The notes under the pieces are model-generated. The model made no database searches. It saw nothing but the letters and a program-made list of their open reading frames with translations, and was not told the origin of the DNA. From positions 124,001 to 188,000 of the forward strand of contig JASJFT010000076.1 in the NCBI GenBank assembly GCA_030770425.1: a stretch of 64,000 nucleotides of DNA, given 5' to 3'. Positions 1 to 64,000 of this stretch are shown here, piece by piece; within the stretch, counting starts at the first letter, position 1, and every line of letters begins with the position of its first letter. The position numbers and the translations under genes were made by a program. This stretch comes from Darksidea phi. Lineage: Eukaryota; Ascomycota; Dothideomycetes; Pleosporales; Lentitheciaceae.

Positions 1-27
1 TTCCCCCAGCTGCGCACTCATACGACG

Positions 28-3000
28 ATGGAGCCCTTGAGCGCGGTCGCAGTAGCGACAAGCGTTGCTCAATTTATCGATTTTGCCAGCAAGGTCATCG
101 CCCAAACAACGCGACTGTACCGGGCGCAGCCGGATGACGAGACCGGCGAGCACTACCATCTCGAAAGGATCACACACAACTTCCAAAAATACAAGAACGA
201 TCTCAAGGAAATACTACAAGAACAGAGCAGTCACCAACTCAGTCTGTCGACTGACGACCAGGAAATCGTGCGCCTATGCGCAGATTGTGAAGCAATAACT
301 TCCAAGCTTTTATCTGCTTTGGAGAGATTGAGAAGCTCTAAGAGGACATTTTGGTACTGTTTCCTGGATGCTTTGAAAACTGTCTGGAGCAACCCCGAAG
401 TTCATTCGTTACGTCAGACCCTAGAAGCCTACCGACAGCAGATATCGTTGTATCTTTTAAGCTCTTTGCGGTATGCTACACCAAGCGCATCAATTTCTTA
501 GTATTATAGTAATTATATCATAGCGGTCAAATCTTATTATCTCAGAAGAGTCACTCAAATCAACAGGAGGAGCTTTGCCCTCTACTCAAACAGACTCGAA
601 CAATGGTTAAGGGCGTCTTGGAGAAGCTAACAGAAGAACAACTCTGGCGGCAGGACATCATTCAAGCAATCCACAATGACTACGAACGAACTCGAGAAAT
701 CACGAAGGGCCTACATTCATCGCCTGCAATCGGAATGAAAGAGATATTGACCATCCAAAATCGCCAGCACTTCAACAAAGGCCTTCTCTCATGGCTTCGA
801 TTTACAGAGCTCAATTACCGAAACGAAAGGATCGATCAGGCGTACAAGGACACTTACGAATGGATATTCCGCGTACCAGCGGGCAAGCAATGGTCCGACT
901 TCGCTAAGTGGTTATGCGATGATTCCGAGCCTCTATATTGGATCACAGGGAAACCGGCTGCAGGCAAGTCGACGCTGATGAAGTTCATCTACAATCATCC
1001 CAGTAGTGCAAAGCTATTTAAAAACTGGGCCCAAGGAAAGAAACTTATCAAATCTGCGTTCTATTTCTGGAATTCAGGATCCGAGCTTCAGATGTCCGAG
1101 GAAGGTATGGCACGTACACTTCTGTATGAGGCTCTTCGGGCAGAACCTGATCTATGGGAAATTGTTTTCCCTCATAAGATGGAAGAGTACATTATATTCG
1201 AAGACCCATGGAGTCAGCAGATAACTTGGAGTGAGATAATGCAGGCTTTTCGCCGCCTCGTTCAGAATGCTGGAGGGAAGTACAAACTCTTCTTCTTCAT
1301 TGACGGCCTAGATGAGTTTAACGGCGACCACGAAAAGCTCATCGCCATGATTCAGGGCCTCCTGTCTCTTAATGTTAAAACATGCGTATCAAGCCGCCCG
1401 TGGATGGTCTTCGAGGATGGTTTCCACCAACGACCAAGCTTGAGACTCGAAGACCTCACGTATCAAGATATCAAGCATTATGTCAAATCCCGACTGAGTC
1501 AAAACCGGGGTTTCAAACAATGGAAACTTCTTGACCCGAAGTACGCATCCCGCCTGATTGGAAATGTGGTTCAAAAAGCGTCTGGGGTATTTCTCTGGGT
1601 ACATCTGGTCACAGATTCACTTTTGCAAGGCCTCTCCAAAGGCGAACGACTGGAGGAACTGCAGCTGCGTCTGGACGCTCTCCCGCCTGACCTTGAGCAC
1701 CTCTTCTGGAAGATCTTGAGTGGGTTGGATAGTAATAATATCAAACGAGCCTGCGAGTTCTTCCAGCTTTATCGCAGGTGCTTCAAGCGACCAACACTCC
1801 TCATGCTCTCCTATGCCGACGAATGCGGCCAAGATGTGGCTTTGGAAGTTCCTGTCAAAACACCTTCTATTATTCAATCCAACGCTCGCGCCGACATCAT
1901 GCGCCGTCGACTTATTACCTGCTGTCAAGGCCTTCTCGAAGCGAAACCAGTCAACACCACTCCACTGTTCAAAATCGAAGTAGAATATCTCCATCGAACA
2001 GTTAAAGACTACGTAGAAAGACCAGAAGTCTGGTCTAAATTTTTATCTGTACCGGACCAGGAGTTCAACCCTTATGCCCGTTGGTGTAATGAACGAATCA
2101 TCAAACTTCGGACTAGCAAAGCCCTCTTTTTCAAGTGGGCGAATGAGTTCTGGTCTATTGTTAGGGAAGCGATTGAGTATGCTCTACTTGCTGATCCCAA
2201 GGCTACGAAAGGACTTCAGGTGAAGTTCTTCAGAGCCCTCGATATCACAGCTGCACACCTTGCGAGTCCGAAAGTTGAGGAAAGTACCTCTTCTAGACAG
2301 CCAAATGTGCGCAAACTCAAAGAGTTGCCAATTTCCTGGACAGGCGCCAGATTTGGATGCGCCTTGAATAGGTCTTTCTTACATCTTGCCATTCAGAGCT
2401 GTCTATTTGAGTTCGTCCAAGAGGTTACATTACAACCTTCTGGGTTCGATCAGGAAGAGCTATCGCAAGGACTTTTAGTTGCTGTGTTGCAACATCGGCT
2501 CAATTTTGGGCTCCGCCTTAAACCCGACACGCGAATGCCAGCCGACATTATGGGTCTGCTCTTATCTCGTGGAGCTGACCCTAATCTCCCTATTCAAGAT
2601 GCACTGAAACAAGCTTCTGGAGCAACGGGAGCATTTTCTCCATGGCAGGCTTTTCTACGCATGTTGAAAAAGAATCCGGATCTGACGCTGCAGCTTCCGT
2701 CGCATACCCCCCCGCCATGCTCAGCTTGTAGTCTTCCACGAGTTGATGTCCGGGAAGGCTGGGACACAAAGGTCGATCACCGACCTTCGGACGCTCCATT
2801 TAAGGCAGATTTAGACGAGGAGTGGGAAGGCTGGGACACAAGGGTCGATCACCGACCTTCGGACGCTCCATTTAAGGAAGATTTAGACGAGGAGTATGAC
2901 TGCGCAAAACCCAGCCATTGTTACGGATACTATCATGTGGATACGCGCGATCAGACCTCATACCAAAACGTAGCAGAGTCCGATCCAGCCAAGTACCTGC

Positions 3001-3191
3001 GCGAATGCTCATACAGTTCTCAGTCGCTCATAGATATCATGAAGCTGTTTCTCCATCACGGTGCCGATCCAAGTCTAGTGAGAAAGCATCATGGAGATGT
3101 AGCTTGGTCCTTAGCGAAGAAGAAGCTCAATGAAAGAAAAGCCTGGGGATGGATGAGATCCAGCGCAATGTTCAAGTTAGGAAAGGGCTAA
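28..3191 (+). CDS. NACHT-domain NLR/STAND receptor (NLR1)
   Basis: Two exons, 28-470 and 524-3191, give about 1036 residues; the 53-bp intron starts GTATGC and ends in TAG, and removing it joins the frames exactly. Residues 1 to about 150 form an alpha-helical domain like the N-terminal domains of fungal STAND proteins (start MEPLSAVAVATSVAQF). A NACHT domain follows: Walker A GKPAAGKST at about residue 290 (base 948), Walker B LFFFIDGLDEF, and a sensor-like CVSSRPW. The C-terminal third has two ankyrin-like snippets (LLLSRGADPNLP and FLHHGADPSLV) but no long repeat array. NACHT proteins of this kind act in fungal non-self recognition and programmed cell death; the ligand cannot be inferred. 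A 72-bp in-frame duplication lies near the C terminus. The reading frame is intact, so the gene is probably functional. Confidence 0.88.
2752..2895 (+). repeat. 72-bp in-frame tandem duplication in NLR1
   Basis: Two adjacent 72-bp units (2752-2823 and 2824-2895) differ at about two positions and encode a repeated 24-residue acidic segment containing GWDT(K/R)VDHRPSDAPFK. The near identity implies a recent duplication inside the receptor's C-terminal region. Confidence 0.9.
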
Positions 3192-3906
3192 GCAGCTTCA
3201 CAAGTCCTGTAGACCAAGGACCACATGACATGACCGACGATCAGTCGATGAAGTAACGGGTTTCCAGAGACAACCAGTTCCCATTTCCAGATACATACCT
3301 TCATTTACAATCAACTCGGTCCCCATTCTCTAATGCGCACCTCTCGCCAGTTGCAGGTCTCAATAGAGCTCTACCTGAGGCGCGCCAAGCACACTGACAA
3401 GCCCTTTCAGACAGCCTTGCTGACGATGACTCCAACTCTAGCAGGGACGGACACGGCCTATCAGCTGTACAATCGCGAGCGCTTTAGGCCCGCAAGCAGA
3501 ATGGACAAACTAAAGGTGAGGAGGGCATCAAACATAATCAGAATGGTCAACAGCTGAGAAACTGTATGGGGAAGAGTATATAGCACCTTGCAATCTTTAT
3601 TCTACCCCACCATTACACTTAATATTTGTGGTCCCGAGTTTGGTATCGTCCACAGGGCTCATGGCAGTGCCTAGTTTCACGTCCCTCTCTCTCTCTCTGA
3701 AAACACGTAGAATCAAGCTTTTGTGTATTTTCTCAAGGTCAACTCATTGGTGTGTAGGCAGCTCGCCCGTGAGGTACGTTAATTAAATAAATATAATAAA
3801 GGAAATAATAAAAAGATAAAATGGTACGGTTGAACAGGGACCGAACCGTGATAGGCCCAAGCTCCTATGGGAGGGGGTAGCTAGAAGTATATCACGGTTT
3901 GAAATG
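3192..3906. other. Intergenic region between convergent genes
   Basis: This separates the 3' ends of NLR1 and the short-chain dehydrogenase. It holds a short CT microsatellite near 3682-3697 and an AT-rich stretch near 3780-3815. I see no gene. Confidence 0.6.
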
Positions 3907-5136
3907 CTAGCGCCAATTCTCAAGACATGTCTCATTACCCTCCAACTGCGTATAGCGTAGCGTATCTCTCCACAACATGGCTCCTTTGGCGGGATCCTCG
4001 GCTTCTGGATTTCGAGCACCCAGCTCCGAACCATTAAGGTACAGACCCTTTGGTCTTGCGCTGAGTGGTGGAGGACCGCTCTTCAGCGCAGCGGCAACGA
4101 TATCACTCGCTGATTTCTTAGCCAGACGAAGGGGCCCATTGGGAAAGAAGTAGGCCAGAATAGCTGCTATAGCTGGCAACAACAACTTCCACAAAAGTAC
4201 GCGCAAGAACCAGCTCTTGCTCTGGCGAACTATACCGGTATTCACCAATCCGGGATCGATTCCAAGGACGGAAATGTTTTTGAGGATTGAATCCTGATCG
4301 AGACGACGTTGAAGTTCGGAGCTGTACACAGAAAGGTCAGATGGTTGTAGACTCAAATGGATGGAAGACATTGGACTAACATAGTGGTTACGCCGCACAG
4401 CTTGGATGCACCATACCGCCTGTATCCGGCAGCCCATCCAGTCTTATCATCCTTGCTTAAACTCCAGCTGCCTCTGGCAATAGGCTCGACACTTCCGGAA
4501 CTGAAAATGGTGTTGTATCTAGCCTCTTTGAAAGCTCCGTTCCACGAGTTGCGCGGGTCATGCGGGCTGGCAAGTAGCGATACGTCAGCTTATTATCATC
4601 TCAAGACATTGGTGTTTGAAAGCTCTCGAGTGAACCCACTTGTGAGACCAGCTACTGATCCAGAGCACTCGCCCTACCTCACGATCCATGCTCTGTAGTA
4701 ACAATACCGTGAGGAGCCAGTGGCCCAGATAGTTGGTTGCGAACGTCATATCCAGCCCATCTCCAGTCCACGTCTGATTCTCAAACTCCTCGTAGCCGGC
4801 ATTGAGGACGATAGCGTGGATGCGAGGGATTATACCAGCAGCAACACGCTCGTTGATTTCGGCCGCCACCTCCCGGACGTTGCTGAGTCGCGATAAGTCG
4901 AGCGAGATCTTCTCGTGCGAATGTGAAGAGGCGCTGTTGCCCGGCTGCGGGCTGTGAAACGAACCTCGATCGACGAGGGCGGCATCGAGAGAGTGTGCAG
5001 TAGCGGTATTACGGACCGTATACACTCCGTGGTAAGATGCGTTCAGCTCCGGCGATGAAACGATTTGGGAAACGGTGGCGCTGCCAAGACCTCCATTTGC
5101 TCCGGTCATGATAATTGTGCCTTTCAGACGCGTCAT
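3907..5136 (-). CDS. Short-chain dehydrogenase/reductase
   Basis: Three exons on the minus strand (4640-5136, 4381-4566, 3907-4321) with introns at 4567-4639 and 4322-4380 give 365 residues. The dinucleotide-binding motif TGANGGLGSA lies near the N terminus. The active-site motif YGASK (YxxxK) is at the end of exon 2, and the NAG-type motif reads VLNAGY. After SSWSH the fungal signature HDPRNSWN is formed across the first splice junction. An ATG 63 bases further upstream exists, but 5136 places the Rossmann motif at the usual distance. A hydrophobic stretch (LLLPAIAAILAYFF) lies in exon 3. It probably acts as an NAD(P)-dependent oxidoreductase on a small molecule; the substrate is unknown. 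It is transcribed divergently from a GMC oxidoreductase, suggesting a shared pathway. Confidence 0.87.
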
Positions 5137-5518
5137 AGTTGCATTTAAACGATGCAGAAGGTTTGTTATATGGCAGAATGGGACTACCCAAATGGACAAG
5201 TGTCAAAGGCGACAAAATCTGACTAGATCAGGAGGAGCAAGGGCGCTCACATTAGAGAATGCATGAATGTGGCACAGCAGCACAATCCTACCAGCACAGT
5301 TGGAGTTTGCGCGCCGCTTCCACCAATCATATGTTTTTGCCCTGTAATACCCGGTGGCACGATGGCCTTATTCCTTACCCCGCCACCTCAACATTTTTGC
5401 ACTGGACATCGCTTGTACGGGATTATTTTGTGGGGATCGGCGCGTCATCCGCCTTTCCTTCCGACGCTTTCACTCTTACTCTTCAGGGAAACAGCAGGAA
5501 AATCAAGAGAAGCCTCTC
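5137..5518. promoter_or_regulatory. Divergent promoter region SDR/GMC
   Basis: These 382 bases separate the divergent starts of the dehydrogenase (5136, minus) and the GMC oxidoreductase (5519, plus). The arrangement suggests shared control. I could not identify a specific operator. Confidence 0.45.
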
Positions 5519-7586
5519 ATGACGGGGTCTTTTGTGTCATACCCAGAGTGCTCACCGAAAGATGTTGACGGAAAAGCCTATGATTACATTGTTGTTGGAG
5601 GTAAGGCTGGGCTCGCTTTCGGGATTGTCCTTCTCTAACCGCGGAAATGCAAAAATCTAGGTGGAACGGCCGGTTGTGTTCTCGCTTCACGTCTGTCCGA
5701 GGACCCGAACGTTTCCGTTCTTCTAATTGAACGAGGACATGTGAAGAATAACCTTGTTTCGCGAATGCCATTACTGAGCCAGAATCTGTTTTGGACGGAT
5801 ACCTTGCAGGTTCAAAGCACAATCTGGTCAGAGCCGATACATGGTGCCCACGGGAGGAGCAATCGGCTTTGGGCGGTCAACGGCATTGGTGGTGCTTCTC
5901 GCCTCAACGCCATTCTCTGGACTCGAGGCAGCCCGGGAAATTATACAACGTGGAGCAATATGGGCTTAAAAGATTGGGCATGGGATAAGGTTGAGCCCTA
6001 CTTTAGGAGGCTTGAGAATGTTATAGGGCCGTCAGATATGCTTCAGTCTGGTGTGAGAGGTCGTGGCGGACCCATCGAGTTGCTCAAGCCCCCGTATCCG
6101 TTCAAGTGGCTAAAGTAGTAAGCCTCCTTCGAGCTTGGGGTGAATGTGAACCTAAACTAATATTCATCTCGCAGCCTCGAGAAAGCGGCTAGAAACATTG
6201 GTCTTTCGACTTTGGACGACTGCAACGACCCAGGAGCCCCTTCATGCGGCTACTTTCCCCTCGAAACTGCCATTGACAAGAATGGTGAAAGGGTCTCGGC
6301 CTTGACGGCGTACCTGAGCAAAACCGTTGCCCGAGAGAGGATTAAGCGGTTAAGCGTGTGCACTGGCACAGTTGCGTCTCGCTTGGAAATAGCCGGCGAC
6401 GAAAAAATTGGGCGTGCCGTCACTGGGGTCTATATTCGGTCTTCTACTGGTCCAAAAACGGGCAGGGACTATCTCGTCAAAGCCCGAAGAGAGGTCATTC
6501 TAGCTTGCGGAGCCATGACCACCCCCCAATTACTGCTTCTCAGTGGGATTGGACCCAGTGGGGAAGACTCGACCGAATCTAGTCTCGGCATACCCCTCAT
6601 CAAAGAGCTGCCTGCCGTGGGAGCCGACTTCTCTGACCACTACGCCATCCCGATAATGCTCGAGCTACCCAGGAAGGAGACGCTACACTTGCTTGAGAGT
6701 GCAATATGGGGCCTTTGGTATATACTTTTATGGATCTTCACCAGAAAAGGGTTGGTGGGCTTCAGCTCAGCACCAACTGCTATCTTCCTCCATACGGACT
6801 CAATCGATGAGGCAACGATGCAAGTTACGACATCTCATACACAGGACCCATCGCAAAATTACGAAGTTCCTAATATCGAAATTATGATCATACCTCTCAA
6901 CTCACTTGAACGCGCCGTGCCAGGGCGCTCGCTCTTTTCTATCTATCCCACAATACTGCAGCCTCGGGCAAAAGGTAAAGCTCCAAATCCACTCCTATAG
7001 AGGCGAATGACCAGTAATCACTAACGCTTCATTAACAGGCCGCCTCGAGATAACGAGTATGGACCCCCTTGTTAATCCCAAAATAACGCATCCAATGTTC
7101 GGCCACAAGGACGATCTAAAAGCGGCTCGGCTCGCCGTTCGCTTATCTATGCGGTTGGCTGCCGAGTTCCAAACGCTATATCCATTCTCAGCTCCCTTTG
7201 CATTTGCGCCTGGTAATGAACTGCAGGCTCTCAGTGAGTGGGAGAAGCTAGGTGGGGTCGAACCATCACCCGTTGAAAAGACGGTCATAGGGTCAACACT
7301 AGCAAACAAGACATGGAGTGACGTTACTGACTACGAGATCGATGACTACATGCGGAGGGTAGGCCACACTGCTCTTCACTTCTCGAGCACATGCCCTATG
7401 GGTACGGACGAGAAACATGGAGTCGTGGATCAGAGGCTCTTGGTCTTCGGCTTCAAAAATCTAAGGATTGCAGATGCGAGTGTACTCCCCAAGATCACAA
7501 GCGCACACACGATGGCTCCTGTTCTGATGGTTGCTGAGAGGTGTGCGGATTTTATAAAGAGCACTTGGAGCGGTACACAAACCTAG
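5519..7586 (+). CDS. GMC-family FAD-dependent oxidoreductase
   Basis: Four exons (5519-5600, 5661-6117, 6175-6974, 7039-7586) with 60-, 57- and 64-bp introns give 628 residues, normal for the family. The FAD-binding motif DYIVVGGGTAG is assembled across the first intron. The second GMC signature contains NGIGGASRLNAILWTRGSPG. The C-terminal domain carries HFSSTCPMG and, near the end, SAHTMAPVLMVAE, placing the usual pair of active-site His positions. These enzymes oxidise alcohols (aryl alcohols, glucose, choline) with FAD; the substrate here is unknown, and no secretion signal is evident. The ATG at 5519 is the nearest in-frame start giving the usual short lead before the Rossmann fold. It pairs divergently with the dehydrogenase. 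A 166-bp piece of this gene is duplicated in inverted orientation at 8211-8376. Confidence 0.9.
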
Positions 7587-7800
7587 TGCACTTTGCATCA
7601 TGAACAAGTTCCATGTACTACGCCTAAAGTTATTCCTCGATTGCATGAAAGGCAGTTTCTCTCATTTTCTAGATAGCTTCTTTACATGATATCTTACGCC
7701 CTCCAGTATCACGGACTGTTGCACCCACCAAACCAAGGGGGCTACATTGCAAAGTTACAGGAGCCCGGCTGTAGCCCATATCCCTATACCTTGTGCTCTT

Positions 7801-8095
7801 ATCGAATGAGTAGCAGCCATCGCGTCGTCAAACTCGCGGAATAACCCAAAAAGGTAACGCAAAAAGGCATTTCGTCCCGAATACCTTGAAACGCAAGAAG
7901 ATTGTTGGATGCAGTCATCAATTGTGATTACCTGAGGCGTCACGACATGACTGCGAGGGCAACGGCTCGAGCCTCATGAAAGAGGGCGCAGAGGCCGTAG
8001 AGGTTCAGCTGTTATGGATTCTCCGCTATCGATTTACCGTTATCGATTTAGCCGTTAAGGCTCATCAGGCTCCCTGTGTATTACGGAACACCATC
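7801..8095 (+). repeat. Dispersed repeat R1, copy a
   Basis: Shares long blocks with 10316-10475 and 61722-61930 (for example CATCGCGTCGTCAAAC and TTTCGTCCCGAATA). Its right half (GTTATGGATTCTCC, TTATCGATTTAGCCG) is also found near 30660 and 50780. This copy shows the fewest C-to-T changes. No protein is recognisable; it is likely a non-autonomous or decayed mobile element. Confidence 0.75.
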
Positions 8096-8209
8096 ATCAC
8101 TACGGTTCCGAACATCCCTAAATTAGGGGGGGCACCCCTAATTAGGGCCCCGCCCCGCCCTAATTTAGGGGTGCCCCCCCAATTTAGGGATGCCCGGAAC
8201 CGTAGTGAT
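8096..8209. mobile_element. Fold-back MITE-like element, 114 bp
   Basis: The two halves are nearly perfect reverse complements. Both ends read ATCACTACGGTTCCG in mirrored orientation, and the arms contain CATCCCTAAATT, a G-run and CACCCCTA, meeting in a GC-rich loop near 8147-8158. It lies exactly between repeat R1 and the GMC gene fragment. No clear target-site duplication was found. Confidence 0.75.
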
Positions 8210-8210
8210 A

Positions 8211-8376
8211 GCAGTTGGTGCTGAGCTGAAGTCCACCAATCCTTTTCCGGTGAAGATCCATAAAAGTATATACCAAAGACCCCATATCGCACTCTGAAGC
8301 AAGTGTAGCGTCTCCTTCCTGGGTAGCTCGAGTATTATTGGGATAGCGTAGTGGTCAGAAAAGTCGGCTCCTGCGG
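8211..8376 (-). pseudogene. GMC oxidoreductase gene fragment (duplicated)
   Basis: Translated on the minus strand it gives GADFSDHYAIPI, KETLHLLQSAIWGLWYI and KGLVDFSSAPTA, matching the intact GMC gene at about 6619-6784 with a handful of substitutions. It covers only about 55 residues, with no start and no flanking domain, so it is a captured or duplicated fragment. The match breaks exactly at the MITE on one side. Confidence 0.85.
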
Positions 8377-8479
8377 GGTTATTCCGCAAGTACGCAAGCG
8401 CTTCCTTCTCTTACTTCGGCATCATTCGCAACCATTACGTCATAGCGCGCCCCCATCAAAAGCTGCTCGCATGAGTAGA

Positions 8480-8585
8480 CCTCTCCCTCACTTCTTCACC
8501 TCCCTCAACTCCCCTCAACCCCAACTCAACCCCAACTCAACCTCTCGTGAGCCTCCCTTCTTCATCTCCCTCAACTCAACTCAAC
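8480..8585 (+). repeat. Low-complexity CTCAAC/CCCCAA tract
   Basis: Irregular repeats of CTCAACCCCAA and CTCCCTCAACTC run through this stretch. No coding potential. Confidence 0.7.
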
Positions 8586-8616
8586 CAAAGCTTACATTTT
8601 CGTAGCATCAGTCGCA

Positions 8617-9030
8617 ATGAATGATGAAGTTGAGCTCAGCCCCAGCGAGCTTCGACGTGCGGTCAGCGTTCTCACGCATTGTCTCTGAGAGAACCACGTA
8701 ACATTTGGCATCATCGGAGGCGCTGGCTGTTCTTTGTACTTCCTCCAGTACCAGAAAGCATATCGCGGTACCCGGGACATCGACATTGTCATACAGGCAG
8801 ACCCCGATAAGCAGATGGACGCTGAGCGCATTTCGCAAATACTTTACACGAACCACCCTCAACATTTCGTCAAGAAAGATGCTGGATATAGCGTTTTCGT
8901 ACCAGCTGTACGCATTCCTGGAGATGACGGTGAAGAAGGCTCGTGGAAGTTGAGATCTTCGATTTTGAGAACTGGAAAAATCGACCCTAGTACGACCTCT
9001 CCAATCCGGACAACAACCGTGTCGACTTAC
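8617..9030 (+). pseudogene. Broken nucleotidyltransferase-like gene
   Basis: An ATG at 8617 opens a frame that stops at TGA 8686-8688. The same frame continues with FGIIGGAGC and GTRDIDIVIQAD, the Gly-rich loop and DxD metal-binding motif of minimal nucleotidyltransferases, and with a segment ending SVFVPAVRIPGDDGE. Near 8938 homology continues in another frame (EVEIFDFENWKNRP) and meets TAG at 8988-8990. One frameshift and two stops make it non-functional; both stops are compatible with C-to-T changes, as in RIP. I see no intron that would avoid the lesions. Confidence 0.72.
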
Positions 9031-9244
9031 TCCACTCATTTCACTGAATGCCCTGAAGTGTTCGGACCAGAACGGCAAGGCTGAATGCACCGGGTATTAC
9101 AAGGCAAGCCCGCTTTTGGGTGGCAAAAGGCCCTCCCATGAACGGGCGATACCGAGGTTCGGTGGGGGGAGGCCCGTGTATGGAAGCTACGAGAATCAAA
9201 TACCTTGTTTTATATACGTTTTTGCTAGCACCTAGAGGTACCAA

Positions 9245-9790
9245 ATTCCGTCCTATTCTACTATAATACCGAAAACACCTAATCGTCGCCTTATATATTG
9301 AGAACGCGTTCAGATGTGGACCCTCAGAGAAGAGGGTTATTAATAGAAAGAGATTGCGTAGAAGCTTAGGATACCTATTCCTACTATCTTACGCTACCTA
9401 AATACCCCTACGACGCCGTAAAATAGGCCCTGGAGTACTACTAGTAGACTAATGAGTAGATAGAAGAGCGCTTGGAATAGGCCCTGAAGTACTACTAGGG
9501 GACTAATAAGTAGTAGGATTAGACCCTAGCTATTAGGAAGGCTTAGAACTAGTTACCGAACTTACCTAATCTAAACCCGATTAAAAACGTATAGAGACTA
9601 CTTAAATATCGAATCTCGAAGTAATTCTCTTATATAGAGGCAGAGTAAAGGTAATATCTATTAGAGGAGTAGGAAATAATTAGCTTAGATAACTATTTAA
9701 AGTATATTCGAGAGATAGGAGATCCGTACTAGGTAGTAATTCAGGCTAGGGTAACTATACGAAGTACTAATAGAATGTTATTTTATATAT
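9245..9790. repeat. AT-rich, RIP-like degenerate repeat block
   Basis: The base composition drops sharply to TA-rich sequence with stops in every frame. Short motifs recur (TAGGCCCTG.AGTACTACTAG near 9426 and 9479, ACTAATGAGTAG near 9450). This fits a mobile element destroyed by RIP; the original element cannot be named. Confidence 0.6.
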
Positions 9791-9879
9791 AATATATATA
9801 GAAAACGGCATAGCGTGAGCACTCGGTGGCGCTCGGGAGAACCCTCGGCATCGCCCGTTCATGATACCCCCTTGTACCA

Positions 9880-10270
9880 CGAGGCTGCACTTCAAATAGT
9901 ATGCAAGTGCGGGCCGATATCGTACGTGCGTTGGACCAATTGCTCCTCCTAGATGATTGACCGGTCTGACATGCATGCCGAGACGGAAGCGCCGAGGTAT
10001 CCCCGCTCGCACACCGTTCACGAGCTTACATAAGTCCCAGCTAGATGTTAGGCGACATGGTTCATGTACTAAAATTATATCATTATGGCGAGACATCACT
10101 TGCATTCTGCGTTTGCCTCGGTGTGGTGTAGAGTACCGGCATATGATTGGTGGGAGTACAAGCGGGGAGGGTAGCGAGTAAGGGGCTCAACAAAAGACCG
10201 CCGACCGATGATATCAAAACCCGTCGATTTCCCATCCATTCGTAGCGCTAAGCTAGTTGGGGGGGAAGCC
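9880..10270 (+). repeat. Dispersed repeat R2, copy a
   Basis: Shares blocks such as GACATGCATGCCGAGACGG, CGTACGTGCGTTGGA, TCATTATGGCGA and GTTTGCCTCGGTGTG with 31070-31600, and the first two, mirrored, with 50240-50320. No protein is recognisable. Confidence 0.75.
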
Positions 10271-10315
10271 GCCCGGGCCTAGAAGCCGCCTATCTATCTA
10301 AATTGGGCCGTCCTT

Positions 10316-10475
10316 AATCGAATAAGTAGTAGCCATCGCGTGGTGAAACTCGTGGAATAACCTAAAACGGTGATACAAAAAGGCAGTGCGTCCCGAATAT
10401 CTTGAAACGCAAGAAAGTTGTTGGTTGCAGTCATTGCCCGTGATTGCCCGAAGCGTCACGGCACGACGAGAATAG
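10316..10475 (+). repeat. Dispersed repeat R1, copy b
   Basis: Matches copy a (7801 onward) over about 155 bases: AGTAGCCATCGCG, GTGATACAAAAAGGCA, CGTCCCGAATA, AAACGCAAGAAAGTTG. It has scattered transitions and stops matching near GGCACGACGAG. Confidence 0.75.
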
Positions 10476-10620
10476 TCGTTTATATAAACATCTACACGAA
10501 ACAAGAGATTCATACTTAGAGAATGACTTATACCACAGGCAATAGTATGTGGCAGCATTAGTAGCTTAGAGATAGCACACGAGATATAGAGTACGCGAAG
10601 AGAACACCTAAGATGGTAAG

Positions 10621-13600
10621 TCATCGGAGTAGCAGGAGGTTAATGATGAGGTCCTTACCGAGAGCGAAAGTTAATAGTGGATTGCCTAGCGCTGATCGTA
10701 TCCAGATAGCCACCTGCTCGGCCGTAATTGTGACTCTAAGAGGGGAAACTTCTTCCTCCGGTGTAACAGCTATCTCAGATTTGGCCTCCGCTGGCTCTAT
10801 CAATGCTTTCTTCTTCATGTCTAGACTAGACTCGGCCAAATCCGCCGCCGGAGCTGCTACCTTGTGCTGGGTAAGGTTGCCCCCCTCAAGCAGAGTCAAG
10901 AGAAACTCCTTGTTTGCTGCCTTGGAATTGGCTATAAAATCTCTCAATGTGGCCTGGCCGCCTCTGGATTCGATGAGTTGGAGAGTCTCATTGCATACGT
11001 CATCGGAACCGAAATTGTAATCAGAGTATAACTTCGTCGTCCCTTCGGGCGGGGGACTATGAATTTTCATTCTCCAGAAGGGACTTGATACACTTTCCTT
11101 TGAAGCAGACACCGAGATATCGCGATATGCGCCGAACTCGAGGAAGATTTGCATGGCCTCAGTCCAGTCCCCGAAATCGGATCCACGGGCCCATATTTGG
11201 GAAAGGAGAACATACCAGAGGCTTCCATCAATGTCAGATAGTGCCTTCTGATTGGGGTGGCAACCTTGTTCGAAAATCCACCTCAGAATGATGTTCCTTC
11301 CATTGTGGCCGACGGAGCGGTCTAAGAATCCGAAAATGATCGTTAGGACAAGGCTCCCATCGTTCACTCCGTCATCCACAGAAGGTCGCATGTCGCTAGT
11401 GAAGTACTGGTGAAGTCCGAAAAAGGCTGCACAATGTGAAACCGAGAAACTGCCCCCTATGTGAGGGACTGTTGGACCAAAACCGAGGCCCCCGAAGTTA
11501 AGTTTGTAAGGGTCTTTAAGTTGTACCTGCCGGTTGCGTATCCTCTCGAGATTCCAAAGTGCCTGTATGACCTTCTCAGAGTCTGGTCCCAGGTTCTTAG
11601 CCGACAAAATGATAATCACTAACTCCGCGGAGGCGTAAAAGTCGTCAAAACCTGCCTTCTGTAAATGCAGCAGAGCGAGCTCAGCGACAAAGGTTTGGTA
11701 GATTGCTCCAAAGATGTTGAATCCTTGGAGCCGAGCTGATCGTTCTTGTTCCATCTCTTTCCTAAGCAAGAACTCTTGGACTGAGCGGTGTGTAAGAGCG
11801 ATCCGGCTGGCCAGAGGCTTCTCTCTGAGACATTCATTTCCAACCTCACCAACTAATGGGTCATCGTCAGACTCGATGATTTCGAGAAGGCCTTTGCACC
11901 GCTTATATAGCTGCCGCCGGGCTCGTCTGAGCCGCAACTTGACTTCATTTTCGTTCTCGTGTAAGAAGCGCTGCTCTTCAAAGTCAGGCTTCAATGTAAA
12001 TTCGGGGTCAGCATTGTATTCTTCTAGAAGCGAGTATCTCAGCAAAGACATCCGAAGACCGTATTTATTTCCCAATAACTTCAGAACAATGGCAAATGTC
12101 TGCGCGGATTGATCTCTATCCGACTTGTTAATGGAGTCGAACAGCTGCTGGAAGAGATCTTCCACTTCCGGAGGTGTTAAATCGACTTTGCGCTGCAGCT
12201 CCGCAAACGTATCTCCGTCATCGCAGGCGTTGTCCAATAGCTTGACCACTAGAGCCACCCACAGGAAGACGCCACTAGAACGCTCCGTCACTTGAGAAAT
12301 CAAGGTCCTGCCTCCACCCTCGGGCTTTTCTAGGGCGAGAAAATTCTTATTGCCTTCCAGTTTCTCACGGACAAAAATGAGGATATCGCCATAGGTCAAG
12401 TCTTGCAGCCTGATACCTTGGGGTCCGGTGAAGCTGTCCAGAAACACATCGAACTCCCTGCTCGACACACAGAGTTTGATATCGCCTTGGGTCTTCTTTG
12501 TCCAATCTGAGAGCAGCTGGGTTAGTTGTTTGTATCCTTCATCGCAGCTCTCTTGGAGTTCGTCGAGGCCATCGATAAACAGGCAGAAACATCGCTTTTC
12601 ATGCCGGTTGCGATAATCCAAGAGCCTGTCGAACGCATTGCGAATATCGTCGCCGTCAAAATGAAGACTGACTTGTGTCTGCCATGGCAGTGCCCCGACC
12701 CGGGACCACTGCTGGGGAAAAACGTCTCGGACCAGCTCGGTGCATTGTTCAAGCATTTCATAGAGGAGCGTCCGAAGCAGAGCAGTGATTGAGTTTTCCA
12801 TCTCCGACCCAGGCCGCCAGAAGAAGAATTTGCCAACCACCAGTTTCCTCCCTTCTGCCCAGGTCTCCAATAGCTGCTTTGTCTGTTCGTGCTTGCACAG
12901 GGACTTCATGAGTGTTGACTTCCCTGCTCCAGGTTTGCCGGCGATATGGAAGATCCCGTTACGGGATTCTAGCCATTCCCTGAAGAGCGTTCTGCCCCTC
13001 AAAGCTTTCTGCTCTTTCTGTGGCAGCTCCTCGAAGATCCATTCGAACGTCTCGGAATACGCTTTCCCGACCAGACCATATCTCCGATGCATCTCTGGAA
13101 AAGAAAGATGGCTCAGAATGCGATGGCTGGTGATCGAGTCTAGCGCACTATCAGAAAGCCTGAGAAGACTCTCCAACTTAGCGGCGGCCTCCCCACCTAT
13201 GTGACTGAGTGTTACCCCCCGCCGCAATGCCCCAACATGCCTCTGTAGACTCGCTAAGTCATCTGCATTCGATTGCCCCGTCTCGGCAAGCTTCTCGAGC
13301 GCCTTGATTGTATCCGACCCCATCACGACGGCCAGTTGCACTTGCAGCAGCTCGCGGCACTCATCCGCCTGCGCCTTGAGCTGCTTTTTCTCCTTCTCGC
13401 TCCACCAGCTCCGCAACGCTGCGGCGGCGCTTTTCCGGAACGACTGCGGATCTTTCGCCTTGATGCGCACCAGCATGGCGAGTAGCTGGTCGGCGAGTGC
13501 GCGACACTTGATGGCGATGCGAGCGAGCGCCTTCTCAGCATCGTTCTGTTGGAAAGCCGGCTTCGCGGAGAGAATTGCACCCGACATCTTGGAGAGCTCA

Positions 13601-13746
13601 CTCATGACGAAATCGAGCTGCTCGTCCTCAGCGGGAAGGCCCGAGACCGATGTGTAGACATCGTAGGCGCTCGAGACGAGCCCGACACTCATCTGCACGA
13701 ATTGGGCGATGGCGGCCGCGGCGCTTAAGGCAGCGAAGGGATCCAT
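10621..13746 (-). CDS. NACHT-domain NLR/STAND receptor (NLR2)
   Basis: A single uninterrupted exon encodes 1041 residues on the minus strand. Residues 1 to about 150 are the same type of helical N-terminal domain as in NLR1, including an SWWSEKEKKQLK segment comparable to the Trp-containing segment there. The NACHT domain has Walker A GKPGAGKST at residues 270-278, Walker B CLFIDGLDEL and a CVSSREF sensor-like motif. The C-terminal half is helical, with degenerate ankyrin-like snippets (IFEQGCHPN, FLEFGAYRD) but no clear repeat array. It probably acts as a cytosolic recognition/regulated-death receptor, as known for the family. Unlike NLR1 it lacks an intron after the N-terminal domain. The frame is intact and the C-terminal 30 or so residues are hydrophobic. 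Confidence 0.9.
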   Translation of the reverse strand: MDPFAALSAAAAIAQFVQMSVGLVSSAYDVYTSVSGLPAEDEQLDFVMSELSKMSGAILSAKPAFQQNDAEKALARIAIKCRALADQLLAMLVRIKAKDPQSFRKSAAAALRSWWSEKEKKQLKAQADECRELLQVQLAVVMGSDTIKALEKLAETGQSNADDLASLQRHVGALRRGVTLSHIGGEAAAKLESLLRLSDSALDSITSHRILSHLSFPEMHRRYGLVGKAYSETFEWIFEELPQKEQKALRGRTLFREWLESRNGIFHIAGKPGAGKSTLMKSLCKHEQTKQLLETWAEGRKLVVGKFFFWRPGSEMENSITALLRTLLYEMLEQCTELVRDVFPQQWSRVGALPWQTQVSLHFDGDDIRNAFDRLLDYRNRHEKRCFCLFIDGLDELQESCDEGYKQLTQLLSDWTKKTQGDIKLCVSSREFDVFLDSFTGPQGIRLQDLTYGDILIFVREKLEGNKNFLALEKPEGGGRTLISQVTERSSGVFLWVALVVKLLDNACDDGDTFAELQRKVDLTPPEVEDLFQQLFDSINKSDRDQSAQTFAIVLKLLGNKYGLRMSLLRYSLLEEYNADPEFTLKPDFEEQRFLHENENEVKLRLRRARRQLYKRCKGLLEIIESDDDPLVGEVGNECLREKPLASRIALTHRSVQEFLLRKEMEQERSARLQGFNIFGAIYQTFVAELALLHLQKAGFDDFYASAELVIIILSAKNLGPDSEKVIQALWNLERIRNRQVQLKDPYKLNFGGLGFGPTVPHIGGSFSVSHCAAFFGLHQYFTSDMRPSVDDGVNDGSLVLTIIFGFLDRSVGHNGRNIILRWIFEQGCHPNQKALSDIDGSLWYVLLSQIWARGSDFGDWTEAMQIFLEFGAYRDISVSASKESVSSPFWRMKIHSPPPEGTTKLYSDYNFGSDDVCNETLQLIESRGGQATLRDFIANSKAANKEFLLTLLEGGNLTQHKVAAPAADLAESSLDMKKKALIEPAEAKSEIAVTPEEEVSPLRVTITAEQVAIWIRSALGNPLLTFALGKDLIINLLLLR

Positions 13747-15046
13747 ACCGGAGGAGGGGTGGCTCTTCGGGCCGGGCCGGAGCGGGAGATGAGAAGCGGG
13801 ATGAGATACAGTTTAGAATGAATTTGTGATGCATCTACGAAAGAACCTCATAAGATCATATCGCTTAGGCTGCCGGAGGGCCTCATTGTCAGCTCCCGCT
13901 TCTCTTCTAAGTATATCTAGCGCTAGCCAAAATTTGCCTTCTTAAGCGAGGCTGCAGTAAAAGCGGTTAAATAAGCTGGCGAATTGGGTTCCTGGTCATA
14001 CGGTTCCTCACCCCACCAAAACAGGCTTCCTACAGAAAAGACGCGATATCCATCACCAACACTTTTCGATATAGATACCTATAAGTGGGCTATATAATCA
14101 ACTAGCTATAATCTTAGTCTCAGTATTTATAGGAACTGGCATACTACTACTATTAGGGTATACAGTATCTCCTGGTCTATCCCTGCTTGTGCGGCCATGC
14201 TGGATTCGCAGTTAGCGTGCGATACCTGACGCAAGAGAAACAGCCGAGCCTGGCATGAATGTTGAGGGCTAGTTCTTACTTCGACCTTTTCTTCTTGGAG
14301 TTGCTGGACCTAGCGTTGATCGTAGTGTCTAGAGTCATTGGCCAGACGCTTAGTTGGCTATTTTTATATTTGTAAAGTTGTAAACGAACGTTGGCTCGCC
14401 CATGGGGTACTGGAGGCCTTTTATCCCCTATGAACACACTTCAGCTACGGCTTTCACACGTCACGGCCGATACTAAAGTTTAGCCCGTCTGAGGCAGTGC
14501 TCTACGTATTGATCAGATCGTGGTGCTCAAGCAGGTTGCCCACCCCACTTATACGCGCTATCTCCGCCTACTCCATCTAGATGTATATCTTACCATCTTC
14601 TAGTTCTACTTCCCGCCGATATATCCAATGAATAGTTGTATAGACCTCAATCTCTAGCAGGAAGACCACATCTCAAGCTCTATAGAAAGGCGACTAGAGT
14701 ACGCAAGCGAGATAGGAATGATGCATGTAGTCGACAACGAGGGCGCGTCGCGGGCAGGCGTGGACTTGATTTTCGCCACGAACAGCTTTGCACTAAGCAA
14801 TTAGGAAGGTGAAGTATGTATCGGCGTTGTGGACAATATTATACCTACGGCTGGCGTTACTTGAGGAACACGTGAAGTGAAAGTAACACACTAACCCGCC
14901 ATATGCTCCTGCATGCGGGTAAATGGCATGGCAAATGTGGGTGTGTTGTGTCGCCTGTGGCTGTGATATACGGTGGCCGGTCACACTTGGCAATTGAGAA
15001 AGGTAGTCTTGAATTAGATATACCTGAGTCTTCAGTATCAAGCCCT
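13747..15046. other. Gene-poor, partly degenerate stretch
   Basis: This follows the NLR2 start and includes its promoter. From about 14050 to 14720 the sequence is rich in TA steps and interrupted frames, suggesting decayed repeats. I see no gene I can support. Confidence 0.45.
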
Positions 15047-15238
15047 TCATACCACCGACGTGCCATTGCCCCAGAAGAGGATGTGCTCCTCCATTATTTT
15101 CCGGGCCTTGATCGTATCTTCTACCGACGCAGTTCTCCAAATATCTTCGATTACTCGTGCATGGGACGAAGACTCCCACTCACGGCTTCACTTAAGCGCT
15201 CGCACAAATTCCGCAAGCGCGTATGGAAGCGCAATCGC
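15047..15238 (-). pseudogene. Coding relic, unknown family
   Basis: On the minus strand a frame reads ALPYALAEFVRALK, then a TGA at 15188-15190, then SREWESSSHARVIEDIWRTA and VEDTIKARKIMEEHILFWG before ending. The composition looks like real protein and the stop is a likely C-to-T change. No start or domain is recognisable. Confidence 0.35.
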
Positions 15239-16061
15239 TCATCCACAGTTATGTTGTGCTCAGCCAGCTACTGCTTATTGGGGATGGCGGTGTCTTCGCG
15301 TCAGGGACGGAGCTCAGGAACTGAAATTGAGGAGGGTTGTGCGACGTGTTCGAAAGAGCGCTCTCTTGTGTAAAGCGCAGAGGAGGAGAGCTCTAATCGA
15401 AGGAGCAAGTCCGTCAACATTCTAGGGTATGCGGGCTCGGGCTGCGCAGGCGTGGCAGGGTAGGAGGGTCGGCTGTGCACGTTCAGCGCTTCCTAAAACG
15501 AGGGAATGTAGAGTGACTGCAAAGGTCTCGATAGCACACGCTATCACGTCGATTTGGTTAATGGTGGGTAGTCGGTGCTAAGCGTGGGCTACACGTTTTC
15601 GCTCGACTTCGTCTTAGAAATCGTTAAGCGATGGGCTCGTTGGATCAAGGGCAAGATTCCACAGCAATTCATGGGCTAAGCAACTTAGCACGGACCTTCA
15701 ACCCAATAAGCTTACCTTTGCCTAACCTGTGCGCTTTCAGTTCGCCAGCACGATAGTTCGATGATGTCCTGAAAAGACTATTCAGGCTTGCCGTCTAGTC
15801 GCCGTCGAGCGAGCAACCGTGTGCACTCCACTGTAATTTTGCCTGGCACCAAGCTTTCACGTCCTTGAAATGTGGTTCATCTGCTGAAGCTACCACTTCG
15901 TCTTCCTATAACTGGATTCCTAGTGTTTGCCGCACCTTGTTGTGGATTGTAGGCGGAAGCTCAGCCAAGTCCCCAACAACGGTGCCGGCCTGGCACACAT
16001 TCTATGTCGATACGTTTGCGGAGATGTTCGCTAGGACTGGGGATGCGAGAGCCTTGAGAGC

Positions 16062-16511
16062 GTGTATCGTGTTCGGCGTTACGGCGCGAGCGAGTACTCA
16101 GAGATGCGCTTCGGGACGTCGGAAGGGCTGTCATCTTCTCTTGGGCGTCATGTTCTGCGGAGCGTTGGAGTAATGATTGGTGTGTCTCCAACAAGGACTG
16201 CTGCGGGGTACGGAGCGCTTTTTGAGCTGGCGCTTGCGTTTGCGATGATGGGTTCGGAAGTGATGAGGCGCGAGGTGTGCGGATATCGGCACATAGCGTT
16301 TGTGGCGCTGAGCTGGGTTGCAGGACTGGGAGTGGCTGTCAGGTATGTTTCGCTCCATCGAAAGGAGCATGTGCATGTATTGGAGGGCGAGGTTGTGAAG
16401 AAGTATGCTGTGTTTGTTGATAAGCGACCGAGAGCCGAAACAATCAGAGAAACCTTGGCACCACCGAGCTTTCCGCCAACCGCCCGAGTGCAACCAACCA
16501 CAATGACATGA
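16062..16511 (+). other. Possible relic of a membrane protein
   Basis: An open frame of 149 residues contains two hydrophobic segments (GALFELALAFAMM and IAFVALSWVAGLGVAV). Upstream, a different frame carries protein-like sequence (AWHTFYVDTFAEMFARTGD), suggesting a frameshift near 16070. I do not recognise the family, and a chance frame is possible. Confidence 0.25.
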
Positions 16512-16907
16512 ATTTTATCGAAACCACTATATCTCCCATATCCGTTCTATCTGAGTCCCCTGTACACGATGATCGAATGTCGGAGTGTTCAGTCAAAGCC
16601 TACGAGTTGCCGAAATGTGGGGTGGTACCCTTGAACATACGCATGGATCTCAACCCGAAGCGTCTGTGTATGCTAGGGCGTGCCGTCAATCGCAAGCTGT
16701 ATCGCTTGCCCAGCCACAGTTTGTTGTCCCCTAGAGTGGAGCATATCGCGACGCCTTTGATAATGAAGAAAGGGTGGACGTGCCGGACTGGTAGAGCGGT
16801 CAAAGCACCGCTGTTTATTGGTCAGTTGCCGAGAACGACCCTGCGCAACTATTTTCCAACTAATCTAGCTCTTTCCTCCACCAACCCTCGGTCCGACATC
16901 AAGACGA

Positions 16908-17183
16908 GTGAATACAATGCAGAAGCCTTTGGTGACGTTCTCAGATGGAACCGCAGTTCCTCTGGACGGAGAATATCACGTGGATCCGTCGAATCCATTA
17001 TTATCGAAGAAGTACTTGGAACCGTGGTATCCTCCCAGTGTGACACGCGTCTTCGCAAGCGGCAATACCGCGCGAGTAGGGTTTCTTTCGGATGGGACCG
17101 TTCTCAAGTTCGCATTTGACAGAGAGGAGCCCTGCCCTCTTCCCGGCTTGTGCCTCGTACATGCAAACTATGGCATCCGTTGA
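16908..17183 (+). pseudogene. Protein-kinase N-lobe fragment
   Basis: The reading PPSVTRVFASGNTARVGFL followed by SDGTVLKF resembles the glycine-rich loop and Lys strand of the kinase at 25170-25970 (PPGVIRRIGAGNSCFVGLL, EDGTVLKY). The frame ends soon after and no C-lobe follows, so this is a truncated relic. Confidence 0.5.
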
Positions 17184-17561
17184 AACTGCAGCACCGGCTC
17201 TGTTCGCTCGCGATATCGCCGCGTACAGTGATGCAGAACTCGACCACTATCTCGAAAAGAACGGAAGGTTAGGACGGGCCCTCTTGCCCTCGCTCTGCGG
17301 CTGCCTTGATAACACTTCGGAGGTTCGTCGACGTCGAAGACCCAGAGAACTTGCCAGATGATTTTATCCAGCGATTAAGGTAATGGGGGCTCTCGGTTAC
17401 AAGTTCAGCTGACTCCTTTAACAGCTGTACACAGAGATCGGACAGACTGCACAGGCGCAAAGACCGAAGCTCGTCCAGTCGATCCAGACCAACTAGCCGC
17501 CGCACTTCGGCAATGCGCTGCCCGAGAACCGTCGCCCTCTATCGCAACAACCGCATCGTCC

Positions 17562-18843
17562 ATGCCTGAGATGGAAAAATACCAGTTCGACCTGCAGTAC
17601 CAGACCAGGTGCTACAACACGCTTGTCGAAGCCGGTGGCCGGCCTTCACATCCGCTCAGTCGCCTCGAGGATATTATCAAGGATCCGGGAGAATACCATG
17701 AGATTCTATCGTTCTGGCAAGGCACCTATCCGAACGAGGATGAATGAAGGGTGTTTTCAATACAACTGCAGAGGTGGCAAGGCTTCCAGAGGCTGCAACG
17801 CTATGCGCGGGCGCAGAATGGCTACGACTACTGGCGAAGCGAGTAGGAGAATCACTGCAAGATGCACCGCTTGCAATACAGCGAAGGCCCCGAGTGCCAG
17901 ACATATTATTGGGGGGGAATTTACCAGGGTACCGAAGCAGACTGGGAACGCAGATGGCAGCACAGAAAGAAGTACAGCGATAAGCGGACACTGTATGTCC
18001 GGGGATACACGCCATGGTGGGAGTTCGTCGAGTGCAAAGGGCGGGTGATAGAGGGGGAAGGCTTTCCCAAATACGCCGAAGCTCTGAAAGAGCGTCTGAC
18101 AAGACATGGATTCACACGGACATTCCAGCTCGACGAGGATCTGGCTCGGCAAGACAAATTGACGAACTGGATCGAATATCTTGGCTACGAGTACTGGTGG
18201 TATGACCAATTTTCCATCACTGGACATGAACAAAAACAGCATGATAAAGCCTGGAAAAAGCTCGTTGCCTCGAAGGTGCTAAAACCTGGGGAGACCGAGG
18301 AGAATCTATGGGGTCTTACGGGCTGCGAGTGAAAGAGGAAGGGCAGAGAAGGCTGTACAATCCGCAATGTCGGCGGTGTCATCTGCTAAGAAAGCGGTAT
18401 CTAAATCACAAAAGTCCAGGCTGTCTCCACAACAACTTCAAGAACGATTTATGGCAGCACAATCAACGCTTGAAGCAGCACGGAAGAGGCATGAATCGAT
18501 TAAGAGACGGAATGATCTTGTCGGTGAGTTCTGTCACCAGACCAGAGTTACCCGGATTGCCAAACGCGACGCGGAGTGCCACAGGAAATTGCTACGGTGG
18601 ATGCTAAAGCAATATTCCCTGATTGAGGCCGAGTTGAACGCATCCAACGCATCCAACGTGGCTAGAAATAACTCGGGTCGGAAAGACAGCGGGAGAAAAC
18701 GCAAACGAGTCAAACACGATCCAGGTAAGCGTATTCCGCCGCGCTTCAATCGCCCGCGAGAGTTCGTTCCTAAGCAATTCGTTCAACCTTATCTGACGTT
18801 CAAAGGAACCTTCAGACGTTATCAAACCCCTCGTCGCGCATAA
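17562..18843 (+). pseudogene. Broken lineage-specific fungal gene
   Basis: One frame runs from an ATG at 17562 to 18332 but is cut by TGA at 17745-17747 and TAG at 17844-17846. Protein-like sequence continues across both (for example SIQLQRWQGFQRLQRYARAQ). It then shifts frame between about 18315 and 18345 and continues to 18843 as a basic, helical segment (SRLSPQQLQERFMAAQS; RKRKRVKHDPGKR). Conserved-looking parts include PSHPLSRLEDIIKDP and LARQDKLTNWIEYLGYEY. I believe it belongs to a coiled, charged hypothetical family common in Dothideomycetes, but I cannot assign a function. At least three lesions make it a pseudogene. Confidence 0.65.
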
Positions 18844-19623
18844 TAAGTCGACAGGCACTAAGGATGGAAGGGCTGCCCGCGCACTGAAAACACTTGGGCT
18901 TAGTACTCCATTGATATGTCCCATAGGTGAATAGGCAATGGAACTGGCAAAGTTCTTCGAGCCCTAGAGCTGAACCAGCTTCCGGATCGAATTAGCGAGC
19001 CTGTCACTGCGGCCGGCGGCCCATGGCCAAACCTACTTTAGCCAATTTGAAGTCAATCCTCCATCAAGGGGACGTGCGGGTGAGGAAAATCGAATGTCGC
19101 AAGCGTGAGGATAGCATTCGCTTTGTTTTCAACGCGTTGATTTTCCGTGATCTTTTTATACTCTTCACACCAAGCGACCAGGATAGCGAACCTTTTCGAA
19201 GGCAAAAATAGTCGCTCTCAGCGCAGCACAAATTCTTTGGCAGTTATCTACGAATAAACTGCTGGAAGGGCCGCGACGGCGCCTCTACCGGCACCGAATC
19301 AGCGCTGAGGGAGGTGTGAATGCCGGTAAAGGCCGTCGCGGCTAGCGATAGATGTGTTTTGATGACAGTGTTGTTGTAATTCCAAAAATTGGGTTCTCGC
19401 TGTTGGTTATTGCAGCTAGATTCAGCCACAGAGGCTTGACATCGTGGCTCCTGCAAGGGGATGACTAAGCAGTCGGAGGCATATTTCTCCGGAGTTTACT
19501 GCAGCTATCTCTCAACCTCGCATTAATCGTATTTCCCCTGCCCCTTGAAGTCCCTATGGGTTCTTACACACCCTTGTTATTGCCAATATTTTATTGTTTC
19601 GCTGATGAAGTACCCTGCTTCCA
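18844..19623. other. Intergenic, no gene seen
   Basis: Between the broken gene and the kinase at 19624. A few short open frames show no recognisable motif. The promoter of the downstream kinase should lie here. Confidence 0.5.
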
Positions 19624-20986
19624 ATGACCACTCTCACACTCGACAACGTACTAATGATAGCAGATCCATCGGACACCATTATGTCGTTCAGCGTCGGCAA
19701 ATTCCTTACCGGCGGTAAACATACCTACAAACTTGTGGAACGGCTTCAGCCGAACCAGACCGTTCTCTCTACCATCTGGAAAGCTGAAATTCTTAATAAC
19801 TCCAGATATCAAAGGCCGGCGAAGTGGTAAGTATACCACGTACTATCGGAGAATGCCAGTGTCTAATGCATGTCTTTCAGGGCCATCATCAAAACTGCCA
19901 CGGCAAAAAGGCAAAAATGGCTCAGAAGAGAGCGCGAGGCATATGAGAGGCAGGCAATCTATCAGAGCCGCCACATTCGGTCTTTGTATGACGAGATCAA
20001 TCCGTATATAAGCGAAAACGGCTTCCATGGTAACACCGCTGCCTTGGAAGAAGCCGTGCAGTCGAATCCCTACTGTCTCGTACTGGAATATCTCGACGTG
20101 CCGCTGAGCGCACTTGACCCAGCTAAGTACAAGGATAATCCTGTTTTCATGGCCGCACTCTTCAAGGGCATGTTAGGAGGCGTAAAAGACGTTGGCCTCA
20201 CCAAAAATGTCTGGACAGGTGAGTCTGGAAGGCCGATCAAGCCTAAGCGACTACCTATTCCCCTGTCTCGAGCCGAGAAACTGACTCCTACCGTAGATTG
20301 TAAGCCCGATAATGTACTCTGCTCCAACGTCGACGGACGAAACCCGATAGTCAAGATCTCAGACATGGGTCTCTGTAAGCATCCATCCTCTCGTCCCGGA
20401 CCCTACGGGATATACGTACTGAACCTGCAATTCTCCAGGTCAACCGGATGGCTACAACCAGGTGCAAATGCAGTCACCGGCCATGCGCGCTCCCGAGGTC
20501 TGGGCTGGATATGGCTGCCGCCACGTGTCAGACGTGTATTCTGTGGGATCCACGATCATCTCGTGGCTTCAACCAGGAGTTCTAGGCTCGCACGACGTCA
20601 AGCCGCCCATCTTTGCGGACGCATGGTGCATTGCCAAGATGATCAAGCTAGTGGAGACGGAGAATGAACAGATGGTCGATCCGCCGGCTGATGTCGCCAG
20701 GGATGTAAAGTCTATGTACGAACTGGGCCGAGTACTTCTCACGCAGCCCGAAGACGACGACGACGGGAGTATGCATGTCCCAGCACGGCCTCTTAGGGAG
20801 GTCTTGTGGAGACTGGGCACCACGCCCGAGGTCAAGGCCCTCCTCCCGGTTTTACTTGCACCAAACTTCCAGAAGCGCTTGCCAGCGGGGCAAGTGCTTA
20901 CGTCGAAGGAATACGAGGCACTTCAGCGCGCTGCACTGAGCAAATTGAAGGTGCCCAAAAACGATCCACACACCTCGGCCGAGTAG
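19624..20986 (+). CDS. Divergent protein kinase (possible pseudokinase)
   Basis: Four exons (19624-19826, 19881-20218, 20297-20374, 20439-20986) give 388 residues; introns are 54, 78 and 64 bp with clear GT-AG ends. The ATP-binding Lys strand is WAIIKTA, formed across intron 1. The catalytic loop, formed across intron 2, reads WTDCKPDNVL, so the usual HRD is WTD while Asp, Lys and Asn remain. The metal-binding motif is SDMG instead of DFG, followed by MRAPEVW for the APE motif. The segment between the Lys strand and catalytic loop contains EYLDVPLSAL, like the hinge. Fungal kinases of this shape are common in accessory regions; activity is uncertain because of the altered HRD. The C-terminal end is acidic and charged. 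Confidence 0.75.
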
Positions 20987-22306
20987 ACCTCCGAGATGCA
21001 GATTGCTTATGGAGGGAGAGACGTAGGTTTCACAATGCAAGGCTGTATCGGTGGTCTTACGGGTAGGGGGCAAAATAGCAGCATGAATGGCTTTGAGTAA
21101 ATTATAATCTATGCAGCTACGCTATAGGTTGGAAATGCCGTACTGACATCGGAGTCTCCAGCATTTTCTCCAGAAACAATCATCCTTTTTGAGTGTCATT
21201 CTCATATTTGCGTCAGTCTCCAACATTTTCCCCGGCATTCGTTCTTTGAAAGTGCTATACCGACTAGAAGGCATTCCTATCGGAAGATTCGAGCATTCGA
21301 GCCTTTGCTTCTCACCGGCTGTAGTCGCCCTCTAATGAGCCAGTGGGGTTACGTTCCCACGCGAGTCAGTCCACATGTGACGCACCGCCACCCCACTGCA
21401 TTTTCCACCGATGGCAAAAGGTGTCACTATTCCAAACGAGGATGTACTCGCGTCTACCTTTCGGAAGCTCCACTCCAACACTCAGGATCCTTGATATTAA
21501 GGCTGAGGCTGGGCACATGCCTCTGATCTTATCGATTGATTTCAGCCACTTGGCGGTAAATTCCCATACACGCTAGCAGGGGCAGCTCTCCTCTCCGCTC
21601 TATCATTGGTAGAAGTGCTGGTTGCACTAAGGAGTCACCGCCCACCAATTTAGTTAGAAACTTGCCTCTTGCAGAGAACGGCGCAATCTTTGGCGGTCGC
21701 GTTGCTGCGATTGTGAGAGCAAAGCAAGGGGCCTCACTAGCCTAAGTCGTTGAAACACCGCTGCCCGTCGATGGGATACTTCGCGAAACGGATTCGCAGA
21801 TTGCGCCTTGCTTTGCCGCAGAATGCCTTGAGTGAGGTATTTTTACCTCAATCTCATCCGTCTGCGACGTTGAAGTTGGCGCTTCTTGCGACTGCCGCCT
21901 AGCCGGCTGCATATTTCTTCTGCGGAGTCCCCACATTTGCTGTGCCTCACCGAATCGAGAGGACCCGGAACGGCGAGCACATCTCTAATGGTACGCCGCA
22001 TGAACACGGCGCAATGCTGCCTGATGCGGGGCGCGAAAGAATATAAACATGCATGAAAAGATGAACCGTTGGTCCATACTTGCCTACTTTCCTGCCGGTG
22101 CGATCACCGGCGCGTGGGTTTGAAACACTTCAAGAGTTGCTGGCTGCAGTGTCCCATAAATTCGGGCTCGAAATCGTCGTTTCTGTTCTTCAAAATCAGC
22201 TTCCGATCGAACAGCAACAATCAAGCCTTCTATTCATCTATACTGCTATCCAAGCTCTTGTCCATTGTCCAAACTTTACCTCCGAGTTCCCTTGATATCC
22301 ATCAAA
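20987..22306. other. Intergenic, no gene seen
   Basis: Short frames only, none with family motifs. The region just before 22307 should hold the promoter of the small gene there. Confidence 0.5.
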
Positions 22307-22756
22307 ATGTCTAGCGGCATTCGGCTTGGAACTACACTCGTCAAGGGGCGCATGGTCAACATCACCCTTTCTGAGAATGGCCCCGGCTACAACCGCCTTG
22401 CTAGCGCGATCCAGCTGAGCCTGAAGAACGCAGCTGCTGATATAGTTGGCAAGCGCGTCGCTGACGGCAAGGTCTTTGGAGACGACATCCTGAACAAGGT
22501 CACTGAGATTCGTATCTGGTATGCCGCCATCACAGCTAAACAGTGCGTGCAACTACTGATAGAATGTAGCAATATGACCCATCCGAGCGCCGGCGACCCC
22601 AGCATGCACTACTCCGTCGAAGCTTGGGACACCTACTCCAAGCTCAAAGATGGCCATGTTCCTGAGGATGAGTCCAAGCAGACTGTAAGTGTCTCTCCGG
22701 CGTACTGGCTCAAGAATCGGCAAGGAACTAACGTTGTTCTGCAGGTTGCCAATTGA
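22307..22756 (+). CDS. Small hypothetical protein
   Basis: The ATG at 22307 has a good context (TCAAAATGTC) and opens a 149-residue frame, or about 129 residues if a 60-bp GT-AG intron at 22685-22744 is removed; both readings end at the same stop. The protein starts MSSGIRLGTTLVKGR and includes DDILNKVTEIRIWYAAI. No signal peptide, membrane segment or known domain is seen. The codon-like composition and the in-phase intron support a real gene; the function is unknown. Confidence 0.5.
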   Translation: MSSGIRLGTTLVKGRMVNITLSENGPGYNRLASAIQLSLKNAAADIVGKRVADGKVFGDDILNKVTEIRIWYAAITAKQCVQLLIECSNMTHPSAGDPSMHYSVEAWDTYSKLKDGHVPEDESKQTVSVSPAYWLKNRQGTNVVLQVAN

Positions 22757-25169
22757 GCTAGCGGCTAGCTGCAGACGTGCCCGCTGGCAGTCCTGTCGTT
22801 CACGGGGGACTACAATTGAATGTGACGAAATCTGGAGAAATAGGAGCATAGAATTGAAGGGGAATTAGGCTCAGAAAATCTTATGGAACCCTGGAACCTA
22901 CTAGAGTCAACCAGTGTCTACTGTTGCCTATTGGGTAATACATATATGTACACTCTCTACCGTACTGAAGCAATATCAATGAGGTCATTCTGAGCGCTTA
23001 TACAACATTCCTTTCAATATACGAGAAACGAGAGCGTGGAATTGGAAAATAGGACCGATAAAACTTGCTCTGCCATCCCAAAGTGGCGTAGGTGAGAAGG
23101 GGCCCGCGTACCATTGCACCGATCACCAGAGCTGTCGATCAGCAGGCATTTCGACAATGATTTTTGCGGACGAGGGAGAATAAGGGGTATGGGCGCTGCC
23201 CTGAGGGCCAGACTCAATGTGCTGAAGGGGGCGAGGGGGGGATATCAGCAGATCAAAATGCCCCTTCTCCACAATAAGACCCAGTCGAAGGGCTTCTTCA
23301 GTTGTGGCAGTCGACCGAGTCTTACTTGTCCTCAGGTAACCCTGTTGAAACGTTGAACACTTACTTGACCAGGTCGGTAGTGATTGATATCGGAACGAGC
23401 CAAATGGAAAATGGAAGCAACCAGAGTGTGAGGGCCCTGTCTTCGCTTAGTGCCGTCATCACGGCGAGCGATGGAGTTCATGCACCTGTAATAGAAGAGC
23501 GCAGCTCTTCTTTCCGATTGATGAGGTTCGTACGGTGTTTGGCTATGTCGGACGTTGACGGCGGCGTTGCATGTCGGGCTAACCTCCGGGAAGCATGTAA
23601 CGAGGATGATTCTAAGCGCCGGCTAGGAGGTGCTTAACTGATTGGTTATATAAGCGCGAAGGCCTTTACAGACTAATTGCCGCCCGGAAGTCACACAACT
23701 CGTCCTATACGTCCGTTTGTAGCCTCCAGCCCTTGACGACAAATGGAAGGATGTACCAACAACTTAGCTCTACTTAGATTCGTCGCTTATCCATACAATC
23801 AGACTTCACCATACCTTTGTTGAAATTCTCGATTGAGAAGTCGGTGCTCAGGAGCGCTCGATGGCTCTAGACCTTTACATTCACCCTTGCATCCACAACC
23901 CTTCTCAACCTCTACATCCCCCACCTCTAGAAAAGCGAGTGAGTCCAAATAGAAGGGCTGCTGGAGCCTATACAGAAGCTTTGTCCCAACAGATCTTGGC
24001 ATACTGATCCTTTGGAACCGTCATTTTCACAGCTGGCAGGGCTGAAGCTCGCGAGCCTTATATATCAGAAATTATACAGGTGGGAAGTATGTCAGGAGTT
24101 TGACGCTGATTAATTGGTGCAGAATGAGTACTTGGGCCGGTTAATGGAAGAAAAAAAAACCCATTGAAGTAAGAGAGCGTTTGTAAGTATAATCTTCTTG
24201 GTGACTGGCCATTGCCGATCGCGCCGCATCGACTACTACGGGATTACATTCGACCACCTCGTCTCACAGATGATCCCGATCCAGATGCATTGCCAATTAA
24301 CCTTATTGAAATGGACAATGATGGAGGACCTTCGCAAACGAACACCTTCCGTTTGCGGTTAATCTGGTGGAGGATACAGAGAAGTGCTTGCCGTACCAAG
24401 ATGTTTTCAGAAGAAGAATGAGAAGCAGGATCGTGGGAGACTCAATAGAAGGGTAGCTGGGGAGGATAGAGACATTCGGGGATATTGGCAGAGAAAGTAG
24501 TGCTGTACCAGGATTACAAACCAGGTGTCTGGCTATCTACGCACACATGTTGTCTGGGTTTTCGCAAAGATAACGACTAAATAGCTGTTACAATGTTTTG
24601 CTAAGCTGGAAGTCATTCAAACGCTAGACCAACGTGAGATACACTGCGTCACCGCTTAGCCCATTGGCCTTCCTCCAAGTTTGAGAAAAAGACCTCGCAC
24701 TGTTTGCTGTGCGTCATGGGTGACGGCAACGGAACCGGCTCACCCCTAGTTTCGGGTGTTGAATGATACGCGACCTAGGCTAAACCGTTGGGGAGAGTAA
24801 CCTGTACAATGATTCGTCATTGCCATAAAATTTTTATCCCTAAGCTGTCGCTGCTTATCTGACCTCTGACCACGGTTTCCACATTCGTGTGTGGGGCACA
24901 TATCGGCTCTGCTAAACCCCTGGTTCCTTCTCTCTATACTCGCATCCGCTCGGCTCTTACTCTAAAGAGCACAAGTGCAATATGTCAAATCACCCGATTC
25001 ATCTGGTAGGCAAGATGGACCAGACACCGGGACTAAGAAATTCCGATCCGTAACGCTCGCCTTCCAAGGGCCTCAATCCTGTCCTAGACCTACGATCCTA
25101 TCATTACACGGCCACCATCCATCGCACGACTTCCTATAATACCCTAGACATCCGTCGAACGACTAATCC
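22757..25169. other. Long gene-poor stretch
   Basis: I find only short frames without motifs over 2.4 kb. The last few hundred bases are pyrimidine-rich and probably include the promoter of the kinase at 25170. Confidence 0.5.
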
Positions 25170-25970
25170 ATGACTTCTCCAGCTAGAGAAAACCCTGGAT
25201 GGATACAAGAACCTGACGATCCTCATTGCTCATTCGAATATATCCAAGAGTATACACCGCCCGGGGTGATTAGGCGTATCGGCGCGGGCAATTCATGCTT
25301 CGTGGGGCTCCTTGAAGACGGCACTGTTCTTAAATACCCCTCGGTAAAGGGGAAAGGCATGGGGGGTCTTACTGTTGAGAAGGCTATCTATGAAGCTCTT
25401 GGCCACCATAAGAGGATTGTCCGGTACTTGGGCATGACTGAGGATGGACTGAAAATGGAATATGCAGGCCAGGGAAGTGTTACGGATTCCCTCAGCAAGG
25501 ATCCTTCTATCGAACTTCGATTGAGATGGTGTCGGCAAGCTGCTGAAGCCCTCGCCTTCCTCCACTCCAAGGGAGTTATCCATTGCGATCTCCATACGAA
25601 CAACCTTTTACTAGACGGTCAACTTAATGCCTTACTCTCGGATTTCCAAGACACGTTCAAAGATCTCGATGGCTACGCTATGGAAAGCACTCGTTATTTC
25701 CTCCCTCGGAAGGTGACCAGTCGGCCCAACGAAATTACAGATATCTTCGCACTCGGCACAGTAATTTATACTATAATGGTTGGAACCGAACCGTACCCTG
25801 GTCTGTCGGATACAGAAGTGGAGAAATGCTACAGAAGGCAAAGATTTCCTGGTGCTGATCATGTTGTTTGCGGAAGGATAATTCTTCGATGCTGGAGCGG
25901 GCAATATGCAGGAGCCGAAGAAGTGATTCGAGATCTTGTATTCTTAGAAAGAACAGCAATGAGGATCTGA
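25170..25970 (+). CDS. Small protein-kinase-like protein
   Basis: A single exon encodes 266 residues forming little more than a kinase domain. The Gly-rich loop is IGAGNSCFVG, the Lys strand GTVLKYP, the alpha-C Glu probably in VEKAIYEAL, and the catalytic loop VIHCDLHTNNLLLD (HCD in place of HRD, with Asp and Asn kept). The metal-binding motif is SDFQ rather than DFG. This form is common among expanded fungal kinases, where activity is often unclear. The 39022-39827 pseudogene and the 16908 fragment look like relatives, so the family has multiplied here. Confidence 0.82.
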   Translation: MTSPARENPGWIQEPDDPHCSFEYIQEYTPPGVIRRIGAGNSCFVGLLEDGTVLKYPSVKGKGMGGLTVEKAIYEALGHHKRIVRYLGMTEDGLKMEYAGQGSVTDSLSKDPSIELRLRWCRQAAEALAFLHSKGVIHCDLHTNNLLLDGQLNALLSDFQDTFKDLDGYAMESTRYFLPRKVTSRPNEITDIFALGTVIYTIMVGTEPYPGLSDTEVEKCYRRQRFPGADHVVCGRIILRCWSGQYAGAEEVIRDLVFLERTAMRI

Positions 25971-26753
25971 TCTCCGAGCGGAGAGAAGACCGATGCGTGA
26001 CGGAGGTGTGGAGCGTATTGGTCAAGGCTTTTTTTCTCTCCTATAGTTAAACCTATTCAGACCCCTCTAAAGACCATCCAATTTCTTTCCCATTGGTTAC
26101 TCGTGCACGAAAGGCACAGCCTTTCAACTTGCGATAGCTCAACACGTTCTACAATATTCGGTACCTCTTTAGTAACGGTCTATCTAGCCGAAGAAGTGAT
26201 TATAAACTTTATCTATTATAGTAAATTACTATCGATATAAAAATCCTAAGATAATAAAAGGATTATATTTAGATAGAGATAAGACGAATCCTTAAGGAGA
26301 TGTAATAGTAGGACGTAGGGTCCGGCACGTGACCGTGGTCGGGCTGATGATGATCCGGGAGTCCTCCGGCAGAGGTAGGCGTGACACGAACCGCGGAACC
26401 GCCAAGCTCCGATTAGGACCAGTAGCTATGGCACGTTTGCACGAAATGGCCAAGTGTCAAAAAGCCCGTATACATGAACACCGCTATTAAGGACCGCTAT
26501 TACGAATATTTTTTTATACATTTGTAAACATCTAGCATGTAAGGTTTCAGATTATATTATAGAGCTACGAAATCTTATCCTACTCCCATTACCTACGAGC
26601 TATTTTTATATTCCTTCTCGGTTAATCTAGTACTTAAGAGCGTCGCCCCCCATCCTGCTGCGAGGGTCGCTTTCCAACGCTGACGTCCACATCTGACTCG
26701 ATTCAAAAGCCCGCTCGATTGTTTCTTCCGGGTCTAGAATTCCGACTTTTGAT
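25971..26753. other. Intergenic with two AT-rich blocks
   Basis: AT-rich, stop-filled blocks at about 26180-26320 and 26500-26640 flank a more GC-rich stretch, typical of RIP-affected repeat debris. The methyltransferase promoter lies at the right end. Confidence 0.5.
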
Positions 26754-27833
26754 ATGGGGCAAATGTCGCCTTCTACAGAGTCAGCGCCCTACCTCCTATC
26801 GTACCGCAGCCAAAACCAAGAAGAAGACAGGCGCCTCGATTCGCAACACGATGTGATCACCCACGCCATTCTAGGCGGGCACTTGATTCATCCATCCATT
26901 CCCCTATCCGCCATTCAAACTTCTATTGCCGACATTGCATGTGGCACCGGAATTTGGCTGAAGGATGTCAGAAAGGCTTATTTCCCTGCTTCTTCTAGAG
27001 AGATAAACGGCTCTCCCGTTCTCGTCGGATTTGACGTCAACGCCCACGCCTTCGATCCCGACTTCGCAACAACCATAAAGCTCATTCAACACGACTGCAC
27101 CAAGGACTTCCCTTCCGAATACATCGGCAAATTTGATTTAGTCAACATGCGCGGTCTTGCGTATGCTGTTCCTAAAGAAGGCTTTTCCCGCTTGGTCTTC
27201 AACGCAATCAAGCTTCTTCGTACGCATATCCACCACTCTCAATCATATATAGCTAGATCTAACCTACTTACAGGGCCTGGCGGTTACCTCCAATGGTTGG
27301 AGACAGAAACACGCCTCTTCAGGCAATACCCTGTGTCTGCCGACTTTACGGAAGCCATTGCTGCAATCAATACGGAAAGACAGTCTCGAGGTCTTGTCAC
27401 TGAGTATAAACATTCCTCCCCTTCTTGCTATGCGTACTCATTTTCATGCAGCATGCCACAGTTCATGCTCCGCGCACTCCTTCAGCAGCATATAGAGCAA
27501 GCCACGAATGAGTCAGTATTTCGCGCAGATACGATGTCGATCCTCCATTTCAACCTCCTTCCAGGTGGAATCTGCAGGGATTTGGGGCTCCGAATGGATC
27601 TAATGAACAGGCGTCTCTCCGAGACGGTCCTCGAATCAGTCAAGCTTCTTTTGGCCGCCTCCTTGAGGGAAAACCACAATGGAAGCCAAAAGGGATGCTC
27701 AGAGGCGTGGAGCGAGGAAGAAGCAAAGAAAATACATAGACTTATGGATGGCATTGACACGATAATGAAATCTGATGAAGTGATAGCGGGCGGTATCTTT
27801 CCCCAGCTAATTGCTCAAAAATCAATCGAGTAA
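26754..27833 (+). CDS. SAM-dependent methyltransferase
   Basis: Starts at 26754 and ends at 27833. An intron at 27220-27273 (54 bp) restores the motif KLLRPGGYLQWLE; a possible second intron at 27404-27451 (48 bp) keeps the frame. The product is about 325-341 residues. Motif I of class I methyltransferases is clear (TSIADIACGTGIW), followed by an acidic strand (LVGFDVN), a motif II-like FDLVNMRGL and the post-motif GPGGYLQWLE. The N-terminal RLDSQHDVITHAILGG resembles fungal secondary-metabolism methyltransferases. It is convergent with the UstYa-like gene. Ustiloxin and phomopsin clusters also contain a methyltransferase, so a role in modifying the RiPP is plausible but inferred; a LaeA-like or unrelated role is possible. 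Confidence 0.8.
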   Translation: MGQMSPSTESAPYLLSYRSQNQEEDRRLDSQHDVITHAILGGHLIHPSIPLSAIQTSIADIACGTGIWLKDVRKAYFPASSREINGSPVLVGFDVNAHAFDPDFATTIKLIQHDCTKDFPSEYIGKFDLVNMRGLAYAVPKEGFSRLVFNAIKLLRTHIHHSQSYIARSNLLTGPGGYLQWLETETRLFRQYPVSADFTEAIAAINTERQSRGLVTEYKHSSPSCYAYSFSCSMPQFMLRALLQQHIEQATNESVFRADTMSILHFNLLPGGICRDLGLRMDLMNRRLSETVLESVKLLLAASLRENHNGSQKGCSEAWSEEEAKKIHRLMDGIDTIMKSDEVIAGGIFPQLIAQKSIE

Positions 27834-28048
27834 TTGGGTGCATTTCGGTGTAGGAACTCAGACACAATTGAGCCTGTGGCAGGACTGGGACACATAATAT
27901 AGTTCACTTGATGCTCAACAAGTTTCATCAAAGCCTCTGTACCACTCCTCCAAAACAAGATACATTTCCCCGGTGCTTAAAATATCACTAACGACATCTG
28001 AACCCTGCAACTATGCGGATCGGTTGTTGGGTCCGTTCAGCGATTTGT

Positions 28049-29078
28049 TCAAGGCGGAGACTCGAGCTCCCGAGCTCCCGGCTGTCGCTCGATGCGGTGG
28101 CCCTCTTTGGTGTATGTTTGACGCTCACTAACCCAATCTAGGATTGCTTCGAAGTTACGGCATTTATGCTGGCTGACCATACAATTAGCGAGGTTTGAGT
28201 AGAAGGTGGAGTATATGACAGCAATGTTGTGCACAACAAGAATCGATGGCTACTTACACGTTGAAGTCTGGGAAAGGAGCGGGATGGCCTTTCACCCAAA
28301 CGTATGTGAGTATTCCTGTGTCCGCTTCACACATCAACTTTTGCCGTAGATTATCGATGCAGTGGCCTTCACATCCTGTTAGCGTTTTCCTTCGGGCTTA
28401 CTACTCGAGTCCATGTGAATAAAACCCACCAAGATGATAGCGAAGGATCTGTGGGCTGTCTTCCCATGGCTCTGCTTTGTCTTTGTAGTAGTCTTCGTAT
28501 GTCGCTTGCCGCAGCATATTAAGACAGTGAAGTTGATGTAGAACCTCAACAGATGCCATATAACCGCCGCCCATCTCTGGTGATAGCTTGACAGAGTACT
28601 CATGGGACCCGTTGACCTTGTGCAAAGTTTCCGCATCGATGCTAATCACACCCCCTGGGGTAGTTAGAAAGAGCCGCTTATCCGTTCAACAGCCGTAGAA
28701 AGCTTACTTACCATCTGCCATTAGTATACGATCCCAAGCTTGATCCATCAATGGATTTGGAGTTCCCTTGTAAGCGTTCGGCGTGGCGAAGCTCCCATCA
28801 AATCGATGGAAATGGCCAGTATCTTTCACAGCCTTGAGAAGAGGTGACCACATCGGCATGAAGTCTCGGTCGTGACATCCCGCAGAAGCTCCATGATGAA
28901 GTCTTACGCCTGAGAGAAGGATCGCGCAAGAGGCTGTGAAGAAGACTACCTGAGGAATCCAGACCCAAACACGACGTGCCCATAGTGACTGCCGGCATGA
29001 CATACTCAAGGCTTGAGCATCTTCCGTATCTGATCTCTCACTGAAAAGTTCTTCCGGAAGTCTTTCATAATTGTACAT
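28049..29078 (-). CDS. UstYa-like (DUF3328) oxidase
   Basis: Four exons on the minus strand (28712-29078, 28430-28654, 28258-28375, 28049-28172) with introns of 57, 54 and 84 bp give 277 residues, typical for the family. A single membrane segment lies at about residues 38-57 (VWIPQVVFFTASCAILL). The first family motif HxxHC is HQLHC at residues 162-166, within VEVLHQLHCLNMLRQ. The second, usually also HxxHC, reads CEGHC at 199-203, followed by the expected IDNLRQKLMC and ADTGILTYVWV. The C-terminal part keeps KCRNFEAILDWV. UstYa proteins catalyse oxidative cyclisation of core peptides in dikaritin RiPPs, probably at secretory membranes. It lies divergently next to the precursor gene. The Cys in place of the first His of motif 2 is notable. 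Confidence 0.9.
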
Positions 29079-29934
29079 ATTGTTGGTAATGCTGGTAAAT
29101 TCAAGCGCACAGAGGGGAGTAGCGAGGATCACGAAAAAAGGATGGGAATAGCGAAGACCATGAAAAGCGGAGGGGAATAGCGAAGACCCTGAAAAACGTA
29201 CGCATTCATCTTGTCTGGGATGGATTCCCAGTGTAGCATCGCATATTCTGCCTGGAATAATCTGACCGGAATTCGTTCTATCCGCAAGTGCCAAGTGTGG
29301 CAATAGGATACCGCTGGTACGGATTGTCATCATCGCACCTTTGTAGCGCAGGTAAACAAGGGTCATCTCCTTGAGGATTCCTGGTTCAGGCAGGTGGGAT
29401 TAGGACCTCTGCTTCGCCGACCCTACGTTCGGTAAGATAATCACAAGCGGTCTGACTTGAGTCGGTCCCCGAAGATAAATGAATACTACCTCTCGTGACC
29501 AGATGCAGCTACGATACCCTGGTCTAACGCCGGTTACCTGCTCATTCCAAAGAATTGTATGCAATAAGTTAGCCAAGGTTTCTGCTATGCATTGAACCCA
29601 GAAGAAAATTAGGCAGCCATCAGTGGGGTTCAAGGATGAAGATCACTCGCCTCTAGATGCCTAGGGCGTATCGAAAACCGTTTCACACCCGACACGGCGG
29701 TAATCCGTTAAGCCAAGGGTCATATGATGGTGCTAGGGACCCATGCAGCTCGTTTTCGCATGGGGACTGACGAGGAACTGTTGAATCATATGCCATTGAA
29801 CATTTAAGTCCAGAGGCAGTCAATTTGTGGAAACCTTAACCCTCATCTTGAACCACCTCGCGGTGATACTTGCGTTCTATCATACCTCCAAGACCGAATT
29901 CCAACCCTCAAATCTTTTGCTTTCAATTAGCATC
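29079..29934. promoter_or_regulatory. Divergent promoter of UstYa-like gene and peptide precursor
   Basis: 856 bases between the divergent starts at 29078 and 29935. The part from about 29400 to 29934 is also present, inverted and diverged, next to the decayed precursor copy (51097-51680). No individual binding site was identified. Confidence 0.45.
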
Positions 29935-30207
29935 ATGCAACTCAAACTATTTCTCCTGTTTGCCTCCATGGGCTCTGCTCTTGCAGCGCCCGTTGTTCAA
30001 TTGGAGGCACGTAAGGGGGAAGATGGGGCGGTGCTGAACTCACGCTTCGCCAAATACGAAGCTGAAAAGCGAGACGCCGAAGCCGAGCCCGAGAAAGCCA
30101 TCCTCAACTCCCGCTTCGCCAAGTACCAAGCCGAAAAGCGAGACACCGAAGCCGAGCCCAAGAAAGCCGTCCTCAACTCCCGCTTTGCCAAGTACCAGGC
30201 GGAGTAA
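29935..30207 (+). CDS. Dikaritin-type RiPP precursor peptide
   Basis: An ATG at 29935 (CATCATGCAA) opens 90 codons. Residues 1 to about 18 are a signal peptide (MQLKLFLLFASMGSALAA). Then come three repeats spaced exactly 69 bp, each containing LNSRFAKY followed by (E/Q)AE; the first two end in the Kex2 site KR and a D(A/T)EAEP spacer. The last unit stops after QAE. This plan (signal peptide, Kex2-cut repeats, a short core with aromatic residues) is that of dikaritin precursors such as UstA and PhomA. The likely core lies in RFAKY, with Phe and Tyr available for cross-linking; the exact borders are inferred. The EAEP spacer could be trimmed by dipeptidyl peptidases. A mating-pheromone precursor is the main alternative, but the usual Trp/Cys-rich core is absent. 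The adjacent UstYa-like gene strongly supports the RiPP reading. Confidence 0.85.
   Translation: MQLKLFLLFASMGSALAAPVVQLEARKGEDGAVLNSRFAKYEAEKRDAEAEPEKAILNSRFAKYQAEKRDTEAEPKKAVLNSRFAKYQAE
30028..30207 (+). repeat. Three 69-bp coding repeats of the precursor
   Basis: Units start at 30028, 30097 and 30166 (the last is 42 bp). Units 2 and 3 are nearly identical; unit 1 has more synonymous differences, so the last duplication is the most recent. Confidence 0.9.
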
Positions 30208-30519
30208 GAAACTCAACGCTTTCCCGAATTGAGCAGTCTCCGACCGCCGATCGCCCAGTTGGATGCAAATGTCACTGTTGATTTCTATGATCTCAAGTTG
30301 CTTTTCTCTCAAACTTCGAATGAAATGGGACGTATTGACAAAAGATATGGGGTTTGGGATGGTGGATAGCTATCACTCATTTAATTCTACCATGTCTACT
30401 CTGAATCACATGTCTAGCCACTCCGCTCGAAAGAATGTGAAGTATTCTCAAAGTGTCCGAGTTCACGTAAAGACTCATTTCTGCGTAGCTCTGGTTTGCT
30501 GGGGAGCATGCCATTTGCA

Positions 30520-31600
30520 ATGACTCGTAGTCGTCCTGGACACACCGCAGCCGGGTGTCACCATGGCAAATTTTTTTACTATATGCCAGTATCGCGGGTG
30601 CCTCAACAGTTGCACCGCTATCCTCAGCGTCCTCCTTGGCGTAGAGGCCGTAGAGGCTTAGCTGTTATGGATTCTCCGTTATCGATTTAGCCGTTAGGGT
30701 TCAGTACCTCCCCTGTACATGACAGAACACTATCAGAAAATGGTACCCGACGACAAGGCAACAATAAGGTAACGAAAATGAATTGGTCGAATGCAAGAGA
30801 AGTTCATGTGACGGGGCTCCTGCATATCTTGGGGGCTATCCATTCTCCTGCCCGTTCTAGATTAGGCTGACCCGTCGTTCGCGCCGTTGAGGATCATCGC
30901 TGCTGCTGCATATGCGAGAGTCCTGCGATGTTTCAGTATGGTAAATGAGCCAAGAACTCTCGATACGGGCTTCTGCATTGAAAGCGTATCATCAAGGCGG
31001 GAGACAGACAGAAGATCTAACACTAACCCCAGATGGAACTGCGCCTCCCGCCGTGCGATGAGGCTCACATGCAAGTGCGGGCAGATAGCGTACGTGCGTT
31101 GGAATAATTGGTCCTCCTAAATGAATTGATATTGATTGACCGGTCTGACATGCATGCCGAGACGGAAGCGCCGAGTCAACCCCTGCTCACCCCTGTACAA
31201 CCAGAGAAGATGATGTAGATCACCGTTCACCAGAAGTTACTAAACGGCTAGCGTAAACCTAAAAGTGACGTTGTACAAAGTGCTTGTAGGGACTAAAGAT
31301 CCCATTCCTTCATCGTCAGCAAATACAAACAGTGTTGCGAGGTCGACATTTGTTTCACAGGGCAAACGTTCAACGGACTAAAATTACATCATTATGGCGA
31401 AACATTGCCTGCATTCTCCGTTTGCCTCGGTGTGATAGTACTGAGATATGATTGGTGGAAATACGGGGAGGAGGGTGGCGAATGAGGGGCTCAATGAAAA
31501 CCACCTAACGAATTATATCAAAACGCATATGCAGTATCACAGTGGAAGCTCTCGCTCCTAGGGTCCATGAATGCCTCATCCATTCGCAACGCTAGCCAAA
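30520..31600 (+). repeat. Dispersed repeat R2, copy b (long)
   Basis: Contains all blocks of the R2 family: GGCAAATTTTTTTACTATAT near 30565, TTATCGATTTAGCCG near 30680, ACAGAACACTATCAGA near 30722, GACATGCATGCCGAGACGG near 31147, and the blocks shared with 9880-10270. It directly follows the precursor gene and is also present next to the decayed precursor copy. Confidence 0.75.
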
Positions 31601-32067
31601 AAATTCAACCCTCACAAACCCAGTTGATGCCGTACGCCCATGAGGGATCACGTACCTTCGCCTCCATATAAGCCATCGTGATTGCTGAAAGTGCTCGTGA
31701 CATGCGTTCTACCACTAGGATTGAACTAGATCGCAATTGTGAGACAGGATCGCTGAGCTGCGACCCCATTATCGTTGATCAGCTTCGCCATGACGGACTC
31801 CGGACCCAGGTCATTGGATCTCTAATGTGTAGATTGGATGAAAGCGGTTCGCACGGTCTCCGTAAGACCCCAGCCTAGAATCCCAATATCTTCATTCCCA
31901 TGTTGTCACCCGACTTGCGAACGATCCAGTAGGCGGTCTTCACCATAACTCTGGAAAGTTATTCTGATTTAAAAGACCATCTCAACTCTTTCGCCTGTTT
32001 CATGATTGTAGAACATTTACAGCCAGAGAGTTGCCATTTTCCCAGAAAAAACAGGAAACCCGACAGT

Positions 32068-33332
32068 ATGCTTACACAAGCCGCTAAGGTGTGTGTCACA
32101 GTGACGACGGTTCTCGGAGTTATCGCAATCGCCATTGTAGCGTTGAGATTCTGGTGCCGATTGCGCATCCCGAAAGTCAAACCAGGCGCAGACGACTGGT
32201 GTATTCTCGTTGCACTTGTAAGTTTCCCATAAAAAAAGGGTGCTTTGGAGTATCTAATTGAACTATCAAGGTACTCTCTACCGGCATCGCGATCCTGACG
32301 AATTATGTCGCTGCAACCACTGGCGTCGGGGATAGTTCATTCACTCCAACGCTGGATCAAGTCATTTTCGCCTTAAAGACCAATCTAGGTCTAGAAAATG
32401 CCCAGGTTACGTGCATGGGTCTCATTAAGATATCTCTTTTGCTCTACTACAAGCGCATCTTCGTCCTCGAAATTTATCAGACCATCACAAACATCATCAT
32501 TGCAGTCGTTGCCGTTTTTGAGTTTTCAATCGTCCTGGTAAGTTTACCCGCTTCAGAATCTCCAGCAGTACGTATTTACCTCTTTCACAGGTTGTTCTAC
32601 TTTCCAAAGGAACTCCCGTGTCCAAACAATGGGACCCTATGGTTCCCTTTACGCTCGATATATCGGCTATCCTCATTGCGTTCTGCGCAGGAAATACGGC
32701 ACTCGACGTGATCACTCTTATGTTGCCTATTGTGGCGGTCCGCAATTTGCAAATCAGCACTAGTAGGAAGTTAGTGCTTTGGGTCATCTTCAGTCTTGGA
32801 AGCTTGTAAGTCTCCATATTCTCGATCCGCGTGTTCTCCGATTGTTCCACAATATCGGACTAAGCAAGAGTAAAGTTGCATTGTCGCCTCGATTGTACGC
32901 CTCTATTACGCCGTGGAATTCACCAAAGTTCCTGCAACTGGCGGATCCTTTTTCCAAGCGCCCTTCATCTACAACATTCTCTGGGCGCTCATCGAGCCCC
33001 CAGTTTTCATCCTTGCGGGATCCCTGCTTACACTTGGCCCCTTCTTCCGTGGAAAATATGGCCCTGCAAGCCTGTTTCGCTCGCTGCGCTCCGCGCTTCT
33101 CTCTTTCACCATGCGTAACACTTCCAAGGGCACGCGCGGTTCGAGGACTGACAGGACTGATGACCGAGCACCGTATGGAAAACTGTCTGCTGGTGGTAAC
33201 CCTAAGCCGTGGCGTACATCAGCAGCGAACTTGACTGCAGACGAGCCTGAAGGGAGGCTAACATTGGAACTGAGGGAATTGGGTGAGATAGATGGTGAGA
33301 GGGGGCAGAGAAGTGCCCAGAGTTTGGTCTGA
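32068..33332 (+). CDS. Rhodopsin-like fungal integral membrane protein 1
   Basis: Four exons (32068-32217, 32271-32537, 32591-32805, 32876-33332) with introns of 53, 53 and 70 bp give 362 residues. Several hydrophobic helices are visible (VTVLGVIAIAIVALRFW-type first helix, IIIAVVAVFEFSIVL, FILAGSLLTLGPFF). The family signatures GADDWCILVAL, NLGLENAQVTCMGLIKISLLL-type helix and RLYYAVEF are present. It ends in a hydrophilic tail. These seven-helix proteins are very common in Pezizomycotina and have no settled function; the family lacks the retinal-binding Lys of true rhodopsins. It lies downstream of the RiPP locus but may be unrelated to it. Confidence 0.85.
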
Positions 33333-34189
33333 GCATGTCTGTAGGCGGTATGATTGTTGATCCAAGCTCCTAAGGGTTGTAGCATTTTTGTCGTGTTGGT
33401 CTTTTCTTTCTTTATCCCTTAAGGAGAAACAACTTTGCGCAACTATACTATTGTGGGGGGTGGTGCGCTTAATGATAACCTATAAATACCTATACATGAA
33501 AAGCGCGGAACGATTGATGTCGGCCCGTGGGTCTTGGGCTTGTAGTATCCCCTCATATATCCCGTCTCCTGTAGAAGGCTTTGTGTGTACTTAACTGTTA
33601 GTAGTCGTGAAAATCTATCTACCCCTACAAGAGGACAAAACTTGGCTTGACTGTGAAACCTACATGATAAAACGATGAATGTGGATAGAGTTTTTGAGTC
33701 ACACTCAGCACCACAAATGCGGCGCATGGATGCGTCTTCTAATGCGAGTTCCACTAACATAGAGTACATGGAACATCAATTGCGAAATATTACCTTCATA
33801 TGATAGAAGTTAGACAAGCTTCACAGCAACTGATAGCCACTGCCAAAACCTAATGAAACACTACACCTGCACGGTGCTATCCGACGAGTTTCTATTGCGG
33901 CCGTATCCAAAGGAATATAGCGCCGGGTTTCCATGAGTTTTGTGGACTGGAGACATAGCTCGATGCGCTCCATTAGTTAATCCCACAAAGGCAAGAAAAT
34001 GCAACGGATACTGGGTCACTTCGCCGACACACAAGAAAAGAGCCTTCATAAAGATATACTATCGCATTCAGGGTCAGAGCAGCGCACCGCTTAGACTAAC
34101 TAAGAGAGAATTTGGATGGAGGGGAATCATTGCACCCATGATCGACAGTGTCCCAGAGAGTTACACCGGAAGATTTGCCTTCACCTCCC
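33333..34189. other. Intergenic between convergent genes
   Basis: Separates the membrane protein gene and the hydrolase 3' ends. Only short frames without motifs; no gene seen. Confidence 0.5.
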
Positions 34190-35061
34190 TCAAAGCGCCT
34201 CGAATTCCTTCGCCAAGTCCACCAAGATTGTCAACAACTTCTCGGGCTGCGAGATCTGCGGAGAATGGCCACTCTCGATGTCCTTCACATTCCACCCAAT
34301 GCCAGTACCTAAGACAGATTTAGCTCGAGTTAACAGAGCGTTTACCTAGTCACATACCATCAAGCATCATCTGCTGCACCGGCAGAGGGATTGCAGCGTC
34401 ATTCAACGTTCGTATGAATGCTACGCGCCCTTTGTACTGGTCGCTATCCCACGTTGCCCGCGGGATAGGGGAGTTGAAGGACGTCAGTCCTTGGGCCATG
34501 GCAGATACTGCTACCACCTCTGCTAGGCCTTTAGGGACGTCTTGGTAAAGAGGTCCAATGCGCTCGTCGCAGCGAAGAAGGTTCGCTGGAGGCTAGGGAA
34601 ATATGTTACTTTCTGTGGAGAACCAAGCAGGAGAAGCTTACATCAGGCCTGATATGCGGTGGATACTGCCCACCAAAGGCGCCGACGACGTCTTTCCCGT
34701 CACCACCCTGTGGTAGAAGCGCAGAGATAAAGATCTGCCCGATAACACCTTTCTTGCCTTGGGCTGCGCGCTCCGCCTTTCCTAGCCCTGCCGTCGCAGC
34801 GCTACCAGGTACGCTACTATAAGAGTGCATAACAAGAATGACATCATGCTCTTCGTAGTCAAGCACGGGGATAAGCATGTTGTTTCGAACATACTTAGCA
34901 TCATCCTCAGCAGAGACCTTTCCTGCAGCTCCAACGGAGGGAAGAAGCGCCGAGAAAACAGGGTAGCCTGCTAGCTGGAGGAGATGGCTTAGGTAGCCGT
35001 AATGAGCGGGGTTCTGTGACGCTCCGGGAACAATAACGAAGAAGGGACGTTTTTCGGCCAT
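34190..35061 (-). CDS. Alpha/beta-hydrolase fold protein
   Basis: Three exons on the minus strand (34642-35061, 34358-34592, 34190-34308) with 49-bp introns give 257 residues, usual for the AB-hydrolase superfamily. The N-terminal strand and oxyanion loop read FFVIVPGASQNPAHYGYL. The nucleophile elbow is VMHSYSSVPG, so Ser follows His as in the HSxxS variant of GxSxG. The late catalytic His is probably in ESGHSPQISQPEKL near the C terminus. Such proteins are esterases, lipases or related enzymes; the substrate is unknown. It lies between two rhodopsin-like genes and may or may not belong to the RiPP locus. Confidence 0.85.
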
Positions 35062-35312
35062 GGTGTTCTAGAGAAAGCAACAGAAGAACGATGTTCAGTG
35101 TATGAGTGCACAGGTGTCGAATCTCTTCAGGTCCGCGGGTTGGCGACTTTTATCTGGGCGCCGGGTAAAAGAAGGCAGCCGTGCCGCATTTTGCTGTGTT
35201 GCCACAAGGCAAGACCAGGCATGGGCTACTAGGTCTGTCAATCATATCCCGAGTAAGATAGAGTGCTGTGAAAAGTTTGATCGACCTCGAGCTTGATCCA
35301 CATTGCCTGCAG

Positions 35313-35376
35313 CAAGGTAGGCTGATGCGTCGCAAGGTAGGCTGATGCGTCGCAAGGTAGGTCGATGCGTCGCAAT
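35313..35376 (+). repeat. 20-bp tandem repeat, about three units
   Basis: The unit GCTGATGCGTCGCAAGGTAG repeats three times with one changed copy (GTCGATGCGT) at the right end. Non-coding, upstream of the hydrolase gene. Confidence 0.85.
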
Positions 35377-35591
35377 ATTGCAGGAGGGCACTTGCCGAGC
35401 GCCAAGTGATTATTGCGTTGGTGGTCGTAACACGGTGCCACTTGGGCGCCTAGAAGGAGGGGTAGCTGCGGGAGAGCTCCTCGGGTCCAAAAGCCTTCAA
35501 CCCTTACACCCTCGTCTCATCCTCGCCCCATGCACTCGCCCCACCTGCATCTTGGCTGCTCTTGCATTTGATCAATATTTGGTGCACAGAC

Positions 35592-35696
35592 CTGCGCCGG
35601 ATGAAGCAGGTATCACAGTTGGCGAACTCAACTTACGGTACTACGCCGGATGAAGCAGGTATCACAATTGGTGAACTCAACTTACAGCACTGCGCC
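35592..35696 (+). repeat. 49-bp tandem repeat, two units
   Basis: Units start at 35592 and 35641 with the core GATGAAGCAGGTATCACA and TGAACTCAACTTAC-like ends; a third unit begins at 35690. Non-coding. Confidence 0.85.
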
Positions 35697-36045
35697 TTTA
35701 GATATTTTCGGATACTTACAGGCATTGCGCAGTGGGCATATGCTTTGAGAAGAGTTTCTCTCCCGTCTTATCATAGACGAATGATGCATGCCGCAATCTT
35801 AGCCATCTTGGGTTGCATCGTGTGCTGTAGAGTTCTGTCTTTCTACGATACCAACAGTGAGCTTTCATGGCATCACTTTGCATAAACCCTGTCTAGACTC
35901 GCATGTTGAATGTAATTACCTTCAGTTCGCTGCACAGCTTTGTCCTTTGCTCGGCCTTCAAGCTCCCTCGTGCTTCTCACTTTGACTATCTTTAATCCAA
36001 TCTATAGTGGTTCTATCCACTATACTATTCTCCTTTCTACAGCCT

Positions 36046-37149
36046 ATGGCGGGTTCAGAAAATGCACTTTCGCCCCCGCCACCGGGGCTCTCGACCGACT
36101 TCGATCAAAATTCAGATCTTTGGCCAAGTCTCATTGCTGTGTCCGTGATAAGCCTGGTAATCATGACATTTGCAGTGGTGGTTAGAATTTATGCAAAGGC
36201 TGTGAAATCAAGTAACATGGGCTTAGAAGAATGTAAGCTCGCTCGTTCTTCATAGATTCAGATACTAAAGAAATGCCAGGCCTATCCGCATTCGCAGTGG
36301 TACATTGCCCTACCCCTATAGACGGTCTCTCAGCTAATAGGGTGTAAAGGTGACTATGATAGTCTGGACTGTGATATACGACGTCGCCTGCCATCTCGGC
36401 GTCTCAAAACACCAATGGAACGTGCCAGCCTCCGTAATACCTCGCATTTTCAACGTAGGATAAATCCCTTTGCTAGCAATCCCTACCTCCGCTAACTCTT
36501 GCAGTATCTCAACATTTGTGACCTACTCTACGGCCCCATGCTGGGCACCGCCAAATTCTCGCTGCTCCTGCAGCTCCGTCGGCATTCCCTCTCCCAGAGA
36601 ACTCCCAAAAATCACATGAAGTGGCTAATCTACGCTACCGGTGTCGTGATCTTTGGCTATTACTTCTCCTGCATTTTCCAATTCGCATTCCAGTGTGTGC
36701 CACGGAAGGGCTTGTGGGATTCAACGGTACATCCCAAGTGCGGTAATACACCGGCGTTGACGTTCGCTGCCGCCGCATTCGGGTTGCTGACAAACTTGAT
36801 GTTGTATGCTTTGTTGGTATGGCTGATCTCAATTGCTGGTATAAGTCAACTTGGCGGGTGGCAGGGCTTACTCCCGATTAATGTCGTGGCTTTATTGTGA
36901 GTCTTCATCCCTCGTAACAATCGAAATCATCTCGCCATTTCCCATGGGTGTTTATGGGTGTGGACTAACTTGTTTTGAAGCGGTATAACAACAGCAGTAG
37001 CCACCTTGTATTACCGTGTGCCATTTCTCGACTCCCATGTTGATCTGACATACCATGTTAGCATTGTTGGGATGTGGGCCATGGCAGAGTATGCGGCGAT
37101 CATTCTGGTGGGCTGCATTCCCTCATTTAGGGTTTGGTTTAAGAATTAA
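36046..37149 (+). CDS. Rhodopsin-like fungal integral membrane protein 2
   Basis: The best model has five exons (36046-36232, 36280-36299, 36341-36454, 36505-36896, 36981-37149), about 293 residues. The N-terminal part has a membrane helix (LIAVSVISLVIMTFAVVVRI) and the family signature NICDLLYGPMLGTAKFSLLL. Later helices include VIFGYYFSCIFQFAF and LTFAAAAFGLLTNLMLYALL. The C-terminal helix ends FRVWFKN. The 20-bp mini-exon and the 41-bp intron after it are unusually short, so that part is uncertain. A further 48-bp intron at 36817-36864 is possible. The region usually found before the last helix is shortened, so the gene may be partly decayed. Confidence 0.65.
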
Positions 37150-37379
37150 GAGGCCACTATCAGAACGATGGCAATGGGCAGTATAGAGAGCAGATAGTGG
37201 GCTTGGGGACAGGTAGTGTTCTTCCGGCGTAAACAAGACAAATCACTATCCTACCCGGATATTGGTTTGCATTTTCATAATGGGAGTCTTTTTTGTAAGG
37301 TCTACACCGAACACAAAAGGAGATATATAATCTATCTGACTATTAGACCTAATAATATTCTCATTCTTAAGCCAATTCT

Positions 37380-37550
37380 CGAAACATCAACCCGTCCGTC
37401 GTGAAAATTTCTCACGATCAACAGTACTATGTACAGCTCTACAGCTCTATTGTCGTGTATAAGTTTTGGGTATAGCACCTCTACTGTGTACAAACTCCTT
37501 TGTTTTCGTACAGGCTTCACAAAAGAGACCCCCGCTTTAAACATCTGAAA
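37380..37550 (+). repeat. Dispersed repeat R3, copy a
   Basis: Shares CGAAACATCA, ACAGCTCTA/TAGCTCTAT, TCGTGTATAAG, TATAGC.CCTCTACT and AAGAGAC.CCC with 47700-47850 in the same orientation. No coding content recognised. Confidence 0.65.
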
Positions 37551-39021
37551 GTCTGTTTTTTATGCTTCTCAACAAGAAATCTTATCTTTCAATCTTCTTG
37601 AATAGAAAAAGTCTATAGTCTATTTTCTAGATATACTATATATATATCTAACATCGATCCATTTATAGACTGGTGCGCCCGCCACCATTATGGAACGAGG
37701 GTTTTGAACAACGCAGAAGGCTGCTATGGCGAAAATGGCTTTGGTAACGGTGAATGGATAGAAAGCAAGCATCCACTTATACATTAATGGCGCTTGAGGG
37801 CTAGTGCTAATCCGGCCCAAGCAACCCGTATACCGTGATGTTTACCACAGTTCTATATAGGTTATGCACTACCGCTATTCATAAGCATCTAAGACCCCTT
37901 TTACCAAAAAAATACGTTAGAATTGCTGCTTTCACGCTTCAGTTATGAAGATTCTTCTTGTTACACCCAACAGTGTTCCTTCGCTACAGGACTACGTCCA
38001 AGGCTTTTATTACTCGCGACATCTACGGAGAGGTATTATAAGTACAGATCTGAAGTAATATTCCAACTAAGTACGAGGGCGTACATTCATTTGTAATTGT
38101 GGTAGCAGTCATCATTCTAACTAGCGTCACTGATTGACCATCAGGGAACTTAACTCAATGGCACGTGACCGAAACCAACTGTTATCCAAATTTACAACAG
38201 CGCGGTAAGTCACCGCCAGCCTTGCGTACGCTGCGGCGCCCAAATTCACGCAAAGGTCACCACGCTGATCGGTACCTCGGCTAGTGCTAAACAGTCCAGC
38301 AGCACCGCCCATTCGTCGCAGCACCGCCTATCCGCTGAAGAAGTGGAGAACGGTGGTGGATGGGCAATAGCATGTGGAATGTGCGGGGAAGTTCAGCACC
38401 AGCTAGGAGGTTTAGAGACCTAGGTCACGACGACTTCCGCGTTAAGCTGCATTCATGCGTGCGATCTTTTCTGCGGTTTTGTGATCAGGCGTTTGTCTGA
38501 CGTTTGGTGTTAGTGGAGCTGAGATGGCTCAACTCTGCGATCAACCGATACATCTCCGAAAATCAAATCATTCTCGAGACTATCGTTATCCTTTACCTTA
38601 CTAAATCACCGACGCGCAAGAAATGTAGTACTACATAGCTTTATTGGGCGGGTGATTGCAAGATGGAAATGTGCGACGAAGTCAAGTACACAGCAGATGC
38701 ATGCGACAAAAAACATGCCAGCGGTATTCAAAACAGCCACAGGTACCAGATGCTTCATTCTGGATCGACTACCGTCACGTCCATCTCGCTTAATCACTCC
38801 AAGGTAAATTCGATTGCTGGCGCGTTTGCTTAAAAGGGAATAACGGACACGCATAAGGTAAGGGTGAACGAGTGGCTCGCTCGCTTTTGTTGCGATTTAT
38901 GTACTTAATACCTGTGCTTGGACGATCGCTACACAATATATTCTATCATCTACATATCTTTTCTTATTACAAAATTCTCCCTAGTACATACTGGGTAACA
39001 TTATCCACCACCAGACATAAC
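37551..39021. other. Intergenic, AT-rich at its left end
   Basis: TA-rich microsatellite-like sequence near 37620-37650, then mixed sequence with short frames only. No gene seen. Confidence 0.5.
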
Positions 39022-39827
39022 CTACGTCTCTCCCGTCTCATCGGTTTCTTTCGTTTCCTTCGTTCCGAAGACATTCTTGCAATGATCAATGATGTCTTTG
39101 GCAGAAGGAAATTTCCTTTCCCAGCAGCCCATAATCATATCTCTAAACAGAAGTCGGTCTGTGCTCGGAAACTTCCCTTTTCGAAACAATGAATTGATTG
39201 ATTCGTCGCTCAGGCCTTTGTAGGGGGTGTGACCGGCTACGAGTTCGTAAAGTGTAGAACCCAATGCGAATAAGTCCGACTCCACCGTCTTATCCGCCTC
39301 AGGATCTCGAGGGAGGTAATGGCTTGCAATCTCAAATCCTTGTGCCGGTTTCCCTTTTAACCTGAGGTGTGGCTGGTCGTCAAATCCCGATACGTTAAAG
39401 TCGCAAAGCCGGGCGTTAAGGTCCTCGTCTACCAGCCACTGGTCGAGCCTGAAATCAGAATGCCTGACTCCCTTGGAATGGATATATGCGACACTTTCAA
39501 CCATTTAATGTCCCAACGCTTTAAATCCGTTTCTGTGATACTTGTGCGATTCTTCTTGACGTATTCCTTAAGGTTTCCGTCGGGATAGTACTCGAGCTCA
39601 ATGTATTCCTTTCCGGGATAATTGGACAAGCATTTGGCGATGAGGGGGTGGCTGCCAAGGATAAGATAGATCTCGGCCTCATTTCTGCAAGACTCCATGT
39701 TCTGCTCTGTGATGCCCATATCATCAATGAGCACATGACATTCCTTCCTGACGGTGTTTCCGATGCGATAAGTTTTGGCGCTCATGCCCACCATGAGCAG
39801 CTCGCGCTTTGGCGTAGAGAGCGACAT
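39022..39827 (-). pseudogene. Protein-kinase-like gene with a frameshift
   Basis: The N-lobe is read from 39827 (ECHVLIDDMGITEQNM, NEAEIYLILGSHPLIAKCL, EYIELEYYPDGNLKEYVKK). At about 39502-39506 the frame slips by one base and continues as MVESVAYIHSKGVRHSDFRL with LDQWLVDEDLNARLCDFNVS. HRD is HSD, DFG is DFN, and the later part (ESDLFALGSTLYELVAGHTPY) is normal for a C-lobe. The tail is an ET-rich repeat (KETKETDETGET). There is no intron that would repair the junction. It is either a recent pseudogene or an assembly error; otherwise it is a relative of the 25170 kinase. Confidence 0.7.
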
Positions 39828-40306
39828 AACTTGAACGCTGAGGTATGTTTTATTTTCTTATTTTTTATGGAAAGATTGTACAAACGGAAAGAAAGCCTAC
39901 CAAGGAAGTGAGACGAGTTACAACGGCTTTGTCAGGCACAAGTGCATAATCTTCTCCGGTGCCATGGAGGATAGTATGTTTATACGGTCCGATGAAAAGA
40001 CAACGTGGCCAAGCTACGAAGACAATGTAAGAGCCTGACTGGCCTATGCGAGAGGTACATCCTCCCTGCTAGCAGTGGCGACATGATGTACCACACTATT
40101 GCTCTAATCGCTACTTTAACCTGTAAGTATGCGTACGCATCTTAGTACCGGGGTGTCATGCCGTCGTCACGACGGGGCGGTGTAGGGTTGAGATGGCGTG
40201 ATGTACACGGAGGTATAATAGTCTACCTCTCTCTGAGGGAGAACCTGTGTTGGAGTTGCGGAGCAGTGCCAAAGCAGATTTCAATATATCTGTCACATAC
40301 TGGATG
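39828..40306. other. Intergenic, no gene seen
   Basis: Between the kinase pseudogene's 5' end and the 3' end of the G-alpha fusion gene. No motif recognised. Confidence 0.5.
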
Positions 40307-42412
40307 TTACCTAGGTGAGGTTTCCCGATCTGCCTCGAGCGTAGTTCCAAGCTGACAGGAGTGTGTGGGCTCCTCCAAGATCTCCCAAACTTCTAGACCT
40401 GCTCTGTGACTGTCATCTACAAGATTTATGCTCATAATTCGAGTTTTTTTTAGAATCGCGTCTGACTGAATCAATGACATGAACCGCTTCTCGAGATATT
40501 GCATGTAACTCTCGACGAGTCCCAAGGAGAAGTTCCGGGAATATTCAGGGAAATATAGTTCCACAGGATTCGCCTGCAGCCATTCTCTGATCATATCTAT
40601 CTTGGTGAAGACAACGATGAAGCTGCACGCCCGGAACAATCGACTGTTCACAATAGAGTCGAATAGGTCCAGCTGTTCCTGCATTCGATTGACCGTTTCA
40701 TCCTCGTATAGTAATTTTGCGTAATTGCGGGCATCGATCGTGAAGGTCACTGTTGAGGGGTTCCCGAAGGTATGGATCCATTTTTTCCTTTCCGATCTCC
40801 TTCCTCCTACGTCGCTGAACTTGTACGTGAGATTTTTATATAACAAGGAGGTTTCAGTAATGCCGCATGTCATGATTCTACTCCTTAATATGTCTTCGAT
40901 GGTAGGTTCGTAGGTAGGAGACAGAAGCCTTTCGATATCAATGGCATAGTGCCGAAAGCTATCATTTAGCTGATATTCCCGCCTTTGCCTATATGCATCT
41001 TGATATCCGGAATCGCCCCAAAGTGATTTGATGGCATGAATGACTTCAGGTTTGGGGCAGTCTTCGCAGTGATTTGGTTGCATGAATATTGTTTGGGCGT
41101 GGTATTCATTCCTCTCATCTTCCAGCCGTAGCTCAAGCGACTCCATGGCTTCCAGTACAACCCGAGCGCTTTGAATGGCGTTGGGCCATATAATCTCACG
41201 GTAATATAGCCGCCAATCCAAAGTGTATTGTTGTTGCAAGCATAATCGTAACGCGAGCAGCAGCGTGGACTTCCCGCTCTCTGAGGTACCAAGAAGCAAT
41301 ATCTCCGGCGTTGGTACATTCTCACTTGGAGTCCAGTCTGGAATATCTTTGCGTCGTAGTGGCTTCCTCCACCAACTGCTCAAACGAAAGGTGCTTGGCT
41401 GCCGTGCAGGCTCAACTAACCGGGAAGACTTTGACGAGGATATCGTGGCTAGAGCTGTCGTTGCTTGCTTATTCGGACGTTCTGGAGGTCTTTTATATGT
41501 ATTTTGTGCCGCTGGTGATTGCCGGTCGAGACTTCCCGTAGGAATTAACTCGTCGTTTCCGTTATCTTCAGACTCTCCTTCTCTTCTCTCATCTGCAGTC
41601 CGGCCAGTTGTTTCATCTTTGATTGATATGGTTGTGCTGGCATCATCGTGTGCAATCACCTCCATAGTAGGAATAGCCTTGTGGCCATTTCCCGCCCTGA
41701 TGGCTTGTCTTAAGTGAGATCTTTCCGCCTGCTGGTAGATTCTTGAGCCGAGTATCAAATTGTCAAAGTCAAACATAACACTAATATTAGCGGTAGTTTC
41801 CGAAATGAAGCTGTGTGTATCATTAAGCCCAAATATCGAGGACGAACAATCTTTAGCAAGTGTTAATACACTCTGACTTCCCTCCCAGCCCATAACGCTT
41901 TGCTGTTGTGCCCAAGTTTGACTACATAAATGTTAAAAGATCCCACTAAATTTATTCAATGAGACGTACCATTGTATGGCTTGAAGCAACAAATTCAGTG
42001 CATTTACCTGTCGGTCAAGTAGGGTCGAATAATCGGCCATCTCTTTCTCGCTCCAAAGGAACTTGATTCTACTTTTGGCTCCAATACCGGATGAAATAGA
42101 CGAGTCGAGCGGATCAGGTTGTTGCTGAAGAGCGAGAATCAATACACCAAAACTTTCAAGAGAGTTTCCAATCTGCAAGGCCAGTTCCCGGTACCTCGGG
42201 TGGCGGTGGCCGTCGTTCTCTGCCTTGTTCCAGACCGACAACTGATCGAGTGCTGTTCGGACGATGTATAGTTGCCCGATCATAGTGGAGATGTGTAGGG
42301 GGGCGTCGTGATACTTTGTTTTGAGAGAGCTTAGCCCTGTGATGCATTTCACGACGACATCGCCCAGAGAGACAGCCGCGCCCACAATCTGGGAGATTGT
42401 TACAGGGTCCAT
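40307..42412 (-). CDS. STAND-type N-terminal domain fused to G-alpha-like GTPase
   Basis: Two exons on the minus strand (41970-42412 and 40307-41921) with a 48-bp intron give 685 residues. Residues 1 to about 150 (MDPVTISQIVGAAVSLGDVV, later KFLWSEKEMADYSTLLDRQV) are the same type of helical domain found at the N terminus of both NACHT receptors in this window. A low-complexity linker follows. The C-terminal half is a G-protein alpha subunit: P-loop LLGTSESGKST, switch I RSRIMTCGITET, switch II DVGGRRSERKKW, and VVFTKIDM in place of NKxD. The switch II catalytic Gln is Arg, which predicts weak or no GTP hydrolysis, and no N-terminal myristoylation site is present. It may act as a signalling switch downstream of recognition; this is inference. 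Confidence 0.83.
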
Positions 42413-43129
42413 GATGTGGAACGAAACAAAGGGCTAGGAAGTGGTAAAGCAAAGTCACAGGGGGTAGGGTGGAGAAGACAAGAAACTCATAAATTAGAGA
42501 AAAGATCAGCCTCGGGAGAACCGCCAGACTCTGGGGTTCACCGGTCGATCTGCCTTCGATGGCGCAGTTCGGCTACTGTCCAATAGGGATACTGAGATTC
42601 ATCAGCTGACCTGAGATGGTAACGCCACTATTTTCGCACGCCACGAAACGTCCTGCAGCTTGCTCTCTCAGCCTGGCTCCCGTGTTCTCGTATCTCTGTT
42701 ATCCGCACTGTCAGAGTATTCCCAGCTTTTTGATGCGATCCACCACATTTTCTCGGCTCGTCAAATGCGGCTGAGTTATCCGATGCCGTCTCTCAGCCTC
42801 ATCGCTGCTGCTTGAAGCTGCAGAAGTCGCATGAGGAGCAGACTATCGGCGAGCTTTAACGGAAGGAGTCAGAAATCGATGTAAGCGGGGTGCGCACAGG
42901 TTGAGCATCTAAGAAAGTAACTATATACGTAAGATAGCATTGTAAGATTAGTTGTTAAAAGGATAGCGGGCAAGCAGCAAGCGAAGAAGCTGAGTTGTCG
43001 TAGCTTTAATGTCCTCCGTGATCGGCCTGAGTAGCTTTTCGTGTCGACTCACCCCACTACACGGCGACCCCACCTGCGTCGCAAAACAACTTACGAACGA
43101 GCGACTTGCGCTTCTCGCGATCCGCAATC
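42413..43129. promoter_or_regulatory. Divergent upstream region of G-alpha fusion and ASADH genes
   Basis: 717 bases between the divergent starts at 42412 and 43130; both promoters should lie here. Only short frames, no further gene seen. Confidence 0.45.
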
Positions 43130-44392
43130 ATGGAAGCTGAACATTTTACGTCGCGCAAGGGGGATTTCCCCGAAAAGAAGTGTGGTAAGCGAGCCTACAG
43201 ATCAATTAGTACGTTTCTTACGCGAAATGCAGGAGTGCTCGGTGCGACAGGCTCGGTCGGCCAACGCTTCATCCTTCTTCTCGCGCTCCACCCACATTTC
43301 GTCCTCCACGCCGTCGGCGCTTCAGAACGATCGGCGGGCAAGAAATACAAGGATGCGGTCAAGTGGAAGCAAGCCCTACCATTCACGGAGCGAATTGGCG
43401 AATTGGTTGTGAAGAAATGCACGCCCGAGGAGTTTCAGGACTGCGACCTGATCTTTTCGGGTTTGGATAGCGATGTTGCGGGAGACGTGGGTAAGGAGTC
43501 ACTATCTTTTAATTGGGCCTCGCTGACTATAGACTAGAAATGGCTTTCCTAAAGTCTAACCTTGCCGTCTTCTCCAACGCGAAGAACTATCGCCGCAATC
43601 CCATCGTCCCGCTCGTCGTCCCTACTGTCAACCTCCCACATCTCGACGTCATTAAACACCAGAGGAAACACCATGGCTTGGAGAAGGGCTTTCTGGTCTG
43701 CAATTCGAACTGCGCGGTCATCGGCATAGTCATTCCGTTTGCAGCTTTGCAGGCCAGGTTTGGGCCCGTGGATCAAGTCTCGGTCGTCACAATGCAAGCC
43801 GTCTCTGGCGCAGGGTACCCCGGAGTCAGCAGCATGGACATCATCGACAACGTGGTACCATTCATCTCAGGCGAGGAAGACAAGCTCGAGACGGAAGCGC
43901 AGAAGATACTAGGAGGCATCAATGACGATGTGACGGGCTTCGTCGACCAGCCCATGAGGGTCTCTGCAGCTTGCAATCGTGTGCCGGTACTGGATGGACA
44001 TACGGCCTGCGTCTCGCTGCGGTTCCAGCGCCGTCCTCCGCCAAGCGCGGAAGAAGTGAAGCAGGCGATGAGGGAGTATGTATCTGACGTGCAGAAGCTA
44101 GGCTGCCCGTCTGCGCCTGAGAGGGCTATTGTAGTGATGGAGTCGCCGGATCGACCGCAGCCTCGACTGGATCGCGAAACGGATAGAGGATATGCTGTCA
44201 GCGTGGGGCGCATCAGGGAAGACGAAGCGGGCATTTTCGACATCAAGTTTGTTGCTCTCAGTCATAACAGTAAGTATCTTAATGATAGTGAATTGTCAAT
44301 TCCAGATATGCTGACTTGCTGTAGCCGTCATCGGAGCAGCGGGTTCCTCGATATTGAACGCAGAAGCCGCAGTGCTCAAGGGTTTTGCGTAG
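43130..44392 (+). CDS. HOM2: Aspartate-semialdehyde dehydrogenase
   Basis: Four exons (43130-43184, 43233-43490, 43538-44269, 44325-44392) with introns of 48, 47 and 55 bp give 370 residues, close to yeast Hom2. The NADP-binding motif [13 protein letters not shown] is formed across the first intron. The active-site Cys is in CNSNCAVIG. The C-terminal exon encodes [20 protein letters not shown]. It converts aspartyl phosphate to aspartate semialdehyde in threonine, methionine and homoserine synthesis, in the cytosol. The start at 43130 leaves about 19 residues before the Rossmann fold. It is a conserved housekeeping gene next to the ribosomal protein S4 gene. Confidence 0.95.
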
Positions 44393-44634
44393 CTATCGGG
44401 ACGTAACGGAGTCAAAATTGCTTTCGGGTCAATCACTAGATACCACTAAATAAATATAATACTTCACACAATTAGTTATTTTGTGCCTTGAGTGATGCCC
44501 CGCAAGTGATGCCCTGCCCTTGAAGGTTAGCGCGCCAAGATATCGCTTAGCATATGCCCATAGCGCACACAAATTTCTCCACCTCGAGACTTGCACCGAC
44601 CTCTCTTCAACCCATCAACCTCTGAACAGCAATC

Positions 44635-45364
44635 ATGGGTCGTGGAATGTAAGTTGCCCCTTGCAATTATTGTCTGCTCGCAGCCTGCGGCAGCGGACTC
44701 CGTGCGACACGCCGCGGCTTGCGCCTACGGTAAACTTTGTTAACACTCCGACAGAAAGAAGCATCAGAAGCGCCTCAGTGCGCCCTCGCACTGGCTCCTT
44801 GACAAGCTCTCCGGTATGCCACGACGGCGCGAGACGATCGAGGCTGGTTATACCACCGCTAACACTGTGAAGGCGCCTATGCTCCGAAAGCCTCTCCCGG
44901 TCCTCACAAGCTCCGCGACTCGCTGCCCTTGATCATCTTTCTGCGAAACCGCTTAAAATATGCCCTCAACTCTCGCGAGGTCAACTCTATCCTCATGCAG
45001 CGTCTCGTCAAGGTTGATGGCAAGGTCCGCACCGACTCCACCTTCCCCGCCGGTCTCATGGACGTTATCTCGATCGACAAGACCGGCGAGAACTTCCGCC
45101 TCGTCTTCGATACCAAGGGTCGCTACACAGTGCACCGGATAACTGGCGAGGAGGCGTCATACAAGCTGGGCAAGGTCAAGCGTGTTCAGCTTGGCAAGGG
45201 CGGAATTCCCTACTGTGTTACGCACGATGCGCGAACGTGAGTTTGCCGTCTATCAGCCGTTGGGCACAGTTTGGGCAAGGTGCTTGGGGGAGACCTCTTG
45301 CACCGGCATCGGACCAGGCTCTGGCGATGTCATGGAATATATACTGAACGGATACAGGATCCGC

Positions 45365-45402
<38 letters not shown>

Positions 45403-45760
45403 GATTGAACTTGCGACCGGCAAGATCTCCGACTTCATCAAGTTCGACACTGGTGTCATTGTCATGATCACTGGCGGTCGCAACATGGTACGCCAATCTG
45501 AAACTTGTCGCTCAAGGCCCTCGCTAACCGAAAGACAGGGTCGTGTTGGTGTCATGACTCACCGTGAGCGCCACGATGGAGGCTTCAACATTGTCCACGT
45601 CAAGGACGCTGTTGACAACGAGTTCACCACTCGTGAGACCAACGTCTTCGTCATTGGCAAGGAAAAGCCCTGGATCAGCCTGCCCAAGGGCAAGGGCGTC
45701 AAGCTCACCATTGCTGAGGAGCGTGACCGCCGCCGGGCGTATGCTCTTGCCGGCCACTAG
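44635..45760 (+). CDS. RPS4: 40S ribosomal protein S4
   Basis: Five exons (44635-44648, 44755-44813, 44873-45236, 45358-45487, 45539-45760) give 262 residues, the normal length. The first exon encodes only MGRG plus two bases, as is common for fungal ribosomal protein genes. Recognisable segments are [18 protein letters not shown], the S4 RNA-binding part [20 protein letters not shown], and the KOW-like end [20 protein letters not shown]. It is a component of the small ribosomal subunit. All introns have clean GT-AG ends. Expression should be high; no specific element was identified. Confidence 0.96.
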
Positions 45761-46224
45761 ATGTGGGACACGCATGGAGATGGGTAATGATATGGGGTTC
45801 ATATGGGCGAGACCAGTGCATCAGCACGGCTTGATACCAAAATAGGCGTTGGCCGCTCGTGGGATGCTTAAGGCCTAGGTTACTTTGCACATCAATGAAG
45901 ATCAAAACGAGATTCAAGCAAATGAGTCGATGACACTGTCATGTGATGTCTGAGGCTTTGAGTGATCCAATTCGCACCAAAAGAGGTGGTGACTATTCTG
46001 GGGACCGTTTCGCAAGGCCGAAACGTCACGGCTCTAATAGAAGGATAGCTGGTGAGGCTCTAACGCTCGGCTGTGTTTGGAGAAGAGGGCAATTGGCCAA
46101 TCCGCGTGCGACATAGTCTAAGGCCTAGAGCCTCGGAGCGGCTGTGCCTGCCTGCCTACACGTGCCTCACACCTAATTAGTTACCAGCAAAACCACCTCA
46201 ATCACCGCTACATCGAACACCGAA
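45761..46224. other. Intergenic, no gene seen
   Basis: Holds the 3' untranslated part of RPS4 and the promoter of the membrane protein gene at 46225. No motif recognised. Confidence 0.5.
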
Positions 46225-47487
46225 ATGCCAACGTGGTCTTCGTTAATGGATAGTCCCACTCTCCCTTTACTGTTACTCGTCTCGAATATACTCTTCAGCC
46301 TCTACAGTACCTGGGGTGGGCTGTGGCGATACGGATACTTCTCTGCATTGGTGCGACTCTGGAGACACAGACCCCACGTACTACCTGGTTCTGAGAACCC
46401 TATCCTCAAAACCTACACGCTTATCAAGCCGCTCGACAAGGTGCTCACCTTTAGTACTGTTCTCTTTGCCAACATTACGGACGGTTCGACGCCCCAGTTT
46501 TCGCTATTCGCCTTCCATTTTTCTGGTCAATGGGCCGCGATCTTGTCGCTAATTTTTATGGACGGCTTCAAGAGAAAGGGGAGTGGGACTGGACTGTTGG
46601 TGTATGTCATGTGTACTCCCATGCTTCGTGCCAGATTGCTCACGAGGTCCAGCTCAATGATGTGGCTTCTCTTCATGCAAGCTGCCACATACAGTTGCGG
46701 CATGCCTTTGTACGGCCTAGTCACCCTAGCATACCCCTCAATGCACACCCCGCGCAAAATGCAGCACCCAGAGGCGCGAAACAAGCCCGAAGAGGGACTG
46801 GAAGCCCTCCCCTTGTCGATCGTTGTCGGGTACATTATTCCGACCTTCCTCATGGCTGTGCCGTTCAGCAACAACAGCAAAATGCATCAATGGCTTGGTG
46901 GATTTTGGCAAGGGCACCCTCTCTGGATCGTGTTGGTGCAAATGATCGGCAGAGCTCTCAGACGCCGTTCAAGTCAAGGCCCGGTCGAGAACTCGAGCGG
47001 CAGACGATCCTCGGTGAACGAGGCATCTCTTGGAGAGAATCGCCCGAGCAGAGCGTCTGTCCGCGTTTTTCTCTTCGCTTTCGCAACTGCTGCAACCACA
47101 CACGTCGCAAGCCTGGCCATTGTTGGATCGCGAACGCTATTTCCGGCTCTGTTCTCTGATTGGGCAAAGGAGAACATCACGCTGGAAAGGACGTATCAAC
47201 CGCCGCCCTTCTGGAGCACAACTCCAATAGAGAGTATGGCAGGTGCAGCCCTAGCCTTCTTCCAGTACGACCTCTATTGCGGTTCCGTGGCAGCAATTGT
47301 CTGGGCATGGACCCTCTACCGCCGATCTGAGGGATCGTCGTTTAGCTTCAACCGAAGCATCCGCATGGTTATCAAACTCATGACCCTGACTATTCTGGCA
47401 GGTCCTTCCGCGGGTGTGATCTACTTGATATGGAAGCGAGAGGAAAACAGCAGTCGCATTGGTGTTGTAGAAGATAAAGTACAATAA
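46225..47487 (+). CDS. Polytopic membrane protein, function unknown
   Basis: A single exon encodes 420 residues with at least seven hydrophobic segments, including LPLLLLVSNILFSLYSTW, QWAAILSLIF, SIVVGYIIPTFLMAV, VFLFAFATAATTHVASLAIV, GAALAFFQYDLYCGSVAAIVWAWTL and LMTLTILAGPSAGVIYLIW. A basic Ser/Arg-rich loop (RRRSSQGP...SGRRSSVNE) lies near the middle. The pattern faintly recalls PaxA/AtmA-like integral membrane proteins of fungal terpenoid clusters, but I cannot support that firmly. It lies tightly after RPS4, and its intact frame argues for a functional gene. Confidence 0.75.
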   Translation: MPTWSSLMDSPTLPLLLLVSNILFSLYSTWGGLWRYGYFSALVRLWRHRPHVLPGSENPILKTYTLIKPLDKVLTFSTVLFANITDGSTPQFSLFAFHFSGQWAAILSLIFMDGFKRKGSGTGLLVYVMCTPMLRARLLTRSSSMMWLLFMQAATYSCGMPLYGLVTLAYPSMHTPRKMQHPEARNKPEEGLEALPLSIVVGYIIPTFLMAVPFSNNSKMHQWLGGFWQGHPLWIVLVQMIGRALRRRSSQGPVENSSGRRSSVNEASLGENRPSRASVRVFLFAFATAATTHVASLAIVGSRTLFPALFSDWAKENITLERTYQPPPFWSTTPIESMAGAALAFFQYDLYCGSVAAIVWAWTLYRRSEGSSFSFNRSIRMVIKLMTLTILAGPSAGVIYLIWKREENSSRIGVVEDKVQ

Positions 47488-47699
47488 ACAGACCAGAGCG
47501 CTATGTCGGAATAGCCTATCGAATGAAGTAGATTTTGTTATATTACCGAGAGTACTGTAGTGAGTGGGGTGCTAGTATTATCGTAGGCAGTTTTTATACT
47601 ATGGGCGGTAATGTGGGTGTGCTAACTCATCGATACCGCTGTTGGAGTCTCCCAACGCTCTGTGGCTCGGCAGTACATGTCATTGCTCGTCGCCTAGCA

Positions 47700-47850
47700 A
47701 TGTTCGAAACATCACCTCGTCGTACTGTACACAGTTTTATAGCTCTATTATCGTGTATAAGGTGTACGTATAGCCCCTCTACTATGTACCAACTCCTACT
47801 GTGTTTCGTGCGGACCTTCTAAAGAGACTCCCACTATGTAAATCCAAATT
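47700..47850 (+). repeat. Dispersed repeat R3, copy b
   Basis: Same blocks as 37380-37550: CGAAACATCACC, TAGCTCTATTATCGTGTATAAG-type core, TATAGCCCCTCTACT and AAGAGACTCCCAC. It ends immediately before the ACC-synthase-like fragment. Confidence 0.65.
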
Positions 47851-47854
47851 AAAT

Positions 47855-48169
47855 GCTGGCGTATGTGTATTTGCGGGGCTTGCCCCAAAAGCTGAAACTT
47901 GGGAAGAAGAGAATGATATGGCAGTGAGACTAAAGGATGCCGGAATTCTCATTAGCACCGGAAAGGCCTATCATATTCGGGACGAAAAAGGGTGGGCGCG
48001 GGTGTGTTTTGCACTGAGTGGCGAAGAGATGGAGGTAGCTTTCGCAAGAATGCGAACAGTGTTCAAGCCGATCAGCAAGGATATTACTACCGGAGAGGGT
48101 CGGATGGTACGCGACACTTCGGTGCTCATAGAGGGAAAGCGGACGTGGGCAAGTATTGCAGACGAGTAG
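47855..48169 (+). pseudogene. C-terminal fragment of ACC-synthase-like aminotransferase
   Basis: The frame reads NAGVCVFAGLAPKAETWEEE, then VRLKDAGILISTGKAYHI and DEKGWARVCFAL, the C-terminal domain of class I/II PLP enzymes of the ACC-synthase type. The PLP-binding Lys domain and N terminus are missing; repeat R3 sits where they should be. Gliotoxin and sirodesmin clusters contain a PLP C-S lyase of this family (GliI/SirI), so this may be its remnant; a general aminotransferase relic is equally compatible. Confidence 0.7.
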
Positions 48170-48343
48170 CATTTGAGCCACAGCTTGCATACAAGCAAAA
48201 GAACAAAAGCCCGCTAAGCAAGATGACATGCCGAGAATATGAAGCGCTCTCCCCGAGCCCTGAGACTACCTCCTTGCAAGCCTCCCCATCAAATCTGTGA
48301 GCACAAACTTCAATTCCTCATACCACTAGCTTCCCGACCTGCT

Positions 48344-49406
48344 CTAGAAGCTACTCCCAGTAGACCTCTCTCGGCCCGCAGAAGCCAGCGTCTCCATTTT
48401 TTGTATCACCTCGATCGCCTGCCGCACCTCTCGGCACACCATTTGACTCCTCCAAGCATTCTGCTCCTCCGCATCAATCCCAAAGTCACCCAGGCCCAAT
48501 CCGGGCAGCAGAGAGCTTGACACCGGCTGCAGACTGAAGGTCGAGATTCTCTTTTTGTCCGACTCGTCGGAGAGGATGGTGAAGCAGACTTCCAGGAGCT
48601 CGATGGTCTGGTGCATGATGGCAACGAGGAGGACCATGCACCGCACATTGTGCGAGCCTTGCTGCATCTCGCTTATTTGGACGACCTTCTCTAGTGCGCG
48701 CTTGACGAGGCCAAGCACGATCTTGAACGACTTTAGATCGTCAACGATGTAGTTCTCAAGGTCAGTGATGATTTACGTGCATTCGATGACGATCTGACTA
48801 TCGGTATTGTTCTTGCATCGCCGCGTGGACGTCACTGGTTCAGGCGCGGGCGTCGAGGACGGCTGCATACGACTTTCGAGATTAAAGCCTATTTCCGGTA
48901 TGTTGAAGTCCCCATCCACTAAGGTCATGATTGGATCGATAGGAGCTGAAGCTGAAACATCTCCCCCCCGGTGGTACACAATGACATACTTGGATCCTGA
49001 AGAAAGTTGTTCTCGCTTTCGGGCAAGTCGAGGCTTGCATCGGGAACCCATTGTCTCGAGGATCCGTTGCCGTCATCCTGTAGTGAAGATGTATCCGAGG
49101 AACTGGTTGTTGTGATGCACGAATCGCGGTGGGCTGATCCCGCCTGGCTCTGCTGCTCGTCATGCTCGCGACGCTTCTTTGCCCGGATGCCTGGTACTTT
49201 CCCGACTCTTGACTCGACGTAGACACACTTCGTTCGCAAGTTGCGACACCGTTCGCAGCCAGATCGTTCGCCGCTGCATTTGAGCTAGACGAGCGTGTGA
49301 ATATAAGCTGCTCTTCGACTGAATGCCTCGAGGGAAGTACCTTTGCGCTGCAACACTGATTGCATGCTGCACGGAGCCTGGTTGGCTTGTTCACAGCATG
49401 TCGCAC
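48344..49406 (-). pseudogene. Zn2Cys6 transcription factor with stop and frameshift
   Basis: Exon 1 (49341-49406) and a 56-bp intron (49285-49340) assemble a CX2CX6C...CX2CX6C cluster: CNQCCSAKLKC and CERCRNLRTKC. A basic segment follows (GIRAKKRREHDE). The frame slips at the run of C at 48963-48969 and continues as SASAPIDPIMTLVDGDFNIP. It then meets TAA at 48773-48775 before a C-terminal helical domain (LGLVKRALEKVVQISEMQQG) of the AflR type. The stop is compatible with C-to-T at a CAA codon. Regulators of this class control single metabolite clusters (as GliZ does), so it probably once drove the adjacent set. It is broken as read. Confidence 0.72.
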
Positions 49407-49979
49407 TGAGGTATCAGAGCTGGCAGGACTACCAACATCGTCAGCGGTCCGTTCGCCGCCATGACGTCAACGGCTTACCTTGTTAAGCGAGGGGAGCATC
49501 GTTATGCGGTGTCGATCAAACTAGCAAAACGCTAGAGACCCTATGAAAACAGGCGCAACGGTGAGAGAGCTACGACGTATCTATTCCCGAGGAGAGAAGA
49601 TATCAACGCCACCCACGTGAAGAGGTACGAAGTTACGAAGAGCCGAGGATTGGACGCGGGAATAGCTCATTATTTAAGATCATGCCCTAGCCGTGACTCT
49701 ACACGCCGACTTGTCTACCCACAGGCATTTGGGGGCCGTTCTAAATGTTGTAGGATGGCGGGCGCCTTGTCGCCCGCCTCTAGAGATTCGTAGATACGCG
49801 CCGGGGTGGTTACACAGGCTGCTCCAACGGATTGATTTGAACTGGGTAATTGTCATTGATGCAATTTGGTTAGATACCGGCGTCGGGGTTCAGACATTTG
49901 GATGTGACTGTCAAGGATGCTTGCTCGTAACGTTACAGGCAGTGCGGAGTACTCGCCTCACAGGCCAAGGTCAGGGCTA
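49407..49979. other. Upstream region of the broken regulator
   Basis: Promoter-type sequence, then protein-less sequence leading into the repeat region. No gene seen. Confidence 0.45.
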
Positions 49980-50660
49980 GACGAACCACGCCGTCGCCAC
50001 CGTACCCGGCGCTAATGGCATTACGGAAGCGGGGGCGAATGCGAGCTCGGCACCCGTTTCTCGTCCCGACCGACTCGGCTGAAAATATCGATATTCGCCT
50101 GCCCACCTCCGAAACCCACCCCCAACCAGGAATAATGGCCACGTGGGTTCTACCAACTTCGACTTACGATCGTGACCTACATTCTCTCGTCTGGTTGGAT
50201 GGAGGTGAGCAGCAATGTCTTGACGCTCCCGTCCCGGCATGCATGTCAGATCGGTCAATCAATATCATTTCATCTAGGAGGACCAGTTATTCTACCGCAC
50301 GTGCGCTATGTGCCCGCGCTTGCATGCTGTTTGATATGCAGCCTCGTGGTACGGTGGGAGGCGCAGTTTTATCTAGGGTTAATATGAGAGCTTTCTGTGC
50401 CGTCCCCGCCTTAGCGATAAGCCTTCTGAATCATCGCAGCACTCTCGCATACGCAACAGCAGCGATGATCCTCAACTGCGGGAGCGGCGAGTCTGCCTAG
50501 TCTAGAATGGGCAGAAGATAGATAACCAGTAAGACATGCAGGGGCCGCATCACATGGAATTCTCTTGCATTTAATTAATCGTTTTTCGTTGCCCTCTTGT
50601 TGCCTTCTCGTCGGGTCCTATTATCTGGTGGTGTTCTGTCATATATGGGGGCTGCTGAAC
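49980..50660 (-). repeat. Dispersed repeat R2, copy c (inverted)
   Basis: Mirror image of 30700-31240: GGCATGCATGTCAGATCGGT near 50240, CGCATACGCAACAGCAGCGA near 50450, GTGGTGTTCTGTCATATA near 50629. It belongs to the inverted duplicate of the precursor locus. Confidence 0.7.
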
Positions 50661-50664
50661 ATTA

Positions 50665-50815
50665 TAATGACTCGTACTTATTCCGAATGTATCGTAGTTT
50701 GGTGCCACCAAGGCAAATTTTTTTACTATATACCGAATATTGTCGAGTGCACCAACAGTTACACTGTTTTCCGTTATCGATTTACCGTTATCGATTTAGC
50801 CGTTAAACGGCATTC
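50665..50815 (+). repeat. R2 inner segment in opposite orientation
   Basis: ATGACTCGTA, GGCAAATTTTTTTACTATAT and TTATCGATTTAGCCGTTAA run in the same direction as at 30520-30695, although both flanks are inverted relative to that copy. It may be a separately mobile piece. Confidence 0.65.
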
Positions 50816-50859
50816 TCCCCGGTAAACTAGAGCTACTCGGCAATAGGCCCTTACCTGAA

Positions 50860-51096
50860 TTAGGACACTTTTGGTATTTCGCCTGGTACTTGGCTTAACC
50901 AGAGTTGAGGATGGCTTTCTCGGGCTCGGCTTGGGCGTCTCGCTTTTCGGCTTGGGCGTCTTTTCGGCTTCGTGCTTGGCGAAGCGAGAGTCCAACACCG
51001 CGCCTTCCTCCCCCTTGCGCGTGCTTCCAATCGAACAGCGGGTGCTGCAGGAGCGGAGCTTATGAAGGCAAATAGGAGTAATAGTTTGAGTTGCAT
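50860..51096 (-). pseudogene. Decayed duplicate of the RiPP precursor gene
   Basis: The minus-strand start at 51096 gives MQLKLLLLFAFISSAPAAP, a signal peptide matching the intact gene at 29935. A two-base insertion after the leader shifts the frame; the shifted frame still carries AVLDSRFAKHEAEK. Further indels scramble the repeats, which dissolve near 50880. At most one core-like unit (SRFAKH) is visible. It is non-functional as a precursor and lies inverted relative to the intact copy. Confidence 0.85.
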
Positions 51097-51680
51097 GGTG
51101 TTGAATGAAAGTAAACCATTCGAGGGTTGAATTCGTCTGAGGTATGATAGAATGCACGTATTACTACGGGGGGAGTCAAAATAAGGGTCAAGATTTCTAC
51201 AAATCACCTACCTCTAGGCAAAAATGTTCAGTGGCATATAATTCAATAGTTCCTCGTCAGATCCAGTACCCAAAATGAACTACATGGATCTCTAGCAATA
51301 TCCTATGACCCTTGGACTATCGGATTACCGCTGTGTCGGGTGCGAACTGGTTTCCGATACCCCCTACGCCCTGCATAAGGTAGGCGTCTGGAGGTGGGTG
51401 GGTGCCATACTTGAACTCCGCTTGGGCACCCCGTCTAGTTTGAGCACTGATGGCCGCTCCTGCTACACCAACAAAGAAGGATGATCATCTATGGTTGCCT
51501 AATTTTCTTCTGGGTCCGACGCATAACAGGAATCTTGGCTAACGGATTGCATACAATTATATGGAATGAGCAGGTGACCGGTGTTAGATGAGGGCGTCAT
51601 AGCTGCATCTGGTCACAATGGGCAGTACTCATTTATATTCGGGGACCAACTCAAGCCAAACCGCTTACGATTATTTTACC
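51097..51680 (-). repeat. Inverted duplicate of the precursor upstream region
   Basis: Mirrors 29400-29934: TGTCGGGTGCGAAC, AATTTTCTTCTGGGT, GCATACAATTATATGGAATG, GCTGCATCTGGTCACAA and ATTTATATTCGGGGACC correspond to reverse-strand blocks upstream of the intact precursor. Together with 49980-50815 it forms the duplicate. Confidence 0.8.
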
Positions 51681-51774
51681 GAGTGTAGTTCGATGAACGG
51701 TTCCCATACCCTGGTTTTCCCTGGTTTTCCTTATACGGGCAAACTTTCAATTATATCTCGGACCCTCGCCGATT

Positions 51775-53418
51775 TCAGCGTAGAGATGCAGTCAAGCTTT
51801 CACAGCGTATCTCTGAAGTCGGCTGCGATATCCACGTCTCCACATTTCTCTCCCACCCACCTCCCTCAGCTAAACTCAAGTGGTGCGTTGCTAGTAGGCG
51901 AGCCAATGTTATGCGGATAATCAAATCAGCAATATGGTTTCCGAGGCATTGGCGTAGGCCGAAACCGAACCGCCAGTAGCTGTATCTCGTTGCTGACCTT
52001 TGCGTCTCGTGAAACCTTGAGGGACGAAACTGTGTGCTGTCGCTGCCCCATACTGTACTCCGGACATTCAACGAGTGCGTGTCCACAATAAAATTTACGC
52101 CGGCCGGAATCCAGTATCCGCCTACAGCACGGCCAGTCGGCGCTGATTGCGGTACTGGGAATGGTGCCACTGGCCTAAGGCGCGCTGACTCCAAAACCGA
52201 TGCTGCCAGCAGCGTGGACTGGCGGATGACGTACTCTTTCCATGATGTGACGCCGTCGCATGCATCGTGTAGAGAAGGCATTTCCTTGCGAATGGCTGCT
52301 TGGACATCTTGGTTCTTAGCTAGGAAGAACAAGTTCCAGGACAGTCCTCCTATCGTAACGTCCAAGTTCGCAAACAGCATTTCGTCCATGGTCTGCAGCA
52401 ATTGATCCGTGGACATGTCTCCGCTCTCGACGGCCCCGAAGAAGAAAGATATTGGTGCCTTCTCCTTCCTCGTACAGTCGGCTCGGTATACTGCGATGTT
52501 GAACACTTTCCACTTATCTTGGAAGGTCTGAAGGTCGCGAAAAATGCTACTGGGCAAGTACTTGCTCCACCGGAACCTTGTAGAGCCCCCTTGCAGCATA
52601 CGCATGAACACTTTCTCGCGAAGGGGTATCAAGGCTTGGAGATCGTTCCGCTGTCCCTCACTGAGTTCCCCGTAAAGCACCTCGGCCACAATCCAAAACG
52701 GCAGGAATCGAAAATCGCCTACGGGGTGGATTGTGCCGCTATTGAGAGATCCACGTTCCCGGAGAGCGGCAAAGTGTCGCTCGACTGCCTTGGATATAAG
52801 TGGAATATGGCTTGTCGAACCCTTGTGTGTGAAGGGTGCAAAGAACACGGAATGCACGCCGCGCCATTCCGCTCCGCTAATCAGCCCTAGGCAACTCCCT
52901 AGCAGCTGGCCCATGAGCCATCCAGCATTGCCATTCACAGCCTTGAAATGCTTGTCGGAGTCTTTGAATACAGCTTGCACATCGTGAGGATGCGTCAGCA
53001 ATCTGCACTTTCATCAGCTCTTACTTTGAAATATATCCGCTTCATGATGGCACACATACATTTCGGATGTAAATCCACTCCAAATTCGGTAGATACGTCC
53101 GTGGTCGTTCTGCCATTGGGAACCATTTTTCTCGCCCTCCAAGAATTTTCCAATGTCCCCTTGTCCATTTGGCCACTTGTACGGACACGTTGGTAAACTT
53201 CGATATCCGTCAAGAGAGCGAATTGGGTTGGCCCAGGTAAGGTAAAGCTGGAAGGTGAATGTTATTGTCAGTGAGGCAGATGAGTGTATTCCTCGAATAC
53301 TCACGTTGATCCCCCACGACAGAAATCCAACAATTGTCCGACACACAATTCTTCGAAGTAGTCTGCTGATACAAAGAGCAGAAAGTGGGCTAATGAGAAC
53401 TACTATGATGAGCAACAT
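51775..53418 (-). CDS. Cytochrome P450 (1)
   Basis: Three exons on the minus strand (53305-53418, 53060-53247, 51775-53002) with 57-bp introns give 509 residues. The N terminus is a membrane anchor (MLLIIVVLISPLSALCI). The I-helix segment reads ANLDVTIGGLSWNL, the K-helix ExxR is ESARLRP, and the heme-binding loop is FGFGLRQCLGNHI with the axial Cys. It is a microsomal monooxygenase; the substrate is unknown. It lies between the decayed precursor copy and the GST pseudogene. Gliotoxin-type clusters have P450s of this kind (GliC/GliF), as do dikaritin clusters (UstC). The frame is intact, in contrast to several neighbours. Confidence 0.9.
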
Positions 53419-53617
53419 GGCCTTGATTGGGTACTACACGAAACGGTCGCAGGGCCTCTTGGGAATCCTGGGTAGCATGAAGACTAGGGCGGCTCCGCCT
53501 TCATGTATGCCACGCTGCATAGTCGGAGGCCGAGACTATACAATTTGGTTTGCTCCGCAGCCCCTATAACTATCGGAGCTTCAGGTATATGCGATCCATG
53601 CGAAAGGATTACCGCTT

Positions 53618-54280
53618 TCAGTTGTTTTCTTGCCCGTACTTTGGTACTCGCTCCATGATGCGCTGGAATGCAGGCCGCGCCCATAGTGTCTCGCTCCATT
53701 CTCTGATGTGCGGCCAACCGGCCATATTGGCACCAAGTGCTGCAAACATCCAAGCAAGCGTGAACGGGAAGTAGGACAAGTTAGCAATAGACGGACGATC
53801 CGGTAGCGCAACGTAGTGCTGATGCGGGTCTGCCAGCCTTTCATTGAGCTTATCCCGCCGAACCAAGCAATTATCACGAAGACTCAAAGGAGCTATTAGC
53901 ATGGGCCTAGATCGAAGGGAAAGATCGTGACAACTTACTTGGCGATGGTCTTCGGCAGCCGTTCCGGATTCTGGCGGTTGGGGTAGCCCATCGAGAAGTA
54001 CAGTCAATACTTTGCGGTTGCCCTAGAGCAGTCAAACTTACGGATCTGGTAAGGTCCATCCCGGATCCCAAGTACCCCAAGCCAGTAGTGAAATATGCAG
54101 TCCATGACAACACCTGCGCGGGTTCCCAGGGTGTCCGGTCATTCCAATTCCCGCTAGAATCATAGCGTCCAGCGATATATTACAGGCAGGCAGTGCTTTC
54201 AAAACCCGTGATTTTTTGCTCATTGTTGGCGTCATGATCTTTCAGTGCAGGCACATAGCGACAATGCAGATGATGTGCAC
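53618..54280 (-). pseudogene. Glutathione S-transferase with nonsense codons
   Basis: Read on the minus strand, the frame carries RYVPALKDHDANNEQKITGF and ESTACL, meets TAA at 54180-54182, and continues YIAGRYDSSGNWNDRTPWEP. A 53-bp intron (54023-54075) follows, then TGA at 54004-54006. Further GST sequence (YFSMGYPNRQNPERLPKTIA; DRPSIANLSYFPFTLAWMFA) runs to the stop at 53618. The thioredoxin-fold start is not recognisable upstream. GST is the enzyme that adds glutathione in gliotoxin-type pathways (GliG), which fits the neighbours. Two stops and a missing N terminus make it a pseudogene. A 30-base gap around the first stop is too short for an intron. Confidence 0.8.
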
Positions 54281-55640
54281 AATCTGGAGTTCTTCGACAA
54301 GGATCAATGGTTTAATGTACTTAATGTAGCGAGTTTTATCGGCTGGAGGGAGTGAATATTAGATTCTTTCTACGAGACATGAGATAGGCGGAAGACGCCT
54401 TTGACAATATAGAGTACAACCCGATCATTGGCTTCAACTTCACCCTTCTGGATATCTCCATGTTTTCCATTGTGGAGCCCGTGAAGAGTTCTTGAACAAA
54501 CACCAATACCGGAGTCAATGTCTTTGGATCCACAGACTGATTTGTGACGCTGGCCTATAATTCCGCATTCATACGCTCGGCTGCCAAGTGGGTGCTCGGG
54601 CCCCGGCATCGCGGAGTCGCGGCTCTGGTATCCTGTGGAACCTTACGCCTCTACCGATCTATTAGTGCGATTCAATATATTCTATACCGCGGTAATGATT
54701 CACCCATAATTAGGGTGGAAATTAGGGGAATGTTAATGCCAAAGGGCTTTACACTTGATTGTGAAGTTGGTTCAGACTGAGGATTGGTTCTCGCGGTGAG
54801 AGTTTGAGGATCGCAAGGGAACAATGCTCTTGGAGTTAATACTTAGACAATAGCTCACTAAAGGAGACAAAAACTGACCGCGCATCTCCCATTGGATTTC
54901 CTGTTGCGAATCTCACAAGTGTCAGAGCCTCCTCTATGCTTTGGTCTTTTGAGGGATCACAAGATCGGTATAGCACCTCATCACACCTCAACTCAAAAAG
55001 TGCACATAGGATCTCTAAAAAGTCACCCTCTACTCCAATAAAGCAGCACTAGAGATGCACTATTCAAGAGCTGCTGCAAAACACTTCAGCCTTTCGCTGT
55101 CTAATGAGTAGTCGGCTGCCAACGAGATTGCTCGGGATGCGGGTTCCTTCTTCCCTGTGCATTGGTGATAGGGTCATGTTCTCATAGCGTCGGGGTAGTG
55201 TAACGGTAAATGCTCACTATAACAGTTTTGAAATGCATACTGCTTGGCAGCTACATTTGGCCCCTTATCTGATCAGGGTTCTAGGGCTGGATACATTGCT
55301 TTGGCGTTTAGCTGCAACATCAGCGAATCATATCACTGCAATACATCACACCTGGCCTTGAACCGGGATAATTAGGGTCTTTCGCCAGCCTTGTACCACA
55401 TTCTAAATGGGGACTTGCTCACCGGAGCGCTAGCTCCGTCTAGGCGCAGATGAACGCCCCCTTCTCCATGAGCTGCACCGCAATATCCTCCGCCGACGGT
55501 CTCCGAGGAGCGGCAGTTGGAATTACGGGGGCCCGCCGGAGGACCTTTCGACGAGTCGTCTTAAATGCCCATGAAGCCCGCCTTGCATTGACAGCAAATC
55601 ACACACGACTTTGTGACTGCCAAAGACATCGGAAATCATT
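54281..55640. other. Long intergenic stretch, one coding-like patch
   Basis: On the minus strand 54370-54609 shows protein-like sequence (GKHGDIQKGEVEANDRVVLY) that I cannot assign; it may be a gene relic. The rest has only short frames. No tRNA could be supported. Confidence 0.35.
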
Positions 55641-56889
55641 ATGACGATGTATATGAGCCCTCCACCAGATGGAAACAGGACGATGGGACCAACGCTGCTC
55701 GGTATCGTTTGGACACAGCTTGCTCTGGATGTCTTCACCGTGGGCTTGCGCTTCATGGTGCGATACAAGAAACGAGCTCTAGGTGCGGACGACTGGACTA
55801 TGCTTATTGCGCTCGTAAGTCAGCATGTTGAACTCCACAATAAAACTCCTAAGAACAGGCGCTCATGTCCAGACTAGTGTTTTTTCATCCCGACCGCTGC
55901 CGTTGTCCATATGATCGTTAACTATGGTCTTGGTCGCCACATGTTCTACATCCCAATGACGAACATGGTTCCCTTCTTGAAATGGGCGTTCATCCTGCAG
56001 TCTTTCGCTTTCTTCACGCTTGCGTTTGCGAAGACGTCGATTGCGTTGATGATCATGCGTGTGATGGGCCCAGACCGCCTCTGGAGGAAACGGTTTCTCT
56101 GGATCAACCTTGTGCTCTTCTTTGTCATTACCATTCTCACTTCGATTTTCAATCTCGTGGCATGCAAGCCAATCGAGGCGAACTGGGAGCCTAGTCCGAA
56201 CGCCAAGTGCTGGCCTTTGAGCATTTATGTGAACTGGGCTATCTTCATCTCTTGTAAGTGGATTCTGAAATTAGGTGTAAGCATACCTGACATGAGAAAT
56301 AGCGTATAGCACCTTTCTGGACTTCTGCCTCGCCGCGCTTCCCGTTACCATGATGTGGAATCTACGGCTTGATACGAAAAAGAAAATTATAATCTGCATA
56401 CTCCTTGGTCTTGGTATCTTCTCCGGCATCGCAGCCGCAATCGGGACTTCGATGTCCAGGACCTTTGGCTCTCGCTCAGACTTTACATGGCACGCGTGGT
56501 CGCTCTATGCATGGAGCACGTATGTAGCATGCAACATGTATTACCGAAACCGCCTGACTAACAACCTTCCCAGTACCGAATTATTCCTCAACATCTTCTG
56601 TGGCTCCGTCCCGTCCATTAAGCCTCTCTACGATTACATCATCAAGGGCGAGCCCATCATTCCGGGCCCTCCGGGTTCAAAGCGTGCGCCACTTTTCTGG
56701 GGCAGCTCGGGTATTTCAGACAGGTTTAAGATATTCAGCCTCTCGCAATTATGGCAGTCTCGCGCTTCCTCTCTTAAGTGGGAGACCAAGCCTGAATCGA
56801 CGGGAAGTGGCAGTGCGGAGATTCGGAGAGCGAATAGTGATGAGGGGCCGTTCATTACTGTTCATGAGAGTGCGAGGAGTCGAGTCTAA
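55641..56889 (+). CDS. Rhodopsin-like fungal integral membrane protein 3
   Basis: Four exons (55641-55814, 55878-56253, 56303-56519, 56574-56889) with introns of 63, 49 and 54 bp give 360 residues. The family signatures are clear: GADDWTMLIAL after the first helix, VNYGLGRHMF, FAKTSIALMIMRVMG, NLVACKPIEANW, and TELFLNIFCGSVPSIKPLYD near the end. The hydrophilic tail is Ser/Arg-rich. Possible starts are ATGs at 55641, 55647 or 55653. Function is unknown for the family. It sits inside the metabolite gene set but is common genome-wide, so its link is uncertain. Confidence 0.88.
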
Positions 56890-57424
56890 GAGTAGGAATA
56901 ATGGAGGGCCTAGGCTTCAATGCGATTATCACTTTTAGTTTCCTTTATATCAACAACATAAGGAATTTAGTGAAATGTCCCCAGAACGTCGAAGTCTCGC
57001 GGGGGATGATACTCTAGCTTTATAAATCATTCGCGTCCAGCGCTTGGACATGGAAATTTGTTATCGATTGTTAATAGTTACCGATTGGGGTGCATTTAGC
57101 CCCTACGTCTTGCAAATATATATAAAGTAAATTTGACTATAGGTTCTTATAATTGACTCCGTTCTCTTTTAGCTTAATGCTAAAAGTTAAAAGCCTAGAT
57201 TAATCATCGTAGCTGGAGATGGCCCCACAACCTCCATGGTCCAGATAATCCCCACTCCTAGTCCTCGTCCACGTGTTGCAGCCTTCGGGCTCCGAACGCA
57301 TTTCTACTTCATCGCATATACATCTGGGACCCCGCGGCTTGCATGCTTTGTCTCAAGTATATGATTTACGTTTTGGGGCAGCTTCCACGTTCGGGCAGAC
57401 TTCGGAGAAGCCGACTATATCAAG
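56890..57424. other. Intergenic with an AT-rich block
   Basis: TA-rich, stop-filled sequence from about 57060 to 57190 suggests decayed repeat sequence. The start of the dipeptidase relic follows. Confidence 0.5.
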
Positions 57425-58848
57425 ATGGACGAAGCTTTTGACATCTTAGCGCACGTTCCGGTCATAGGTAAGCCTGAAAAGTTCGTGTTGGCTTGATGGA
57501 CGGAACAAAGCTGTTGACACATGTGCACAAGACGGACACAACGACTGGCCGCACCTGATCCGCGGCTACTACGACAACAAAAATCGAGACGGACGCTTTT
57601 GATCCGCAGGCTCCGCTGGTGGGCCATGTGGACATCAAGAGGCTGGTGGTGGGAAGGACCGGGAGCGTGTTTCTGAGCGCCTATGTGGATTGGTGAGCTT
57701 GACTGGCCTCCTCTGGTGTGAGTGCTGAAACGATTCAATCAGCCCGCCTGAGCACCGCCAAAGCGATTTCTCAGAGAAGTCGACTTTAGAGCCGCTTCGT
57801 GAGACGCTACAGCAGATTGATCTAATCTATCGCTTAATCGCAAAGTATAGTTCTTCGTTCGCGTTGGCGGAGACCGCTGACGGTGTGCTTCGGGTGTTTA
57901 AAGACGGCAAGATTGCGTGTATGATCGATGTGGAAGGCTTACATCAACTGGGCGACAGTGCTAGCGTGCTAAGAATCTATCATAGGCTAGGAGTTAGATA
58001 TGTGACTCTGACGCACAACTGGACAAATCGGTACGCGGAATCTTCCGTAACTTTTGATTCGTGGTGCTTGATAAAGAGGAAGGCTCATAGCGGAAAGACA
58101 GCGACAGCAGTCCATGGGGGCATATCCTAAGTAGGGAGAGAGATGGTGCAGGAGATGAACAGAATAGGAATGTAGGTTATGGTTCTGCGTTTCGGGAATC
58201 GTTGATCATCAGCTAGGCTCATCGATCTCTCACATGCATCGCAAGAGGCGGCGGACGCAGTACTTGAACCGTCTTCAGCGCCAGTCGCTTTTACGCACTC
58301 ATCAACGTAAGAACTCTCACGTGGCCTGAGATAGAATGAATGGTCATATTTGCCCCATATACGCTCTGTGTCCCCACAAACGTAATGTTGAGGACTCCAC
58401 ACTGGAGAAGTTGCGCAAGAACGGAGGCATCATAATGATCTCCTTCGTCCCGCCATTCACACGGCAAGACGCTGCGACGGCGACCCTCGACGACGTGATC
58501 GACCATGTTGAGTACGCAGCAGCGAAAGTAGGCTTCGGCCATGTTGGCATCGGCACCGATTTTGACGGCATGGAAAAGCCTGTTGCCGGCCTCGAGGATA
58601 TAAGCAGGTTCCCGAGCTTGGTATCCAGAATGTTGAAACGAGGAATCGCGCGAGCCAACGTTGAGAAGGTGCTGGGGTTCAACATCATCCGCGTCCTCTT
58701 CGATGTCGGGAAGGTCGGGAGTAGGATGAGAAGTGAGGATCAAATTCCTGTACGGGAAGATAGTGTGAAACAGCTAAGGAGCGATGAGATTCGGGCGTAT
58801 GTAAGAAGCGTGTATCCTGAAAAATCTAAAGACACGGACAGGAAATAG
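57425..58848 (+). pseudogene. M19 membrane-dipeptidase-like gene, broken
   Basis: Recognisable parts in order: AFDILAHVPVI joined by a 64-bp intron (57468-57531) to DGHNDWPHLIRGYYDNK, the metal-binding HxD motif. The frame then slips in a run of five A (57579-57583) and resumes as DAFDPQAPLVGHVDIKRLVV. A 50-bp intron (57693-57742) follows, then CMIDVEGLHQLGDSASVLRI and VRYVTLTHNWTNRYAESS. A TAA stands at 58128-58130 in the HGG motif region. Later, LIDLSHASQEAADAVL and FTHSS are followed by a donor at 58307 without a usable acceptor before YALCPHKRNVEDSTLEKLRK. The rest (GHVGIGTDFDGMEKPVAGLE) is open to 58848. In gliotoxin clusters the homologous GliJ trims glutathione adducts. Several lesions make this a pseudogene. 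Confidence 0.82.
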
Positions 58849-58929
58849 AGTAGTGTTTCCTATATGATTCCGTTCAATCATCCAGTCACCTCTCCAAAAT
58901 AATGGCGCGTAAAGGTAGTCATGATGAAA

Positions 58930-59695
58930 TCACATGACGAAAACGAGCAAGTCAAACAGCAACATAAACCAAGCCGGAACCACGCCCCACTCGTTTCGAA
59001 GCTTTATGATGGACTGCTGGACAAGCATCTGGACTTTGAACCATATCACGATGGAGATCCACCGTCCAAAGTTGAATAACGGGGACTGCGAAGGTGGGTG
59101 GTAGAAAGGTTGGCTGTTGAGCCAGTCCTTATACTCGGAGGGGAAGTTGTTAATCTTGGATGCAGAAATGAGAAGGTCCTGCGAGAGACTTAGCATAATC
59201 GGATCTATTTCCAGGGCTCCTTCCATCGAGAAGTGCGTGGCTGCTTACAAGGTATCTCGACGACGGTCTCCGGCTGTACGGAGTCGGTTTCCTCGCTACT
59301 AGACTGCACACCTCCAATGGACACCCTTCCTGAACCACAACCTTCTCCCCAAGCGTCCGCAAAACAACAGCTTGCATTCTCAGCATCGAATATGCTACTC
59401 CTCCCCCCTCCGTGGCGACAATCTAGTCCAAGTCCGCCCCCGTGATCTGATACGCGATGCCATGCACCGGCAACCCGTACGGAGAAACCGCGCTCAGGCC
59501 CGCTACCGCAGGCTCTATAAACGGCACTCCCGGGACATTGAACACCAGAGCGTAGTGCGGGATTTTGGCCAGGAGTGTATGCCGTGGCTGGATCTTGCGC
59601 TGTTTGGTGAAGACATCCGGAGACATGTTGGCGCCGTAGGCAAAGTACCATACGGGCTTCGCACCAGGTGGGGTGATGGTATCTGCGGCCTCCAT
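58930..59695 (-). pseudogene. Gamma-glutamylcyclotransferase-like gene with a stop codon
   Basis: Exon 1 (59249-59695) starts MEAADTITPPGAKPVWYFAY and contains the substrate-loop motif YFAYGANMS, then PHYALVFNVPGVPFIEPAVA and PVHGIAYQITGADLD. A TAG follows at 59423-59425. The same frame goes on with IVATEGGGVAYSMLRMQAVV. A 70-bp intron (59179-59248) leads to exon 2 (58930-59178: ASKINNFPSEYKDWLNSQPF), which ends in a hydrophobic anchor (WFMLLFDLLVFVM). GliK, a protein of this family, removes the glutamyl group in gliotoxin synthesis. One stop, compatible with C-to-T, is the only lesion seen, so loss is recent or the stop is a sequencing error. Confidence 0.82.
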
Positions 59696-59943
59696 GTCCT
59701 TGGCAGCGATTGTGGCACTGCTTTAGTACGGTTTCTCGGTGTCTATGAGGACTTACAGGAGCTCGGCCCCTACACACTTCGGCTGCCGGGAAAGGTAAAA
59801 CCCAATCCTAATTACAGTGTTCTCATTTGTTTTGGATTTGCATAGTCGGAGTATCTTTCATAGGGTCCGCACGCAACACAGTAGAAGTTTGTATGCAGTA
59901 GAGGTCCAGTCATCTTATATTTGCGTACCTTTTTCTCATCACT

Positions 59944-61523
59944 CTATTTTCCGCGTTCCGAGGTGGATAGTCTGACCCTAACTCGTATCCCCTTGCTCCC
60001 CTCCGCCGGCAACGGCATAAACGAATCACACACGGGCTCTACATCCCTCTCGCTCGTCTCATACAGATCAAATTCGAACCGGCGAAACAAAATCGCTATT
60101 ACATAGTACATCTCGGCACTCGCAAGATGCTCGCCCAAGCACTTGCGCGGGCCGGTGCCGAACGTAAGAACTTGTCTTTTGCGTCGATAGGCAAATTCAT
60201 TGTTCTCAGACGTCAACCATCGATTCGGCATAAACTTTTCAGGCTCCGGGAACATGGAAGCGTCGTTGTTGACGAGGAATGTGCTGTAAGACAGTGCGGT
60301 GCCCGGCGGGAGCTCGTAGGAATAGAAGACAGTGGTTTCGCTGGGGTTCACGCGGATGAAGCGCGATATGATGCCGATGGCTTTGCGCAAGCCTTCTTGG
60401 ACTACAGCCGATAGGTAGGGAAGCGCAAGCAGAACGTGCATTGGAGGGACTATTCCAGGGTCTGGCATAGCGCCCTTAAGTTCGTCCACAAGCCGAGATT
60501 GGATGGCCCTGTCGCGGAGGACGTAGAACATGGTCGTGCAGATTGCATTCGCGACCGTCTCGCCGCCTGCGCCCAGCAGCGACGTCGACTCCTCCCAGAC
60601 GCGGTCTAGTTCCTTCTCCTTCTCTGGTAACCCGCTCGAGCGAAGATGATGGATCACCGTATTTTTCTCGCAACTGTCCTTACCTGCCAGAGTTTCCTTG
60701 GCGATTTTCTTATTCGCAATCTCCCAGTTCACGGGGATCGCTGCCTGCGGCTCCATCTTGATGATCCACGTCGGCGGAATGCCCCTGAAAATCTTCCACA
60801 ACACCGGGAAATGCTTGAACCATAGAAGCATGCTCTGTCCGCCTTTCTGGAAGTTGTAGTAGCCGCTCTGCAGAACCGGTCTGTCGAGCAGACGCGTGCC
60901 CTCGGGAAAGGCGATATCGGTCACGATGTCGGTGGCCATGTACCACAGCAGTTGCCGCAGGTCCACGACAGATTCGGTTTGCCGAATGGTCTCCAGTCGC
61001 GCTGAAACGTTTTCGACCTTGGAGAGGATGATTGAGCGATAGGTTGTCGTTATGCGCGATGCGGAGAGAAAGGGCGCAACGGCACTGCGTCGCAGCTGAT
61101 GCATCTGGTGCGGGATGGTGCTCACTAGAGCGTTGGGCACGCCCAGCTGCTGCTGGTGTGGAGCATACTTGTCAAGCCTGTTGCTGGTGGACGAGAGGGT
61201 CGAGAGGACAAAGCTGCTGTCGTTGATGTGGACTTCGTTGGGGCCGATGCGGACGATTGGGCCTTTGCATAGCTTGTTTAGCTGATGCGGTAGCCGTGGA
61301 TGACGCGGTACCTACCGTATCGCTCATGCAGTCTCTTCAGCTGCCACGGGAGCTGGCCCTTTTTGACGAGGTCGTAGTAGATTTCATAGAGGCTCGAGAG
61401 GGCTGCGAGCTTGGGGCCAGGGACACTTGCTAGCGGGTGGAAGACCAAGCGATAGCCCGCAACGGCAAGGCTCACAACGAGTATGGATGAGAGCACAGCG
61501 GCCAGTACAATGGCAAGTATCAT
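59944..61523 (-). CDS. Cytochrome P450 (2)
   Basis: Two exons on the minus strand (61316-61523, 59944-61262) with a 53-bp intron give 508 residues. The N-terminal anchor is [20 protein letters not shown], followed by the proline-rich hinge [14 protein letters not shown] and the family segment [17 protein letters not shown] across the intron. The I-helix motif is [11 protein letters not shown], the K-helix ExxR is EGLRKA, and the heme loop is [14 protein letters not shown]. It resembles fungal P450s of secondary metabolism such as trichodiene-oxygenase-type enzymes. The substrate is unknown. The frame is intact and no lesions were seen, unlike the adjacent cyclotransferase-like gene. Its start faces the MFS transporter across 830 bases. 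Confidence 0.92.
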
Positions 61524-61581
61524 GGTGGCTGCCGTGTCCCTTCAGGCCCTGAGGCACTGCCCAAGGCTCGCAGAAAAAGGG

Positions 61582-61625
61582 CGCCGCACGCCGCACGCCG
61601 CACGCCGCACGCCCACGCCGCACCG
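61582..61625 (+). repeat. CCGCACG microsatellite
   Basis: About five tandem CCGCACG-type units lie between the P450 start and repeat R1. Confidence 0.85.
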
Positions 61626-61721
61626 GGTGCCGGAGAGACAACGGGCGCCGCAGAGCCAATGGGCACTGTTCGACCGTCGCGGATTCCGAGAGGGGTCGAT
61701 TTGTGGTGGTGTGAGGTAATT

Positions 61722-61930
61722 GAATGGGTAGCGGCCATCGCGTCGTCAAACCCGTGGGATAACCAAAAGGGTGATACAAAAAGGTATTTCGTCCCGAATA
61801 TTTTAAAACGCAAGAAGATTGTAAGTTGTAGTTATTATCTAAGGCTTACGTTATGGTATAACTACGGGTAACGGCCTGGGCCTTATAAAAGAGGGCGTAT
61901 TATATACTACAAACAACGGCTAGAGCCTTA
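61722..61930 (+). repeat. Dispersed repeat R1, copy c (RIP-mutated)
   Basis: Aligned by eye to 7801-7995, it shows many C-to-T and G-to-A changes and few other differences: GCAGTCATCA there is GTAGTTATTA here, CGAATACCTTGAAACG is CGAATATTTTAAAACG, and CCTCATGAAAG is CCTTATAAAAG. It occupies the divergent promoter between the second P450 and the MFS transporter. Confidence 0.8.
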
Positions 61931-62059
61931 ATGAGGACGTAGCGCGTCCTGTAATATTAAGTAGTAGCGATAATAGTCTACTAGGCTCGGGAGTAGAAAA
62001 CGTGACCTACTGCCTACCTAATATCCTAAAAACCCTTTTTCATTAGCGGAGCGTTGCAC

Positions 62060-62085
62060 TCCATCCTCCATCCTCCATCCTCCAG
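62060..62085 (+). repeat. CCATCCT microsatellite
   Basis: Three CCATCCT-type units upstream of the MFS gene. Confidence 0.8.
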
Positions 62086-62353
62086 TCTCATCGATCGCTT
62101 TACCCATCCACGCAGCTAGCTCCATCTCATCCCGCGACCCCACGAGTACCCACGGGGCCGTCTCAAAAGCCATTTCGAAACTCGTCCGCCGCATGCCATC
62201 GATCCGTAGCCTCATAACTTGCGGCGTGGGGTAATTAATGTTACATAATCCGTCACTGGCGCGTTCTGTACCTGGAGTAGGCCCACCGTAGCCCACGCCG
62301 CACCCGCACGTCGTCTCATCTACGCTCCTGCACGAGAACAGCTCGTCAACACC

Positions 62354-64000
62354 ATGGCCAACCAAGAACACATTCTCTCCCGCGATGCTGCTGCCTATCC
62401 CAGCTCCCTCCGCCTGGCCAGCATCGTTGCTAGTCTCACCCTCGCCGTCTTCCTCTACGGCCTCGACCAAACCATCATCGCCACCGCCGTCCCCAGAATC
62501 ACCGACCACTTCCATGCCCTCGGCGACATTGGCTGGTATGCCGCCGCCTACCTCTTCACCTCAAGCGCCTTCCAGCTGCTGTTTGGCAAGCTATTTACTA
62601 TCTTCTCTATTAAGGTCGTGTACCTAATCGCTATCGCCATCTTCGAGCTAGGAAGTCTAGTATGTGCGACTGCACCTAACTCGGGCGCCTTTATCGCCGG
62701 CCGCGCCATTGCGGGCGTGGGCGCCGCGGGCTTGTATTCGGGCGCTGTCATCATTCTGGCTCGCTCGACCCCGCTGGAAACAAGGCCGCGGTACATTGGC
62801 ATGCTGGGAGCCGCCGTGGGGATTGCCTCGATTGTCGGCCCGTTTCTGGGCGGCGTATTCGCGTAAGTACTGTGTATACACACTAGCCTGCTGCAGCTAT
62901 ACACCTTTGAGCCGCGCAGAGCTAACTCAAGCAGTGACAAGGTTACCTGGCGATGGTGTTTCTACATCAACCTTCCGCTGGGCGCCATCACCTTCGTCAT
63001 CGTCGGCCTCTTCGTCCGCCTTCCGCAGGACCCCAAATATAAGGCCATGACCTGGCTGCAACTCGTCGGCCAGCTCGACATCCCTGGCTTCCTGACGCTG
63101 GTGCCCGCAATCGTGTGCCTGCTGCTGGCGCTGCAGTGGGGGGGCACCATGTACGCCTGGGGTAACGCGCGCATCATAGTACTCCTCATCCTCTTCGGGC
63201 TACTGTCGCTCGTCTTTGTCGCAGTACAGGCACTGACACCGAAAACATGTACCATCCCGCAATCCGTGTTTAAGTCGCGTAGCATCGGCTTCACAACGTG
63301 GTTCTCCCTCTGCACCTTCTCGACCTTCGTCGTTATGGTTTACTATTTACCAGTCTGGTTCCAGGGCGCCCAGGGAGTAGATGCTATCGAGTCTGGCGTA
63401 CGTACGATTCCATTAATCTTGGGCTTTATTATTTTCGCCGTCCTATCCGGTATCTTCACCGAAATAGTGGGTTACTATACTCCCATGATGATCGTATCCT
63501 CAATCCTAATCCCTATCTCCATCGGCCTTCTTAGTACCTTTACGGTGAATACGCCATCACCGCAATGGATCGGGTATCAAGCTCTACTAGGTTTCGGTGT
63601 CGGCATAGGAATACAGTGCCCGCTCGTCGTAATTCAGACGGTTCTCTCTGAGGACGACGTCCCCGTGGGCACGGCGCTGATCACGCTAGTACAGAACCTA
63701 TTTGGCGCTGTCTTTGTCGCCATCGCGCAGAACGTGTTCAAGAACCAGCTCAAGTACAACATGGTGAGCGTGCTGCCCGGGCTGAACATCGACCTCGTCC
63801 TAAACGGAGGAGTGACAACGGTGCTCTCTCAGATCCCAGAAGGCAGCCGCGCTTCCTTTTTGGTAGCGTACAGCAAATCAATCACACAGACGTTCTACAT
63901 TGGGGTTGCGTTGGGCGCCCTGAGCATGATTGGGAGCCTGGGGACGGAATGGCGGTCTGTAAAGAGTGCGAAGGAGGCTAAGGGGGAAGTAGAGGAGAGA
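62354..64000 (+). CDS. MFS drug transporter (DHA2 type), partial at window edge
   Basis: Exon 1 (62354-62862) and exon 2 (62935 to the edge) with a 72-bp intron give at least 525 residues; the stop lies beyond 64000. The signature LYGLDQTIIATAVPRI is typical of DHA2 (14-helix) multidrug transporters, as are GWYAAAYLFTSSAFQLLFGK, the motif C-like GAAVGIASIVGPFLGGVFA and WRWCFYINLPLGAITF. Transporters of this kind export the product of many toxin clusters (GliA, SirA). It is intact as far as seen. It is divergent from the second P450. Confidence 0.93.

Follow-up and report, generated by a model that had tools for sequence, protein, structure and literature searches.

A compact gene pair of a KEP-like precursor and a UstYa oxidase, recurring among fungi and probably making an undescribed cyclic peptide

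Cyclisation of ustiloxin, phomopsin and asperipin-2a is described as requiring UstYa homologues (PMC7329392, PMC6514808, PMC10512285). The HxxHC motif is reported to be needed for the activity of CctR, which is given two coppers per monomer, and for AprY truncation and refolding are cited (PMC12435403). A dicopper DUF3328 enzyme is cited for the oxygen-dependent formation of the ether between the Tyr oxygen and the Phe beta-carbon of asperipin-2a (PMC12186524). The Umemura 2020 survey counts a DUF3328 gene among the 15 closest genes for 1758 of 7878 KEPs (22%; PMC7329392), whereas only five dikaritins are listed as reported in a 2022 review (PMC10512285). Since KEPs with DUF3328 neighbours are so common, the locus described here is of a known kind and not new in principle. 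What it supplies is a precursor family with its enzyme next door and a core that names the residues likely to be cross-linked, and with its two genes it is small enough for rebuilding in vitro.

The window, that is, the whole stretch of DNA analysed, is 64,000 nucleotides long (positions 124001-188000 of contig C452) and belongs to a fungal genome of 51,351,393 bases in 477 contigs (G000). We consider it likely that the locus within it is a minimal dikaritin-type RiPP module, consisting of one precursor and one UstYa that cross-links its units. The assignment to the dikaritin-type class is made because two of its defining features are present, namely repeats with Kex2 sites and an adjoining UstYa with the HxxHC(x)nHxxHC arrangement. 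Together with its relatives, it probably represents a small recurring system that makes an undescribed cyclic peptide. The features are as follows, in window positions.

26754..27833, plus strand: methyltransferase-like gene, exons 26754-27219 and 27274-27833, intron 27220-27273, tail to tail with UstYa
28049..28172, minus strand: UstYa exon 4
28258..28366, minus strand: UstYa exon 3; HLGHC lies across the exon 2/3 junction (28436-28430 plus 28366-28359)
28430..28654, minus strand: UstYa exon 2; HQLHC motif at 28538-28524
28712..29078, minus strand: UstYa/DUF3328 oxidase exon 1, with a hydrophobic stretch that resembles a membrane anchor on inspection
29079..29934, no strand: divergent intergenic region of 856 nt, presumably containing both promoters
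29935..30207, plus strand: KEP-like precursor gene of 90 amino acids with three LNSRFAKY units (ATG at 29935, stop at 30207)
29935..29985, plus strand: probable signal peptide MQLKLFLLFASMGSALA, followed by APVVQ...; hydrophobic N-terminus by inspection, similar in relatives
30034..30057, plus strand: core unit 1, LNSRFAKY
30067..30072, plus strand: Kex2-type Lys-Arg site 1
30103..30126, plus strand: core unit 2, LNSRFAKY
30136..30141, plus strand: Kex2-type Lys-Arg site 2
30172..30195, plus strand: core unit 3, LNSRFAKY, followed by QAE and the stop without a further Kex2 site
50172..51682, minus strand: inverted, diverged duplicate of block 29429-31223 (precursor and flanks, without UstYa)
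50868..51096, minus strand: broken second precursor copy, frame lost, stop in the last unit

The first-pass annotation had proposed a secreted precursor with three Kex2-type repeats, and its repeats are confirmed: the 90-residue protein contains LNSRFAKY starting at codons 34, 57 and 80, with a period of strictly 69 nt, and EKR at two places between the units, behind a probable signal peptide. The coordinates that it had given to the locus, 28049 and 30207, are exactly the stop codons of UstYa and of the precursor. The precursor has the layout of a KEP, with repeats flanked by Kex2 sites and a signal peptide as judged by inspection. Comparing the three units pairwise, we counted eight silent and no replacing differences in the core codons; the 13 spacer codons show one silent and three replacing differences, with none silent and three replacing in a second spacer comparison that overlaps the first, all of these being small numbers. 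A protein search identified three proteins that are 72%, 63% and 48% identical to the precursor over its full length. The profile built on these three (alignment A1) extended the set to 21 relatives at E<=1, the three included, 20 of them at E<=3e-6, after scoring 7,993 candidates, which were those sharing most words among proteins of similar length only. The existence of full-length relatives, the 21 profile matches and the restriction of core changes to silent ones (small numbers) argue that the precursor is not a chance reading frame.

The unit shared by these proteins is N-[ST]-R-F-x-x-Y, of which 63 complete copies are found in 22 proteins (the window precursor and its 21 relatives), with N, R, F and Y nearly invariant, although part of this conservation is built in because the search shares short words with its queries. 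The pattern N[STA]RF finds 64 units in the 22 proteins, with Tyr three positions past the Phe in 63 of the 64. A looser count, accepting any match with at least two of N, R, F and Y, returns 63 complete units, one with three of the four residues and five with two of the four, at least two of these five being not units at all; in some relatives, such as P0057, P0061 and P0065, the first or the last unit is degenerate. The two residues that separate Phe from Tyr are variable, the first being A, L, I, G, V or M and the second T, K, A, S, D or I. Two features of the family count against a dikaritin-type reading: single Arg or Pro-Arg replaces Lys-Arg in several relatives, and an EAE or ENE stretch is common between the Tyr and the basic site, unlike in the known cores, which usually end at the Kex2 site.

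The divergent UstYa-like oxidase that had been proposed beside the precursor is likewise borne out, by a gene of four exons with introns of 57, 63 and 85 nt, all GT...AG, and a protein of 274 amino acids that carries both copper motifs, HQLHC at residue 162 and HLGHC at residue 196. It matches PF11807 at 1.6e-55 (188.8 bits against a Pfam cut-off of 25), a score obtained with a draft model that differs at the last splice junction. It is the single UstYa of the 64-kb window and is without a close paralogue in its own genome, where the best other match is 41% over 83 residues. In our survey of the other UstYa loci of the genome, 19 of the 21 further contigs that had matches were read (all except C456 and C461), with a repeat finder that misses spliced repeats because it needs an uninterrupted frame. 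The AlphaFold2 model of the Nemania orthologue P0005 (pLDDT 74.5, pTM 0.57, 35 sequences) places the HxxHC motifs on helices 160-175 and 191-211. Compared with the PDB by Foldseek, this model had 141 matches at E<=10, of which the best was at 0.67 and none at E<=0.001, and the sequence search of the PDB gave one match, at E 0.81; a solved structural relative of UstYa was found in the PDB neither by sequence nor by Foldseek. A promoter scan of the intergenic region stayed at chance level and is not relevant, the consensus used being bacterial and the host fungal.

A search for co-occurring pairs, which the first-pass annotation had suggested, was made with UstYa (51 relatives), pairing being judged by equally long contigs in both match lists. 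Six of the 21 precursor relatives were matched in this way to a UstYa relative (contigs of 6,078, 16,658, 154,734, 206,830, 11,370 and 39,091 bases). Five precursor relatives come from genomes with species names, and for four of them, in two fungal classes, precursor and UstYa have consecutive locus tags: Flavoplaca navasiana (Q9180_003278/003279), Icmadophila ericetorum (MMC33_010133/010134), Pyrenula ochraceoflavens (Q9227_006826/006827) and Heterodermia aff. obscurata (Q9195_004184/004183). The precursor of Gallowayella concinna is on a contig of 2,242 bases, with no UstYa match of equal size, and two further contigs carry both genes as judged by equal size. The other 15 of the 21 precursors (Gallowayella included), 14 of which are from jgi, ena and lgn sources, have no UstYa relative on an equally long contig and are counted as untested, not as contrary, since gene calling may there split the spliced UstYa below the length limit of the search. 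Of the hosts with species names, one belongs to the Eurotiomycetes (Pyrenulales) and the others to three orders of Lecanoromycetes, Heterodermia having been looked up as H. obscurata. The species that name these genomes are lichen formers, and the genomes could include associated fungi, because the records are labelled MAG. The data support the pairing as a recurring one and not a local accident, and this recurrence, with consecutive tags in four of five cases, together with the two copper motifs of UstYa, supports the dikaritin-type reading first proposed for the locus.

The same recurrence bears on the idea that the precursor gives rise to a linear secreted peptide, either an alpha-pheromone-like signal or a cell-wall peptide, and that UstYa is an unrelated neighbour. 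A KEP-like layout does not by itself imply cyclisation, but adjacency to UstYa is repeated in other genomes, and the core has neither Trp nor Cys, unlike the Trp/Cys pattern of the pheromones. That pattern, WC...GQ.CW, has no match in the genome, a result that leaves no pheromone gene to compare with and is uninformative on the precursor itself. The spacer DAEAEP does resemble the XA/XP dipeptides that are removed by Ste13 in alpha-pheromone processing (PMC9769878), but such dipeptides are not kept in all the relatives (P0002, for example), and the pheromone-type KEPs of the published survey are described in its text as lacking a nearby DUF3328 gene, with three exceptions (PMC7329392). We therefore regard a linear peptide beside an unrelated oxidase as highly unlikely.

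We placed the pairing on a tree of 36 UstYa rows, 35 of them from the 51 relatives and one from the window. The seven rows paired with a precursor, among them that of the window, all fall in one supported branch of 24 rows (100/98), and none of the 12 rows outside it is paired. The paired label is scattered in the tree (six changes, a count as low being reached in 202 of 500 label shuffles), so pairing extends beyond any one subclade. Nearest to the window UstYa are Pyrenochaeta (87% over 199 columns) and Polyplosphaeria, the latter of the Dothideomycetes, in a three-row branch supported at 100/100; this hints that the host of the window may belong to the same class. The 24-row branch also includes Nemania and Hypoxylon (both Xylariales), Cudoniella (Helotiales), Aspergillus and Penicillium. 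No precursor was found for these genera or for Pyrenochaeta among the 7,993 candidates scored, all proteins of similar length. This counts against the module reading, and one possible reason is that small genes are unannotated there.

Beyond UstYa, where a methyltransferase had been claimed, a gene is present that reads through, but its assignment to a Pfam family falls short: it matches four methyltransferase families, each below the cut-off (at best 25.3 bits against 27). It is a possible, weakly supported third member of the module. Methyltransferases and S41 peptidases each occur in some dikaritin clusters only. The window contains none of the 27 PF00264 (tyrosinase) matches listed genome-wide, the nearest listed one being partial and about 36 kb from UstYa (C452:115655-115843), and none of the 7 PF03572 (S41 peptidase) matches listed lies on C452. 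The locus thus agrees with its initial description as having a single UstYa-like gene and no tyrosinase, with one UstYa in the window and no listed PF00264 match there. Among the 15 window frames scanned with Pfam, no transporter, reductase, peptidase or tyrosinase was recognised; the other neighbours scanned comprise kinase-domain frames, fungal rhodopsin-domain frames, a hydrolase, a G-alpha protein, a semialdehyde dehydrogenase and a P450.

The inverted block at 50172-51682 is 76% identical to block 29429-31223 over 1,413 aligned columns. It shows a past duplication of the precursor segment that left out the enzyme, followed by the decay of one copy. From the intact block to the copy, TpG has changed to TpA at 22 of 94 sites, against 5 of 68 in the reverse direction, but other contexts change nearly as often, and the signs that repeat-induced point mutation broke the copy are mild at most. 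One might ask whether the locus as a whole is decaying in this genome, in which case the first precursor copy may be unexpressed. The diverged duplicate, with its broken precursor at 51096-50868, would fit such a decay, but in the copy at 29935-30207 the frame is intact and the cores are perfect, differing by silent changes alone, and UstYa is complete with intact splice sites. We find decay of the locus scarcely credible.

Under the dikaritin-type reading, the precursor would enter the secretory pathway, where Kex2 would cut after the Lys-Arg sites and free the units. UstYa, membrane-anchored, facing the lumen and presumably carrying a dicopper site on its two HxxHC motifs, would then act on the product of the adjoining gene and oxidatively cross-link each N-S-R-F-A-K-Y unit into a ring. 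The most likely bond would be an ether joining the phenol oxygen of Tyr and the beta-carbon of the Phe that precedes it by three positions, with the loss of two hydrogens, after which Kex1 and other general peptidases would trim the ends and the cyclic peptide would be secreted. Judging from conservation and spacing, we put the chance that Phe and Tyr are the joined residues at a little short of even; the Asn and Arg that precede the Phe may either serve recognition or belong to the product. A para-ether at this Phe-Tyr spacing gives a 17-membered ring, and asperipin-2a also has a ring of this size. The calculated [M+H]+ values, for the linear peptide and after loss of 2H, respectively, are 684.383 and 682.367 for RFAKY, 998.542 and 996.526 for LNSRFAKY, and 1496.786 and 1494.770 for AVLNSRFAKYQAE.

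DUF3328 proteins are also described as hydroxylating, halogenating and desaturating their substrates (PMC12435403, PMC12048977, PMC10512285), and UstYa might modify the precursor in such a way without closing a ring, the product being a linear modified peptide. However, the KEP products ustiloxin, phomopsin and asperipin-2a are described as depending on UstYa homologues for their cyclisation, and two nearly invariant aromatic residues at a fixed spacing suit a cross-link. A modification without ring closure appears to us clearly unlikely.

The residues between Phe and Tyr have a pattern of their own. The dipeptide is mostly uniform within a precursor and differs between precursors (AK, AT, IT, LT, IK, GT and others), being identical in 75% of 68 within-protein unit pairs versus 11.6% of 1,885 between-protein pairs, with none of 2,000 shuffles as high. 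This uniformity is due, in part or wholly, to repeat homogenisation and shared ancestry, but a recognition signal, too, would be expected to combine a constant scaffold with a species-specific insert. One might speculate that N-S-R-F-x-x-Y is not a toxin but serves Pezizomycotina as a conserved signal in the form of a cyclic peptide, a view that we hold to be unlikely. N, R, F and Y would then be the scaffold, and the two residues between Phe and Tyr a code; the peptide would be made by a one-enzyme dicopper cyclase, would have been retained in several lichen-associated fungi, and could serve self or partner recognition, like the mating pheromones but cyclic. The KEP survey proposes that KEPs shifted from mating factors of linear form to cyclic products (PMC7329392), a proposal to which the core, if it proved to be a species-coded signal of this sort, would be directly relevant.

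Compared with the described systems, the locus shares with ustiloxin and phomopsin a secreted multi-core precursor, Kex2 sites, a UstYa oxidase and a conserved Tyr, but these have YxIx cores, a tyrosinase and larger clusters, whereas the window has no listed tyrosinase or S41 match. Victorin and the epichloecyclins, in or near the dikaritins, also have KEP-type multicore precursors, with a Phe-Leu link and Tyr-Ile links, respectively, as the source describes them (PMC9233826); here the cores are others and the likely pair is Phe and Tyr. The asperipin-2a locus of Aspergillus flavus (aprA, aprY, aprT, aprR) has, like the window, one UstYa homologue and a KEP precursor. Its four-gene cluster is described without a tyrosinase, as here (PMC6514808), and its product with Tyr-O to C-beta ethers, one of them to Phe (PMC6514808, PMC12186524). 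The comparison, made by core and gene content, sets FYYTGY against N-S-R-F-x-x-Y, and genes like the transporter and the isoflavone-reductase-like gene of asperipin-2a are absent from the 15 window frames scanned with Pfam.

The core had been described at the outset as unlike those of the known dikaritins, and we too found no match to described cores, nor to the motif in the searched text of open papers, a scope distinct from supplementary tables and figure logos. None of the conserved KEP motifs named in section 10 of Le Marquer 2019 resembles NSRFxxY. The main text of Umemura 2020, as distinct from its logos and supplementary tables, contains no SRF, TRF or RFG, and RFA only inside ordinary words. 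In its types G-5/P-1 and G-6, a Tyr is present and DUF3328 neighbours are frequent, as stated in the text apart from the logos (PMC7329392). The KEP types of that survey are described as having a signal peptide and Kex2-flanked repeats, like the present precursor (PMC7329392), whose family may be one of the 838 types, unnamed in the published list. A lichen survey of 2025 reports HxxHC oxidases, or UstY homologues, to be widespread in Lecanoromycetes, and names Icmadophila ericetorum as especially rich in RiPP clusters (PMC12048977). For its two clans, it reports no conserved repeated regions (PMC12048977), whereas here precursors adjoin UstYa in genomes named for lichens, and precursor-UstYa pairs of the kind described in this work are a candidate answer for part of the lichen UstY enzymes.

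Within the window, the precursor block (29429-31223, the precursor and its flanks without the UstYa gene) has an inverted duplicate, next to which lies a P450 gene.

50172-51682, diverged copy of the precursor block in inverted orientation
50868-51096, broken precursor copy, inside the inverted duplicate
51778-53010, P450 gene, adjoining the inverted duplicate

Diverged repeats are common to 9901-10220, 30994-31524 and 50172-50412, and others are shared by 7798-7951, 10313-10467 and 61717-61836; one of these families flanks both copies of the block. The repeats are probably remnants of mobile elements.

Elsewhere in the window, at 40310-41932, about 200 residues of a 541-codon open frame precede a domain of the G-protein alpha subunit, which scores 262.7 bits. 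Outside the window, some 36 kb from the window UstYa gene, lies a partial tyrosinase-like match with stops (C452:115655-115843).

The same genome holds three UstYa matches in less than 8 kb of a single contig (C2:25978-33522), possibly a larger UstYa cluster; a repeat scan of uninterrupted frames in two stretches (L027 and L028), which misses spliced repeats, found no Kex2-processed repeat protein (KEP) there. This genome's second KEP adjoining UstYa lies on contig C17 (L039, C17:1600-11500, about 6877-7263); its three units, VGNLWHAKDDHKR/VGNLWHTKDDHKR/VGNLWHAKDD, come after a signal-like exon (MKLSLVLLSVAAGALAVP). A third, KEP-like gene adjoins UstYa on contig C59 (L030, C59:50600-60500, about 6700-7570); its signal-like start is followed by Gly/Lys-rich repeats, GKGLGALFGxNKRE and ERRHHKGKGG. 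The UstYa partners are as follows.

C17:6297-6774, strand opposite to the KEP, UstYa matches of L039
C59:55290-55731, strand opposite to the KEP-like gene, UstYa of L030
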